A program made the position numbers and the translations under genes. Below, in pieces: positions 1 to 50,863 of a stretch of DNA of 50,863 nucleotides. How positions within the stretch are numbered: position 1 is the stretch's first letter; the number at the start of each line of letters is the position of its first letter. This stretch comes from a bacterium (GTDB lineage: Bacteria; Vulcanimicrobiota; Vulcanimicrobiia; Vulcanimicrobiales; SCRA01). The notes under the pieces are model-generated. The model did not search any database and had not been told where the DNA came from. It was given only the letters and a program-made list of their open reading frames with translations. The stretch covers positions 1-50,863 of the forward strand of contig SCRI01000050.1 in the NCBI GenBank assembly GCA_004298675.1. Reading direction: 5' to 3'.

Positions 1-900
1 ATCGCGCGCGTTCAGCCGCGCCGCGAGCCGCTCGGGATCGGCGCCGCGCGCGCCCGCGATGAAGAACGGCCTGGTCGTTCCCACGCCGTTGAAGACGCCG
101 AGCCCGTCGAGCAGACCCGTCGTGAGGAAGGGGAAGCACGTCTCCCAGGTTGGGATGTTCGGTGAGGTCTGCACCCATTGCAGGCCCGTGTCGCTCCAGA
201 TCATCGCGCGCCGCCAGCCCTCCATCGCCACAACGCGCAGCGTGCAGCCGATGCCGAAGTGTTCGTTCATCATGCGCGCCAGCTCGCCGATCGTCAGACC
301 GTGGCGCAGTGCGATCGGGTAGAGGCTGATGAAGGAGCGGTAGCGTGGATCGAGCACGGGGCCTTCGACGGCGGAGCCGCCGACGGGGTTGGGGCGGTCC
401 AGCACCCAGACCTCGCGTCCATGCTCGCGCGCCGCTGCCATCACGTTCGCAAGCGTCGAGACGTAGGTGTAGTCGCGGTCGCCAACGTCCTGCAAATCAA
501 CCAACAGCACCTCGACGCCATCGAGCATCGCCGCCGTGGGGCGGCGCTGCGCGCCGTAAAGCGAGTAGACGGGCAGTCCGGTCAGGCTGTCGGTGGACGA
601 GGCGACGTGCGCACCGGCGGCGGCGGCGCCGCGTAAGCCGTGCTCGGGTGCGTAGAGCGCATGCAGGCAGATCTGCGGATCGGCGTGTACCGCATCGACG
701 ATGGGGGTGAGACGCGCGGTGACGCCGGTGGGATTGGTGACGATGCCCACGCAGCGCCCGCGCAGGCGTTCGATCTCGCGGCTGAGGAAAACGTCGTCAC
801 CCAGTGCTACTTGCGCGGGTGGCAAGGCTGCGCGTGCCGGTGCGTGTGCGGCGGCGAGAGTTGCCGCGGCCAGCCCCGCGACAAAGCGGCGGCGTCTCAC
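1..900 (-). CDS. namZ: NamZ-like exo-beta-N-acetylmuramidase (DUF1343), partial, Tat-exported
   Basis: The reading frame is open on the minus strand from a GTG at 900 to the window edge, giving 300 codons; the C-terminus is missing. The N-terminus starts with four arginines followed by FVAGLAAATLAAA and an Ala-rich cleavage region, which is a twin-arginine-type signal. Downstream are segments typical of DUF1343: EHGLRG, a DLQDVG stretch with RDYTY, VLDRPNPVGG, and near the end SPNIPTWET followed by GVGTTRPF. Family members remove terminal N-acetylmuramic acid from peptidoglycan fragments outside the cytoplasm. The GTG overlaps the queE stop as GTGA, so the gene is translationally coupled as the third gene of a queD-queE-namZ operon. 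No ATG gives a better start. Confidence 0.85.
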   Translation of the reverse strand, partial: MRRRRFVAGLAAATLAAAHAPARAALPPAQVALGDDVFLSREIERLRGRCVGIVTNPTGVTARLTPIVDAVHADPQICLHALYAPEHGLRGAAAAGAHVASSTDSLTGLPVYSLYGAQRRPTAAMLDGVEVLLVDLQDVGDRDYTYVSTLANVMAAAREHGREVWVLDRPNPVGGSAVEGPVLDPRYRSFISLYPIALRHGLTIGELARMMNEHFGIGCTLRVVAMEGWRRAMIWSDTGLQWVQTSPNIPTWETCFPFLTTGLLDGLGVFNGVGTTRPFFIAGARGADPERLAARLNARD

Positions 901-1472
901 CGCACGCCGATGACCTTGTGGGTCTGGATGGAGAGGCGGTAGCGCGAGGGGTTGGCCAGCGCCGCCTCCACCGCCAGCGTGATATTGGAGCCCTTGTTCC
1001 CTTCGGGCTGGAGCCAGATGATGGCGCCGGGAGACCAGGGCGAGCTCAGCCACTCGTCGGGCACGCGCCGATCCACGATGAGCTTGACCTCGTTCGCGCG
1101 CGCGGCCATGCGCGCGTCCAGGCGCTCCTTGGGCGAGACCGTGAGCCAGACTTGTGGCGGCAGCTCGATATAGGTCGTGCCGTTCGACTCGATGTGAACT
1201 TCGTAGTTCAACTCCACCATCCGGCGGATCAATGCCTCGCTCTCGCGCTGGAGCGTCGGCTCGCCGCCCGTCAGCACGACGAAACGGCAGCCTTGACCCT
1301 CGCGCTCGATGCGCGCGATCACCTCGTCGATGCTGGCGTCGAACTTATAGGAGTAGTCGGTGTCGCAGAAGCGGCACGCGAGATTGCAACCGGCCGTGCG
1401 CACGAAGACCGCCGGCGTCCCTGTCCAGAGCCCCTCACCTTGCAGCGAGTAGAAGATCTCGTTGAGCTTCAT
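897..1472 (-). CDS. queE: 7-carboxy-7-deazaguanine synthase QueE
   Basis: This 191-residue radical-SAM protein catalyses the ring contraction of 6-carboxy-tetrahydropterin to 7-carboxy-7-deazaguanine in queuosine/7-deazapurine synthesis. The N-terminus has the family opening EIFYSLQGEG. The iron-sulfur/SAM motif is C29-x3-C33-x2-C36 (GCNLACRFC), followed by the GGEPTLQ segment near residue 69. Length fits the family. I chose the ATG at 1472 because it overlaps the queD stop as ATGA and starts exactly at the conserved N-terminus; the same frame stays open upstream, but only across queD. It lies between queD and the namZ-like gene, each junction overlapping by four bases. Confidence 0.93.
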   Translation of the reverse strand: MKLNEIFYSLQGEGLWTGTPAVFVRTAGCNLACRFCDTDYSYKFDASIDEVIARIEREGQGCRFVVLTGGEPTLQRESEALIRRMVELNYEVHIESNGTTYIELPPQVWLTVSPKERLDARMAARANEVKLIVDRRVPDEWLSSPWSPGAIIWLQPEGNKGSNITLAVEAALANPSRYRLSIQTHKVIGVR

Positions 1473-1822
1473 CGCTCGATGGCGGCGTAGGCGCTCGCCG
1501 TCTCCCAGAGCACGACCCGCTGGAGCGACGGCAGCGCCGGTTCCAGGCGCCCCCAGATCCAGGCCGCGATCTCTTCCGCCGTGGGGTTGGAGATGGTGGC
1601 GTTGAGATCGCTGTGGTCGAGCTGGTCGATGACGCTGCGGCGCACGATCTCTTTGAGATCGCCGAAATCCATCACCATCCCGGCGGCAGGGCCACCTTGC
1701 TGCAGCGGACCCTCGACGACGACTTCCAAGCGATAGGAGTGGCCGTGGGGACGGCTGCATTTTCCGGGGTGGTGGGGGAGTACATGAGCGGCCTCGAAGC
1801 CAAAGTACGTTCCGATTTTCAT
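1469..1822 (-). CDS. queD: 6-carboxy-5,6,7,8-tetrahydropterin synthase QueD
   Basis: The 117-residue protein belongs to the 6-pyruvoyl-tetrahydropterin synthase family and converts dihydroneopterin triphosphate to 6-carboxytetrahydropterin, the step before QueE. Zinc ligands are visible as H13 (FEAAH), H26 and H28 (RPHGHSY), with the catalytic Cys at C22. The ISNPTAEEIA segment near residue 77 is also typical. It is the first gene of the minus-strand operon, 60 bases from the divergent DUF4438 gene. The ribosome-binding sequence is weak, and I saw no preQ1 riboswitch in the short leader. No queC or queF lies in the window. Confidence 0.92.
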   Translation of the reverse strand: MKIGTYFGFEAAHVLPHHPGKCSRPHGHSYRLEVVVEGPLQQGGPAAGMVMDFGDLKEIVRRSVIDQLDHSDLNATISNPTAEEIAAWIWGRLEPALPSLQRVVLWETASAYAAIER

Positions 1823-1882
1823 GGTGCCGTCCAGAGCGTTCCGCTCGCCGACGGTGCTTCCTTGCCTTTTCGAGGTTCCTTC

Positions 1883-2749
1883 ATGGCCTTGCGCACCAAC
1901 CGCGATCGTCTGCTCACCGTCGCCATAGCCGGAGAGGTCGCACCTGCCGCGTTCGGCATGAATCCCTACGACATCACCGCGGATGGGCGGGCGATCATCG
2001 TTCCAGGCATGGGAAGCGTGAATCTCAACGTGCGCGTCGGCGATCCGGCGCTAGGCTGGGTTGCGGATCATGTGGAGCCCGCGGTGAGCGCGCGCGCCAA
2101 GGACGACAAGGAGAACGTGGGCTTCTGCCTGCTCTCCTGCGTGGGCAACCGCGCCACGGTGATGAGCGGCGAAGCCAAAGGGGCCACGGGTGTGGTCACC
2201 GGCAAGCACGGCGGCATCGAGCACGTGTTGATCGACTTCCCGGGCGAGGTGCTCGAGCGTCTCGCCGTGGGCGACAAGATCGCGGTGCGCGCCGTCGGAC
2301 AGGGTCTGGCATTGAGCGATCTGCCGCAGGTACGCCTCTTCAACTTGGACCCGGACTTCTTCGAGCGGTTGAATTGCGAGAGCGCGGGAGACCGGCTACG
2401 GGTTCCCGTGGCCAAGATCGTTCCGGCGGCCGTGATGGGCAGCGGGCTCGGGCGCGACAACGTCTATCGCGGCGATTACGACATTCAAATGTTCTCACCG
2501 GACATCGTCGAGCGCCACGAGCTGGCGAATATCAGGCTAGGCGACATCGTCGCAATCATCGACGCCGAGCACTCCTACGGACGTATCTACAAAACGGGTG
2601 CGGTCTCGATCGGCATCGTGGTGCACGGCGCCTCGGCCATTGCGGGTCATGGCCCTGGCGTCTCCTCGCTGATGACCTCAGGAGAGGGCAAGATCGAGCC
2701 GGTGCTCGATCCCAGGGCCAATCTCGCCGACGTGTTGGCGCTGCGCTAG
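1883..2749 (+). CDS. DUF4438 domain-containing protein
   Basis: A 288-residue soluble protein with no signal peptide or membrane segment. It matches what I recall of the DUF4438 family: an N-terminal RTNRDRLLTVAIAGEV, then NPYDITADG and NVRVGDPALGWVADHVEPG-type text, a central GSGLGRDNVYRGDYD, and a glycine-rich GIVVHGASAIAGHGPG before SLMTS near the C-terminus. The family has no biochemical function that I know of. The ATG at 1883 has GAGG seven bases upstream and begins at the conserved region. Its stop overlaps the stop of the convergent alkyltransferase gene within a CTAG. The frame is open further upstream, but only across the queD antisense. Confidence 0.72.
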   Translation: MALRTNRDRLLTVAIAGEVAPAAFGMNPYDITADGRAIIVPGMGSVNLNVRVGDPALGWVADHVEPAVSARAKDDKENVGFCLLSCVGNRATVMSGEAKGATGVVTGKHGGIEHVLIDFPGEVLERLAVGDKIAVRAVGQGLALSDLPQVRLFNLDPDFFERLNCESAGDRLRVPVAKIVPAAVMGSGLGRDNVYRGDYDIQMFSPDIVERHELANIRLGDIVAIIDAEHSYGRIYKTGAVSIGIVVHGASAIAGHGPGVSSLMTSGEGKIEPVLDPRANLADVLALR

Positions 2750-3279
2750 ACGTGCGCGACGTCGAGCAGGCCGAGCCAGCCTAGTTGACCGCTCTCCAAG
2801 GCTAACAACGCCGCTTTGATGTCGAGGCCGCCGCCGAAGCCGGTGAGGGCGCCCGTGCTGCCGACAACGCGGTGGCAGGGCACGACGATGGGGATGGGGT
2901 TCGCGCCGTTGGCCAGCCCCACCGCGCGCGAGGCGTTGGGCTGGCCTAGGCTCTTGGCGATGGTGCCGTAGGTGGTGGTGGTCCCGTAGGGGATATGCCG
3001 CAGCTCTTCCCACACGCGCAACTGGAACGGCGTCCCAGCGGGGGCGAGCGTGAGATCGAACGCACGGCGCTGGCCGGCGAAGTACTCGTCGAGTTGGCGG
3101 GCTGCGGTGCCGGTGCGCGCCGCGTCGCGCGCGAGCGTCACCCCGGCGCGTTCCATGCGTTCGAAGAAACGTCCGGCGTGCGCGCGCGCGAACTCGATCT
3201 CGGTGAGGGCGCCGGCAGCGTCGGCGGCAAGGATGAGCGGACCGATCGGTGAGTCGAGCGTGGCGATGTAGCGCGTCAT
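2746..3279 (-). CDS. ogt: O6-alkylguanine-DNA alkyltransferase (stand-alone)
   Basis: This 177-residue protein is a suicide DNA-repair enzyme that moves the alkyl group from O6-alkylguanine to its own cysteine. The active site VVPCHRVVG places the acceptor at Cys135. The Asn-hinge/arginine-finger segment GQPNASRAVG and the ending GALTGFGGGLDIKAALL are standard. The N-terminal domain (residues 1-75) is the usual ribonuclease-like fold, and there is no Ada-type zinc domain. It is the first of two alkyltransferase domains in the window; the other is fused to an anti-sigma module at 43359-44129. Its stop shares bases with the convergent DUF4438 stop. The 2-oxoacid dehydrogenase operon lies upstream on the same strand. 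Confidence 0.93.
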   Translation of the reverse strand: MTRYIATLDSPIGPLILAADAAGALTEIEFARAHAGRFFERMERAGVTLARDAARTGTAARQLDEYFAGQRRAFDLTLAPAGTPFQLRVWEELRHIPYGTTTTYGTIAKSLGQPNASRAVGLANGANPIPIVVPCHRVVGSTGALTGFGGGLDIKAALLALESGQLGWLGLLDVAHV

Positions 3280-3304
3280 CGTTGGCTTTGTTGCGCCGTT
3301 GCCG

Positions 3305-4678
3305 TCAGAGGCTCCCGCTCGGTCCCATCGCCTCCAAGCCCGCCTTCACGGCGTTGAGGAAGCGGCTAGCGATCAAGCCGTCGATCACGCGATGGTCGAG
3401 GCTGAGGCAGATGTTCATCATCGAGCGGACGGCGATGGCGTCGTCCTGGGTCACGACCGGCCGCTTGACCACCGTCTCCATCGTGACGATGCCGGCTTGA
3501 CCGGCGTTGATGATCGGCGCGGAGGCCACCGAGCCGTTCGCGCCCACGTTGTTGACGGTGAACGTTCCACCTTGGAGGTCGTCGACGCTGAGGCGGTTGC
3601 GGCGTGCCTTCTCGATCAGCTCTCCGGCTGCGATTGCCAAGCCCTTGATGGAGAGGCGATCGGCATGGCGGATCACCGGCACGACCAGATTCGTCTCCAG
3701 CCCGATGGCGATGCCGAGATTGATCTCGGCGTTGACCTGGATGCCCTCGGGAGTCCACTTGGCGTTGAGCAGCGGATTCTGCTGGATTGCCGTGACGACG
3801 GCGCGCAGCATGAAGGGCAGCAGCGTGAGGCTGTAACCGGTCTGCTGCTGAAAGACTTCCTTCTCCCGGGAGCGCCACTTCCACACGTTGGTAACGTCGA
3901 CTTCAACCATCGACCAGGCGTGCGGCGCGGTGTGCTTCGACTCCAGCATGCGCTCGGCGATGATCTTCCGCGCCGGCGTCAGCGGGAGCGTCTGACCGAA
4001 CTGCGGGTGAGCGTACATCGCCGCCGCGCCGTGCGGTGCGGGGGCGGGGGCGCCGCCGACCTGCTGCGTGGTATGGAAGGCTTCTCCGGCGTAGGGCATC
4101 GCGCCGAGGGCAGCCGGCGCTTGGACGCCGCCACGCTGCGTGGCGTACGCCAGCACGTCGCCGGCGGTAACGCGCCCGTTCTGCCCGGTACCCTTGATTT
4201 CCGCGATGACGACGTTGTGCTCGCGTGCCAGCTTGCGCACGGCGGGCGAGGCGTGGGCGCTTGCCGCCGAGATCACGGAGCCCGAGGGCGTGGTGGTCTG
4301 CGCCCCGGCCGAGCGGACGGCGCCGTTGGTGGCCGCGGCAGGTGCGGCGGTATGGGCGCTGGGGGCCGCCGCGACCGGCTCGCTGGGTGCGGCAGCTACT
4401 GCGGGTGCCGGCGCCGTTGGTGCGGCAGCTGGCTGTGCGTTGGCATCCTCGATGACGGCGATCGGCGTGCCGGTGGCCACCGTCTCGCCCTCCTTCACGA
4501 GGATCTGACTGAGGATACCGGTCGCGGGCGAAGGCACTTCGGCGTTGACCTTGTCGGTCGAGACTTCGACGAAGGACTCGTACTTCTCGACGGGGTCGCC
4601 GACGCGCTTGAGCCATTGGGCCACCGTTCCTTCGGTGACCGTCTCGCCCAATTGCGGCATCGTAATGGTGGTAGACAT
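3305..4678 (-). CDS. 2-oxoacid dehydrogenase E2, dihydrolipoyl acyltransferase
   Basis: The 457-residue E2 core of a pyruvate/branched-chain 2-oxoacid dehydrogenase complex. The lipoyl domain spans residues 1-77 with the lipoylated lysine at K43 (VSTDKVNAE). An Ala/Pro-rich linker follows, then the peripheral-subunit-binding domain (ASPAVRKLAREH, about 140-180), a second flexible linker and the catalytic domain from about residue 225. The latter carries the acyltransferase motif SLDHRVIDG near the C-terminus. The start overlaps the E1beta stop as TAATG. The order E1alpha-E1beta-E2 on one strand marks an operon; E3 (dihydrolipoyl dehydrogenase) is not in the window. Substrate choice between pyruvate and branched-chain 2-oxoacids cannot be settled by eye. 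Confidence 0.92.
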   Translation of the reverse strand: MSTTITMPQLGETVTEGTVAQWLKRVGDPVEKYESFVEVSTDKVNAEVPSPATGILSQILVKEGETVATGTPIAVIEDANAQPAAAPTAPAPAVAAAPSEPVAAAPSAHTAAPAAATNGAVRSAGAQTTTPSGSVISAASAHASPAVRKLAREHNVVIAEIKGTGQNGRVTAGDVLAYATQRGGVQAPAALGAMPYAGEAFHTTQQVGGAPAPAPHGAAAMYAHPQFGQTLPLTPARKIIAERMLESKHTAPHAWSMVEVDVTNVWKWRSREKEVFQQQTGYSLTLLPFMLRAVVTAIQQNPLLNAKWTPEGIQVNAEINLGIAIGLETNLVVPVIRHADRLSIKGLAIAAGELIEKARRNRLSVDDLQGGTFTVNNVGANGSVASAPIINAGQAGIVTMETVVKRPVVTQDDAIAVRSMMNICLSLDHRVIDGLIASRFLNAVKAGLEAMGPSGSL

Positions 4679-5676
4679 TAGAATTGCACCATCTCGCGCA
4701 TGCGCTGCTTCATGCGCTCCGTGGAGATCATGAACTCTTCCTCGAGCGGGAGGGCGTAGCCCATAGCCGGGACGTCGGGGCCGCACAGGCGGCCGATGGG
4801 TGCGTCGAGATCGAAGAGCGCCTCCTCGGCCACCAGCGCCGAGATCTCCGCGCCGACTCCGCCGAACTTATTGTCTTCGTGGATGATCAGCAGCTTGCGC
4901 GTCTTACGCACGCTCTCGAGGATCGTCTGCTTGTCCATCGGACGAATCGAGCGCAGGTCGATGACTTCCACCTTCGTGCCGTCGTCGGCTTCGAGCTGAT
5001 TGGCGGCCTCGAGGGCTTGATGGGCGTTGAGCCCGTAGCTCACCACCGTGAGCTGGTGGCCCTCTCTGCGGATCGCTGCCTTGCCGATGGGGACGACGTA
5101 GTGGCCTGCGGGCACTTCGCCCTTGATGAGGCGGTAGGTCTTCTTGTGCTCCAAGTAGAGGACGGGGTCCGGGTCGTCGATGGCGGCGTTGAGCAGCCCC
5201 TTCATGTCCGCCGGCGTCGAGGGGGCGACGATCTTCAGCCCCGGCACGTGGTAGAAGAGGGCCTCGATGGAGATGGAGTGCGAGAGCGAACCGCGCACGC
5301 CGCCGCCGTAGGGCGTGCGGATCACGAGCGGACAGGTGTAGTCGCCGTTGCTGCGATAGCGCGTCTTGGCTGCCTCGCCCACGATCTGATTGAACGCCGG
5401 GTAGATGAAGTCGGCGAACTGGATCTCGGCAATCGGGCGCAGACCCTCCATCGCCATGCCGATCGCGATACCGACGATCGAAGCCTCGGCCAGCGGAGTG
5501 TCGAGCACGCGCTGCGGGCCGAACTCGTCGAGAAAGCCTTTGGTGATCAAGAAGACGTTGCCGCGCGGGCCCACGTCCTCGCCCATGATCAGCGTGCGCG
5601 GATCGTTCTTCAGCGCTTCGTAGAGCGTGGCGCGCACGGCCTCCACGTTGTTCATCACGGTGGTCGCGCTCGTCAC
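4678..5676 (-). CDS. 2-oxoacid dehydrogenase E1 component, beta subunit
   Basis: This is the 332-residue transketolase-like beta chain of the thiamine-diphosphate decarboxylase E1. Recognisable segments are LIMGEDVG (near 30), RVLDTPLAEASIVG, EIQFADFIYPAFNQI, RTPYGGGVRG, the phosphate-binding region around IVAPSTPADMKG, and VIDLRSIRPMD with HEDNKFGG towards the C-terminus. I chose the GTG at 5676, whose GTGA overlaps the E1alpha stop; an in-frame ATG at 5655 is the alternative. It is co-transcribed between E1alpha and E2. Paired alpha and beta chains are typical of the branched-chain type and of many non-enteric pyruvate dehydrogenases. Confidence 0.92.
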   Translation of the reverse strand: MTSATTVMNNVEAVRATLYEALKNDPRTLIMGEDVGPRGNVFLITKGFLDEFGPQRVLDTPLAEASIVGIAIGMAMEGLRPIAEIQFADFIYPAFNQIVGEAAKTRYRSNGDYTCPLVIRTPYGGGVRGSLSHSISIEALFYHVPGLKIVAPSTPADMKGLLNAAIDDPDPVLYLEHKKTYRLIKGEVPAGHYVVPIGKAAIRREGHQLTVVSYGLNAHQALEAANQLEADDGTKVEVIDLRSIRPMDKQTILESVRKTRKLLIIHEDNKFGGVGAEISALVAEEALFDLDAPIGRLCGPDVPAMGYALPLEEEFMISTERMKQRMREMVQF

Positions 5677-6713
5677 TGCCACGGTTCCCAGGCTCCTTCC
5701 ACCACGTTCGTATAGAGGTCGGAGGCTTGGGGATAAGGCTCGGCCTCCGCGGCGTCGGTGCACTCGTTGACTTCGCGCAGCACGTCCTTCTTCATGGCCG
5801 CCACGTCGCCGGCGCTCATCACGCCATGCTCCAGCAACCAGTGCTCAAAGCGCGGCACGGGATCGTCCTTACGGTGCGACTCTACTTCCGCTTTCGAACG
5901 GTAGGTGCGGTCGTCGTCGTCGGTGGTGTGCGAGAGGAAGCGATAGCACTTCGCCTCGATCAGGGTGGGGCCGCCGCCGTCCAGTGCCTGTGCGCGCGCG
6001 GTGGTGACGGCGTCATAGACGGCAATGGGGTCGAAGCCGTCGACGATAATGCCCTGCATGCCGTACCCGGCGGCTTTGATCGCCACGTCTTGGACGGCCA
6101 TCTGCTTCTCCTGCGGCGTGGAGATGGCCCACTTGTTGTTCTCGCAGACGAAGACGATCGGCAGGCGGTGCAGACCCGCGAAATTCAGCGCCTCATGCCA
6201 CTCACCCTCACTGGTCGAGCCTTCGCCGAAGGAGCAGATCACGACGCGGTCGCGCTCGTTGCGGTACTTCAGCGCATACGCCGCCCCCACCGCATGCGTC
6301 ATGTGGCCGGCGATGATCGAGCTGAAGCTGGAGATACCAGCCGCTCGCTTGGTGAGGTGGCTGGGAAACTGGCGCCCGCCGCCGTTGTCTTTGGCGCGTG
6401 CGAAGAGCGAGTAGAAGACCTCGATCGTCGGGAAGCCGCAGGCCATGCAGAGTCCAACGTCGCGGTAGTACGGATACAGGAGGTCCTTGCCGCGCTGAAA
6501 GGCCATGCCGGTGGCCGCCTGTACGGCCTCGTGACCCTCTGAACCGGCCGCGAAGGGGATCTTCCCTTGGCGGTTGAGCTGAAAGCCGCGGTTGTCAACC
6601 GTGCGCTGAAGGAGCATGCTGCGAAACAATGCGCGCAACTGCTCCTTCGAAAGCTCGTGGTGCGAGGCGACTGCCACAGGCGCATGCGGATGCGCCGAAG
6701 GGGCTTTAGCCAT
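5673..6713 (-). CDS. 2-oxoacid dehydrogenase E1 component, alpha subunit
   Basis: The 346-residue alpha chain of heteromeric E1. The thiamine-diphosphate signature is FGEGSTSEGEWHEALNF followed by FVCENNKWA, the usual GDG-to-NN spacing with GEG in place of GDG. Other marks are YPYYRDVGL, GHMTHAVGAAYALK and the phosphorylation-loop-like YRFLSHTTDDD near residue 270. The ATG at 6713 has GGAGGA ten bases upstream. It is the first gene of the E1alpha-E1beta-E2 operon and is divergent from the histidine kinase at 6853, with about 140 bases between them. That gap holds the palindrome listed at 6770-6780. Confidence 0.93.
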   Translation of the reverse strand: MAKAPSAHPHAPVAVASHHELSKEQLRALFRSMLLQRTVDNRGFQLNRQGKIPFAAGSEGHEAVQAATGMAFQRGKDLLYPYYRDVGLCMACGFPTIEVFYSLFARAKDNGGGRQFPSHLTKRAAGISSFSSIIAGHMTHAVGAAYALKYRNERDRVVICSFGEGSTSEGEWHEALNFAGLHRLPIVFVCENNKWAISTPQEKQMAVQDVAIKAAGYGMQGIIVDGFDPIAVYDAVTTARAQALDGGGPTLIEAKCYRFLSHTTDDDDRTYRSKAEVESHRKDDPVPRFEHWLLEHGVMSAGDVAAMKKDVLREVNECTDAAEAEPYPQASDLYTNVVEGAWEPWQ

Positions 6714-6769
6714 GTGCCGACGTTCCTCCGACGAAGGTAGTTCTTGAGCCACCAAGCATAAGGCAATCC

Positions 6770-6780
6770 ATTCCTGGAAT
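6770..6780. promoter_or_regulatory. Perfect 11-bp palindrome between divergent E1alpha and histidine kinase genes
   Basis: ATTCCTGGAAT is a perfect inverted repeat with a one-base centre, in the 139-base gap between divergent starts. It is the right size and place for a regulator half-site pair. No regulator is known and no convincing -35/-10 pair is visible beside it. Confidence 0.25.
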
Positions 6781-6852
6781 CCTTGTCCCCAATGGGAAGG
6801 TGTTTCACTTGTGCTGGGCGCTCCTCGTCGTGCCGAAGATAGAGGAGAGCAA

Positions 6853-7860
6853 ATGGCCAAGATCCTCAACATTCCCGCGGCGGACACCGGACCGGTTCTA
6901 GAAGACGTCGAGCTCTACGCGGCAGCACTCGATGCGCTCCCCTTTGGCTTCATGCTCTACGACGAACACGGTACCTGCGTCTACGCCAACAAACGGGCCC
7001 TTGGCCTGATCGGGCTCACCGGCTGCCCCGCGGAGGCTGGGATGATCGAGGCCGTCGACCGCACGCGCGCGGCGGGGCCGCGAACCGAGCATTTGCGCGG
7101 TCAAGGCGGGGCCCTCTACGAAGTGGCTGGGGAGCCGCTGCCGATCGGCGGGGCCAACCTGCATGCGGTGCGCATCGCCGACCTCACGCTCGAGGACGAC
7201 GTCATGCACAGCCAGGCTACGGCCGCGAGCGATCTCGTCCATACCCTGCGCGGACCGCTGACGGCGCTGCGCGGGTATCTGGAGCTCTCCGCCGAGGAAC
7301 CCGATCTCGCCTTCGACTACACGCAGCGCGCGCTCGGCGCGGCCTTACGCGTCCAGCAGATCGTCGACGACATCCTCTCTCTGGCGACGTTCGTCTCGGC
7401 CGGCATGGAGGAGCGCGAGCTGTGCTGCGGTGACGTGGGAGCGGTGGCGCGCCAGGCGGTGACGGCATTCGAGCCCAGCGGGCGGCTGATCCGGGCGCGT
7501 ATCCAGGAACCGGTTCCGCCGGTGGCGATGACGGCCGCCGAGGTGCGTATGGTCCTGCTCAACTTCATTGGAAACGCTGTGAAGTATTCCGAGGCCCCCG
7601 CGCCCATCGACGTGGAGGTGACGCAAGAGGGGGCGACGGTGGTGCTGGCGGTGCGCGATTATGGCCCCGGCATCGAGCCGCTCAAGCAGTCGCTGATCTT
7701 CCGCCGCTACCATCGTTTGGGCGTGCGCGGCATCGAAGGCACGGGCTTGGGTTTGGCGGCGGTGCGCGAACTCTCGCTGCAGCGCGGCGGCGCCGTCTAC
7801 GTCGAGAGCGAGGTCGGCGCGGGGTCGACGTTTTTCGTTCGCGTCCCCGTGAAGGCGTGA
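6853..7860 (+). CDS. Soluble PAS-domain sensor histidine kinase
   Basis: A 335-residue protein with no membrane segment or signal peptide, so a cytoplasmic sensor. A PAS-like domain covers roughly residues 20-115 (LPFGFMLYDEHGTCVYANKRAL). The dimerisation/phosphoacceptor helix is SDLVHTLRGPLTALRGY with His130. The catalytic domain shows the N box LNFIGNAVKYS (Asn241), the G1 box DYGPGI (269-274) and the G2 box GTGLGLA (296-302). The ATG at 6853 is preceded by GAGGAG; the open frame before it lacks family similarity. No response regulator is adjacent, so the kinase is an orphan here. It is followed after 27 bases by the M20 amidohydrolase, and its signal is unknown. Confidence 0.88.
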   Translation: MAKILNIPAADTGPVLEDVELYAAALDALPFGFMLYDEHGTCVYANKRALGLIGLTGCPAEAGMIEAVDRTRAAGPRTEHLRGQGGALYEVAGEPLPIGGANLHAVRIADLTLEDDVMHSQATAASDLVHTLRGPLTALRGYLELSAEEPDLAFDYTQRALGAALRVQQIVDDILSLATFVSAGMEERELCCGDVGAVARQAVTAFEPSGRLIRARIQEPVPPVAMTAAEVRMVLLNFIGNAVKYSEAPAPIDVEVTQEGATVVLAVRDYGPGIEPLKQSLIFRRYHRLGVRGIEGTGLGLAAVRELSLQRGGAVYVESEVGAGSTFFVRVPVKA

Positions 7861-7887
7861 GGCCGCGCGTTCGTAGAACGCACGGGC

Positions 7888-9045
7888 ATGACGACGTCTG
7901 TGGAGCTCCCAGATTTTACCGATCCCGTGGCGGTGCGCCGCTACCTCCATCGTTTTCCGGAGCTGTCGATGCAGGAGCATCGCACGGCGGCGTTCGTGGC
8001 ACAGCGGCTGCGCGAACTGGGCCTACAGGTACGCGAGGGCGTCGGACAAACGGGCGTACTGGGAGTCTTGGAAGGCGGCCGCCCCGGACCCACGACGCTG
8101 CTGCGCGCCGATATGGATGCTTTGCCGGTGCGCGAGCTGAACGAGGCGCCGTACTCCTCCGCCGTTGAAGGCGTGATGCACGCTTGCGGCCACGATGCCC
8201 ACATGACGATCCTGCTCTCGGCGGCCGCGCAGCTGACCGCCCGCCGCGCCGAGGTGCCCGGCAGCGTCGTCTTCTGCTTTCAACCCGGTGAAGAGGGGCA
8301 CGCCGGCAATCGCTTCATGATCGAGGACGGAGCGCTGGAACATCCGCACGTCGACCGCTGCTTCGCGCTGCACGTCTACAGCGGGTTGGACGTCGGCAAG
8401 ATCGGGGTGCGCGACGGCGCCTTCTTCGCGTCGGCCGACGAGTTCACGCTGACGATCGAGGGCAAGGGCGGGCACGGCGCGATGCCGCAACTTTCGGTCG
8501 ATCCCATCGTGGTGGCGGCGCAGGTGATTGCGCTGTTGCAGACGATCGTGAGCCGCGAGCTGCATCCGAAGGATCCGGCCGTCGTCACGGTGGGTGCGAT
8601 CGAATCGGGAACGACCTTCAATGTCATTCCCGATCGAGCCGTACTACAGGGAACGGTGCGCTCCCTCGACCGCGAGGTGCGTGCCTCGATGCCGCAGCGC
8701 ATCGAGCGTATCGTCGCGGGCATCTGCCAGGCGATGCGGGCCTCGTACACGTTGGATTTCCGATTCAGTTATCCGGCCACCGTCAACGACCGGGCCATGA
8801 CCGAGCTCGTGCGCCGGGTGGGCGCCGGCGTAGTTGGAGCGGCGAACGTGGTCGAGCACGATGTGGTGTTGTGGTCCGAGGACATGTCCTTCATGCAGGA
8901 GCAGCGCCCCGGCTCTTACTTTCTCTTGGGCGTGCGAGGGGGGCCGCAGACCGCGGTGCCGCACCACAACGCCCGCTTCGACCTCGACGAGCGCGCCCTG
9001 CGCGTCGGCATCGAGATGATGACCGGAATCGCACTCGCCTGGTGA
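7888..9045 (+). CDS. M20-family metallo-amidohydrolase
   Basis: The 385-residue protein belongs to the M20D aminoacylase/carboxypeptidase group that hydrolyses N-acyl amino acids or related amides. N-terminal YLHRFPELSMQEHRTA is typical of the hippurate hydrolase/IAA-amino-acid hydrolase type. Metal-site segments are LLRADMDALPV, MHACGHDAHMT and FCFQPGEEGHAG; the dimerisation domain holds GKGGHGAMPQLSVDP, and the C-terminal metal ligand lies in TAVPHHNARFD. Length matches the family. The ribosome-binding site is weak. It lies 27 bases after the histidine kinase and ends before a strong terminator at 9085. The exact substrate cannot be inferred. Confidence 0.9.
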   Translation: MTTSVELPDFTDPVAVRRYLHRFPELSMQEHRTAAFVAQRLRELGLQVREGVGQTGVLGVLEGGRPGPTTLLRADMDALPVRELNEAPYSSAVEGVMHACGHDAHMTILLSAAAQLTARRAEVPGSVVFCFQPGEEGHAGNRFMIEDGALEHPHVDRCFALHVYSGLDVGKIGVRDGAFFASADEFTLTIEGKGGHGAMPQLSVDPIVVAAQVIALLQTIVSRELHPKDPAVVTVGAIESGTTFNVIPDRAVLQGTVRSLDREVRASMPQRIERIVAGICQAMRASYTLDFRFSYPATVNDRAMTELVRRVGAGVVGAANVVEHDVVLWSEDMSFMQEQRPGSYFLLGVRGGPQTAVPHHNARFDLDERALRVGIEMMTGIALAW

Positions 9046-9084
9046 AGAGAATCCCCCGCCGGGGGGATGAGTTGCACCATGTGC

Positions 9085-9117
9085 AGAGGCACCGCGCAAG
9101 CGGCGCCTCTCATTTTC
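9085..9117 (+). terminator. Intrinsic terminator with GCAA tetraloop
   Basis: An 11-bp stem (9085-9095 with 9100-9110, one A-C mismatch) closes on a GCAA loop at 9096-9099 and is followed by CATTTTC. It lies 40 bases after the amidohydrolase stop. A second C/G hairpin (9051-9057 with 9062-9068) sits just upstream. Confidence 0.75.
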
Positions 9118-9187
9118 TACATCTGTCGAATGCCAAGCGGCGGTTGACTCTCTAAACTATTAAAGAAAGCCCCCTTGGAGGTTCCCC

Positions 9188-12100
9188 GTGTACCAGGATC
9201 CGCAGGAACGCGATGCCTGCGGCGTCGGCTTTCTCTCACGACTCGACGCCGCCCCCACTCACGAGCTGGTCGAGTTGGCGCTGCGCGCGGCGGCGGCGAT
9301 GGCCCACCGCGGCGCGCGCGCTGCCGACGGCCGTACCGGCGACGGCGCGGGGATCACGCTCGAGCTGGCTGCCTCGTTCTTCGCGCGCGATCTCGCAGCC
9401 GCGAATCTGCGGGCGCCGGAGCGCTTAGGTGTCGTCGTCGCCTTCCTGCCCGCCGATCCGTTCGCGGCGGCGCAGTCACGCGCAGCCGTCGAGGCGCGCA
9501 CGCGCGCGCTGGGCTTGAATCCGCTGCGCTGGCGTGAAGTTCCCCGCGATCCGCGTGTCTTGGGAACCCATGCCTTGGCGGCGGCACCCGCGCTGGCACA
9601 ACTGCTGGTCGACGCGGGACTGCCAGGAGAGCGCGCCATGCGCTCGCTGCACGGCAACATCGAAGGCGCCGAGATCGTCTCGTCCTCCACGCTGCTCGTG
9701 ATCTACAAGGCACTGCTCTCGTCGGAAGACCTGGCTGCGTACTACGCGGATCTGCGTGACCCCGCGTATGCTTCGCGCTTCGCCGTCTTCCATCAGCGCT
9801 TCTCCACCAACACCGCGCCATCGTGGCGCTTGGTGCAGCCGTTCCGTTTCATCGCGCACAACGGCGAGATCAACACTTTGCGCGGAAACCGGGCTTGGAT
9901 GCGCGCGCGCGGCCTGACGGTGGATCCCGCTGCCTCCGATTCCTATAATCTCGACGAAGCGCTCGAAGCGATGCTGCGCGCGGGTTGGGCGATCGACGAC
10001 GCCATCGATGCGTTGCTCGCCCCCGCGCCCGATCGTGACGATCTGGCTCTGCGCGCCTATTACGACGCGCGCTTGGCGGTGGTGGAACCGTGGGATGGCC
10101 CCGCCTGCGTGGCCTTCACCGATGGCTTGAAGGTTGGTGCCGCGCTCGATCGCAGCGGCTTCCGGCCCTCGCGCTGGTGCGTCACCACCGACGGCTACGT
10201 CATGTGCGCCTCCGAGAGCGGGGTGCTCGACGTGGCACCCGAGCGCATCGTGCGGCGCGGGCGCCTGGGCCCGGGTGATCGCATCGTCGTCGATCTCTCC
10301 AGCGGCGAGCTGGTCGAGCCCAGCGCCTTCCGCGCCCGCAGACGCGCCGAGGCCGGCGGCCATGTCTCGCACCTCTGGCGTTTCGTGGGCGGCCAGCGCA
10401 GCTCGCTCGACGTCGAGGCCGAGGTGCTCGTGCGCGCGCAAGTTCGCAACGGCTGGGCGCTCGAGGATCAGAAGGACGTCTTGCTTCCGGCGGCGCGTAC
10501 CGGCAACGAGGTGATCTTCGCGATGGGCGACGACGCCGCGTTTGCGTTCATCTCGCGGCGCCAGCGGCCGCACGTCTATCTCCGTCAGCGCTTCGCGCAG
10601 GTCACCAATCCGCCCGTCGATCCGCTGCGTGAGGCGGTGGTCTGCGATGCGCGCACCTTCGTCGGGGCCCGCCCCGGCTTTGACGGTAACGCGCGCGACG
10701 CCAATCTCGTGGTACTCGATCGCGCCGTGGTACACGAATCTGAGCTGGCGGCGCTGCTGGTGGATGGGCGCCTGCAGGCGCGTACCGTCCGGCTGGGCTC
10801 GCAGGCGCCTACGCTGCGCGAGGCTCTAGCGGACGTCGTGGCGCGCGCCGTGAAGTTGGCGCGCGCGGGTGCCACGCTGGTGGTCTTCGACGATCGCTAC
10901 GTGAGTGACGAGGAGCTTACGGTTCCCGCGCTCCTGGCGGTGGGTGCGCTCAACGCGCAGCTGGTCAACGCGGGGCTGCGCCTGCGCTGCTCGATCGCCG
11001 CCGCCGACGGGATGGCTTTCGATTCGCACTCGGCGGCGATGCTGCTGGCCGCCGGCGCCGACGTCGTCTGTCCGTGGCTGGCGCTGCGCACGGCGCGCGC
11101 CGAGGGTCTGGACGAGGTGCGGCTGGCGGATGCGATGGTCGCCAGCATCAAGAAAGTGCTAGCCAAGCTCGGCATCTGCACGCTGCGCTCCTACGTCGGA
11201 GGGCAGGCATTCGACACGCTTGGCTTGGCACGCGAAGTGGCGGAGATGTGCTTCCCGGCCGCGGCGTGCCGTCTCCCGACGATCGGCTTCGACGAACTCG
11301 AGCAGGACTTGCGTTCCTTCCGCGAGTTCTCCAAGCGTGAGAATCCGGCGCTGGCCGACCGCGGCAGCTTCAGGTTCCGGCGCGAGGGCCTCAAGCGCGC
11401 CTATGAGCCGGTAGTGATCAAGACGCTGCGCGCTAGCGCGATCGACGGCGACGAGGACGCCTTTTACGCGCTCTCGGACGAGATGGAGAAGCGCGAGGCG
11501 CGCGCGGTGCGCGATCTCTTCGACGTCGCGCCGCTGGGGCCGCCGGTGCCGCTGGAGAGCGTGGAGTCGGAGGACTCGATCGTCGGCCGCTTCACGACGT
11601 CGGCGATGTCCTTGGGTTCGCTCTCACCGGAGGCGCACGAGGCGGTAGCCGCCGGTGCGCACCTCGCCGGCGCCCGCTCGAATGCCGGCGAGGGTGGTGA
11701 GGACCCCGCGCACTATCGCGACCGCTCCCCGGGGGCGGCGTACAATGCGGTGCGCCAAGTCGCCAGCGCCCGCTTTGGAGTGACCGCCGAGTATCTGGTG
11801 ACCGCCGAAGAGCTGGAGATCAAGATCGCGCAAGGTGCCAAGCCCGGCGAAGGCGGTCAGATTCCGGCCAATAAAGTCACGGTCGAGATCGCCACGCTGC
11901 GCCGCGCCCAGCCCGGCCAGCAATTGATCTCGCCACCGCCGCATCATGACATCTACTCGATCGAGGATCTTGCCCAGCTGATCTATGATCTGCGGCGCGT
12001 CAACCCGCGCGCGCGCATCGCGGTGAAACTGGTCTCACAGACCGGCATCGGCGCAGTCGCCGCCGGCGTGGCAAAGGCCTTGGCCGACGTCATCCACGTG

Positions 12101-13432
12101 GCGGGGCACGATGGCGGAACCGGCGCCTCGCCGCTGGCCTCGATCAAGCATGCCGGCAGTCCGTGGGAACTGGGGTTGCTCGAGGCCCATCGAGTGCTCG
12201 TGGAAAACGGTCTGCGCAGCCGCACGCGCCTGCGCGTCGACGGCGGGATCAAGACCGGCCGCGACATCATCGTGGGGGCGCTGCTCGGCGCCCAGGAGTT
12301 CGGGGTAGGCTCGACGGTGCTGGTGGCCATCGGCTGCGTCATGGCGCGCCAATGCCACCTCAACACCTGTCCCGTCGGCATCGCCACGCAGAAGGCGGAG
12401 TTGCGCGCGAAGTTTCCCGGTAAGGCCGAGCACGCCGCCAACTTCCTGCGCCTCTTGGCGCGCGACGTGCGGCGGCGCCTGGCGGCCCTGGGGGCGCGCT
12501 CGCTGGACGACCTGATGGGGCGCACCGATCTGGTGCGGCCGCGCGAGGGGCACAACGTCGATCTCTCCGAGCTCATGGGCTTGCCGGCGCCGGGTGCACC
12601 AGCTACCGTGCTGGCGCCGCAGGGGAATCACCTCGACGACGCGCTGCTGGCGGAGGCTGCCACTGCCCTGGAGGGGCGAGCCGCCGCCTATGCGGCCTAT
12701 GCCATCACGCCGGGCGACCGCGCAGTAGGTGCGCGGATCAGCGGCCTGGCGGCCGAGCGCTTCGGCGACCGCGGCCTGCCGGTGCCCGTGCACGCGACCT
12801 TCCGCGGTACGGCGGGACAGAGCTTCGGCGCCTTCCTCGCGGCGGGGATCAACCTGCGCCTGGAGGGAGACGCGAACGACTACGTGGGCAAGGGCATGTC
12901 GGGCGGCGAGATCGTGCTCGCGCCGCCGTGGAAGATGCCGTGGCAGCCGGTTGCCGGGAACGCCTGCTTCTACGGCGCGACGGGCGGCAAGGCGTTCCTG
13001 CGCGGGAGCGCCGGCGAGCGCTTCGCGGTGCGCAACTCCGGCGCAACGTTGGTGGTCGGCGGCGTCGGCGACCACGGCTGCGAGTACATGACCAGCGGAG
13101 AGGTAGTCGTGTTGGGTCCCACGGGGCGGAACTTCGCCAGCGGGATGACGGGCGGTGTGGCCTACGTGCTCGACGCCGAGGGTGCCTTCCCCGCGCGCTT
13201 CGCGGGCACGGCGGTGCGCGCCACGCGCCTGGGCGGCGATCCGCGCAGCGTCGAGCGCGTGCGGGTGCTGCTCGAAGAGCACGCGCAGCGAACCGAGAGC
13301 GAGGTGGCGCGCACGCTGCTGCGTGCCTGGCCCGCGGCTGCGGCAGCCTTCTGGCTGGTCGAGCCGGTCGCCGTGGAGGCGCCGGGCGAGTTTCCGAAGG
13401 ATGCCTTGGAGGGCGTGCCCAGCGTAGCGTAG
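9188..13432 (+). CDS. gltB: Glutamate synthase large (alpha) subunit
   Basis: The 1414-residue protein transfers the amide of glutamine to 2-oxoglutarate. It begins at GTG 9188 with GGAGG six bases upstream. The glutaminase domain starts at Cys11 (DACGVGF) after a ten-residue propeptide, and FSTNTAPSW with HNGEINTLRGN lies further in. The central and FMN domains follow; GAYNAVRQ-type SPGAAYNAVRQ, AKPGEGGQIP and HDGGTGASPL are all present. The 3Fe-4S cluster ligands are Cys1050, Cys1056 and Cys1061 (CVMARQCHLNTCPVG). The C-terminal GXGXG beta-helix runs from about residue 1180. Length is slightly under the usual 1480-1520. The small subunit gltD is absent from the window. Confidence 0.96.
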   Translation: MYQDPQERDACGVGFLSRLDAAPTHELVELALRAAAAMAHRGARAADGRTGDGAGITLELAASFFARDLAAANLRAPERLGVVVAFLPADPFAAAQSRAAVEARTRALGLNPLRWREVPRDPRVLGTHALAAAPALAQLLVDAGLPGERAMRSLHGNIEGAEIVSSSTLLVIYKALLSSEDLAAYYADLRDPAYASRFAVFHQRFSTNTAPSWRLVQPFRFIAHNGEINTLRGNRAWMRARGLTVDPAASDSYNLDEALEAMLRAGWAIDDAIDALLAPAPDRDDLALRAYYDARLAVVEPWDGPACVAFTDGLKVGAALDRSGFRPSRWCVTTDGYVMCASESGVLDVAPERIVRRGRLGPGDRIVVDLSSGELVEPSAFRARRRAEAGGHVSHLWRFVGGQRSSLDVEAEVLVRAQVRNGWALEDQKDVLLPAARTGNEVIFAMGDDAAFAFISRRQRPHVYLRQRFAQVTNPPVDPLREAVVCDARTFVGARPGFDGNARDANLVVLDRAVVHESELAALLVDGRLQARTVRLGSQAPTLREALADVVARAVKLARAGATLVVFDDRYVSDEELTVPALLAVGALNAQLVNAGLRLRCSIAAADGMAFDSHSAAMLLAAGADVVCPWLALRTARAEGLDEVRLADAMVASIKKVLAKLGICTLRSYVGGQAFDTLGLAREVAEMCFPAAACRLPTIGFDELEQDLRSFREFSKRENPALADRGSFRFRREGLKRAYEPVVIKTLRASAIDGDEDAFYALSDEMEKREARAVRDLFDVAPLGPPVPLESVESEDSIVGRFTTSAMSLGSLSPEAHEAVAAGAHLAGARSNAGEGGEDPAHYRDRSPGAAYNAVRQVASARFGVTAEYLVTAEELEIKIAQGAKPGEGGQIPANKVTVEIATLRRAQPGQQLISPPPHHDIYSIEDLAQLIYDLRRVNPRARIAVKLVSQTGIGAVAAGVAKALADVIHVAGHDGGTGASPLASIKHAGSPWELGLLEAHRVLVENGLRSRTRLRVDGGIKTGRDIIVGALLGAQEFGVGSTVLVAIGCVMARQCHLNTCPVGIATQKAELRAKFPGKAEHAANFLRLLARDVRRRLAALGARSLDDLMGRTDLVRPREGHNVDLSELMGLPAPGAPATVLAPQGNHLDDALLAEAATALEGRAAAYAAYAITPGDRAVGARISGLAAERFGDRGLPVPVHATFRGTAGQSFGAFLAAGINLRLEGDANDYVGKGMSGGEIVLAPPWKMPWQPVAGNACFYGATGGKAFLRGSAGERFAVRNSGATLVVGGVGDHGCEYMTSGEVVVLGPTGRNFASGMTGGVAYVLDAEGAFPARFAGTAVRATRLGGDPRSVERVRVLLEEHAQRTESEVARTLLRAWPAAAAAFWLVEPVAVEAPGEFPKDALEGVPSVA

Positions 13433-13494
13433 GGGAAGGAGAGAAACGTTCAGCCCCGGAGTATCGCAGCGGCACTTCATGCAGAGGAGAGACG

Positions 13495-14199
13495 ATGCGC
13501 GATACCGAGGTCACTTATCTAGGGCATGCCACCTTCATGCTCCGCAGCCCGCGGGGCAAGCGGATCCTCATCGATCCGTGGGTTCAAGGCAATCCCGCCG
13601 TTCCCGAGCACCTCAAACGGATCGAGGTGCTCGATTACGTGCTGATAACCCACGGTCATTACGATCACATCGGTGACGCGGTGGAGATCGCCGCTGCCCA
13701 TCCCAGCGCGATCTTCGTCTGCAACTTCGAGACCAGCGTCTGGTTGCGCGGCCAGGGCGTGACGGAAGCCAACCTGGTCGGCATGAACAAGGGCGGCACC
13801 GTCGACCTTGGCGGCATCGCCGTCACCATGGTGCACGCCGACCATTCGTGCGGCATCCTGGACGGCGGGAAGATCGTCTACGGTGGCGATCCGTGCGGGT
13901 ACGTGATCGCCTTCGAGAACGGCTTTACGCTCTATCACGCCGGCGATACGAACGTCTTCTCGGACATGGCGCTGATCCACGAGCTCTATCACCCCGAGGC
14001 CGCGCTCATTCCGATCGGCGGCCACTACACGATGGGGCCGCGCGAGGCCGCCAAGGCCTGCGAATTCTTGCAGGCGCCGACGGTGGTGGCCATGCACCAC
14101 CACACCTTCCCCGTCCTCGCCGGCTCCCCCGAGGAGTTGGAGCGCCTGGCGGCTGGCCGTTGGCGGGTCCTGGGCCCGCGCCCGGGGGAGACGCTCTAG
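13495..14199 (+). CDS. UPF0173-type metal-dependent hydrolase (MBL fold)
   Basis: A 234-residue metallo-beta-lactamase-fold hydrolase of the UPF0173 group, substrate unknown. The metal-binding THGHYDHIGD is near residue 50, with later ligands in HADHSCG, YHAGDTNVFSDM and PIGGHYTMGPREAAKA and a closing VAMHHHTFP. The ATG at 13495 has AGAGGAGA just upstream. It follows gltB by 62 bases on the same strand and could be read through from it. No signal peptide is present. Confidence 0.88.
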   Translation: MRDTEVTYLGHATFMLRSPRGKRILIDPWVQGNPAVPEHLKRIEVLDYVLITHGHYDHIGDAVEIAAAHPSAIFVCNFETSVWLRGQGVTEANLVGMNKGGTVDLGGIAVTMVHADHSCGILDGGKIVYGGDPCGYVIAFENGFTLYHAGDTNVFSDMALIHELYHPEAALIPIGGHYTMGPREAAKACEFLQAPTVVAMHHHTFPVLAGSPEELERLAAGRWRVLGPRPGETL

Positions 14200-14270
14200 A
14201 ATTAGGTGGTTCCCCGGATGCCGCAAAGCGGTTGCTCTCGTTATGCTGTACGCGTAGAGGGAGGGCGCGT

Positions 14271-14531
14271 ATGCTGTTCAAGGAGCAGGGCACCGTCGAT
14301 CCACAAGTCGCCGACGAGATGTTGAGAGCGAGCCTGGCGGGCCTCACGACCCGCGTGGAGGCGTTGCCGGCTCAGCGTCGTACCGGATTCGAGCAGGTGA
14401 TCGAGCAGGCGCGAACCGCCATGGCCGACCAGCACGTCGAGTTCGCCGGGGCCTTGGCCTCGGTGCTCGAGGTGGCGATCAGTGAGGCGGAAGAGGACCT
14501 GCGCCGCCCGCGGTTTATGCGGCGCCATTGA
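14271..14531 (+). CDS. Small protein of unknown function, 86 residues
   Basis: The gene starts at ATG 14271 behind a strong purine tract (GAGGGAGGG, about six bases upstream) and encodes 86 residues that I do not recognise. The sequence is mostly charged and helix-friendly (VADEMLRASLAGL, QVIEQARTAM, SVLEVAISEAEEDL), with a basic tail RRPRFMRRH. No membrane segment, cysteine or known motif is visible. It lies 71 bases after the UPF0173 gene and directly before a large hairpin, so it may end that transcript. The good ribosome-binding site, GC-rich codon pattern and terminator placement support a real gene. Confidence 0.6.
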   Translation: MLFKEQGTVDPQVADEMLRASLAGLTTRVEALPAQRRTGFEQVIEQARTAMADQHVEFAGALASVLEVAISEAEEDLRRPRFMRRH

Positions 14532-14538
14532 CACCATT

Positions 14539-14574
14539 CCGTAGGCCGGGGCTTGGGGGAGCCCCCGCCTACGG
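14539..14574. terminator. Large hairpin without U-tract after the small gene
   Basis: Arms CCGTAGGC (14539-14546) and GCCTACGG (14567-14574) pair perfectly. After one C-C mismatch a further 6 bp (GGGGCT/AGCCCC) close a six-base loop. No T-run follows on either strand. It sits eight bases after the small gene's stop, so a terminator or mRNA-stabilising stem-loop is most likely. Confidence 0.5.
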
Positions 14575-14622
14575 GATAACCCAAGCATAACGGCTGCCCA
14601 GAGCGGGAATTCATACCAGCGT

Positions 14623-17118
14623 ATGAGTTCCTTCATTACGGTGCCGGGCGCGCAGCCGCCCCTCTACGTCGTCTCCGACGATCAGCTCTCGATGGGAGCG
14701 AGTCTCGGCAACTCCACCGTCTGGCTCACGCTTCGCGGGACCGGTTATCCGCAGGCGCTCTTCGACGTACGCGCAGCCAAGCAGGTGACCTGGAGCAGTA
14801 TCGTGCGCTACGCCAGCTACGACTACCGCTTCCTCGAGCCGGCTTGGAGCAGGGCCGCCGGTGCCGGCCGCGTGCTTACGCCGCTGGCGCAGTTGGGCGT
14901 GGGGGAGTTCACCATACATCCGGCCTACCAGGAGCACCGCTTCGAGCTGCAAGGGGATCTTCAGGTGCGCGAGCGGGTGTTCGTGCCGCGTTACGGCTTG
15001 CGCGGCGATCCGCCCGGTTACTTTTTGGAGGTCACGCTGCACAACGCCAGCCACGTACGCCATCATCTGCTTGCGGTACTGGCCACGAAACTCAAGCCCG
15101 AGGTCGACCCCTCGCAGCGCCCCGAGCGAAACTTTCGCGCCGTCTGGGCGGAGCGTAACGGCGTGCTACTGGTCTCCAGCGACGAGAACCCGGACTGGAC
15201 GCGTGCGTTCACCGCTAGCCGCCGCCCCTCACGTTTTGGTGCCAGCCTCGATCACGCGCGCTCCTCCGATCCGCTGTTGATGGCCCCATTAGACGGCGAC
15301 ACCTCTTCCGTCGGAAGCTTGGTTGCCGAGATCGGCGTGGAGGCAGTTTTGGAACCGGGGGCTGGAGATCAGTTCGCGTTCTTCGTGGCCTTCGAGCCCG
15401 ACGGCCGCGACGCGGCCTTGGCGACGATCGAGCGCGAGGGTAACTACGTGGAGGCCTTCGAGAAGACCGAAGCCTTCTATCGTTCGGGCGTGGAGCTGGC
15501 GCGCATCTCGACACCGGAGCCGACGATCAACCACGGCGTGGCCTGGTCGAAAGTCAACATGCTGCGCGTGATGGTCGACTATCCGGGCACCGGGCCCGCC
15601 TTCACCAACGAGCCCGGTGTGAGCTCGAACGTGGTGATACGCGATGCGGCTTGGTTCATCTACGGCTGCGACTACCTAAAGCCTGAGTTCTCACGCGCGC
15701 TGTTGCGCCGGATCGCGGCCGTGCAGTACGACAGCGGGAAGATTCCCGAGTACTACAACGGCTTGACCGGCGCGGTGGAGGACTACGGGCTCAACGTCAA
15801 CGACGACACGCCGCTCTTCGTGCTCGCCTGCGTACATCACATTCACGCCACCGGAGACGACGATTTCGCCCGCGAGATCTATCCCCGCGTACGCGCCGCC
15901 AACGACTATCTGCTTGCGCAGCGTGACGAGCGTGGGCTGATCTTCTGCACGGCGCGCGGCGAGAACGTGTGGGGAGTCTGCTCATGGCGCAACGTCATCC
16001 CCAATTACACGCTCTCCGGAGCGGTCACGGAGATCAACGCGGAGTGTTATGCCGCCTTGCGCGTCGGAGCCAGGCTGGCCGAGCGACTCGGCGAGCGGGA
16101 CGACGCGCAACGCTTCGAGCAGGCGGCGCTAAATCTCAAGACTGCGATCAACGACCACCTGCGCGATCCGCGCACGCATCTCTATCTACTGGCGCACGAT
16201 GTTGACGGCGTGCCCCGCACCGATACCACCGCCGACATGCTCTTCCCCGTGATGTTCCGGGTTGCCGACGACGTGGTGGCGCGTGAAGTCATGCACCGGC
16301 TGCAAGAGGAGGATTTCTGGACCGAGGCGGGGCTGCGCACGGTGCCGCGCGGCAGCGCCGACTACCATCCATCGAACAACGTCGGCCTGCTGGGCGGGGT
16401 CTGGCCGGGCGTGAACTTCTGGTACGCCTTCGCGGCCGCGTTTCACGACAGCACGGGGATGGTCCGCGCGTTGCGCTCCTCCTACGCGCAGTACACCAAG
16501 GATCCCAAGACGAACTGGACCGTACCGGGCCAGTTCAGCGAATGGTTCGACGGCGAGTCTCTCACCAATCGCGGCATGCGCCTCTCGCCCTGGGAGCCGC
16601 CGCGCTACCTGTGGGCGGCCATCGAGGGGATGTGCGGCATCAATCTGCTGCGCAGCCGCCACTACGAGCCCATGATTCCATCCGAATGGTCGTGGCTGGC
16701 CATCGCCAATCTGCCGTTATGCGGGTCGTGTCTCACGTGGTTCGCCGCACGTATCGAGGGGCGACTGCAGTTCTTCTCGGCGGGTGAGCCCGCGCCGCGC
16801 GACGCCCGCCGCCACTACCGCGACGACGTGACGACGCAGGTGCGCTCGCTCAACGAGAATGCCGAGGTCGTCGCGCTGCGCAAGCGCGGCGAGCTGCTGC
16901 TGTGCGTGGGCAGCTCGGCCGAATACCCTACGACGGTCCCCATCGATCTCTCCGGTCTGCTCGACGGTATCGAGCGCTGCGGTATCGGCATCGCCGACGA
17001 GGACGGTTGGGCCGAGCCCCAAGAGACCGCGGCGCGCGAGCTCGCGCGCGTCTCCGTGCGGGTCGCCCCCAAGGGCTTCAAGCTGGTCCGCATTTCCTGG
17101 GCCGCGGCAACCCTCTGA
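14623..17118 (+). CDS. Six-hairpin (alpha/alpha)6-barrel glycosidase-like protein
   Basis: An 831-residue cytoplasmic protein without signal peptide. Residues 1-290 look like an N-terminal beta-sandwich (GNSTVWLTLRGTGYPQALFD, YFLEVTLHNASHVRHHLL). Residues 300-700 have the helical-hairpin pattern of amylo-1,6-glucosidase/GH63/GH15-like barrels (WFIYGCDYLKPEFSRALLRR, DSGKIPEYYNG, GGVWPGVNFWYAFAAAFHD, FSEWFDGESLTNRGM), with acidic residues in the right kind of loops. A C-terminal beta domain ends the protein. The specific glycoside family and substrate are not clear; a glycogen-debranching or oligosaccharide hydrolase role is a guess. It stands alone between the hairpin at 14539 and the glcDE genes. 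Confidence 0.62.
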   Translation: MSSFITVPGAQPPLYVVSDDQLSMGASLGNSTVWLTLRGTGYPQALFDVRAAKQVTWSSIVRYASYDYRFLEPAWSRAAGAGRVLTPLAQLGVGEFTIHPAYQEHRFELQGDLQVRERVFVPRYGLRGDPPGYFLEVTLHNASHVRHHLLAVLATKLKPEVDPSQRPERNFRAVWAERNGVLLVSSDENPDWTRAFTASRRPSRFGASLDHARSSDPLLMAPLDGDTSSVGSLVAEIGVEAVLEPGAGDQFAFFVAFEPDGRDAALATIEREGNYVEAFEKTEAFYRSGVELARISTPEPTINHGVAWSKVNMLRVMVDYPGTGPAFTNEPGVSSNVVIRDAAWFIYGCDYLKPEFSRALLRRIAAVQYDSGKIPEYYNGLTGAVEDYGLNVNDDTPLFVLACVHHIHATGDDDFAREIYPRVRAANDYLLAQRDERGLIFCTARGENVWGVCSWRNVIPNYTLSGAVTEINAECYAALRVGARLAERLGERDDAQRFEQAALNLKTAINDHLRDPRTHLYLLAHDVDGVPRTDTTADMLFPVMFRVADDVVAREVMHRLQEEDFWTEAGLRTVPRGSADYHPSNNVGLLGGVWPGVNFWYAFAAAFHDSTGMVRALRSSYAQYTKDPKTNWTVPGQFSEWFDGESLTNRGMRLSPWEPPRYLWAAIEGMCGINLLRSRHYEPMIPSEWSWLAIANLPLCGSCLTWFAARIEGRLQFFSAGEPAPRDARRHYRDDVTTQVRSLNENAEVVALRKRGELLLCVGSSAEYPTTVPIDLSGLLDGIERCGIGIADEDGWAEPQETAARELARVSVRVAPKGFKLVRISWAAATL

Positions 17119-17157
17119 TAGTCCACAAAAATTGCGCTTCCCGCAAACGTTTTTGGC

Positions 17158-17172
17158 GATACGCGTCGTATC
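17158..17172. promoter_or_regulatory. 15-bp palindrome upstream of glcD, possible operator
   Basis: GATACG (17158-17163), CGT, CGTATC (17167-17172) is a perfect inverted repeat ending 21 bases before the glcD ATG. A small stem (TTGCG 17132-17136 with CGCAA 17142-17146) followed by five T lies just upstream and may be a weak terminator of the glycosidase gene. The operator role is inference from position and symmetry only. Confidence 0.35.
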
Positions 17173-17193
17173 ATCGTGGGAGAAGAGGGACGC

Positions 17194-18669
17194 ATGATCG
17201 AGCAGTCAGCGAGTTTCACCCAGCGTCTACGGGCCATCGTCGGTGACGACGGGCTCTTGACGGATCCGCAGCAGTTGCGGCTGTACATGTACGACGGCTC
17301 CATCGAGCGCGCGCTGCCGCTGGCGGTGGTGCTGCCCCGCACGCCGGAGCAGGTGGCCGCCCTCGTGCGGCTGTGCCACGCCGAAGGCGTCTTTCTCACG
17401 CCGCGCGGGGCCGGTACCGGCCTCTCCGGCGGTTCGATCCCGCTGTGCGGCGGAGTGGTACTCTCGCTCGCGCGCATGAAAGCCATCCTCTCCGTCGACA
17501 CCGAGAACCAGATGGCCACGGTCGAGCCCGGTCTCGTCAACCTCGATCTCACCCGCCACGTCTCTCCCAAGGGCTTCCAATACGTGCCGGATCCATCGAG
17601 TCAGGGTGCCTGCACCATTGGTGGAAACGTTGCGGAGAACAGTGGAGGTCCCCACACGCTCACGGGTGGGGTGACCACCAACCACGTGCTGGAGCTGCAG
17701 TTGGTGCTCGCCGACGGCACGCAGGTGAGCGTCGGTTCGCAGGCGCCGGATCCCCCCGGTCCCGATTTGGTTGGCGTCGTCTGCGGGAGTGAGGGTACGA
17801 TCGCGATCGTCACCCGGATCGTCTGCCGTATCGTCCGCAAGGCGGAGTGCGTGCGCACGATGCTGGCCGCCTTCGACTCCTGCCGTGCCGCCAGCGAAGC
17901 CGTGAGCGCGGTAATCGCCTCCGGGATCGTGCCGACGGCGATGGAGATGATGGATCACCCCGCGCTCAGCGCCATCGAGGCGTTCTCGCACGCGGGCTAT
18001 CCTGTGGACGCCGGGGCCGTGCTGCTGCTGGAGCTGGAGGCGTTGCGCGAGGAAGTCGAGGACGCCGCGCCGCGGGTCGTCGAGATCTGCCGTGCCGGCG
18101 GCGCTTCGGAGGTACGCGTCGCGCGTAACGAAGAGGAACGTGAGGCCCTTTGGAAGGGGCGTAAGAAGGCCTTCGGCGCGATGGGGCGCATCGGCCCCTC
18201 GTACTACGTGCAAGACGGCGTCATCCCGCGCACGCGCCTGCCCGAAGTGCTCGATCGCGTCGAGGAGGCGGCGCGCAAAGTGGGCCTGCGCGTGGCCAAT
18301 GTCTTTCACGCCGGCGACGGCAACCTCCATCCGCTGATCCTGTTCGACGATCACGACCCCGATCAGGCCAAGCGCGCGATCGCGGCAGGCGAGGAGATTC
18401 TACGCGCCTGCGTCGAGGCCGGCGGGAGCATCACCGGCGAACATGGCGTGGGCATGGAGAAGCGCGACTACATGGGGCTGCAGTTCTCGGAGGCGACGCT
18501 CGCGGCGTTCACCGCGTTCCGCGATGCGTGCGATCCCGGGCACACGCTCAACCCGTACAAACTGCTACCCAGCGGATTGGGCTGCGCCGAGGGCGGCAAA
18601 CGTCAGAAGACGCTGACGCAGATGCAGGCGTTGGCCGAGCGTAACGCCGCCATCGGCGAGGCGTACTGA
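17194..18669 (+). CDS. glcD: Glycolate oxidase FAD-binding subunit GlcD
   Basis: This 491-residue flavoprotein of the vanillyl-alcohol-oxidase fold oxidises a 2-hydroxyacid, probably glycolate or D-lactate. FAD-binding segments are TPRGAGTGLSGGSIPL (near 70), VEPGLVNLDLTRHV, GGNVAENSGGPHTLTGG and GVVCGSEGTIAIVT. The C-terminal domain holds FHAGDGNLHPLI and GSITGEHGVGMEK, which are substrate/FAD contacts in the family. I chose the ATG at 17194 behind AGAAGAGGG; a GTG at 17176 is in frame. The stop overlaps the glcE start as TGATG. The iron-sulfur subunit GlcF is not in the window. Confidence 0.92.
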   Translation: MIEQSASFTQRLRAIVGDDGLLTDPQQLRLYMYDGSIERALPLAVVLPRTPEQVAALVRLCHAEGVFLTPRGAGTGLSGGSIPLCGGVVLSLARMKAILSVDTENQMATVEPGLVNLDLTRHVSPKGFQYVPDPSSQGACTIGGNVAENSGGPHTLTGGVTTNHVLELQLVLADGTQVSVGSQAPDPPGPDLVGVVCGSEGTIAIVTRIVCRIVRKAECVRTMLAAFDSCRAASEAVSAVIASGIVPTAMEMMDHPALSAIEAFSHAGYPVDAGAVLLLELEALREEVEDAAPRVVEICRAGGASEVRVARNEEEREALWKGRKKAFGAMGRIGPSYYVQDGVIPRTRLPEVLDRVEEAARKVGLRVANVFHAGDGNLHPLILFDDHDPDQAKRAIAAGEEILRACVEAGGSITGEHGVGMEKRDYMGLQFSEATLAAFTAFRDACDPGHTLNPYKLLPSGLGCAEGGKRQKTLTQMQALAERNAAIGEAY

Positions 18670-19847
18670 TGGACGTGATGGAGCGGCTGCGCCCCGAATC
18701 GTACGACGAAGCTGCGCGTGTGTTGAACGAGGCCGCGGCGCGCGGCAACGTCGCGATCGTGGGCGGCGGCTCGCGTGAGGCGTGGTTTCCGCCGGCGCGT
18801 GAACCGGTGGCCGTGCTCGAGAGTTCGGCGCTACGCGGCATCGTGCGCTATACGCCGGCCGATCTCACCATCTGTGCGCGCGCGGGTACGCCGCTGGCGG
18901 AGCTTGGAGAGGTGCTCGGGCGCGAACGTCAGCGGTTGCCGCTCGATCCCTGGCCACAGGGCAGCGTGGGCGGCGTCATCGCTTCGAACGACAACGGCCC
19001 GCTGCGCACGCGCTGGGGCGGTGTGCGCGACATGCTGATCGGCGTGCGCGTCGCGCTTCCGAACGGCCAAGTCGTGCGCTTCGGCGGCGACGTGGTGAAG
19101 AATGTGGCGGGCTACGACCTCACCAAGGGCTACGTCGGCAGCGCCGGTGCCTTCGGTCTGATCGTCGAGGCGACGTTCAAAGTGCAGCCGCAGCCTGTGC
19201 GTAGCGCCTGTGCGGCGTTGAGCGGTACCTTGGAGGGGCTGGGCGCGGCCTGGCGCGCCTTGCGGGAGCGGGCGCTTCCGTTTGCCGCACTGGAAGTGGT
19301 ACGCGATCAAAGCCGCTGGAGGCTCTACGCCTTGGCCGAGGGCGATGAGGTCGTCGTCGAGCGCTTGCTGCGTGAGTGCATGGAGGCCGCGCGCAGCGCT
19401 GGGTGCACGCTCGAGCAGGCCGCTTGCAGCGACGTCGTCGAGTGGGCTCACAAGCCCGCCGCCGCGTCCGTGTGGCTGCGGATCGGCGTGCCGCCGGCGC
19501 GCACGGCCGACGTGCTGCGGGCGCTGCCGCAGGAACTCGCCGCGATCGCGCGGCCGTGGGTCGGGATCGTCGACGTCTGCGGCGATGCACTCGATGCCGC
19601 CACCGCAGAGCTCATCTTGCGCCGCGCGCTGGATGCACACGGTCACGCGCACCTGCGGCGCGCTCCAAGTGCGCTACGCCTGCAGTTGGGCTGGTGGCGA
19701 ATGGAGCGCGGCGGGGGCGGAGCGGCGTTGTTTCCGATGCTCAAGAACGCCTTGGATCCCGGGCATTGCTGTAATACCGGGCGCACCGTCTACGATTGCA
19801 CCGGCCCCGGGGCGGCCGCCTCGCCGCAACGCGCCGCAGATATTTGA
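18669..19847 (+). CDS. glcE: Glycolate oxidase FAD-binding subunit GlcE
   Basis: A 392-residue second FAD-binding chain of the glycolate oxidase complex. It keeps the PCMH-type features: VAIVGGGSREAWFP near residue 30, DLTICARAGTPLAEL, LPLDPWPQGSVGGVIASNDNG, and the family core GGDVVKNVAGYDLTKGYVGS near 140-160. The C-terminal NTGRTVYDC is also usual. It is coupled to glcD by a one-base stop/start overlap. Family members need GlcD and the iron-sulfur GlcF to pass electrons to the quinone pool; glcF must lie elsewhere or be absent. An IclR regulator follows after 76 bases. Confidence 0.9.
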   Translation: MDVMERLRPESYDEAARVLNEAAARGNVAIVGGGSREAWFPPAREPVAVLESSALRGIVRYTPADLTICARAGTPLAELGEVLGRERQRLPLDPWPQGSVGGVIASNDNGPLRTRWGGVRDMLIGVRVALPNGQVVRFGGDVVKNVAGYDLTKGYVGSAGAFGLIVEATFKVQPQPVRSACAALSGTLEGLGAAWRALRERALPFAALEVVRDQSRWRLYALAEGDEVVVERLLRECMEAARSAGCTLEQAACSDVVEWAHKPAAASVWLRIGVPPARTADVLRALPQELAAIARPWVGIVDVCGDALDAATAELILRRALDAHGHAHLRRAPSALRLQLGWWRMERGGGGAALFPMLKNALDPGHCCNTGRTVYDCTGPGAAASPQRAADI

Positions 19848-19923
19848 AGGAATATGCCCGGCCCTTCGAACAGGACGACCCGTAACGCGAGCGGAGCGGA
19901 CGTAACGATCTGACGGGGGACAG

Positions 19924-20592
19924 ATGATGAGCGCAGTCGAGCAGTCTGCGGTCTCAGGTTGGAGGACCGCTCTCCCGGCGCCTGCCGTAGGGCGAGCCTT
20001 CGTGGTCCTCGAGCGCGTCGCGGCGGGGACCCGCAGCATCTCGGCGCTGGCGCGCGAGCTGGGGGTCAGCAAAGGCTCCGTGCACGCCGTGGTGCGCAGC
20101 TTGATCGCCGTGCGCGCGTTGATGATCGCGGCCGACGGATCGTTGCGGATCGGTACCAAGCTGAACGAGTTGACGTCGGCCACGGCCGATCCCGATTTGC
20201 GCGGCGTGCAGCCGGTGCTCGACCGCATCGCGCGCGAGCAGCCCGAGCTCACGCTCTACTTCGGAGTTCCAGACGCCGACGGCGTGACGATCCTCGCGCG
20301 CGCGGGAAAGGAGAGCGGCTTCGCCCAGACCGCTCCCGTCGGCATGCGCCTGCCGCGTAGCGCCGGCGCGCTTGGCAAGGTACTGCTGGGGGGTGCGCGA
20401 GTGCCCTACGCCTGCGACGATCAGGAGTATCTGCAAGGCGTGCGCGCCGTCGCAGCGCCGGTCGTGCGCAAAGGCAGGATCGATGCGATCCTATGGGCGG
20501 TGGGCGGCGTGGCGGTGCTGCGCAAGCAGGAGATGAGCCAGTTGGGCGAGTGGCTGCGCGCCGCCGCCGCCGAGCTCTCCGAGCGCCTGTAG
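19924..20592 (+). CDS. IclR-family transcriptional regulator
   Basis: The 222-residue protein has a winged helix at residues 20-85 (AFVVLERVAAGTRSISALAREL, GVSKGSVHAVVRSLIAVRAL) and a shortened IclR-type effector domain (RIAREQPELTLYFG, LPRSAGALGKVLLGG, VRAVAAPVVRKGRIDAILWAVGG). IclR regulators often control catabolism of small organic acids. Two adjacent ATG codons (19924, 19927) follow a GGGGGA. It sits after glcDE on the same strand and only 12 bases before the nucleotidyltransferase gene, so it probably controls one or both. Upstream, the heptamer CGTAACG occurs twice (19890 and 19910 region), a possible binding element. Confidence 0.85.
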   Translation: MMSAVEQSAVSGWRTALPAPAVGRAFVVLERVAAGTRSISALARELGVSKGSVHAVVRSLIAVRALMIAADGSLRIGTKLNELTSATADPDLRGVQPVLDRIAREQPELTLYFGVPDADGVTILARAGKESGFAQTAPVGMRLPRSAGALGKVLLGGARVPYACDDQEYLQGVRAVAAPVVRKGRIDAILWAVGGVAVLRKQEMSQLGEWLRAAAAELSERL

Positions 20593-20604
20593 AGGGCGCC
20601 GGTG

Positions 20605-21258
20605 ATGGACGCGCGCGACGTCGTCATCGTGCTGCTCGCCGCGGGCCGGGCGTTGCGTCTGGGCCGCCCCAAGCTCGCCGAAGTCGTCGGGGGACGCACC
20701 CTGTTGGAGCGCGCGCTCGAGGCCTGCCGCCACCATCCCACCATCGTCGTCGTGGGTCCGCAAAGCGAGGAGCTGCTGCGCCGGCTCGGCCCGCCCGCAC
20801 ACGTGCGCTCGATCGTGCGCCAGCCGGCGCCCGAGCGCGGGCTGGCCTCGAGCGCGCGCTTGGGCGCCTGTGCCGCGCCGCGCGGGGCGGCGGTGGCGAT
20901 CGTCCTGGCCGATCGCCCTTTTCTGACCTCGGAGACCGTGGATCGCGTGATCGAGCGCTATCGCGAAGGTGGCGCCGAGGTTGTCTATCCGGTGGTGCAA
21001 GGTGTCCCCGCACACCCCGTCGTCTTCGGTCCCACGCTGCGTGAGCGCCTGGAGCGCGTCTCCGGCGGCGAATCGCTGCGCGCGCTGCGCGATGCGCCAG
21101 GGGCGCTCACGGCGCGTGTCGAGTGCGATGACGCGGGGGCGCTCTTCGATGTGGATACCGAGGACGATCTCGCGCGCGCAAGGGCCTGGGGAGGCACGGC
21201 GGGGATTGCGCGGGGGCAGCGAAACGGGAAGCATGACCCTTCCCGCACTGAAACCTGA
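20605..21258 (+). CDS. MobA/MocA-like molybdenum-cofactor nucleotidyltransferase
   Basis: A 217-residue NTP-transferase. The nucleotide-binding opening LLAAGRALRLGRPKL (about 10-24) is the LAAGxSxRxGxxK signature, and VLADRPFLT near residue 95 matches the metal-binding loop with D replaced in the usual DxP context by ADRP. GVPAHPVVF is typical of the MocA type that attaches CMP to molybdopterin. I chose ATG 20605 over the in-frame GTG three bases earlier. The 3' end overlaps the M14 peptidase gene by 26 bases. No molybdoenzyme gene is in the window, so the acceptor cofactor is uncertain. Confidence 0.75.
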   Translation: MDARDVVIVLLAAGRALRLGRPKLAEVVGGRTLLERALEACRHHPTIVVVGPQSEELLRRLGPPAHVRSIVRQPAPERGLASSARLGACAAPRGAAVAIVLADRPFLTSETVDRVIERYREGGAEVVYPVVQGVPAHPVVFGPTLRERLERVSGGESLRALRDAPGALTARVECDDAGALFDVDTEDDLARARAWGGTAGIARGQRNGKHDPSRTET

Positions 21259-22054
21259 ATACGAAGCGCTTGTCGCGGCTTGGACGGAGCTGGCCGAGCG
21301 CGGGGTCGTGGATCTACGCAGTCTGACCGCGGGAGACGAACCGTTGCTGCAGGCGGTCATCGAGCACCGCGGCGCGCCGCTCGTGGCGATCTCCGCCGGA
21401 GTGCACGGTGACGAGCCCGCCGGCCCCAGCGCGCTGTTGCACCTCGTGCGCGAGGGCCTGCCGCGCGAGTTCGCCTACGTGATGTGGCCCTGCACCAATC
21501 CCTCGGGTTACCGTATGGGGACGCGGCGCAATAGCGAGGGGCGCGACATCAACCGCTCCTACGGCGTCAAGACGACCGCCGAGAGCCGGGCCGTCGCCGC
21601 TTCCTGGCCCAACCGGATCCCGTTTCTAGCGCTGGATCTGCACGAGGATCCCGAAACCACCGCGTTCTACTGTTACGAGCGCAGCGCTGCCGGCCGCTAC
21701 GTTGCTCCTGAGCTGGTGCGGCGGCTCGAAGGCTCGGGCATCCCGATCCAGCGCGATCTCGAGGGCGTCGATCTCGGTCTCTCCAGCGGCGAGGCGACGC
21801 GGCTAGGTCTGTGGCAGTTGGAGCGCGGCTGGGTGCGGTCGCTGGGTCAGGACCCGGAGGCGATCATCGGCGGGCGGCCGTATTCGGTATGGGCGGCCGC
21901 GCAGGGAGTACGGCGCTCGTTCACGTTCGAATCACCGGGTTTGGGGGCGTGGGAGACGCGTCTGCGGTCGCTGGTTCTTGCTGTTCGCGCGGCGCTCGCG
22001 ATCGTGCCGCGCGATTCATTACCATCATCGTCTGAGGAGAACGTGTCTTCATGA
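21233..22054 (+). CDS. M14-family zinc carboxypeptidase / succinylglutamate desuccinylase-like protein
   Basis: A 273-residue cytoplasmic protein with a zinc-peptidase core: ISAGVHGDEPAG gives the H-x2-E zinc pair near residue 58-61, and LDLHEDPET supplies the later histidine. Between them lie MWPCTNPSGYRMGTRRN and GRDINRSYG, the substrate-carboxylate arginine region. A C-terminal FTFESPGLG carries the likely catalytic glutamate. The ATG at 21233 follows GGGAAGC and overlaps the nucleotidyltransferase; its own stop overlaps the next start as ATGA. The substrate could be a peptide or an N-acyl amino acid. Confidence 0.78.
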   Translation: MTLPALKPEYEALVAAWTELAERGVVDLRSLTAGDEPLLQAVIEHRGAPLVAISAGVHGDEPAGPSALLHLVREGLPREFAYVMWPCTNPSGYRMGTRRNSEGRDINRSYGVKTTAESRAVAASWPNRIPFLALDLHEDPETTAFYCYERSAAGRYVAPELVRRLEGSGIPIQRDLEGVDLGLSSGEATRLGLWQLERGWVRSLGQDPEAIIGGRPYSVWAAAQGVRRSFTFESPGLGAWETRLRSLVLAVRAALAIVPRDSLPSSSEENVSS

Positions 22055-23316
22055 GTCTCGAGTATAGACCGCTTTCACGCAGGACGCTGGTCAGGGGAGC
22101 GGCGGCAGCCGCTGCCGCCGCCGGCTTTCCCGCCGTCATACGCGCGCGCGGCGAGGCCGCCGAGACGCTCAAGCTCGGCATGGTGGCCGAGCTTACCGGC
22201 GTCTACGCGGGTCTTGCCAGTCATCAGTTAGCGGGTGCACGGATGGCCGTTGAGGCGTGGAACGCACGCGGCGGCGTAGGCGGCAAACGTATCGAGCTGG
22301 TGGTGGAGGACGACCAGAATAATCCCGGTGTTGCCGTGCAGAAGGCACGCAAGCTGATCAACGAGGACAAGGTGGCGGCGCTGTGCGGCAGTGTCAACAG
22401 TTCCGTCGTGCTCGCCGTCAGCAACGCCGCCGCCGAGAACAAGATGGTCTATATCTCCTGCGGCAGCGCCGACTCGATCACCGGCGCCAACTGTCACTGG
22501 ACGACCTTTCGCGTGGGCCACAGCACCTGGATGCTAACCCACGCTAGCGGTTATAGTTTCGCGCAGAAGTTCGGCAAGAAGTGGTATGCGATCACGCCGG
22601 ATTACGCCTACGGCCACGCGCTCGTCGACGGCTACAAGGACGTCTTGGCCAAGGTGGGCGGCGAGCTGGTCGGCGACGATCTGGTGCCGCTGGGCACCTC
22701 CGACTTCAGCCCCTATCTGACGAAGATCGCCGCGGCCAAGCCCGACGTGATTCTCGCGCTCGTGCAGGGCGCCGACTACGTCAACATGCTCAAGCAGGCC
22801 GGCTCGTTTGGACTGATCGCGAAGTTTCCGATCTGCACGCCGCAGCTTTCGTTGGAGTACGTCTGGACGCTACCCGAGGAGGCTCGCGTCGGATATGGCG
22901 CGACGGAGTGGTACTACCACAGCGACTTAGTGTTCCCGCAGAGCGACACCGCGGCCGCGGACTTCGTCAAGGCCACGCGCAAGAGCTCCGGCAAGCCTCC
23001 GACCAACTACAACACGTTCGGGTACATCATGCTCGATCGTTTGATCTGGTCGATCCACAAGGCGGGCAACACCGACGCCGTCAAGATGGCGCACTCGCTG
23101 GAGGGTGCGAAGTTCACCGGGTTCTTCCCCGGCGAGGCCTACTTCCGCGCCGTCGATCACCAGTTGATGTGGCCCGTGTGGGTTGCGAAGGTGCGCGCCA
23201 AGCCGCCTGTGAGCGATCCGTACGACGTCTTCGACGTGATCGATCGCCAGCCGGCTGAGAAGATCGAACAGCCGGTGGAGGAGAAGGCGAAGGTCTGCCA
23301 CCTCGGCTACCCCTAG
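22051..23316 (+). CDS. Tat-exported periplasmic substrate-binding protein, branched-chain amino acid type
   Basis: The 421-residue protein begins with a twin-arginine signal (LSRRTLVRGAAAAAAAAGFP), then LKLGMVAELTGVYAG, the opening of type-I periplasmic ligand-binding proteins of the LivK/UrtA class. LAGARMAVEAWNARGGVGG and VVEDDQNNPGVAV are standard for the fold. It is the last gene of the tightly overlapping set IclR-nucleotidyltransferase-M14-binding protein. No permease or ATPase gene for this ABC system is present in the window, so it either serves distant membrane components or acts as an orphan. Ligand unknown; amides, amino acids or hydroxyacids are possible. Confidence 0.88.
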   Translation: MSLEYRPLSRRTLVRGAAAAAAAAGFPAVIRARGEAAETLKLGMVAELTGVYAGLASHQLAGARMAVEAWNARGGVGGKRIELVVEDDQNNPGVAVQKARKLINEDKVAALCGSVNSSVVLAVSNAAAENKMVYISCGSADSITGANCHWTTFRVGHSTWMLTHASGYSFAQKFGKKWYAITPDYAYGHALVDGYKDVLAKVGGELVGDDLVPLGTSDFSPYLTKIAAAKPDVILALVQGADYVNMLKQAGSFGLIAKFPICTPQLSLEYVWTLPEEARVGYGATEWYYHSDLVFPQSDTAAADFVKATRKSSGKPPTNYNTFGYIMLDRLIWSIHKAGNTDAVKMAHSLEGAKFTGFFPGEAYFRAVDHQLMWPVWVAKVRAKPPVSDPYDVFDVIDRQPAEKIEQPVEEKAKVCHLGYP

Positions 23317-23347
23317 GGGAGCCTTTGCTCGACGTCATACCATCGTT

Positions 23348-23391
23348 GCCAAGAGGCTCATGTACGTCAAGAGTACACCTCGCCTCTTGGC
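23348..23391. terminator. Nested bidirectional hairpin between convergent genes
   Basis: GCCAAGAGGC (23348-23357) pairs perfectly with GCCTCTTGGC (23382-23391). Inside, TGTAC (23361-23365) pairs with GTACA (23373-23377). It separates the binding-protein stop from the convergent larA stop and would terminate both, although neither side has a T-run. Confidence 0.55.
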
Positions 23392-23392
23392 G

Positions 23393-24667
23393 CTAGACCG
23401 TGCTTTCGATGCCGATGAAGGGAACGGTGTATGGCCCCTCAGGGAGCACCGCGATGGTGGCGTTGGGGCCGGCGTTCGACATCAGTTGCGCCACGGCTGC
23501 GCCCACGTCATGGATCGGCTCGAGCAGGGCCGAGCGCACGACACCGTCGTCCAGCAGACTCTTGATCTGAATCTTGGCATGGAGCAGCACCTGCGCCATG
23601 CTCTGCGCGCTCCACTGGTCGAACGTCTTGAAGCCCGGCGTGAGAATCATCTGCAGCAGATCGTGTGCGGTCGCGCGGCTGCGAATCAGCTCCTTGAAGT
23701 TGCCGTGATCGGGGAGTCCGTCGCTGCACTCGCAGGCTAGCACGATCGTGCCGCCGCGCTTGACGATCCCCATGGCCGCCGTAAGCCCTTTGATGGACTG
23801 GTAGAGGTTCTGATCGAGCGGATAGCCGCCGTTGGTGGTGACGACGACGTCGAAACGCTCGGGCATCGGACGCGCTGCCGTCTCGCGGCAGAACTCGCAG
23901 CCCCGGCGATGCGCCTCGATGTAGTGCCCGCAGAAGACGCCCGTGATCTGCTTGTTGCGGTTGAGCGTGACGTTGACGCAGAAGTCCGGCGGACACAGCG
24001 CGGCCACTTCGCGTGCCATGCGCTGTACGGGACTGCCCTCGAGGTTGAGCCAGGTCGTGGCGGGATCGGAGACTTTACGTGCATTGTGGAAGCAGGTGAT
24101 AGTGTCGATGTCGGCGATGGCCGGCATCACACCCTTGGCACCACCCGAGAAGCCGGCGTACAGATGCGGCTCGATAAAGCCGACGACGATGCGTTTGTCG
24201 GCTTCGACCCAAAGACGGTTCAAGCGCGCCGCTTGGCCCTCCGCCGTTGTTCCTACCGCGACGGTCTGAGCGAGGTCGAAGGCGTTGTGGTTCACGATGT
24301 GCACGCGGCGCGCCGTCTGTGCGCCGAACATCTGCACGATCTCCTCCTCGGTTTGGGCGCGGTGCGATCCCAAGCCGATCAGCACGGTGACGTGCTCCGG
24401 CGCAACGTGTGCCAATTCGTCGAGGATCCACGGGATCAGGCGCTCGTTGGGCGTCGCGCGCGTGATGTCGGAGGTCAAGATGCAGACGCGCTCGCCGTCC
24501 TGCACGATCTCACGCAGCGGCTGCGCCGCGACGGGCGCGCGCAGCCCGGCCTCCACGGCCGCGCGTTCGTCAGGGAGGCCCGGCGCGTCGAGCGGCTCGA
24601 TCACCAGCGCGGAGTCGGGAAGTTCGACGTCGAGGCCATGGCGGCCGTACGCGAGGTGGACGTTCAT
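23393..24667 (-). CDS. larA: Nickel-pincer lactate racemase LarA family
   Basis: A 424-residue protein of the LarA family, which interconverts D- and L-lactate (or other 2-hydroxyacids) using a nickel pincer nucleotide. The residues line up with the characterised Lactobacillus enzyme at constant offset: H102 (GLGSHRAQ), H168 (FIEPHLYAG), the cofactor lysine K178 (SGGAKGVMP) and the nickel-ligand-type H194 (TCFHNARK). Spacings of 66, 10 and 16 residues match. The ATG at 24667 has GAGGAGGG about eight bases upstream. The cofactor-making genes larB, larC and larE are not in the window. Paralogues in the family racemise other hydroxyacids. Confidence 0.88.
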   Translation of the reverse strand: MNVHLAYGRHGLDVELPDSALVIEPLDAPGLPDERAAVEAGLRAPVAAQPLREIVQDGERVCILTSDITRATPNERLIPWILDELAHVAPEHVTVLIGLGSHRAQTEEEIVQMFGAQTARRVHIVNHNAFDLAQTVAVGTTAEGQAARLNRLWVEADKRIVVGFIEPHLYAGFSGGAKGVMPAIADIDTITCFHNARKVSDPATTWLNLEGSPVQRMAREVAALCPPDFCVNVTLNRNKQITGVFCGHYIEAHRRGCEFCRETAARPMPERFDVVVTTNGGYPLDQNLYQSIKGLTAAMGIVKRGGTIVLACECSDGLPDHGNFKELIRSRATAHDLLQMILTPGFKTFDQWSAQSMAQVLLHAKIQIKSLLDDGVVRSALLEPIHDVGAAVAQLMSNAGPNATIAVLPEGPYTVPFIGIESTV

Positions 24668-24803
24668 CTGCTCAACCCTCCTCAAGAACCAATGAGTCTC
24701 CAGGTACCTCCTCCGCGCACGCCGTCCCGCACTCCTTTCCGTGGGCCGAGAAGCGTGGGGAGGGGCGAGCGCGAACAGAGCGCGTTGTCGTAAGAGAGGA
24801 GCA

Positions 24804-25709
24804 ATGAGAGTGTCCACGAGGGTTGGATTCATCGGCTTGGGCGCGATGGGCGAGCCCATGAGTGCGGCGTTGCTACGCGCCGGTTTTGCGCTGACGGTGT
24901 CCGCGCACCGCAACCGCGAGCCGCTCGAGCGGCTGATGGCCGCAGGCGCGGCCGACGGCGGGGATCCCAAAGGCGTCGCCGCCGCCAGCGAGGTGGTGGT
25001 GCTCTGCGTTCCCGATGCGCCGCAAGTCGAGGAGGCGCTCTTTGGGGAGCGCGGCGTGGCGGCCGGGGCCGCGCGCGGGAGCCTGGTCATCGATTGTTCG
25101 ACCATCGCGCCGACCTCCACGCAAGCATTCGGCGCGCGCCTGCGCGAGCGCGGTCTGGCGCTGGTCGACGCGCCGGTCTCCGGCGGTCCCACACGCGCCG
25201 CCAGCGGCACGCTGGCGATCATGGCCGGCGGCGAGCTGGAGGATTTCGCGCGCGCGGAGCCGGTGCTCAAGGGCATGGGGAATCCGCGCCACTGCGGGCC
25301 GCTGGGCATGGGCGAGACCGTCAAGTTGGTCAACCAGACCATCATCGCCGTGACGATGCTGGCCAACGTCGAAGGACTGGTCTTCGCGAAGAAGGCGGGG
25401 GCGGATCTGGGCGTGGTGCGCGAGGTCCTGGCGGCGGCCACCGCCTCCAATTACTTGCTGAACGAGTGGCTGCCCAAGACCTGGCTCTCAGGTAGCCACG
25501 ACGGCGGCTTCGCGCTGGACCTGTTGCGCAAGGACGTGCGTGCGGCGCTCTCCTCCGGACGAGCGCTGGGCGTGCCGATGTTCGTGACCGCGCTCTGCGA
25601 GCAGCTCTACCAGAACGCCTCGAGCGAGGGCCACGGCCGCGAGGACTACACGGTGGTGGCGCAACAGTACGAACGCGCCGCGGGGGTTCGCGCCGGGGGC
25701 GGGAAGTAG
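24804..25709 (+). CDS. Beta-hydroxyacid dehydrogenase, GarR / 3-hydroxyisobutyrate dehydrogenase family
   Basis: A 301-residue NAD(P)-dependent oxidoreductase. The Rossmann opening is VGFIGLGAMGEPMS; the substrate-binding DAPVSGGPTRAASGTLAIM lies near residue 125 and the catalytic lysine is in GMGETVKLVNQ near 175. The C-terminal LLRKDVRAALSSGRALGVPM is typical. The best-known reactions are tartronate semialdehyde reduction and 3-hydroxyisobutyrate oxidation. Beside glycolate oxidase genes the former is attractive, but this is inference. ATG 24804 has AGAGAGGA just upstream. It is divergent from larA across 136 bases. Confidence 0.88.
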   Translation: MRVSTRVGFIGLGAMGEPMSAALLRAGFALTVSAHRNREPLERLMAAGAADGGDPKGVAAASEVVVLCVPDAPQVEEALFGERGVAAGAARGSLVIDCSTIAPTSTQAFGARLRERGLALVDAPVSGGPTRAASGTLAIMAGGELEDFARAEPVLKGMGNPRHCGPLGMGETVKLVNQTIIAVTMLANVEGLVFAKKAGADLGVVREVLAAATASNYLLNEWLPKTWLSGSHDGGFALDLLRKDVRAALSSGRALGVPMFVTALCEQLYQNASSEGHGREDYTVVAQQYERAAGVRAGGGK

Positions 25710-25815
25710 GTTCGAGAAGGTCCACGGAGCAGTGTATTAAAATTATCAGGCCGGCGCAGGTACGAGCCGGCGCCGATACGGCAGCGAACGAGTTGCGGGA
25801 GCGAGAGCGAGCGAG

Positions 25816-27510
25816 ATGGCCGAGCGCGATAGTCTAGAGGTCGACGTTCTTTTCGTCGGTGCGGGACCGGGGAGTCTGGCGGGGGCGCTGCGTCTCAAAC
25901 AACTCGTCGATGCATACGAAGCGCGGGCGGCCGCGGGCGAGGTTCAGAGCCTGGGCGAGCTGTCGATCATGGTCATCGACAAGGCCGGCGAAATCGGGCA
26001 GCACGGTCTCTCCGGAGCCGTGATGGATCCGCGCGCGTTCGACGAGCTGATTCCCGATTGGCGCGAGCAGGGCTGCCCGGTGGAGTCGGCGGTCACCGGC
26101 GATGAACTGTGGTTTCTCACGAACAGCGGCAAGATCAAGGCGCCGGTCGTCCCGCCGATGCTCCAGAACCACGGCAAGTACGTCACCTCCCTCAACAAGC
26201 TGGTGGTCTGGCTTGGGGGTCTGGTCGAGGCCGCGGGCGTCGACGTCTTCCCGTCGTTCCCCGGCCAAGAGCTGCTCTATGACGGCGACCGCGTCACCGG
26301 CGTGCGCATCGGCGACAAGGGCGTCGACAAGGACGGCAAGCCCAAAGCGAACTTCGAGCCGGGGCCGGATCTCTTCGCCAAGGTCACGGTGTTGGGTGAG
26401 GGACCGCGTGGCTCGCTCACCAAGACGTTGATCTCGCGTCTGCGCTTGGATGCCGAATCCAACCCCATGGTCTACGCCACGGGCGTCAAGGAGATCTGGA
26501 AGTGCCCGCCGGGGCGTGTGCAGCCTGGCCACGTCATCCATACGATGGGCTTCCCGCTGCCTAGCGAGACCTTCGGCGGCGGCTTCATCTACGGCATGCG
26601 CGACGATCTGCTCGACATCGGTTTCGTGACGGGGTTGGACTATCACGATCCGTCGACCGACATGCACTACAACTTGCAGCAGTTCAAGACTCACCCTGCC
26701 ATCAAGCCGCTGCTCGAGGGCGCCGAGCTCACGCGTTACGGTGCCAAGGCGATCCCAGAGGGCGGCTGGTGGGCGATGCCGCGCCCCTACGCCGACGGCG
26801 TGCTGCTGGTGGGTGACACGGGCGGATTCCTCAACGGCGCGCGCCTCAAGGGCATCCACCTGGCGATGAAAAGCGGTATGCTGGCCGCCGAGACGGCCTT
26901 CGAAGCGCTGCTGGCGCAGCGTTTCGACGCGCAGCAGCTCTCTTCGTACCGCAGTCGCGTCGAGGCCTCGTGGATCAAGCAGGAGCTCTGGGGCGCGCGC
27001 AACTTCCACCAGGGCTTCGAGCACGGCCTGTTCGGCGGCATGCTGAACGTGGGCTTGGGCATGATCAGCGGGGGACGCGGCTTCGGCGTGAGCGACCGGC
27101 TGCCCAACAAGCCCGGTCATGAGTACATGAAGAAGCTCTCCGAGCTTCCAAAGGAGCAGGTGGCGCGGATCGCCTTCGACGGCGTCACCACGTTCGACAA
27201 GCTGACCGACGTCTACAAGAGCGGCACGATGCACGACGAGAACCAGCCGTGCCACCTGCACGTCTCCGACACCAGCATCTGCCGCGATCAGTGCACCGAG
27301 GAATACGGCAACCCGTGTCAGCATTTTTGCCCCGCTAAAGTCTACGAGCCGATGTTCGAGAAGCAGCCCGACGGGTCGTATACGGGCCACCTGCAGATCA
27401 ACTTCACCAACTGCGTGCACTGTAAGACCTGCGACATCGCCGATCCCTATCAGATCATCACCTGGGTACCCCCGCAGGGCGGGGAAGGCCCCGTCTACAC
27501 GAATATGTAG
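25816..27510 (+). CDS. Electron-transfer-flavoprotein:quinone oxidoreductase
   Basis: The 564-residue membrane-peripheral enzyme passes electrons from reduced ETF to quinone during fatty-acid and amino-acid oxidation. The FAD-binding VDVLFVGAGPGSLAGALRL is at residues 9-27. The ETF-QO-specific IGQHGLSGAVMDPRAFDEL follows near residue 57. The C-terminal ferredoxin-like part has Cys residues in CRDQCTEEYGNPCQHFCP and NCVHCKTCDIADP for one 4Fe-4S cluster, and the protein ends WVPPQGGEGP as expected. ETF subunits are not in the window. A LysR regulator begins two bases after its stop. The AT-rich stretch GTATTAAAATTATC at 25734 may hold the promoter. Confidence 0.94.
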   Translation: MAERDSLEVDVLFVGAGPGSLAGALRLKQLVDAYEARAAAGEVQSLGELSIMVIDKAGEIGQHGLSGAVMDPRAFDELIPDWREQGCPVESAVTGDELWFLTNSGKIKAPVVPPMLQNHGKYVTSLNKLVVWLGGLVEAAGVDVFPSFPGQELLYDGDRVTGVRIGDKGVDKDGKPKANFEPGPDLFAKVTVLGEGPRGSLTKTLISRLRLDAESNPMVYATGVKEIWKCPPGRVQPGHVIHTMGFPLPSETFGGGFIYGMRDDLLDIGFVTGLDYHDPSTDMHYNLQQFKTHPAIKPLLEGAELTRYGAKAIPEGGWWAMPRPYADGVLLVGDTGGFLNGARLKGIHLAMKSGMLAAETAFEALLAQRFDAQQLSSYRSRVEASWIKQELWGARNFHQGFEHGLFGGMLNVGLGMISGGRGFGVSDRLPNKPGHEYMKKLSELPKEQVARIAFDGVTTFDKLTDVYKSGTMHDENQPCHLHVSDTSICRDQCTEEYGNPCQHFCPAKVYEPMFEKQPDGSYTGHLQINFTNCVHCKTCDIADPYQIITWVPPQGGEGPVYTNM

Positions 27511-27512
27511 GC

Positions 27513-28409
27513 ATGGCGATCGATCTCCAGCAGGTGCGGTGCTTCTTCGCCGTCTACGAAGCCGGCGGGTTCACCGCGGCCGCGGAGGCCCTGGGCATCA
27601 CGCAGCCGGCCGTCAGCCATCATATCCGGCGCCTCGAGCTGCAGCTCGGGGCGCCTGTGTTCGAGCGCACCGGCAAGCGCGTGCTGCTGACACCGGTCGG
27701 GCGCCGCATCCTTGAAGACGTCCGGCAGATCATCGCCGGCCTGCAGCGGCTGGATCTGCGGGCAGCGGGTGGGCGTGAGGTGGTGCAGGCGCGCGTAGCT
27801 TGTGGCGTCTTCCCCTCGCTGCGCAGCGAGCTCCTGACCGGGGCGCTGCGTGCCTTCCAGTCGCAATACGCTGAGGCGGAGCTGGTGCTCGAGGAGCAGG
27901 GTGAGCCGGAGATCGTGCAGGGCGTGCGCTTGGGGCGCTTGGACCTGGGCGTATTTCCGGCGGTGGGTGCTGCCGCCAGCCTGCATCTGGCCCGCCTCTA
28001 TGATGAAGAGCTCTGCCTGCTGGTAGCCGGCGGGCACGCGCTGGCCGGCCGCGGCGAGATCGATATCGCCGAGCTGGAAGGACTCGACATCGTCCTTCCG
28101 GCGCGCCGCTATGCCTTGCGGCAGGTGGTGGATGGGGTCTTGCGCGCGGTGGGGATCGAGCTGGGCACGATCGTCGAAGGGGGCGGCGGCGATGCCGGGC
28201 GCGCACGGCTGGTACCCGTGTTGGGGGCTACCGTGGTGGGGACCACCTACCGCGCCGATGCCCAGGAGAGCGCCGCGTTGGTCCGGCTAGCGGGGTCGCC
28301 GCTGACACGCAGCATCTACGCGGGCTGGCGCGACGATCGCGTACCCAGTCCCGCGGCGGGCGCGCTCTTGGAGATCCTGCTACGCGAAGCCGAGCGCTTA
28401 GCAGCCTAG
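27513..28409 (+). CDS. LysR-family transcriptional regulator
   Basis: The 298-residue protein has the LysR helix-turn-helix at residues 1-60 (LQQVRCFFAVYEAGGFTAAA, ITQPAVSHHIRRLELQLG, VFERTGKRVLLTPVG) and a periplasmic-binding-like effector domain at 90-295. It starts two bases after the ETF-QO stop and is therefore likely co-transcribed with it, unlike the divergent arrangement usual for LysR genes. The target is unknown; ETF-QO or the downstream porin are the nearest candidates. An AT-rich gap of 126 bases follows. Confidence 0.9.
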   Translation: MAIDLQQVRCFFAVYEAGGFTAAAEALGITQPAVSHHIRRLELQLGAPVFERTGKRVLLTPVGRRILEDVRQIIAGLQRLDLRAAGGREVVQARVACGVFPSLRSELLTGALRAFQSQYAEAELVLEEQGEPEIVQGVRLGRLDLGVFPAVGAAASLHLARLYDEELCLLVAGGHALAGRGEIDIAELEGLDIVLPARRYALRQVVDGVLRAVGIELGTIVEGGGGDAGRARLVPVLGATVVGTTYRADAQESAALVRLAGSPLTRSIYAGWRDDRVPSPAAGALLEILLREAERLAA

Positions 28410-28417
28410 CCATAAAT

Positions 28418-28535
28418 AACTTTATTAGACAGTATAGACAAAAATAGTTGTTCAGGTGGGCCTCCCCTGGTAGAGTCACGGTGGAGGCGAGCGAAACAAT
28501 GGACAGCTCGCCCTACTGAAAATTGGAGGCAACCC
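28418..28535 (+). promoter_or_regulatory. AT-rich promoter/leader region of the SLH porin gene
   Basis: Between the LysR stop and the porin start the sequence is strikingly AT-rich for this genome (28412-28455), then becomes mixed. A TTGTTC/TAGAGT pair with 17-base spacing (from 28450) is a possible but weak sigma-70-type promoter. TTGGAGG (28523-28529) is a strong ribosome-binding site before GTG 28536. The long leader and AT island fit a highly expressed gene. Confidence 0.4.
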
Positions 28536-30188
28536 GTGCTTTCTGTGAAGTCGAGACTTTACGGGGGGCTTCTCGTGGCGGCATTGACGGCGACTGCGGT
28601 CGCACCGGCAATGGCCCAGGAGAATCCGTTCCGTGACGTCCCCACGAATAGCTGGGCGTACCAGTCAATCCAGAAGCTCTATGCTGATGGATTGATCGAA
28701 GGGTATCCCGGCGGTTACTTCAAGGGCCAGCGTCCCCTCACTCGCTACGAAGCGGCCGTGCTCACCGAGCGCGTCGTGAAGAAGCTCGAGGAAGAGCTCG
28801 CTCAGCCTGCGGAGGCCGCGAAGGTCAACGCTGACGACATCGCTGCCGTCAAGAAGCTCGTTGACGAATATGGCTCCGACATCAAGGATCTGCAGAAGGA
28901 TGTCGCCGGCCTGAAGGATGCTGTCGCGAAGAACAGCGCAACGCTGAAGCGTCAGCAGTTCCATCTCTACTACTTCATGCGCGCTCCCGGTTTCTACCGC
29001 GAGAACGTCTCGGCGTACGATCCGCTGGGCAACGGTCTCTCGGCGAACACCGTGATCACGGGCTTGAAGCCGACCAATGCCGCCGGTACGTTCACTGCTC
29101 CCTACTCGCTGCAGTCGAACACCAGCTACGGCAACCTCGGACCGAACAACCAGCAGTCCGGCACCTACTCCCACGGCACCGGCTATCAGACGATCCGTCT
29201 GATCTTCAGCGGCGCTCTGGACGAGAAGACCTCGTACGCGATCCGGCTGGAGGATCGCAACTACTTCGCCAACCAGGCTCAGGAGAGCACGGCTACCGCG
29301 CTTTCCAAGAGCTACTTCTACAACCAGGTCTTCCGCCTGAACTACGCCTACCTCACGTATAAGGACCCCTCGGGTGTCTTTGCGAAGGCCGGCCGGTTCG
29401 TCGAAGAGGGCGGCCCGCTGGGCTTGGCCTTCTCCGACTACTTCCAGGGCGCGGAGCTGGGCTACAGCAAGCATGGCGCCTCGATCTGGGGAGCGTACAG
29501 CTTCAACCAGACCAATGGCGTTGCTGGTAACGCTGCCGCGGGTGGCTACAACCAGACCATGATGGCGCACGCCGATTACGACGTCACCAGCAAGCTGAAC
29601 GTCGGTTTGAACTACTCCATCGACCGCGGCGTCGCGGGTGCCAACTACTGGAACCCGTCGGTGAACCCGTACGCTCCGGGCACGAACTGCACCCCGGGCT
29701 ACTGCGGTGCCTATGTCGCCGGTGCCTACCCGGTAGCCGTCGGCTCAGTCGATGCGTCCTACCGTTTCTCCCCCGAGTTCTCGCTCGCGGCTGAGGCGCT
29801 CGCGCGTCTCGGCAACGATCCGGCCACGGGGAGCCGCTGGAAGGACAACGGTGCCTTCTGGGTTGCCGGTACCTACGGCAAGACTGGTGGGCATGAGGGG
29901 AACAACTACTCCGACTTTGGGTTCGTCTCGTCGGGCTTCAACTCGAACGGGCCGCACACCGAGATCGTGGGTACCCCGGACTACCAGCAGTTCTACTTCA
30001 ACAACCCGAACGGCTACAACATCGCGTATATCGGTCTGCACCACTGGTTCAGCGATTACGCGCGCGTTGGCGTCGTCTATCAGCACTACGGTGTGAAGAA
30101 CGGCATCGACATCCCGCTGGGTGGTGGCTACTACATCAGCAAGGATAGCGGCGACGGTCTCTACCTCCAGACGCTGGTCTCGTTCTAA
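28536..30188 (+). CDS. SLH-domain outer-membrane beta-barrel (porin-like) protein
   Basis: A 550-residue exported protein. Residues 1-27 form a signal peptide ending ALTATAVAPAMAQ. One S-layer-homology domain covers about 30-75 (NPFRDVPTNSWAYQSIQKLY, GLIEGYPGGYF, RPLTRYEAAVL) and would bind cell-wall polymer. A heptad-rich coiled coil runs about 80-145. The remaining 400 residues alternate aromatic and polar positions with many Tyr/Gly/Asn, typical of a beta-barrel, and end LQTLVSF with a terminal Phe as outer-membrane proteins do. Codon choice leans towards GCT and AAG more than in neighbours, and a strong terminator follows, suggesting high expression. This architecture is known from deep-branching diderms. 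Confidence 0.88.
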   Translation: MLSVKSRLYGGLLVAALTATAVAPAMAQENPFRDVPTNSWAYQSIQKLYADGLIEGYPGGYFKGQRPLTRYEAAVLTERVVKKLEEELAQPAEAAKVNADDIAAVKKLVDEYGSDIKDLQKDVAGLKDAVAKNSATLKRQQFHLYYFMRAPGFYRENVSAYDPLGNGLSANTVITGLKPTNAAGTFTAPYSLQSNTSYGNLGPNNQQSGTYSHGTGYQTIRLIFSGALDEKTSYAIRLEDRNYFANQAQESTATALSKSYFYNQVFRLNYAYLTYKDPSGVFAKAGRFVEEGGPLGLAFSDYFQGAELGYSKHGASIWGAYSFNQTNGVAGNAAAGGYNQTMMAHADYDVTSKLNVGLNYSIDRGVAGANYWNPSVNPYAPGTNCTPGYCGAYVAGAYPVAVGSVDASYRFSPEFSLAAEALARLGNDPATGSRWKDNGAFWVAGTYGKTGGHEGNNYSDFGFVSSGFNSNGPHTEIVGTPDYQQFYFNNPNGYNIAYIGLHHWFSDYARVGVVYQHYGVKNGIDIPLGGGYYISKDSGDGLYLQTLVSF

Positions 30189-30213
30189 CGAGCGAGCTCC
30201 GGTCACGGAACGG

Positions 30214-30250
30214 CGAGACCCCCGGCACAGCCGGGGGTCTCGTCTTACTC
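30214..30250 (+). terminator. Strong intrinsic terminator of the porin gene
   Basis: A perfect 13-bp stem (CGAGACCCCCGGC 30214-30226 with 30230-30242) with an ACA loop, followed by TCTTACTCT. It lies 25 bases after the porin stop. Confidence 0.85.
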
Positions 30251-30259
30251 TGATATACT
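30251..30259 (+). promoter_or_regulatory. Extended -10 promoter candidate for the marC-thi operon
   Basis: TGATATACT gives TG, one base, then TATACT (five of six to the consensus -10). It sits 22 bases before the marC ATG and right after the porin terminator, where a new promoter is needed. No good -35 is visible. Confidence 0.4.
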
Positions 30260-30280
30260 CATACCCGTGCTGAGGCTGCG

Positions 30281-30910
30281 ATGACCCCTGCCGAACTGGT
30301 CACTGCGTTCGTCGCGCTCTTCACGCTGCTCAACCCGGTGGGCGGAATCCCGGTCTTCCTCACCCTCACCGAGAACGAATCGCAGGAGCAGCGCAACGGC
30401 GTCGCCCTCGCGGCCTCCGTCGCCGTGGCGGTGATCCTGCTGGTGGCGATGTTCTTGGGCAGCGCTATTCTGGCGCTGATGCATATCGAGCTCGACGCCT
30501 TTCGCCTCGCCGGCATGGTGGTCATCATCGGCATGGCGCTCTCGATGCTCAATGCCGCTCCCAGCGGGGTGAAGCAGGCGCCTGGGGAGCATCTGGAGGC
30601 GGTGGATCGCGGTACGGTGGCTGTGGTCCCGCTCGCGTTACCGGTGCTCGCCGGGCCTGGCTCGATCAGCGCCGTCATCATCGTGGCAACGCGCACGACC
30701 GGATGGGTGGAGTGGCTCTTCGAGGTCGCCATCATCCTGCTCAACGCCGCCGCCACCTACGGCATCCTGCGCATCGCCCCGCGGCTGGGGCGCATGCTCG
30801 GCACCACGGGCATGAACATTCTCACGCGGCTGTTCGGCTTGCTGCTGTTAGCCATCGGCTTAGGCGGCGCAGCCGCAGCGCTCAAGGCGCTCTTTCCAGG
30901 GTTGGGCTAG
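30281..30910 (+). CDS. MarC-family integral membrane protein
   Basis: A 209-residue inner-membrane protein with about six hydrophobic segments. The family signature is near the start: FVALFTLLNPVGGIPVFLTL. LAGPGSISAVIIVAT near residue 125 and LTRLFGLLLLAIG near the C-terminus are also usual. MarC/YchE proteins have no firmly established function; the old link to multiple antibiotic resistance was withdrawn, as I recall. It starts a same-strand run marC-phzF-thiO-thiS-thiG-HAD with gaps of at most 14 bases. Confidence 0.9.
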   Translation: MTPAELVTAFVALFTLLNPVGGIPVFLTLTENESQEQRNGVALAASVAVAVILLVAMFLGSAILALMHIELDAFRLAGMVVIIGMALSMLNAAPSGVKQAPGEHLEAVDRGTVAVVPLALPVLAGPGSISAVIIVATRTTGWVEWLFEVAIILLNAAATYGILRIAPRLGRMLGTTGMNILTRLFGLLLLAIGLGGAAAALKALFPGLG

Positions 30911-30918
30911 GGGGATTC

Positions 30919-31821
30919 ATGCTTCGATTCACGCAGGTGGACGTCTTCACCGATCGCCTCTTCGAAGGGAACCAGCTGGCCGTCTTTCCGGAGGCGCGCA
31001 CCCTCACCGACCGGCAAATGCAGCAGATCGCTCGCGAGATGAATCTTGCGGAGACCGCGTTCGTCACGCCGGCAGAGCGCGGCGATTGCGACGTGCGCGT
31101 GCGCATCTTCACGCCGGTCTACGAGATGCTCTTCGCCGGCCATCCAACGATCGGCACGGCATTCGTCTTGGCACGGCTCGGCCGCTTTCCCAGGGGGGCG
31201 CAGCGTGTGGTCTTCGAGGAGCGCGTCGGTCCCGTGCCCGTGCGGCTTGAAGGGCCGCCGAATGCGCCGTCGCGCGCGTGGCTCACGACGCCGCCGGTTA
31301 CTTTCGATGCGGCGCTGGAGGATCGCGCCGCCTGCGCCGCGCTCGCCGGATTGACTGAGAGCGATCTGCGTGCAGACGTGCCGGTGCTGGCTGCCGGTGC
31401 GGGACCGCGCTTTCTCTATGTGCCCGTGCGCGATCGCGACACCGTCGACCGCGCCGCGCCCGACGTAGCCGCAATCGATCGCCGCATCACGGCACAGGGA
31501 TTGGTCGGCATCTTCGTCTTCGCCGTGGAATCGGCCGATCGCGGTGCGCTCTACTCACGCATGTTCGCACCTGGTGCGGGCGTCTTCGAGGATCCCGCCA
31601 CTGGCTCGGCAACGGGGCCGCTGGCGGCCTACGTGCTGCGTCATCGCCTCGTGGCCGCGCCCCACACCGGAATCGTGGATCTGGTGAGCGAGCAGGGGAC
31701 GAAGATGCAGCGGCGCAGCCTGCTTCATATGCGCGTCGAGCTGCGCGACGGCCAGTCGCAGTGCATCGAGGTCGGTGGCGGGTGCGTGCACGTCTTCGAT
31801 GGGGAGCTCGCGCTCGAGTAA
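30919..31821 (+). CDS. PhzF-family isomerase
   Basis: A 300-residue protein of the diaminopimelate-epimerase fold. The PhzF opening FTQVDVFTDRLFEGNQLAVF is followed by the catalytic-glutamate region MNLAETAFVTP, then YEMLFAGHPTIGTAFVL. The second half carries EDPATGSATGPLAAYVL. Members isomerise small metabolites; only a few (phenazine synthesis) have known substrates. The ATG at 30919 follows AGGGGGAT; the open frame before it overlaps marC and is not conserved. It is eight bases from marC and 13 from thiO, so an operon is likely. Confidence 0.88.
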   Translation: MLRFTQVDVFTDRLFEGNQLAVFPEARTLTDRQMQQIAREMNLAETAFVTPAERGDCDVRVRIFTPVYEMLFAGHPTIGTAFVLARLGRFPRGAQRVVFEERVGPVPVRLEGPPNAPSRAWLTTPPVTFDAALEDRAACAALAGLTESDLRADVPVLAAGAGPRFLYVPVRDRDTVDRAAPDVAAIDRRITAQGLVGIFVFAVESADRGALYSRMFAPGAGVFEDPATGSATGPLAAYVLRHRLVAAPHTGIVDLVSEQGTKMQRRSLLHMRVELRDGQSQCIEVGGGCVHVFDGELALE

Positions 31822-31834
31822 CGAAGTAGCCCGT

Positions 31835-32959
31835 ATGGAAGGCGACGTCGTCATCATCGGAGCCGGTCTGATCGGCCTGGCACTCGCAAGGGAATTGGCA
31901 CAGCGCGGAGCCTCGGTGCGCGTGCTCGACACGGGGGAGCCCGGCCACGCCGCGTCCTGGGCGGCCGCCGGAATGCTGGCGCCCTCGTCGGAGGGCCTCG
32001 ACGGATCGTTCTACGAGCTATGCTCCGCTAGCTTGGAACGCTATCCAGCGTTTGCCGCGGAGCTGCACGCCCAGACCGGGCTCGACGTGCATCTGCGTCG
32101 CGAGGGCTTCGTCTCGCCCGCCTACGACGATGCTGGGCTTGAGTTCATCGAGGCCCGCGCAGCGGAAGCGCGCGCACGTGGCCTCCATGCCCGGATGCTA
32201 ACCACCGCCCAGACGCTGCAGTTGGAGCCGGCGCTCGCGCCCGTGCGTGCCGCCGTCTTCTTCGAGCATGAGGCCTCCGTCGACAATCGCCGCCTAGGAC
32301 GAGCGCTGCGTGCCGCCGTCGAGTGCGCTGGCGTGCGCGTCGACGAGGGTTTGCCATGGGTGCGCGTGGCGGCGACACAGCGGCGCGTCAACGGTGTGGA
32401 GACGGCGCAGGGGTTTATCTCCGCGCCGGTGGTGGTCAACGCGGCGGGGGCGTGGGCCGGAGGCATCGAGGGCGTGCCGGAGCACGCGCGCGTCCCCGTC
32501 GAGCCTGTCAAGGGGCAGATGCTAGCGTTGGCGATGCCCGCCAACCTCGTGCGCCACACGATCTACGCGCGTCACGGCACCTATCTGGTGCCGCGGGACG
32601 ATGGACGACTGCTCGTGGGCGCAACGGGGGAGCGTGTGGGCTTCGATACCCGGGTCACAGCAGCCGGAGTCCAGCGGCTGCTGGAGCGGGCGCTACGCAT
32701 CGCACCGGGGCTCAAGGACCTGGCGCTGGTGGAGACCTGGGCGGGGCTGCGGCCCGGCACCCCGGATAGCCTCCCGTACCTAGGAGCGGGGGCGCTCGAG
32801 GGATACTTTCTGGCCACGGGCCACCTGCGCAATGGCGTGCTGCTCACCCCGATCACCGCCGAACTCGTGGCGGATGCGATCGAGGGGCGCACGCCGCGCA
32901 TCTCGCTCGCGCCGTATGCGCCGGAGCGCGTTCGCGCCGCGTCGAACGTGGCATCATGA
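31835..32959 (+). CDS. thiO: Glycine oxidase ThiO
   Basis: A 374-residue FAD-dependent oxidase that makes dehydroglycine (iminoacetate) from glycine for the thiazole ring of thiamine. The FAD motif is [20 protein letters not shown] at residues 5-24; [14 protein letters not shown] near 45 and a C-terminal [15 protein letters not shown] with [11 protein letters not shown] are ThiO-type. The identity rests mainly on its place directly before thiS and thiG: its stop overlaps the thiS ATG as ATGA. Other DadA-like oxidases look similar, but the neighbourhood settles it. No TPP riboswitch motif is visible upstream. Confidence 0.9.
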
Positions 32960-33165
32960 GCGTACCGAGCATCCAGGTCAATGGGGAGGCGCTCGCGCTG
33001 GAACGCGAGGTCACGCTCGGCGAGTTGTTGACTCTCTTGGGCGTGCCGCGCGAGGGCTCGGCGGTGGCGCTCAACGATGCCGTTGTTTCCAAGGGGCGCA
33101 TCGATGCGCAGCCGGTCCGGCCGGGCGACCGCATCGAGATCATTCGAGCCGTGGCCGGAGGATAG
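32956..33165 (+). CDS. thiS: Sulfur carrier protein ThiS
   Basis: A 69-residue ubiquitin-like carrier that delivers sulfur as a C-terminal thiocarboxylate for thiazole formation. It opens [20 protein letters not shown] and ends [11 protein letters not shown], with the required Gly-Gly terminus. It overlaps thiO by four bases and is followed after 11 bases by thiG. The adenylating enzyme ThiF is not present in the window. Confidence 0.93.
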
Positions 33166-33176
33166 AGAAGATCAGC

Positions 33177-33959
33177 GTGCAGAGTGACCCATTCGTACTC
33201 GGCGGGCGTGAGTATCGTTCCCGCTTGCTCGTCGGCACCGGCAAGTTCGCTTCGATGGAGGCGATGCAGCAGGCGCACGAAGCCAGTGGCGCCGAGATCG
33301 TCACCGTCGCGATACGCCGCATTCACATCGACGATCCCAACGGCAAGACGATGCTGGACTTCATCGATCGCAAGCGCTATCAACTGCTGCCCAATACCGC
33401 CGGCTGCTACACCGCGAAGGATGCGGTCCTGACGGCCAAGCTGGCACGCGAGGCGCTGGAGACCAATCTCATCAAGCTCGAAGTGATCGGCGATCAGCGG
33501 ACGCTGTATCCAAACGTCGTGGACCTGATCGCTGCGGCCGAGGAGCTGGTGCGTGACGGCTTTACCGTGCTGCCGTACACGACCGACGATCCGGTGGTCT
33601 GCCAGCGTCTGGAGGCGGTTGGCTGCGCGGCCGTGATGCCGCTGGCGGCGCCGATCGGCAGCGGTCTGGGCGTCTGTAATCCATACACCATCCGGATCAT
33701 CAAAGAACAGGCGCAGGTACCGGTCATCGTTGACGCCGGCGTGGGAACGGCCAGTGACGCAGCCTTCGCGATGGAGCTGGGTGCCGATGCGGTCCTGATG
33801 AATACCGGTATCGCGTCGGCGCGTGATCCGTTATTGATGGCGCACGCGATGCGCTGGGCGATCGACGCCGGACGCGCGGCTTTCCGGGCCGGGCGCATGC
33901 CCAAGCGCCTGTACGCCTCGGCCTCCTCGCCGCTGCAGGATCTCATCGCGACGTCCTGA
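33177..33959 (+). CDS. thiG: Thiazole synthase ThiG
   Basis: A 260-residue TIM-barrel enzyme that joins 1-deoxyxylulose-5-phosphate, dehydroglycine and ThiS thiocarboxylate into the thiazole phosphate. It starts at GTG 33177 with the family N-terminus [20 protein letters not shown]. The Schiff-base lysine is K100 in [24 protein letters not shown] and [19 protein letters not shown] form the phosphate-binding loops. Upstream GTG context has AGAGAAG. It is the third thi gene in the run, with thiC, thiD and thiE absent. Confidence 0.95.
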
Positions 33960-33969
33960 GCGCCTCGAC

Positions 33970-34662
33970 GTGTTGCGCTGGATCTTCTTCGACGTCGGGG
34001 GCACGCTGGTCGACGATCGTGCCTACGTTTCCTATCTCGGGCAAATGGTCCGTCACGAGCTGGCGGCCGCCGGCATCGCCACCAAAGCCGACGAGTTCGC
34101 GGCGGTGCGCTGGCGGCTCTTGCGGCACAATCCGCCATCGCTCGCGCGCGCCCTCATCGCACATTACATTCCCGGGGATCGCGCGCGTGCCGCGGCCGTG
34201 GCCGAGCGCGTCTTTGCGCCGCGCCTGGAGCACGGCTCGACGCAGAGCAGATTGCTGCCGGGGGCACTCGAGGCCTTGGAACGGCTCTCGCTGCGCTACC
34301 GGCTAGGAGTCATCGCCAATTACGACAGCTTCATCCGCGACGTGCTGCGTGACGCGCACGCTCTGCGCTTCTTCAGCGATCTCGTGATCTCCAGTGAGGT
34401 CGACGTCGTCAAACCGGCCCCGGCCATCTTCACCGTCGCGCTCGAGCGGGCAGGTGTGATTCCGGCTGAAACGGCGATGGTGGGCGATCGTTCCGACAAC
34501 GACGTCGTCACGCCCAAAGCGATGGGCATGCGCACGGTGCGCGTCTTACGCCCCTACCTCAGCCGCGCGGTGCCGGGATCCGAGGCGGCGCGTATCGAGC
34601 CCGACGTGACGGTAGCATCGGTAGCGGAAGTCCCCGACGCCATTGCGCTGCTCGATACGTAA
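33970..34662 (+). CDS. HAD-superfamily hydrolase
   Basis: A 230-residue phosphatase-like protein. Motif I is WIFFDVGGTLVDD, in which the second catalytic Asp is replaced by Gly (DxGGT instead of DxDGT), as in some HAD hydrolases. Motif II is VIANYDS, motif III the lysine of VVKPAPAIF and motif IV GDRSDNDV. It starts at GTG 33970, ten bases after thiG, and probably ends that transcript. The substrate is unknown. The next gene is convergent. Confidence 0.85.
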   Translation: MLRWIFFDVGGTLVDDRAYVSYLGQMVRHELAAAGIATKADEFAAVRWRLLRHNPPSLARALIAHYIPGDRARAAAVAERVFAPRLEHGSTQSRLLPGALEALERLSLRYRLGVIANYDSFIRDVLRDAHALRFFSDLVISSEVDVVKPAPAIFTVALERAGVIPAETAMVGDRSDNDVVTPKAMGMRTVRVLRPYLSRAVPGSEAARIEPDVTVASVAEVPDAIALLDT

Positions 34663-34676
34663 GTGTGCTACCGTGG

Positions 34677-35327
34677 TCAGCGGCGGCGCGCCTGCACGAA
34701 CCAATGGCGCCGCCCACGAGGTTTTGCGCCGGGGTTGTGCGCCCAGCGCCCGACCAGTTCGTCCACGTCCGTCTGACGCTGTGATTCGATGACGAAGTGC
34801 GGCGCCAACAGCTCTGGGACGCCGGCGGCGTCGAGGTAGAGGTGGGGCACGCCCTCTTCGTCGCCGGAGGCGGGCGCGAAGACGTCGGCTTCGACCATGA
34901 TGCCCTCACCGAAGCGCTCGTCCTCCACCGATGCCAGCGTGAGGAAGAAGGGTGCGCCGGTGCGCAGCACGCGTGCGATTTCCGAGAGTGCCAGGCGTAT
35001 CTTGGAGCGCGTTCCATGCAGGAGCGCGTGGGTGGAGAGGGCGCCGGCGAAGCGCGCTCGAGCCAGCGGCAGCTGCGTGTAGGGTGCGCCGTGCACGCGC
35101 ACGTCCAGGCCCTCGGCGCGTAGGGCCGACTCGACGCGCCGCGCGCGCTCCAGATCGTCGTCCACACCCACCGCGATATGCGCGGCGGCCAGCAAGCGGA
35201 GATTGCGCCCCCCACCCGTTCCCAGGTCGAGCAGCGCGCCTGCCGTCGCCCCCACCGACGCGACCAGGCGTTCCGCAAGCGGATGTGGAGGCTCGTGCGG
35301 TGCGGGCGTCATCTGTGCCGGCTTCAC
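34677..35327 (-). CDS. Class I SAM-dependent methyltransferase
   Basis: A 216-residue protein with SAM motif I LLDLGTGGGRNLRLL near residue 33-47, an acidic loop GVDDDLERA, and FAGALSTHALLHG in the motif IV position. I chose the GTG at 35327 because GAGG lies five bases upstream; an in-frame ATG at 35312 is the alternative, and the open frame beyond would run into the divergent MBL gene. The C-terminal RRHWFVQARRR is basic. The substrate cannot be told. It converges on the HAD gene, 14 bases between stops. Confidence 0.75.
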   Translation of the reverse strand: MKPAQMTPAPHEPPHPLAERLVASVGATAGALLDLGTGGGRNLRLLAAAHIAVGVDDDLERARRVESALRAEGLDVRVHGAPYTQLPLARARFAGALSTHALLHGTRSKIRLALSEIARVLRTGAPFFLTLASVEDERFGEGIMVEADVFAPASGDEEGVPHLYLDAAGVPELLAPHFVIESQRQTDVDELVGRWAHNPGAKPRGRRHWFVQARRR

Positions 35328-35451
35328 CGTGCCCTCACGCCGCCCTGGTGCCGCCGCGGGAGGGGTAACGGTCACTAGGAGCGCCCGGTGAGGGCTGCGA
35401 ACCAACCGGGCCAAGAGGGGGGCGAACCAGCGTGTCAGCCATGGGTGTCCG

Positions 35452-36219
35452 TTGAAGTTGACGGTCCTCGGTGCCAGCCCTGCGGTGCCCAATCCCGGAC
35501 GTGCCTGCTCGTCGTATTTGGTCGAGTCGGGTGAGCAGCGCCTGGTGCTCGACCTGGGTACCGGCGCGTTCGCGAACCTGCGCTGCCACGCCCCGTACTC
35601 GGAGGTCTCGGCCATCGCGATCTCGCACATGCACGCCGACCACTTCATCGACGTGGTGCCGTATCGTTACGCGCTGAAGTACGGCGACGAGCGGCGCGAG
35701 GGTCCCTTGCCGTTGCTCCTCCCGCCCGGCGGCGAAGGCCTCCTGCGGGCGATGGTGGCAGCCTTCGCGCGCGAGGGGGATGCCGGCGATTTCCTGGACG
35801 AGTCCTTCGCCGTGCGTACCTACGACCCGGGTCGCCCTCAGGCCGTGGGCAGTTTCGAGGTTCGTTTCGCCCTGACGCGCCACTTCATACCGGCCTATGC
35901 CATGCGCATCTCTAACGGCAGCCGCACGCTGGTGTTCTCCGCCGACACGGCGCCGGCTCCGGAGATCGCCGCCTTTGCCCGCGGCGCGGACGTCTTGCTC
36001 TGCGAGGCGACGCTCGAGCCGGGCTGCGTGGAATGCGGGGAGCGCGGACACTTAACGCCGGCGGAGGCCGGCGCCATGGCGCGTGACGCCGGCGTCGCGC
36101 GCCTGGTACTCACCCACTACCGGCAGCACGTGGCGGGCGAGCTGATTCGCGCCGACGCGGCACGCGCCTTCGCGGGCGACATCGTGCTCGCCCACGATCA
36201 CCTCACGCTCGAGGTCTAG
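35452..36219 (+). CDS. MBL-fold metallohydrolase, RNase Z-like
   Basis: A 255-residue metallo-beta-lactamase-fold protein. It opens MKLTVLGASPAVPNPGRACS as in RNase Z-like/phosphodiesterase hydrolases. Metal ligands are in SHMHADHFIDV (about 62-70), TRHFIPAYAM, the aspartate of FSADTAPAPE and the late LTHYRQH. The only fitting start is TTG 35452, with no clear ribosome-binding site. It lies 124 bases from the divergent methyltransferase and converges on pyrE with an 18-base gap. Likely a cytoplasmic phosphodiesterase or arylsulfatase-like hydrolase; substrate unknown. Confidence 0.82.
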   Translation: MKLTVLGASPAVPNPGRACSSYLVESGEQRLVLDLGTGAFANLRCHAPYSEVSAIAISHMHADHFIDVVPYRYALKYGDERREGPLPLLLPPGGEGLLRAMVAAFAREGDAGDFLDESFAVRTYDPGRPQAVGSFEVRFALTRHFIPAYAMRISNGSRTLVFSADTAPAPEIAAFARGADVLLCEATLEPGCVECGERGHLTPAEAGAMARDAGVARLVLTHYRQHVAGELIRADAARAFAGDIVLAHDHLTLEV

Positions 36220-36237
36220 CGTATACGTCGCAGCGCA

Positions 36238-36786
36238 CTAGTTGTCGGTGCGCGGGCTGCCCGACGGCAACGCGAACTGCAGCAACGCCTTGACCGGCGC
36301 GAGGCCGCGGTTGACCATGGCGCGCATCTCGACTTCCATGCCCATCTCTTCGAGGCGCGCCTTCGAGGTCAGCAGGTCGCGCCCCGACGTTACCACGTCC
36401 TCCAAGAGCAGCACGCGCTGCCCGGCGTGGAACGCGCCCTCGACGTACTCGTCGGCGAACGCGCCGTAAGCCTTGGGCTGCTTGCGTACGACGATCATCG
36501 GCAGGTTAGCCATCTGCGAGACGGCCGTGGCCAAAATCACGCCGCCGATCTCCGTGCCCGCCACGAGATCCGGCGCCACCTCGGCCACCGCGGGCGCGAA
36601 CATGCGCGCGATGCGCCGTAAGATGGTGGGGTCGGAGAAGAGACGGAACTTGTCGATGTAGTAGTCGGTCCGGTGGCCACCCGCCGTGGCATAATCACCG
36701 CGCACGATGGCGCGCTCGATGATCAGCTTTTGCAGCCACATGATGTCGGGGACGCGTCCGACGCCGCTTTCGAAATCGGCCATCAT
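36238..36786 (-). CDS. pyrE: Orotate phosphoribosyltransferase
   Basis: A 182-residue enzyme joining orotate to PRPP in pyrimidine synthesis. The PRPP-binding motif is VLLLEDVVTSGRDL near residue 127-140. YYIDKFRLFSDP near 42 and VAGTEIGGVILATAVSQ near 76 match the family, as does RKQPKAYG. Two adjacent ATG codons (36786, 36783) are possible starts. It follows the peptide-binding lipoprotein by 19 bases on the same strand. No other pyr gene is present. Confidence 0.9.
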   Translation of the reverse strand: MMADFESGVGRVPDIMWLQKLIIERAIVRGDYATAGGHRTDYYIDKFRLFSDPTILRRIARMFAPAVAEVAPDLVAGTEIGGVILATAVSQMANLPMIVVRKQPKAYGAFADEYVEGAFHAGQRVLLLEDVVTSGRDLLTSKARLEEMGMEVEMRAMVNRGLAPVKALLQFALPSGSPRTDN

Positions 36787-36805
36787 CGCACCGGTCCGTT
36801 TGCGG

Positions 36806-38434
36806 CTAGATCGTCCATTGCCATGCGTTCCAGGCCTCGTTTACCGGATTGGGCTTGAAGTTCTTGAAGTCCACGTTGATGCCGTGGACCTGATTGCGCC
36901 AGTCGTAGAAGTCTTGCGGCATCTGCTCGGCGAGGATCGTCTCGATCTTGGCGTAGGCGCGCTTGCGCGTGGCAAGGTCGTAGTTGACGAGCGCGTCGTG
37001 CTGCGCGGCGTCCATAGCCGGATCGCAGAAGCGCGTGTAGTTGTAGCCTGCCGGCGGGATGGTCGAGCAGAGGAACTGCGAGCTGTTGTCGGGGTCGATG
37101 CCGGCCACCCAGCCGGAGAGGCTGAGATCGAACTTTCCGCGCGCCAGGATCCCGCCCATGCCGTAGGGCGCGAAGTAGACGTCGCCGGGGTAGACTTTGA
37201 CGTCGCCGGTGATGCCGATCTGCTTGAGCCAGGCCTGCAACAGCACGCCAACGGTCTTACCGGTGGACGAAGAGCTCTGATAGGTGATCGTGAGCGCCAG
37301 CCGCTGTCCGTTCTTGTAGCGGTAGCCGTCCGGCCCCAGTTTCCAGCCGGCTTGGTCGAGCAGCGCAGCCGCCTTCTTCGGGTTGAAGTCGTAGAGCTTC
37401 ACCTTGGGGTTGTAGGCCCACATCCAGTGCGGAAGGTCCTCGGTGGCGACGTCGACGCTGCCTTTCCCGACTTTCTGCGCCAAGGCATGCTTGTCGACGA
37501 CATAGGCGATGGCTTGGCGCACGCGCACGTCCTTCAAGAACGGGCTCTGCGTGTTCATCAACACCGAATCGTAGCCGTTGGTGGGCACGACCACGGTCTT
37601 GATGTCAGGCAGTGACTTGATTTGGAAATACATGTCGGGCGTGGCTTCGAAGTACCAATCGATCTCGTGGGTCCGCAGCTCCGTCAAGAGCGTGTTCTCG
37701 TCGGGGATGATGCGCAGACGGATCTGCTTGAGGCCGGGTATACCGTGGAAGTAATGCGGGTTGGCTTTAAGATCGATGCCGATGCCGCGGTCCCACTTCA
37801 CGAACTCGAACGGGCCGTCCCCGATGGGGTGGCTATTGAATGGAATTTCGTTGATGTTTTTGTAGCGCGCCAGCAGATGCGCCGGCAGGACCGGTGTGGG
37901 GCTGTCGCTCTCGGCGAAGAACGTGTTGACGAACGGCGCGTAACGCTGCTTGAGGTGGACGACGGCCGTGTATTCGTCGGGGGTGTCGATGGAGCGGACG
38001 TCGTCGAAGCCGCGCCGCGACACCACGTTGTTGGCGTCGTTGATCATCGCTTGCCACGACCACACGACGTCCTTGGCGGTGAACGGAGCGCCGTCGTGCC
38101 AGCGCACGTCCTTGCGCAGGTGGTAGGTGATCGTGAGGCCGTCTTTGCTGATCCCGCCGTTGTCGACGCTGGGAACTTGCGCTGCCAGGTCGGGAATCGG
38201 GTGTCCGTGTTCGTCCGCGTCGACGAGCATCTCGAACATCAAGCGGCCGGCGAAGGCGTCGGTGGTGTCGCCCGCCAGCATCGGGTTGAGGGTCTTGAAG
38301 TCCGTCTGGAGGCCGATGCGCAGGATCCCGGGATTGCTCCACGGATGTTCGCCGTCTCCCGAAGTACCGCTGACCTTGGTGCATCCGGCCACGATCGCCA
38401 GCGTCAGCGCCAGCGTGAGAATGCGTCGAAGCAT
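36806..38434 (-). CDS. Peptide-binding lipoprotein, family 5 extracellular solute-binding (DppA/OppA)
   Basis: A 542-residue lipoprotein; the signal MLRRILTLALTLAIVAGC gives the lipidated Cys18. The mature protein opens LRIGLQTDFKTLNPMLAGDT and continues YHLRKDVRWHDGAPFTAKDVVWSW, the hallmark of oligopeptide/dipeptide-binding proteins; ALTITYQSSSSTGKT and WVAGIDPDNSSQFL follow. I chose ATG 38434 because it gives the proper lipoprotein signal, with GGGAGG about 12 bases upstream; an upstream ATG would add a 12-residue non-signal tail. No permease or ATPase genes are adjacent. It is between the EF-G-like gene and pyrE. Confidence 0.92.
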   Translation of the reverse strand: MLRRILTLALTLAIVAGCTKVSGTSGDGEHPWSNPGILRIGLQTDFKTLNPMLAGDTTDAFAGRLMFEMLVDADEHGHPIPDLAAQVPSVDNGGISKDGLTITYHLRKDVRWHDGAPFTAKDVVWSWQAMINDANNVVSRRGFDDVRSIDTPDEYTAVVHLKQRYAPFVNTFFAESDSPTPVLPAHLLARYKNINEIPFNSHPIGDGPFEFVKWDRGIGIDLKANPHYFHGIPGLKQIRLRIIPDENTLLTELRTHEIDWYFEATPDMYFQIKSLPDIKTVVVPTNGYDSVLMNTQSPFLKDVRVRQAIAYVVDKHALAQKVGKGSVDVATEDLPHWMWAYNPKVKLYDFNPKKAAALLDQAGWKLGPDGYRYKNGQRLALTITYQSSSSTGKTVGVLLQAWLKQIGITGDVKVYPGDVYFAPYGMGGILARGKFDLSLSGWVAGIDPDNSSQFLCSTIPPAGYNYTRFCDPAMDAAQHDALVNYDLATRKRAYAKIETILAEQMPQDFYDWRNQVHGINVDFKNFKPNPVNEAWNAWQWTI

Positions 38435-38516
38435 GCCGATGAACCGACCTCCCGGACGGGCAGAGAGCAAACTCGCCCATCTTCGTCGTCCGGAAGGTCG
38501 GCCCTGGCTTGCGCCG

Positions 38517-40577
38517 TCAGGTTACCGCCGCGGCCGTCTCCGCAACGTGCTGGGCGAGCTTGGGCGGCACGATCTCGAAGTGATCGTGCTCCCAGCGGTA
38601 GGTGCCCAGCCCTTGGGTGAGCGTCCGCAACTCCGTGATATAGCGTGAGATCTCGCTGTGCGGGATCAACGCCAGCACCACGTCGTAGCCGGCCTTGTCG
38701 GACCCGTTGAAGCTGAGAATGTGGCCGCGCTTGGAGGTGAGCTGTGAGAGCACCGCCGACGTGTATTGCGTGGGCACCGTGACGGCGATCTTGACGATCG
38801 GCTCCAGCAGCACCGGCTGACACTTCGGGATGCCTTCACGAATGGCTAGGGAGCCGGCGGTCTTGAACGATTGCTCGCTCGAGTCAACGGAGTGATACTG
38901 TCCGTCGTAGAGCGTGACGTCCACGTCAACGATGGGGTAGCCCGCCAACGGACCCCGCTCGAGCGCTTCGCGCACTCCCTTCTCGACCGCGGGGATGAAC
39001 TGACGCGGCACGACGCCCCCGACGATCTTCTCAGCGAAGCTGACGCCGTGGCCGCGCTCCCGCGGCTCGATGCGCAACCAGACGTCGCCGAACTGGCCGT
39101 GGCCGCCGGTTTGATGTTTGTAGCGGCCGTGCACTTCGATGCCGCCTTGGATCGCTTCGCGGTAGGGCACCGTGGGAGCGTGCGTCTCGAGCTTGACGTT
39201 GTATTTGCGCGAGAGGCGTTCGCAGGCCACTTGAACGTGCTGCTCGCCGTGGCCCAAGAGCTGCAGCTCACCGGTGAACTGCGCGCGCTCCAGGCGCAGC
39301 GTCGGATCCTCCTCCAGCAGGCGCTGCAGCGCCTGGGAGAGCTTGGCCTCGTCGAGGCGTTCCTTCGGACGGATGGCAACGGCAATGACTTGATCGGCCA
39401 GCTTCACCATCGGGAGCAAGACCTTCGTCCCCTCGGCGGCGAGCGTGTCGCCGGTGCGGGCATGCTCCAAGCGCGCGACGGCGGCAAGCGAACCGGCGGG
39501 TGCCCGCTCCACGGGAATCTGGCGCTTGCCGACCAGGCGGAAGAGACCACCGGGGCGTTCCTTGGGTGTCCCGCGCGTAAGGTCCACTAACGCGCGTTCC
39601 GGAGTGAGCGTGCCCGAGATGACTCGCACGATCGAGAGTTTTCCGGATTGCGGGTGGATCATCGTCTTACAGACCAGCGCGATTGCCGGTCCGCCGGAGT
39701 CGGCGGCGATGGCGCGCCCTTCGGCGTCGACGCGCGGGATCGCGTCGGCGGGCGGGCAGAGGCGTAAAATCGTTTCGAGCAACGCCTCCGCACCGAAGCC
39801 TTGCAGACCGGCTGCGACGAGCACCGGCGCGACTTGATCGCGTTGCGTCTCTTCGGAGAGATCGCGCTCCACCTCGTCGAGCGCGGGCTCGATGCCCTCG
39901 ATGAGCTCCTCGAGCAGGTGATCGTCGAAATCACCCAGTGCCTCCAGGAGTTTGACGTGCTCCTCGCCCGCTAGCGCCGTCAGATCGTCCGGTAACGGGA
40001 TCTCGGTAGAGCCGCCGTTCTGATCGTAGGTGCGCGCGCGCCGGTCGACGAGATCGATGTAGCCGGAGAACGTTTCGCCTTGACCGATGGGCAAATGCTC
40101 TGCCACGACGTGATTACCGAACTGTTCGCGCAACGTTTGCAGGGTCGCGGCGAAGTTGGCTTCGGGCCGGTCGAGTTTATTGACGACGAAGAGATGCGGT
40201 AGCTTCAGCGCCGCCAGGGCCTCGACCAGGGCTTTTGCTTGAGCGACGCGGCTGGGAACGCCTTCGATCACCACGACGGCGGCGTCCGCGCCTAACAGCG
40301 CGAGTTTGGTTTCTTCCAAGAAATCGACGAACCCGGGGGTGTCGATGAAGGTGATCTCGTGGCCGCGGTAGGGGGCCCAGGCGAACGACACCGCGCATGA
40401 TTGTTGGCGGGCGATCGATTCGGGATCGTGGTCGGTGGTGGTGGATCCCTCGGCGATGGTTCCGCGCCGCGGGATGGCGCCCGCGTGCGCCAGCAGTGCC
40501 TCGATCAGAGTGGTTTTACCGGAGTGATGCGGGCCGATGACGGCCACGTTCCTCAGGGGGGAGCTTGACTGTCCCAC
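38517..40577 (-). CDS. EF-G-like translational GTPase (paralogue)
   Basis: A 686-residue GTPase with the EF-G domain order. G1 is GPHHSGKTT (15-23), G3 DTPGFVDF (79-86), G4 NKLD (133-136). Domains II to V follow (PVERAPAGSLAAVARLEHARTG; YNVKLETHAPTVPYREAI; GGHGQFGDVWLRIEP; and VTVPTQYTSAVLSQLTSKRGHI). Loop sequences and the G1 histidines differ from canonical EF-G, so it is better placed with the FusA2/EF-G-like group of unclear role than as the housekeeping elongation factor. It is the first of a minus-strand set with the peptide-binding protein and pyrE. The usual str-operon neighbours (rpsL, rpsG, tuf) are absent. Confidence 0.88.
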   Translation of the reverse strand: MGQSSSPLRNVAVIGPHHSGKTTLIEALLAHAGAIPRRGTIAEGSTTTDHDPESIARQQSCAVSFAWAPYRGHEITFIDTPGFVDFLEETKLALLGADAAVVVIEGVPSRVAQAKALVEALAALKLPHLFVVNKLDRPEANFAATLQTLREQFGNHVVAEHLPIGQGETFSGYIDLVDRRARTYDQNGGSTEIPLPDDLTALAGEEHVKLLEALGDFDDHLLEELIEGIEPALDEVERDLSEETQRDQVAPVLVAAGLQGFGAEALLETILRLCPPADAIPRVDAEGRAIAADSGGPAIALVCKTMIHPQSGKLSIVRVISGTLTPERALVDLTRGTPKERPGGLFRLVGKRQIPVERAPAGSLAAVARLEHARTGDTLAAEGTKVLLPMVKLADQVIAVAIRPKERLDEAKLSQALQRLLEEDPTLRLERAQFTGELQLLGHGEQHVQVACERLSRKYNVKLETHAPTVPYREAIQGGIEVHGRYKHQTGGHGQFGDVWLRIEPRERGHGVSFAEKIVGGVVPRQFIPAVEKGVREALERGPLAGYPIVDVDVTLYDGQYHSVDSSEQSFKTAGSLAIREGIPKCQPVLLEPIVKIAVTVPTQYTSAVLSQLTSKRGHILSFNGSDKAGYDVVLALIPHSEISRYITELRTLTQGLGTYRWEHDHFEIVPPKLAQHVAETAAAVT

Positions 40578-40724
40578 GCGTACCTCCGTCTTCGAGCATG
40601 ACGCGCAAACCTAAGGGCGTCGTGCCGGCTCACCGCTCGATGGGCGGCGAAGCGCGAGAGACGGGAGTCGCTCGCGGCGTCCAGAGGACGGCGAGTTTTC
40701 GCGGACGGAGAATCGGCGACCTGG

Positions 40725-42398
40725 CTAGCGCCTGCGCTTGGTGGCGGGCTTTTTGGGCGCGGCCTTTTTGGCCGGAGCCGCCTTCTTGGCCGGAGCGGCC
40801 TTCTTGGCGGGTGCGGCCTTCTTGGCGGGTGCGGCCTTCTTGACAGCCGTAGATTTCTTGGCGGGTGTCGCCTTCTTGGCCGGAGCGGCTTTCTTGGTGG
40901 CCGTTGATTTTTTGGCCGGAGCCGCCTTCTTAGCCGGAGCGGCCTTCTTGGCGGGTGCCGCTTTCTTGACAGCCGTGGGCTTCTTGGCAGATGCGGCTCT
41001 CTTAGCCGGAGCGGCCTTCTTGGCCGGAGCGGCCTTCTTGGCGGGTGCGGCTTTTTTCGCGGGTGCCGCTTTCTTGGCCGGGGCGGCTTTTTTCGCGGGC
41101 GCCGCCTTCTTGGCCGGGGCCACCTTTTTGACGGGTGCCGCCTTCTTGGCCGGGGCGGCCTTGGCGGCGGGCGCATGCTCTTCTAGCCCCTGCCCGCGCT
41201 CGCCGGCGGCCTTGGCCCGCTCTCTAGCCTTTGGCCGCGTCGGTTTGGTGGCCGGGGGACGGGCCGGCGTGGTACGCGCCGCGCGAGTGCCGCGGCGGCT
41301 GCCCCGCGTGGGTTCGCCGGCGGTGATCGGCTGCTCCGGCTCCTCAGGCAGCCCCAACTCTTTGCGTCCCAAGCCGCTGATGCTCGATCCGGGCAGCGGG
41401 GTCACCGGCGGTGCCGCCTGCGCAATCAGTTCCTCGGTGGCGCGCAGTGCGACGCGTGCCAAGCGTCCCGCCACGGGAAACACGACCTCGTTGATCTCCA
41501 ATTCGTCGAGGATCGCAAGCACGCGTTCGAAGGCCGCGCCTTGATGGATAGGGCTGTGGGCATCCGAGCCGATGGCGATCCCCACGTCCGCCGCCTTGGC
41601 CTTGCGCAGCAAGCGTTTGTTGGCGGTGAGATAGGCCTCGATCAGCGCGGGATCGTCTGCGTCGCGATAGAGTACGCGGGTGTTGAACTCGATCGCTAGG
41701 CCGTGCTCCTTGCACGCCGCGATCACGCGATCCTCATACTCCTCGAGTTTGGCCTGAGTGGGCCAGAAGCCGAACTTCGCAGGCACGTAAAAGTGGCCCA
41801 AGATGTTACCCGGTAATTTCTCGATGGCCTCGATGACGTTGGCGACGTAGAGCTCCCACGTCTGGTCGACGCCGACGTGAAGATAGAGATCCTTGAACTC
41901 CGGATTGTCGAAGGGCCACAGCCAGCCCTCACCGTGCTCCGGATGCGTAATCGGTAGAAAATGCACGCTGCGGATCAACCCGTCGGGGCGCATCGCCTCA
42001 ACGATATTCTGCGCGTCGGGACGATTGCGCGGATCGTTGTCCACTTCGGCTCCGATAGAGAATCGGAAGCCGCGGCGCAGTGCCGCTCCCACGGCCTCCG
42101 CCACCGGATAGGAGACGTTCGCGGTCTCCGCCGCGCCGTAGTGGTCGCCCGCGAGGGCGAGCTTGAGCGCACGCCGGCAGAGATTGACTGCTGCCGGGTC
42201 CTCGAACGTGAGGTAGTTCATATGGTCCGCGACCATGAGAAACCGCGGTGAGCCCCGCCGCGAGGCGTGATAGAACCACTGGAAGAGCATCCGCGCCGTA
42301 TAGGCGATCGGACGCTCCTCGGCATATGGTCGATGTTCGCCCTTTGCGTGCCCGTGCGTATCTGGGATCGCGGCGAGTCTAAGGTCTGCCGTCGTCAC
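40725..42398 (-). CDS. PHP-domain phosphoesterase with histone-H1-like Lys/Ala tail
   Basis: A 557-residue protein in two parts. Residues 1 to about 320 form a PHP-domain metal-dependent phosphoesterase of the histidinol-phosphatase type: PDTHGHAKGEH near the start, VADHMNYLTF near 58, SIGAEVDND, LGHFYVPAKF, IEFNTRVLYRDADDP and GSDAHSPIHQGAAF carry the metal ligands. Residues 340 to 400 are a basic, disordered linker. From about 405 to the end run roughly 24 hexapeptides of AAPAKK type ending KKPATKRRR. Such tails occur in histone H1-like and mycobacterial HU proteins and bind DNA; here the tail sits on an enzyme. The reading frame is open throughout, with no frameshift visible. Confidence 0.8.
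   Translation of the reverse strand: MTTADLRLAAIPDTHGHAKGEHRPYAEERPIAYTARMLFQWFYHASRRGSPRFLMVADHMNYLTFEDPAAVNLCRRALKLALAGDHYGAAETANVSYPVAEAVGAALRRGFRFSIGAEVDNDPRNRPDAQNIVEAMRPDGLIRSVHFLPITHPEHGEGWLWPFDNPEFKDLYLHVGVDQTWELYVANVIEAIEKLPGNILGHFYVPAKFGFWPTQAKLEEYEDRVIAACKEHGLAIEFNTRVLYRDADDPALIEAYLTANKRLLRKAKAADVGIAIGSDAHSPIHQGAAFERVLAILDELEINEVVFPVAGRLARVALRATEELIAQAAPPVTPLPGSSISGLGRKELGLPEEPEQPITAGEPTRGSRRGTRAARTTPARPPATKPTRPKARERAKAAGERGQGLEEHAPAAKAAPAKKAAPVKKVAPAKKAAPAKKAAPAKKAAPAKKAAPAKKAAPAKKAAPAKRAASAKKPTAVKKAAPAKKAAPAKKAAPAKKSTATKKAAPAKKATPAKKSTAVKKAAPAKKAAPAKKAAPAKKAAPAKKAAPKKPATKRRR
40745..41165. repeat. 18-bp tandem repeat array encoding the AAPAKK tail
   Basis: About 23 tandem 18-base units, read on the minus strand as AAPAKK and variants (AAPVKK, VAPAKK, STATKK, PTAVKK). 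Many neighbouring units are almost identical at DNA level, suggesting expansion by slippage or unequal exchange. On the plus strand they read as a hydrophobic FLAGAA repeat, which I take to be an artefact. Confidence 0.9.
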
Positions 42399-42438
42399 GT
42401 AGCGCTTTCAAATTCGGCTGGCTAGGGAAGGCGGTTCT

Positions 42439-43137
42439 CTAGCGACCGCGCGGTATCCACAGTTCGCCTTTTGTACGCTTTGGCTCCTCCGCCCCCTTTG
42501 ATGCCTCCTCTAGGCGGCGACGCTCCGTGGCGGCGATGACCTCGAGTGTGAGCTCGATGCCACGCTTCATCGTTTCGAGCGCCATGCTGGGCGTGCGCGC
42601 CGGGGCATGCTCGGCGGCCTGCCCCGGCAAGTACGGGAGATGGATGAAGCCCACGGGAATCGATGCATCGCGTTCGCCGCACCATGCGAGCGTCTCGTAA
42701 AGAGCTTGATTGCAGCAGAACGTGCCGGCGGAGTCCGAGCGATAGCCCGGGACCGAGCCGGCGCGCCAGCGCTCGACGATCTCAGCCGTAGGCAGCGTGG
42801 AGAACAGCGCCGCGGGGCCCTCCGTGCGGACCGGCTCGCCTTTGGCCGTATAGCCTTGGTTATCGGGAACGGCGGACTCGATGACGTTGACCGCGAGACG
42901 CTCCACTGCCAGTGCAGAGTTGCCGCCGGCCTGGCCTAGCCCGATCACGGCGGCAACGGTGTCGGCTTCGAGCAGACGCGCCAGACGCGCTTGCAGCGAT
43001 CCGATCTCCACGGGTAACACGTGTCCCACCACCTGTGCCCCGCCGATCGTCTCCCCGTCCAGGGCTCGCGCCACCAACTGCGACGGATTGACCGCCTCTC
43101 CGCCGAATGGTTCGAAGCCGTAAAGCATGATGCGCAT
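42439..43137 (-). CDS. pcp: Pyroglutamyl-peptidase I (pyrrolidone-carboxylate peptidase)
   Basis: A 232-residue cysteine peptidase that removes N-terminal pyroglutamate. It opens YGFEPFGGEAVNPS. The catalytic triad fits the family at constant offset: Glu79 (AVERLAVN), Cys142 (SDSAGTFCCNQALY) and His166 (GFIHLPYLP). Length is a little over the usual 200-215 because of a basic C-terminal extension. The start at 43137 has only GAAGAA upstream. Its leader contains a hairpin followed by a T-run at 43166-43194, so transcription from upstream genes would stop before it and pcp likely has its own promoter. Confidence 0.92.
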   Translation of the reverse strand: MRIMLYGFEPFGGEAVNPSQLVARALDGETIGGAQVVGHVLPVEIGSLQARLARLLEADTVAAVIGLGQAGGNSALAVERLAVNVIESAVPDNQGYTAKGEPVRTEGPAALFSTLPTAEIVERWRAGSVPGYRSDSAGTFCCNQALYETLAWCGERDASIPVGFIHLPYLPGQAAEHAPARTPSMALETMKRGIELTLEVIAATERRRLEEASKGAEEPKRTKGELWIPRGR

Positions 43138-43165
43138 GTTCTTCGGTTATCGTGCAACCGGAGCA

Positions 43166-43194
43166 AAAAAAGAAGCCGGCCACGCGGGGCCGGC
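43166..43194 (-). terminator. Intrinsic terminator downstream of the sigma/anti-sigma operon
   Basis: Read on the minus strand, GCCGGCC (43194-43188) pairs with GGCCGGC (43181-43175), six-base loop, followed by TCTTTTTTTGC. It lies after the anti-sigma-alkyltransferase gene and 28 bases before pcp. A smaller hairpin (TGCGTT/AACGCA, 43214-43231) precedes it. Confidence 0.8.
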
Positions 43195-43220
43195 GAAGGG
43201 CGATCAACGTTGGTGCGTTT

Positions 43221-43298
43221 TTACGAACGCAGCCCTCCGATCATCGTGGACTGCGTTGGATGGAAACCACTCTCACTGGTAACGATGATCACCTCCTT
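43221..43298 (-). other. Twelve-base perfect anti-16S match and possible 23-residue ORF
   Basis: AAGGAGGTGATC (43298-43287 minus strand) is a full complement to the usual 16S 3' end, longer than any other ribosome-binding site here. No ATG follows at proper distance. A frame runs from a GTG inside the element (43292) to TAA at 43221, 23 codons. It could be a leader peptide or a ribosome-binding regulatory site before the terminator. It is not a 16S fragment; the flanks do not match. Confidence 0.3.
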
Positions 43299-43358
43299 CG
43301 TCCGGCTGTTATCCTTCGTTTCGTCTCGTCTCTGAAGGAACCGCGGACCTCGTATGCG

Positions 43359-44129
43359 TCAGGAGGTTCGCATGCCGGCGCGAGTCTCCTCTTGCTGGTA
43401 GCCTTCGAGGTCGAGCAGACGCCGCTTCAGCTCAACGCCGTACACGTAGCGATGGAGACGACCCTTGCAGTCGATCACGCGGTGACACGGGATCAGCAGC
43501 GGGATGGGATTGTTGGCAAGTGCCTGGCCGACAGCGCGCGCCGCGTTGGGACGCCCCACCTCGCTTGCCAGCCAGCCGTAGGAGCGGACCTCGCCTCTGG
43601 GGATACGCGCGGCAGCCTCGAAGACCGCGCGTTCGAACTCGGTAAGGTACGCGAGATCGAGCGGAACGCTGACGTCGCTGCGGCCGCTGAAGAAGGCTTC
43701 GAGTCCCTGGCGCACCCAGGCCGGTACGTGCTGTTGCAGCGGCAGCGCCACGGCGTGGATCCGCCGCTCGAGTGCGGCGACGAGCTCGTGCAACTCCTCG
43801 CCGCGGTCGACGCGGATCGCGGTGATGCCGGCATCGCGATAGGCTACGAGTAGGCGCCCGATCGGTGCCTGGTAGATCGCGACGGACACGCTCTCATGGA
43901 CGTGCAGCTGCTCGCACTGCTCGCGGATATGCGCCATGATGCGCGGCACGAGCGACTGCGGCGGCGGGGCGACGGGAAGACACGAGAGGCAGTAGGCCAC
44001 GCCTTCGAATTCCGCGTATGCTGCCTGGCAGTCGGCGCAGGCGCGCAAGTGGGCCAGCACGTGCTCGCGGCGCGGCTCGGCTCCGGAGCGCATGTCGTCC
44101 CAGCAGGCGACGACCTCACGACAGCGCAT
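43359..44129 (-). CDS. Zinc anti-sigma factor fused to O6-alkylguanine-DNA alkyltransferase
   Basis: A 256-residue soluble two-part protein. Residues 1 to about 50 carry the zinc anti-sigma (zf-HC2) signature C3-x23-H27-x3-C31-x2-C34 (MRCREVVACWDD; HLRACADC). A linker with two more close cysteines (YCLSC, 46-50) leads to residues 78-245, a complete Ogt/MGMT: the N-terminal lobe (VSVAIYQAPIGRLLVAY), the DNA-binding SYGWLASEVGRPNAARAVG, the active site LLIPCHRVID with acceptor Cys215, and GVELKRRLLDLEG. The usual membrane helix of this class is absent. The ATG at 44129 overlaps the sigma-factor gene by 14 bases. I infer an alkylation-sensing anti-sigma factor; an ordinary repair enzyme with a vestigial zinc module is the alternative. 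Confidence 0.85.
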   Translation of the reverse strand: MRCREVVACWDDMRSGAEPRREHVLAHLRACADCQAAYAEFEGVAYCLSCLPVAPPPQSLVPRIMAHIREQCEQLHVHESVSVAIYQAPIGRLLVAYRDAGITAIRVDRGEELHELVAALERRIHAVALPLQQHVPAWVRQGLEAFFSGRSDVSVPLDLAYLTEFERAVFEAAARIPRGEVRSYGWLASEVGRPNAARAVGQALANNPIPLLIPCHRVIDCKGRLHRYVYGVELKRRLLDLEGYQQEETRAGMRTS

Positions 44130-44778
44130 GAGCGGCGTCTCCTTCGTGGACCAGGCGGCCGACTTGCGGCCCGAGCACCCGGCGTAGAATCCGCACGGCG
44201 CGGTGGACGTGGCTCTTGACGGTTCCAATCGGCTGTTGAAGGATCTCGGCGATCTCGGGATGCGAGCGGCCCTCGATGAAGCGCAGGGTCGCCGCGGCGC
44301 GCAGGTGGACCGGGAGATCGAGTAGAGCCCGCTCGACCATGGCCATGTCGTCCGAGCGCTCCACCACTTGCTCGGGCGTCTCCGAAGGGGCGTTGTTCTG
44401 ATGGATCAAGGCATCGGGATCGGCCAGTGCGTCCAGTGCGACGCTGGTCGGCTTCTTCGAGCGCAGGCGGTTGCGCGTCACGTTGAGCGTGATCGTGTAG
44501 AGCCAAGGCTGGAGCTTCAGCTCGGTCCGGTGCTCGGCCGGCATCTTGGCAAGCGCCCGGTAGGCGCGCACGAAGGCGTCTTGCACGATCTCCTCGGCAT
44601 CCTCGCGGTTGCCCGTCATGCGCAACGCAAAGCCGAAGAGGCGCCGCTCGTAGTCCTCCACGATGCGCTCGAAGTGCTCGGCGCTCGGGATCGAATTCCG
44701 CGGTACCTCGGGGCGCGGGACCTTCGCCACCAGGATCTCCTCTAGAGCCGGTGGGGCCTCCAGCAATAGTGCGGTCAT
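44116..44778 (-). CDS. ECF-type RNA polymerase sigma factor
   Basis: A 220-residue sigma-70-family protein of the extracytoplasmic-function class. Region 2 is at about 35-105: IVEDYERRLFGFALRMTG, DAEEIVQDAFVRAYRAL and WLYTITLNVTRNRLR. An acidic linker (110-143) leads to region 4 at about 145-200, with the helix-turn-helix LQQPIGTVKSHVHRAVRILRR. A 30-residue N-terminal extension is not typical. It overlaps the anti-sigma-alkyltransferase gene by 14 bases, the standard sigma/anti-sigma arrangement, so the two are translationally coupled. The start has no clear ribosome-binding site. The upstream 240-base gap is shared with a divergent gene. Confidence 0.92.
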   Translation of the reverse strand: MTALLLEAPPALEEILVAKVPRPEVPRNSIPSAEHFERIVEDYERRLFGFALRMTGNREDAEEIVQDAFVRAYRALAKMPAEHRTELKLQPWLYTITLNVTRNRLRSKKPTSVALDALADPDALIHQNNAPSETPEQVVERSDDMAMVERALLDLPVHLRAAATLRFIEGRSHPEIAEILQQPIGTVKSHVHRAVRILRRVLGPQVGRLVHEGDAAHALS

Positions 44779-44985
44779 CGCTTATTCACAACCCCAACGG
44801 CGTCGCTGGAGTTTCGCCCGCGCGCGACAGGGCCCCCTCCGGCGGCGCCGAAATTGGCACCCATGGCTCTGCCAGCCGGAGCTCCCCGCAACCACAGTCA
44901 GGCGCGTGTGTGAGCGCCGGCGTTGGGCGTGGCCAGTCGACGTACGACCGCACTGCCGTTATGGCGTGCGGTCGCGTGTTTTCGT

Positions 44986-45006
44986 GATCCCCCGCCAAGG
45001 GGAATC
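44986..45006 (+). other. Small hairpin in the leader of the 45023 gene
   Basis: In the 244-base gap between divergent genes, GATCCCCC (44986-44993) can pair with GGGGAATC (44999-45006) with one mismatch, just before the ribosome-binding GGTGGAGG. The rest of the gap shows no promoter I can support. Role unknown. Confidence 0.25.
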
Positions 45007-45022
45007 GGTGGAGGTGTCGCCC

Positions 45023-45421
45023 GTGAGTCACGTGATCGATCCCCAGGAGCTCGACCTCGACGCCTATACGCTGTGCAGCTTCGTGCCGTCACCCGGTGAG
45101 AAGCGCGCCGTGCCACTCGTGCTCATCGGATACCGCGAAGGAGAACAACCCAAGCTGGTATGGCTGGTTTCCAGGGGGGGCGTCGACCCTGCCGGGCTCA
45201 CGGCCGACCCCTACTACCAAAAATTGTTGCGCGATCCCCACGCGTACTTCACGCGCAAGTTGAACAAGTACGTCGAAGAGTACGGTTGCGTGCGCCGCGG
45301 GATCGAGGCGTTCATCGCGTGCCACCAGCAGAACCTCGCGTTCACGCCGCTGCGCGACCTCCATCGCGCCGGCGGGCGGCCGATGGAGGTCGAGTTACCG
45401 CGCGAGGCGGTGTCTACCTGA
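45023..45421 (+). CDS. Unknown soluble protein, 132 residues
   Basis: The gene begins at GTG 45023, with GGTGGAGG seven bases upstream. The product is not recognised. It has no signal peptide or membrane helix and is of mixed composition: DPQELDLDAYTLCSFVPSPG, then a beta-rich AVPLVLIGYREGEQPKLVWLV and a helical basic part (YYQKLLRDPHAYFTRKLNKY). Three cysteines are dispersed. It is divergent from the ECF sigma factor, a position often held by sigma targets, but no regulatory link is shown. Its last 8 bases overlap the convergent next gene. Confidence 0.7.
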   Translation: MSHVIDPQELDLDAYTLCSFVPSPGEKRAVPLVLIGYREGEQPKLVWLVSRGGVDPAGLTADPYYQKLLRDPHAYFTRKLNKYVEEYGCVRRGIEAFIACHQQNLAFTPLRDLHRAGGRPMEVELPREAVST

Positions 45422-46433
45422 AGTAGACGCTCGGAGTGTACCAGATGCCGGGGGCATGGAAGGGTGCGTGCTTCCCGGCGCGCTCGTACCAGTCGTCACG
45501 CGCGGCGAAGCCCGCCGCGATCTCATCGTCGCAGGCGCAGAGCCCCGTGAACGTGCCGAGATAGTAGGTCGAGCGGACGCTGCGATAGCCGAAGCCGCTG
45601 TGAAATGGATTGAGCGCATCGGCGTCGGCCAGCACGGCGGGGTCGATACGCTCCGGATACGTCCCGTGCGCCTCGTGATAGTTCTTGAGCCAATCGATGA
45701 GAACCGCGAAGGCGCGCTGCAATTGCGCGGCGGCGGGGGAGGCAACGGCTGAAGTCTGCGCGGTCGCAGGCGCTGCCGCCGCGGCTGCCGCCGTGGGCGA
45801 GGAGACCGGTGTGGCGGTTGCCGGTGCAGCGGTTGCCGGCGCTGTCGCTGCCGGTGCGCCGCCGCGGCAGCGCGTGAGGTAGGCGGCGTGCGCGTCGCGT
45901 TCAGCGCTGAGTGCGGCATCGATCTTGGCGACCGCCGTTGCGAGTTTGCCCACATCCTGCTGTACGACGTTCCACGTCTGCACCTCCGCGTTGGAGGCGC
46001 CCGCGGGTGGAGCGGAGATGCGCGTGGGCTCGGAACCGCTCGCGCCGGCGACTTCGTCGACGTAGGACTGGAGATCGGAAGCGTATTGCATCACGAGCTC
46101 GTCGAGCGGGTCGGCCGCGGCGTACAGCTGCACGAGCGCTTGCTGCGCTTGTTGCGCCGGCCCGGGACTGGGTTTTGCGACGGCGCCGCGCGCTCCGTTG
46201 AAGGCGTCGGTGGCGCGCTGTTGCGTGGCGCCGGGCATGACCGGCGTACCGTTCTTCGTCAGCAGTGCCACGGCGTTACGGTAGGCCACCACGACCTCCG
46301 CCTGCTTGCGCAAACGTTCGTCATCGGCGCGGCAGGCCGCGGGAACGGTGCCCATCTCCGCGGGCGGGATCGCGGGCGTTACCGCCAGCACGGGGGTGGA
46401 GAGCGCGTAGGCGAGCGCGAGTAGTTGGAGCAT
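45414..46433 (-). CDS. Exported protein with pseudopilin-like C-terminal segment, function unknown
   Basis: A 339-residue protein starting with a signal peptide (MLQLLALAYALSTPVLAVTP). Residues 25-190 are helical and charged, with RADDERLRKQAEVVVAYRNA and DELVMQYASDLQSYVDEV. An Ala/Pro/Thr-rich linker (195-235) follows. The C-terminal 100 residues include LIDWLKNYHEAHGTYPERID and DADALNPFHSGFGYRS, which resembles the soluble part of type II secretion pseudopilins (helix, tyrosine-proline turn, NPF). No N-methylation pilin signal is present. I do not recognise the family. It is divergent from the lipoprotein at 46493 across 59 bases. Confidence 0.7.
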   Translation of the reverse strand: MLQLLALAYALSTPVLAVTPAIPPAEMGTVPAACRADDERLRKQAEVVVAYRNAVALLTKNGTPVMPGATQQRATDAFNGARGAVAKPSPGPAQQAQQALVQLYAAADPLDELVMQYASDLQSYVDEVAGASGSEPTRISAPPAGASNAEVQTWNVVQQDVGKLATAVAKIDAALSAERDAHAAYLTRCRGGAPAATAPATAAPATATPVSSPTAAAAAAAPATAQTSAVASPAAAQLQRAFAVLIDWLKNYHEAHGTYPERIDPAVLADADALNPFHSGFGYRSVRSTYYLGTFTGLCACDDEIAAGFAARDDWYERAGKHAPFHAPGIWYTPSVYFR

Positions 46434-46492
46434 CCCGGGGCTTTCGCGCCTGCGTGCGAGGAGCCTGTTGCGCAAACCCCGAAGCGGCGCGC

Positions 46493-47668
46493 ATGAAACG
46501 CGGGCTCGGCGCGCTCTCGATCTTGCTCGCTGCGGTCCTTGCGGGCTGCAACGGCGGCGTGGGTTCGGGAACACCGCCGGCTCCGGGCACCGTCAACGGT
46601 CGAGTTCAGCCGAACTCCGCCGCCAACGTCAGCGACGAGCAGGCCACGGGCGACGTCGTCGATTACTACCTGCAGCGCATGGCCTTTGGGACGCCCAGCC
46701 GTAAGGTCGAGGCGCGCATCGCAGCGCTGCACGCGTACGCCGTGCGTATCGCTCCCGCGACTCCGGCGCCGTCGCCAGGTGCGGCTGCCGCCGCTCTGCC
46801 CGTCGCGTCCGTGCCGCTGCCTAGCGCGGTGCCGGCGTTCGTGCCGCAGCAGTTGGAGGTGCCGCTCTTTCCCGGCGATGACGCCCCTGCTAAGCGTTTG
46901 GCGGACCAGGGCGCGGTCACGCTGACGCACCGTGTCGCCGATGCGAAAGGGCCCACGCAGGCACCCGTCGACCGCATCGACATCACGCGCGGCGCCGTGC
47001 AATGGCATATCGACGTGCTGACGGGCCGGATCTCGTATGCACGCGAGCACACCACGGGTGTGATCGAGAGCGGCGCCGAGCGCGCGCACGAAATTGCGGA
47101 AGCCTTCGTCACGCATCACGGCGGACTCCCCGACGATGTGCTGGAGGTCGCCCCCGTCTACGCGATGACGCAAGGCGACAGCTCCTCGGCCCCCAAGCCG
47201 GCGAGCATCACGTTCGTCTGGCGTCATGCGGATGCGTCGATCCTCGGCGCAGACGCCATCTCCGCAACGGTGACGGCGGCGGCAGTGAATCCGGCTGCCA
47301 CGCCCAGTTCCGCGGGACTGGAGGTTACGTCATATACGCGTTTGTGGCGTAAGGCCGGGAAGAGTCTGAGTGCGCCTGCTACCGCCATCATGCCCGCGGC
47401 GCGCGCGCTCGATGCGCTCGCGCGCGATATCGCGTTGCCACGCGACGCCAGCGTCAAGGCGGTGGTTTTCGGAGGGTTGCGCGGGCCCGCGGCGGCGGCG
47501 CCGGTGGCTACCGTTCCCGCTTGGGCCTTCGAGATCGGCAACGCCTGGTACGCCGTTGACGCACTCGACGGCAGCGTGAGCACGAGCGACGCGCTGGACG
47601 TGCCCGCGGACGCCGTCGCGCTGGCCGCTCCGGCTAAGCCGCACACGACGCCGGCGCCCGCGCGCTAA
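46493..47668 (+). CDS. Lipoprotein of unknown function
   Basis: A 391-residue lipoprotein: signal and lipobox LGALSILLAAVLAGC, with Cys19, then a Gly/Pro-rich spacer. Two folded parts follow. Residues 45-100 are helical (ATGDVVDYYLQRMAFGTPS). Residues 110-390 are mostly beta, with APVDRIDITRGAVQWHIDVL, GRISYAREHT and VPAWAFEIGNAWYAVDALDG, which resemble repeats of PepSY-like or YcdB-type domains (DxxTGxI patterns), though I would not assign them. No ribosome-binding site is strong. It overlaps the convergent dehydrogenase by four bases. Confidence 0.72.
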   Translation: MKRGLGALSILLAAVLAGCNGGVGSGTPPAPGTVNGRVQPNSAANVSDEQATGDVVDYYLQRMAFGTPSRKVEARIAALHAYAVRIAPATPAPSPGAAAAALPVASVPLPSAVPAFVPQQLEVPLFPGDDAPAKRLADQGAVTLTHRVADAKGPTQAPVDRIDITRGAVQWHIDVLTGRISYAREHTTGVIESGAERAHEIAEAFVTHHGGLPDDVLEVAPVYAMTQGDSSSAPKPASITFVWRHADASILGADAISATVTAAAVNPAATPSSAGLEVTSYTRLWRKAGKSLSAPATAIMPAARALDALARDIALPRDASVKAVVFGGLRGPAAAAPVATVPAWAFEIGNAWYAVDALDGSVSTSDALDVPADAVALAAPAKPHTTPAPAR

Positions 47669-48561
47669 GTCTGCTCCGCCTCCCGTAGCCGCTTGGCCGC
47701 AACGTAGGCGCGGTCACGCCGCGCCCGTGCCGCCGCCACGCGCTCCGGTGTCCAGGTGAAGAAGCCGCGTCCGCTCTTGGCGCCGCGTTGGCCGCGCCGC
47801 ACGAGCTCCGCCAGCGGCGCCGGTACCTCCATTGCTCGATCCAGCGCCGGAAGCAGTGCCGCTGCTACGTCGGCAAACGTGTCCAGTCCGCCGAGATCGG
47901 CAGATTCGATGGGACCTGTCGCGAGCCAGCGCGGGGCCAACCCCTCGCGCACGATCGTCTCGACGTCTTCGACCGTTGCGCCGCCGCACGCGACGATGTG
48001 TAGCGCCTCGCGCAGCAGCGCGAACTGCAGCCGGTTGACGATGAAGCCCGGGAGCGGCTTGTTCACGTGGATGGCGCGCATGCCGATCGCCTGCAGCCAC
48101 GCCTCGAGCCGCGCCATGGCCGCGGGATCGTGCGGCGTGGGCCGGCAGACCTCCGCCAGCGGCACGCGCGCCGCCGGGTGGATGAAGTGCGCGACGAAGA
48201 CGCGCATGGGATGCGCGCAGCGCTGGTTCAGGAGCTCGGGCGCGAAGCTGGAGGTTTGCGATGCAAGCGGGATCTGCGCCGGGACGATCGCGTCGAGCAA
48301 CGCAAGCAGGTACTGCTTCTCCGGCAGACTCTCCGGAATCGACTCCAGTACGACGTCGGCATCCGCCACGGCGGCGTAGTCGACGCTGACGGTCGCGAGC
48401 GCAGCCAGACTTGGATCGCCGGCTTCGAGCGCGGCGTCGGCCAGTGCGGCGCGCGCGCGCTGTTCGTCGCGGCCGATCAGCGTGGCGCGGGCGCCCGCGG
48501 CGACGGAGAGAAGGGCCAGGCGGGAGCCCATCAAGCCGGCGCCCACACAGACGATGTGCAT
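47665..48561 (-). CDS. 3-hydroxyacyl-CoA dehydrogenase family protein
   Basis: A 298-residue NAD-dependent dehydrogenase. The Rossmann motif IVCVGAGLMGSRLALLSVAAG is at residues 3-23, DADVVLESIPESLPEKQ gives the second nucleotide loop near 75, and VFVAHFIHPAARVPLAEV holds the catalytic histidine near residue 130. FIVNRLQFALLREALHIV and SGRGFFTW finish the substrate domain. The ATG at 48561 has GAAGGG nine bases upstream. Likely acts on short-chain hydroxyacyl-CoA or, as in related enzymes, on L-gulonate or carnitine; the substrate is not clear. Its start is 68 bases from the divergent metY. Confidence 0.85.
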   Translation of the reverse strand: MHIVCVGAGLMGSRLALLSVAAGARATLIGRDEQRARAALADAALEAGDPSLAALATVSVDYAAVADADVVLESIPESLPEKQYLLALLDAIVPAQIPLASQTSSFAPELLNQRCAHPMRVFVAHFIHPAARVPLAEVCRPTPHDPAAMARLEAWLQAIGMRAIHVNKPLPGFIVNRLQFALLREALHIVACGGATVEDVETIVREGLAPRWLATGPIESADLGGLDTFADVAAALLPALDRAMEVPAPLAELVRRGQRGAKSGRGFFTWTPERVAAARARRDRAYVAAKRLREAEQT

Positions 48562-48629
48562 TGGTGTCGATCCCTTCGAGTCAGGCGGCATCGCCAGGAT
48601 TTCGCAGCCGTAGGCGACAAACGCCTTGT

Positions 48630-49940
48630 ATGTCTGCCGATCGCACTTTTGGCTTCCGCACCCGCGCGCTGCATGCCGGGACTCCGCCCGACCCGACGAC
48701 GGGTTCGCGCGCGGAGCCGATCTACTTCAGTTCGAGTTTCGTTTTCGACTCCACCGAGCACGCCGCGGAACTCTTCGCGCTACGCACGTACGGCAACATC
48801 TATAGCCGCATCGCCAATCCCACCGTGGCCGCCTTCGAGGAGAAGATGGCCAACCTCGAGGGTGGGCTCGGAGCGGTCGCCACGTCGTCGGGGCAGGCCG
48901 CACAACTGGTGGCCGTACTCTCCTTGGCGCAGGCCGGTGACCATCTCGTGGCCTCGGCCAACCTCTACGGCGGCACGATCACGCAGTTCGCCGTCACGCT
49001 CAAGCGCATGGGCATCGACGTCACCTTCGTGCCGGAATCCAATCCCGGCCTCATGGCGGCGGCGATCCGTGAGAACACCAAGGCGCTCTACGTCGAGACG
49101 ATCGGCAACCCGTTGGGTAACGTGGCCGATCTACGGGCGCTCTCCGACGCGGCCCACGCGCGCGGCCTTCCGCTCGTGGTGGACAACACCTTCGCGACGC
49201 CCTATCTCTGCCGCCCTATCGAGCACGGTGCCGACATCGTCGTGCAGTCTGCCACGAAGTTCATCAGCGGACATGGTACCGTCATCGCGGGTGTCGTCGT
49301 CGAGTCGGGGAAGTTTCCGTGGGGCGAGCGCCATCCGCTCGTCGCCGCGCCCAGCCCCGGCTACCACGGCATGAATTTTGCCGAGACCTTCGGTGAGTTT
49401 GCCTATCTCATGCGCGCGCGCGCGGAGGTGATGCGGGACGTTGGCGCCTGTCTCTCACCGATGAACGCGTGGTTACTGATTCAGGGGCTGGAGACGCTAG
49501 CGCTGCGTATGGAGGCGCACGTCCGCAACGCCGAACGCGTGGCGGAGTTCCTCGAAGGGCACGACGCGGTGGCGTGGGTGAAATATCCCGGCCTGCCGTC
49601 CAGTCCATACCGTGCGCTCGCGCAGCGCTACCTGCCGCGCGGCTCCGGCTCCATCTTCACGTTCGGACTGCGCGGCGGCCGCGCGGCGGGGGCGCGCTTC
49701 ATCGAAGCGTTGGAGTTGTGGAGTCATCTGGCCAACGTCGGCGATGCCAAGTCGCTCGTGATTCACCCGGCCTCCACGACGCACCAGCAGTTGACCGACG
49801 AGGAGATGGCTGCCGGCGGAGTTACGCCGGACATGGTTCGCCTCTCGGTGGGGTTGGAGGACGTGGAAGACTTGATCTGGGATCTCGAGCAGGGTTTGGC
49901 AGCCGCGGGGCGCGGTGCGGTCAGCGAGGTGGGAGCATGA
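48630..49940 (+). CDS. metY: O-acetylhomoserine sulfhydrylase (PLP-dependent)
   Basis: A 436-residue enzyme that forms homocysteine from O-acetylhomoserine and sulfide. The PLP-binding lysine is K210 in VVQSATKFISGHG. RTYGNIYSRIANPTVAAFEEK and ATSSGQAAQLVAVLSLAQAG are typical, as is HPASTTHQQL in the C-terminal part. The length and internal loops fit MetY more than the shorter MetB/MetC. The start ATG 48630 lacks a clear ribosome-binding site and sits beside a GGCG/CGCC hairpin (48613-48625). The 68-base leader is too short for a usual SAM riboswitch. A CoA-binding protein overlaps it by four bases. Confidence 0.92.
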   Translation: MSADRTFGFRTRALHAGTPPDPTTGSRAEPIYFSSSFVFDSTEHAAELFALRTYGNIYSRIANPTVAAFEEKMANLEGGLGAVATSSGQAAQLVAVLSLAQAGDHLVASANLYGGTITQFAVTLKRMGIDVTFVPESNPGLMAAAIRENTKALYVETIGNPLGNVADLRALSDAAHARGLPLVVDNTFATPYLCRPIEHGADIVVQSATKFISGHGTVIAGVVVESGKFPWGERHPLVAAPSPGYHGMNFAETFGEFAYLMRARAEVMRDVGACLSPMNAWLLIQGLETLALRMEAHVRNAERVAEFLEGHDAVAWVKYPGLPSSPYRALAQRYLPRGSGSIFTFGLRGGRAAGARFIEALELWSHLANVGDAKSLVIHPASTTHQQLTDEEMAAGGVTPDMVRLSVGLEDVEDLIWDLEQGLAAAGRGAVSEVGA

Positions 49941-50425
49941 GATTAGAGACGCCGTTGAAGCGGCGCGATCTGCTCGATCGCAGCCGGCGCGTGGCCATGG
50001 TGGGCGCCAGCGCCAACTCGCTGCGGCCGAGCTACTTCGTCTTTCGCTACCTTCAGACGCACGGTTTCGAAGTGACGCCGGTCAACCCAAGCTATGGCGA
50101 GATCGAGGGCACGCCGTGCTATCCCACGCTCGCGGCCTACGCGCGCGAGCATGGCGCGCCCGACATCGTCGACGTCTTCCGCAAGCCGCACGATTGCCCG
50201 CAGGTCGTGCGCGACGCCGTCGCGATCGGCGCGAAGGCGGTCTGGTTCCAGTACGGCGTCATCAGCGAAGAGGCAATCCGGCTCGCCGAGGAGGCGGGCC
50301 TGGACGTGGTGGTGGATCGCTGCATGAAAGTCGAGCACGCCCGTTTCGACGGCGGGCTGAGCGTCGCGGGTTTTGACTCCGGAGTGCTCAGCGCGCGCCG
50401 GAGAAGGACGGCCGCGCAGCGGTAG
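49937..50425 (+). CDS. CoA-binding domain protein
   Basis: A 162-residue protein of the CoA_binding (YccU) type: SRRVAMVGASANSLRPSYFV gives the nucleotide-binding opening, then VTPVNPSYGEIEGTPCYPTL and DIVDVFRKPHDCPQVVRDAV. The C-terminal part has AKAVWFQYGVISEEAIRLA and VVVDRCMKVEHARF. It overlaps metY as ATGA. The two are often neighbours in other genomes as I recall, suggesting a function in methionine or acyl-CoA metabolism, but the role is not known. Confidence 0.88.
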   Translation: MRLETPLKRRDLLDRSRRVAMVGASANSLRPSYFVFRYLQTHGFEVTPVNPSYGEIEGTPCYPTLAAYAREHGAPDIVDVFRKPHDCPQVVRDAVAIGAKAVWFQYGVISEEAIRLAEEAGLDVVVDRCMKVEHARFDGGLSVAGFDSGVLSARRRRTAAQR

Positions 50426-50430
50426 TTTGA

Positions 50431-50448
50431 GAGTGACGGACGTCACTC
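50431..50448. repeat. 18-base inverted repeat after the CoA-binding gene
   Basis: GAGTGACG (50431-50438), GA, CGTCACTC (50441-50448). It begins six bases after the stop and lies 55 bases before the next start. It could be a terminator stem (without T-run) or an operator for the next gene. Confidence 0.4.
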
Positions 50449-50502
50449 GCCAGCCGCGGACTCGCCGTGGGGCGGCGGTCTGCCGATGCTCTGAAGATAG
50501 CT

Positions 50503-50863
50503 GTGGAACAGACCGCTCCGTCCCTCCCCGCCCTGGTGCGCGCCGGCGGACGCGCCCAACTCCAGCGGTCCGCGGGTAATGTCAGCGCGACGCTCGTGCC
50601 GCTAGCGCTGCACCGGCGTGCATGCCTCGCGACCTACGAGCTGAGGGTCGTCAACGAGACCGAGCAGGACATTGCCTCGCGCGCCTATGCCGTGGGCGGG
50701 CGGCGCGGCCGCGAGACGGTCTCGTGGGTGGAGCTGCAGGTACCGGCGGCCTCGGCCGTGGCCTTGGAGTTGGAGATTCCCACGCCCGAAAGCGGGCGCT
50801 TCGAGCGGGCGATGGTCGAGCTGGATGCGCCAGGCACGCATTTGGTGTTGGTTGCGCCGCCGC
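50503..50863 (+). CDS. Unknown protein, partial (3' end outside the window)
   Basis: A frame opens at GTG 50503 and stays open for 120 codons to the window edge. The product is not recognised. The first 20 residues are not a signal peptide (VEQTAPSLPALVRAGGRA). From about residue 40 alternating hydrophobic residues (LATYELRVVNETEQD, VSWVELQVPAASAVALELEI) suggest a beta-sandwich domain. The ribosome-binding site (GAAG) is weak. Codon third positions are G/C-rich as in neighbours, which supports coding. Confidence 0.55.
   Translation, partial: MEQTAPSLPALVRAGGRAQLQRSAGNVSATLVPLALHRRACLATYELRVVNETEQDIASRAYAVGGRRGRETVSWVELQVPAASAVALELEIPTPESGRFERAMVELDAPGTHLVLVAPP

What the first reader, a model, noticed from the sequence alone, without database searches (positions are those of the whole stretch)
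43359..44778. ECF sigma factor with an anti-sigma factor fused to a DNA alkyltransferase: a possible alkylation-sensing switch
Seen: the sigma gene overlaps a gene whose product has an N-terminal zinc anti-sigma signature (C3-x23-H27-x3-C31-x2-C34) followed by a full alkyltransferase domain with PCHR (Cys215), hinge RPNAARAVG and the C-terminal LKRRLLDLEG. No membrane helix is present. Known: zf-HC2 anti-sigma factors bind region 2/4 of ECF factors, and Ogt/MGMT irreversibly alkylates its own Cys and is destabilised by it. Inferred: alkyl transfer to Cys215 changes or destroys the protein and releases the sigma factor, giving one-way induction proportional to DNA damage. This would do what Ada does, with different parts. 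I do not recall a described system of this type.
Basis: partly seen in the sequence, partly recalled or inferred. Interest (0 to 1): 0.88.

Follow-up and report, generated by a model that had tools for sequence, protein, structure and literature searches.

The report
Sigma-factor brake built on DNA-repair enzyme
Nearly every genome sampled from one order of uncultured Eremiobacterota encodes a sigma factor next to a protein that joins a zinc anti-sigma (gene-silencing) domain to a complete one-shot DNA-alkylation repair enzyme, which suggests that using up the repair enzyme switches on production of more of it.

Summary
An ECF sigma gene (44116-44778, -) overlaps by 14 bp a 256-aa gene (43359-44129, -) whose product is a class I zinc anti-sigma domain followed by a complete O6-alkylguanine alkyltransferase. 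The pair is order-wide in Eremiobacterota: full length in 93 of 103 genomes and in all 58 high-quality ones. The sigma gene is adjacent in all 89 loci where the contig reaches it. Zinc ligands C3/H27/C31/C34 and catalytic Cys215 are invariant in 90/90. The N-domain profile finds only two plausible solved relatives, the anti-sigma factors RsiW and RslA. A conserved ECF-type promoter precedes the sigma gene in 70 of 85 loci (1.1 in shuffles), so the operon is probably self-inducing. Ada-type zinc domains are absent from 69 of 103 genomes. The genome also holds a second ECF/alkyltransferase pair, in which the alkyltransferase carries a C-terminal Ada zinc domain; that type occurs in other phyla with the same promoter layout. 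The literature records an ECF group (ECF122) beside alkyltransferases, called mechanism unknown and without an anti-sigma factor; I found no description of the fusion. That alkylation of Cys215 releases sigma is plausible but untested; a complex model was inconclusive. New variant of a known kind.

The parts
44116..44778 (-). ECF sigma factor, 220 aa (sigma2 + sigma4)
   Evidence: Pfam Sigma70_r2 E 2.1e-15, r4_2 E 2.2e-12; orthologues 65-94% identical across the order
43359..44129 (-). Anti-sigma/alkyltransferase fusion, 256 aa, stop codon included
   Evidence: 93 of 103 genomes of the order
43902..44129 (-). Class I zinc anti-sigma domain (residues 1-76): C3, W10, H27, C31, C34 invariant
   Evidence: AF2 helices 4-14, 21-30, 32-49, 60-75; PDB profile hits RsiW E 4.5e-5 and RslA E 0.007; zf-HC2 in 24/40 members
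43650..43892 (-). Alkyltransferase N-terminal subdomain (residues 80-160)
   Evidence: Methyltransf_1N, weak; PDB profile aligns from residue 79-83 to Ada-C and human MGMT; Foldseek
43395..43649 (-). Alkyltransferase DNA-binding and active-site domain (residues 161-245)
   Evidence: DNA_binding_1 E 5.5e-30; Y184, R198, N207, P214-C215-H216-R217-V218, Y228 and E242 invariant
43485..43487 (-). Codon of catalytic Cys215
   Evidence: Cys in 90/90 orthologues
44116..44129 (-). 14-bp overlap of the two genes
   Evidence: the same 14-bp overlap in 73 of 89 loci; all others between -11 and +8
44790..44817 (-). Predicted ECF promoter: GCGAAACT (-35, GAAAC at 44811-44815), spacer, GGGGTT (-10, 44790-44795); 11 nt before the sigma start codon
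   Evidence: only match in the window (0.7 expected); equivalent element in 70 of 85 orthologous loci against 1.1 in shuffles
2746..3279 (-). Stand-alone Ogt-type alkyltransferase of the same genome (separate from the operon; no promoter of this type in front)
   Evidence: DNA_binding_1 E 5.4e-35; upstream sequence

Best explanation
A two-gene, self-inducing repair switch. SHOWN from sequence: an ECF sigma gene and a class I zinc anti-sigma domain fused to a catalytically intact O6-alkylguanine-DNA alkyltransferase form a fixed operon across the order, behind a conserved ECF-type promoter. INFERRED, strong: the N-domain sequesters the sigma factor, and the sigma factor transcribes its own operon from that promoter. 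INFERRED, moderate: the unreacted alkyltransferase is the competent inhibitor. Sigma is then released and makes more sigma and more repair protein, until unreacted protein again exceeds lesions. The sign is opposite to Ada: there the methylated form activates, here the unmethylated form would inhibit, and induction would report that repair capacity is exhausted.
For: Order-wide conservation and fixed adjacency. Invariant zinc ligands and invariant catalytic residues in 90/90. RsiW and RslA are the only plausible PDB relatives of the N-domain, and the predicted fold has four N-terminal helices followed by an alkyltransferase matching Ada-C and Ogt structures. Relatives of this sigma factor outside the order usually have a same-strand HxxxCxxC gene just downstream (23 of 30) and never an alkyltransferase next door, so the alkyltransferase is the added sensor or output module. 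Promoter conserved in 70 of 85 loci, and the operon itself is the only genomic match to its own promoter pattern in 7 of 13 genomes tested. Ada_Zn is absent from 69 of 103 genomes. Precedents: fused sensor domains on class I anti-sigma factors (PMC7406223); alkylation destabilises alkyltransferases (PMC4605297). A second ECF/alkyltransferase pair, carrying an Ada zinc domain, exists in the same genome and in other phyla.
Against: No binding or induction data. The read-through fusion model of the complex is inconclusive (pTM 0.51). Conservation of Cys215 is equally expected if the protein is only a repair enzyme. C3/H27/C31/C34 resembles redox-sensing RsrA, and an extra C47-x2-C50 pair is present in 73 of 90. 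No alkA- or alkB-type regulon target was found for this sigma factor.
Confidence: 0.55

Rival explanations
1. Redox or electrophile sensor of the RsrA type. The zinc cysteines of the anti-sigma domain sense oxidation, zinc loss or direct electrophile attack and release sigma; the alkyltransferase domain is the co-expressed output and is not the trigger.
For: Canonical zinc ligand set with an upstream Cys in 90/90; an extra CxxC pair in 73/90; soluble zinc anti-sigma factors are often redox sensors (PMC7406223).
Against: The extra pair is not universal. The zinc motif can be structural, as in RsiW, the best PDB relative. A covalent fusion is not needed if the enzyme were only an output. An independent ECF/alkyltransferase pairing without this zinc domain exists.
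Confidence: 0.22
2. Lesion-binding rather than alkyl-transfer switch. The alkyltransferase domain carries sigma on DNA; binding of damaged DNA, before or without alkyl transfer, changes the complex and releases or positions sigma.
For: DNA-binding helix with its arginine (R198) is invariant; alkyltransferase-like proteins signal by lesion binding without chemistry (general knowledge).
Against: The catalytic Cys is never replaced (90/90), unlike alkyltransferase-like proteins; a reversible signal would not need it.
Confidence: 0.1
3. Stoichiometric feedback only. Anti-sigma and repair domains are fused so that repair protein is kept at a set level, with no alkylation sensing; sigma is switched by something else such as transcription of the operon from another promoter.
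For: The operon itself is often the only conserved promoter match, which fits a homeostatic loop.
Against: Uninduced self-limiting loops do not explain why the partner must be a suicide enzyme; loss of inhibitor by alkylation follows from known instability of alkylated proteins.
Confidence: 0.1

Closest known systems
ECF122 sigma group (neighbouring 6-O-methylguanine DNA methyltransferases; Cellulomonas WP_057211282.1)
   Same: ECF sigma gene beside an O6-alkylguanine alkyltransferase gene (PMC8999054). The MGMT-Ada_Zn pair found here in actinobacteria and in this genome may be this group.
   Different: [quoted passage not shown] Here the alkyltransferase carries a recognisable class I zinc anti-sigma domain. 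ECF122 sequences could not be compared.
Ada (E. coli adaptive response)
   Same: Suicide alkyl acceptor that also controls its own gene; alkyltransferase domain homologous to Ada-C.
   Different: No Ada_Zn domain and no AraC-type DNA-binding domain in the fusion. Methylated Ada is an activator, whereas here the unreacted protein would be the inhibitor of a sigma factor.
Class I zinc anti-sigma factors (RsiW, RslA, RsrA, ChrR)
   Same: N-domain sequence, zinc signature, position behind the ECF gene; ChrR is also a soluble anti-sigma with a fused sensor domain (general knowledge).
   Different: Fused to a complete DNA-repair enzyme; no membrane segment or known sensor module.
Ogt/MGMT alkyltransferases
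   Same: Complete catalytic set: Y184, R198, N207, C215-H216, Y228, E242.
   Different: N-terminal anti-sigma domain and obligatory ECF partner; the genome has a separate plain Ogt (window 2746-3279).

Membership tests
Class I zinc anti-sigma factor (ASDI/ZAS) | HxxxCxxC zinc signature with an upstream zinc ligand | tested here: met
   C3, H27, C31, C34 in 90/90
Class I zinc anti-sigma factor (ASDI/ZAS) | Four-helix anti-sigma fold or sequence homology to solved members | tested here: met
   AF2 four N-terminal helices; profile hits RsiW 4.5e-5, RslA 0.007; zf-HC2 in 24/40
Class I zinc anti-sigma factor (ASDI/ZAS) | Gene next to an ECF sigma gene | tested here: met
   all 89 loci where the contig reaches
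Class I zinc anti-sigma factor (ASDI/ZAS) | Binds and inhibits the sigma factor | tested here: inconclusive
   AF2 of a read-through fusion of the L016 pair, pTM 0.51; no experiment
O6-alkylguanine-DNA alkyltransferase (Ogt/MGMT) | PCHR active site and the Tyr/Arg/Asn/Glu set | tested here: met
   invariant; DNA_binding_1 E 5.5e-30
O6-alkylguanine-DNA alkyltransferase (Ogt/MGMT) | Alkyl transfer activity | not testable with these tools
   needs an enzyme assay
Ada | N-terminal Ada_Zn domain and AraC-type HTH | tested here: not met
   Pfam finds neither in the fusion
ECF sigma factor | sigma2 and sigma4 only | tested here: met
   TIGR02937 E 1e-26
ECF122 | Membership by the group HMM of the ECF classification | not testable with these tools
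   the classification paper is not held
ECF122 | Alkyltransferase gene as conserved neighbour | tested here: met
ECF122 | No associated anti-sigma factor (as recorded for the group) | tested here: not met
   an anti-sigma domain is fused to the neighbour

The most novel reading that the evidence does not exclude
Two sigma-factor-based adaptive responses to DNA alkylation, an anti-sigma/alkyltransferase fusion (order-wide in Eremiobacterota) and an alkyltransferase-Ada_Zn protein paired with ECF sigma (Eremiobacterota, Dormibacterota, Actinomycetota), sharing one promoter layout (TGNAAC-N16/17-GTGTT, almost no leader), do the work of Ada in bacteria that mostly lack it, by consuming the inhibitor instead of activating a regulator.
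Probability: 0.45. Interest if true: 0.88.

Novelty: new variant of a known kind. Interest (0 to 1): 0.78.

Why it matters
If the switch works as inferred, a suicide DNA-repair enzyme is its own anti-sigma factor, so gene expression reads out exhausted repair capacity directly. That would be a second, mechanistically opposite solution to the problem Ada solves, in bacteria most of which lack Ada, and it would offer a mechanism for ECF groups now listed as 'mechanism unknown' next to alkyltransferases. It is testable in E. coli with two genes and a reporter.

Tried and rejected
Regulon search for the HC2-type sigma: TGAAACY-N17/18-GGTC in 10 genomes gave 54 sites against 26 in the reversed control by the sum of the table, but the only promoter-like target conserved across genera was the operon itself; the GTGTT variant in 13 genomes gave 21 against 4, 13 of them the operon. 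A second site at window 22536-22562 is antisense inside a coding gene and was dismissed. The complex model by reading through one stop codon of a relative's in-frame gene pair was inconclusive (pTM 0.51); a larger mixed alignment (A3) mis-aligned and was dropped. The sigma tree with genome paralogues had very long branches and does not settle whether the two sigma types are sisters; the alkyltransferase tree puts the HC2 clade (100/99) near the sigma-AdaZn group with modest support only (88/89). Rejected: chance adjacency, plain Ogt with a spurious N-terminal extension, canonical Ada.

Full report
CHECK. The two ORFs are present exactly as described. The sigma protein has regions 2 and 4 only. 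The 256-aa partner has an alkyltransferase DNA-binding domain at E 5.5e-30 with PCHR at residue 215. The N-terminal zinc signature is real: Pfam zf-HC2 does not score in this copy but does in 24 of 40 orthologues, and a profile of the N-domain alone finds among all PDB chains RsiW (E 4.5e-5) and RslA (E 0.007), both class I anti-sigma factors (3hug_B is identified as RslA from general knowledge; its entry says only 'probable conserved membrane protein'); the next hit, E 0.44, is unrelated. AlphaFold2 on an alignment of 40 orthologues (mean pLDDT 83.6) gives four N-terminal helices followed by the alkyltransferase fold, and Foldseek's best PDB matches are Ogt and Ada-C. There is no membrane segment.

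DISTRIBUTION. Near relatives are Candidatus Eremiobacterota MAGs. A full-length orthologue of the fusion is found in 93 of 103 genomes of the order and in all 58 genomes of at least 90% completeness; the ten exceptions are incomplete assemblies and several have fragments. In 46 genomes from the rest of the phylum only plain alkyltransferases were matched, and the sigma orthologue is missing too in the 23 searched, best score 104 bits. The two genes are therefore an order-specific unit. In 90 extracted loci the sigma gene lies directly upstream on the same strand in all 89 where the contig reaches that far, with the same 14-bp overlap in 73. C3, W10, H27, C31, C34 and P214-C215-H216-R217-V218, Y228, E242 are invariant in 90/90; Y184, R198 and N207 in all 40 aligned.

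WHY THE N-DOMAIN IS AN ANTI-SIGMA. Besides homology and fold, there is a positional argument. I took 30 sigma genes most like this one from 23 genomes outside the order; 23 have a same-strand HxxxCxxC motif just downstream, and none has an alkyltransferase next door (count by inspection of strand and position). The fusion takes the place that an ordinary zinc anti-sigma gene takes elsewhere.

SELF-INDUCTION. The region before the sigma gene holds a conserved ECF-type promoter, GAAACY - 18 or 19 nt - GTY, in 70 of 85 loci against a mean of 1.1 (maximum 5) in shuffles, usually 9-12 nt before the start codon, so the transcript would have almost no leader. In the window it is GCGAAACT...GGGGTT at 44790-44817 (-), the only match in 50.9 kb. 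In 13 genomes whose -10 element is GTGTT, the pattern gives 21 sites against 4 in the reversed control; every one of the 13 operons is hit and in 7 genomes it is the only site. I found no conserved further target of this sigma factor.

A SECOND PAIR. The same genome (G000:C8, locus L003) has another ECF gene followed by a 259-aa protein with alkyltransferase first and an Ada zinc domain (PF02805, E 5.6e-9) last, no HC2 zinc site and no AraC domain: Ada modules in permuted order with a sigma factor in place of the HTH. Relatives in the genus keep it, in G001 with a third gene, PF09859 Oxygenase-NA, E 4e-75. The same arrangement occurs in Dormibacterota, an acidimicrobiial MAG, Nonomuraea, Rubrobacter (WP_051590067.1 / WP_084264190.1) and Streptomyces, always with PCHRV and the four Ada-type cysteines. 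In all nine loci read by eye an element TGNAAC - exactly 16 nt - GTGTT (one AGCAAC, one GGGTT) lies roughly 8-12 nt before the sigma start codon. In the window's genus this exact pattern has 12 sites against 0 in the reversed control: the second operon in three genomes, an EamA transporter in four of four, and, in G003, the plain ogt gene 8 nt before its ATG; the remaining four look like chance. So an ECF/alkyltransferase pair with at least one repair-gene target exists beside the one in the finding, which strengthens the alkylation reading by analogy.

ADA. PF02805 is found in only 34 of 103 genomes of the order (18 of 58 high-quality ones), and part of those are the second pair, whereas the fusion is near-universal. 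In most members the fusion is the only alkyltransferase-linked regulator seen.

MECHANISM. Class I anti-sigma domains bind sigma4 with helix 1 and sigma2 with helix 4, and commonly carry fused sensor domains (PMC7406223). Alkylated alkyltransferases are destabilised and degraded (PMC4605297). The simplest joint reading: unreacted fusion holds sigma; alkylation of Cys215 removes the holder; sigma induces the operon until unreacted enzyme again exceeds lesions. Shown: architecture, conservation, promoter. Inferred: binding, autoregulation, release by alkylation. A model of the complex by artificial read-through of one stop codon in a relative was not confident (pTM 0.51). RsrA-like redox sensing remains the main rival, because the zinc ligand set is of that kind and 73 of 90 members carry an extra C47/C50 pair.

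NOVELTY. Open-access searches found no description of an anti-sigma/alkyltransferase fusion (the library lacks most subscription papers). The review PMC8999054 lists ECF122 as a group beside 6-O-methylguanine methyltransferases, without an anti-sigma factor and with unknown mechanism. I therefore call the finding a new variant of a known kind. Absence of the fusion elsewhere is not proven: the one genome-collection scan used short patterns from one sequence.

Noticed in passing
L003 (G000:C8), 1300-2079 (-) and ECF start near 2671 (-): Second ECF/alkyltransferase pair in the same genome: alkyltransferase followed by a C-terminal Ada_Zn domain, no AraC domain. Same type in Dormibacterota (L077, L078), Acidimicrobiia (L081), Nonomuraea (L178), Rubrobacter (L179) and Streptomyces (L180).
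   Followed up: yes
L265 (G000:C56:20216-20242), L271, L264, L266: Promoter TGTAACCGATCGC...GTGTT, of the second sigma type, before an EamA transporter in all four genomes of the genus; function in alkylation stress unknown.
   Followed up: partly
L259 (G003:C15:11685-11711): The same promoter 8 nt before the ATG of plain ogt in one relative; the window's own ogt (2746-3279) lacks it and lies directly behind another gene on the same strand.
   Followed up: partly
L008 2322-3071 (+): PF09859 Oxygenase-NA gene directly behind the sigma/alkyltransferase-Ada_Zn pair in G001.
   Followed up: partly
L285 (G043:C91:3421-3447): A TGAAACC-N15-GTGTT element before an EamA-like transporter (named from its sequence by eye) in a genome with the HC2-type pair; single case, possibly chance.
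   Followed up: no
window 40725-42398 (-): PHP-domain protein with a C-terminal tail of about 160 residues made largely of Lys-Ala-Pro repeats, like a histone H1 tail.
   Followed up: no
window 42439-43137 (-): Pyroglutamyl peptidase (Peptidase_C15) downstream of the pair; a homologous gene family sits downstream in about 42 relatives, median gap 214 nt.
   Followed up: partly
window 43980-43991 (-), residues 47-50 of the fusion: Extra C-x2-C in the anti-sigma domain, both Cys present in 73 of 90 orthologues; could be redox active.
   Followed up: partly
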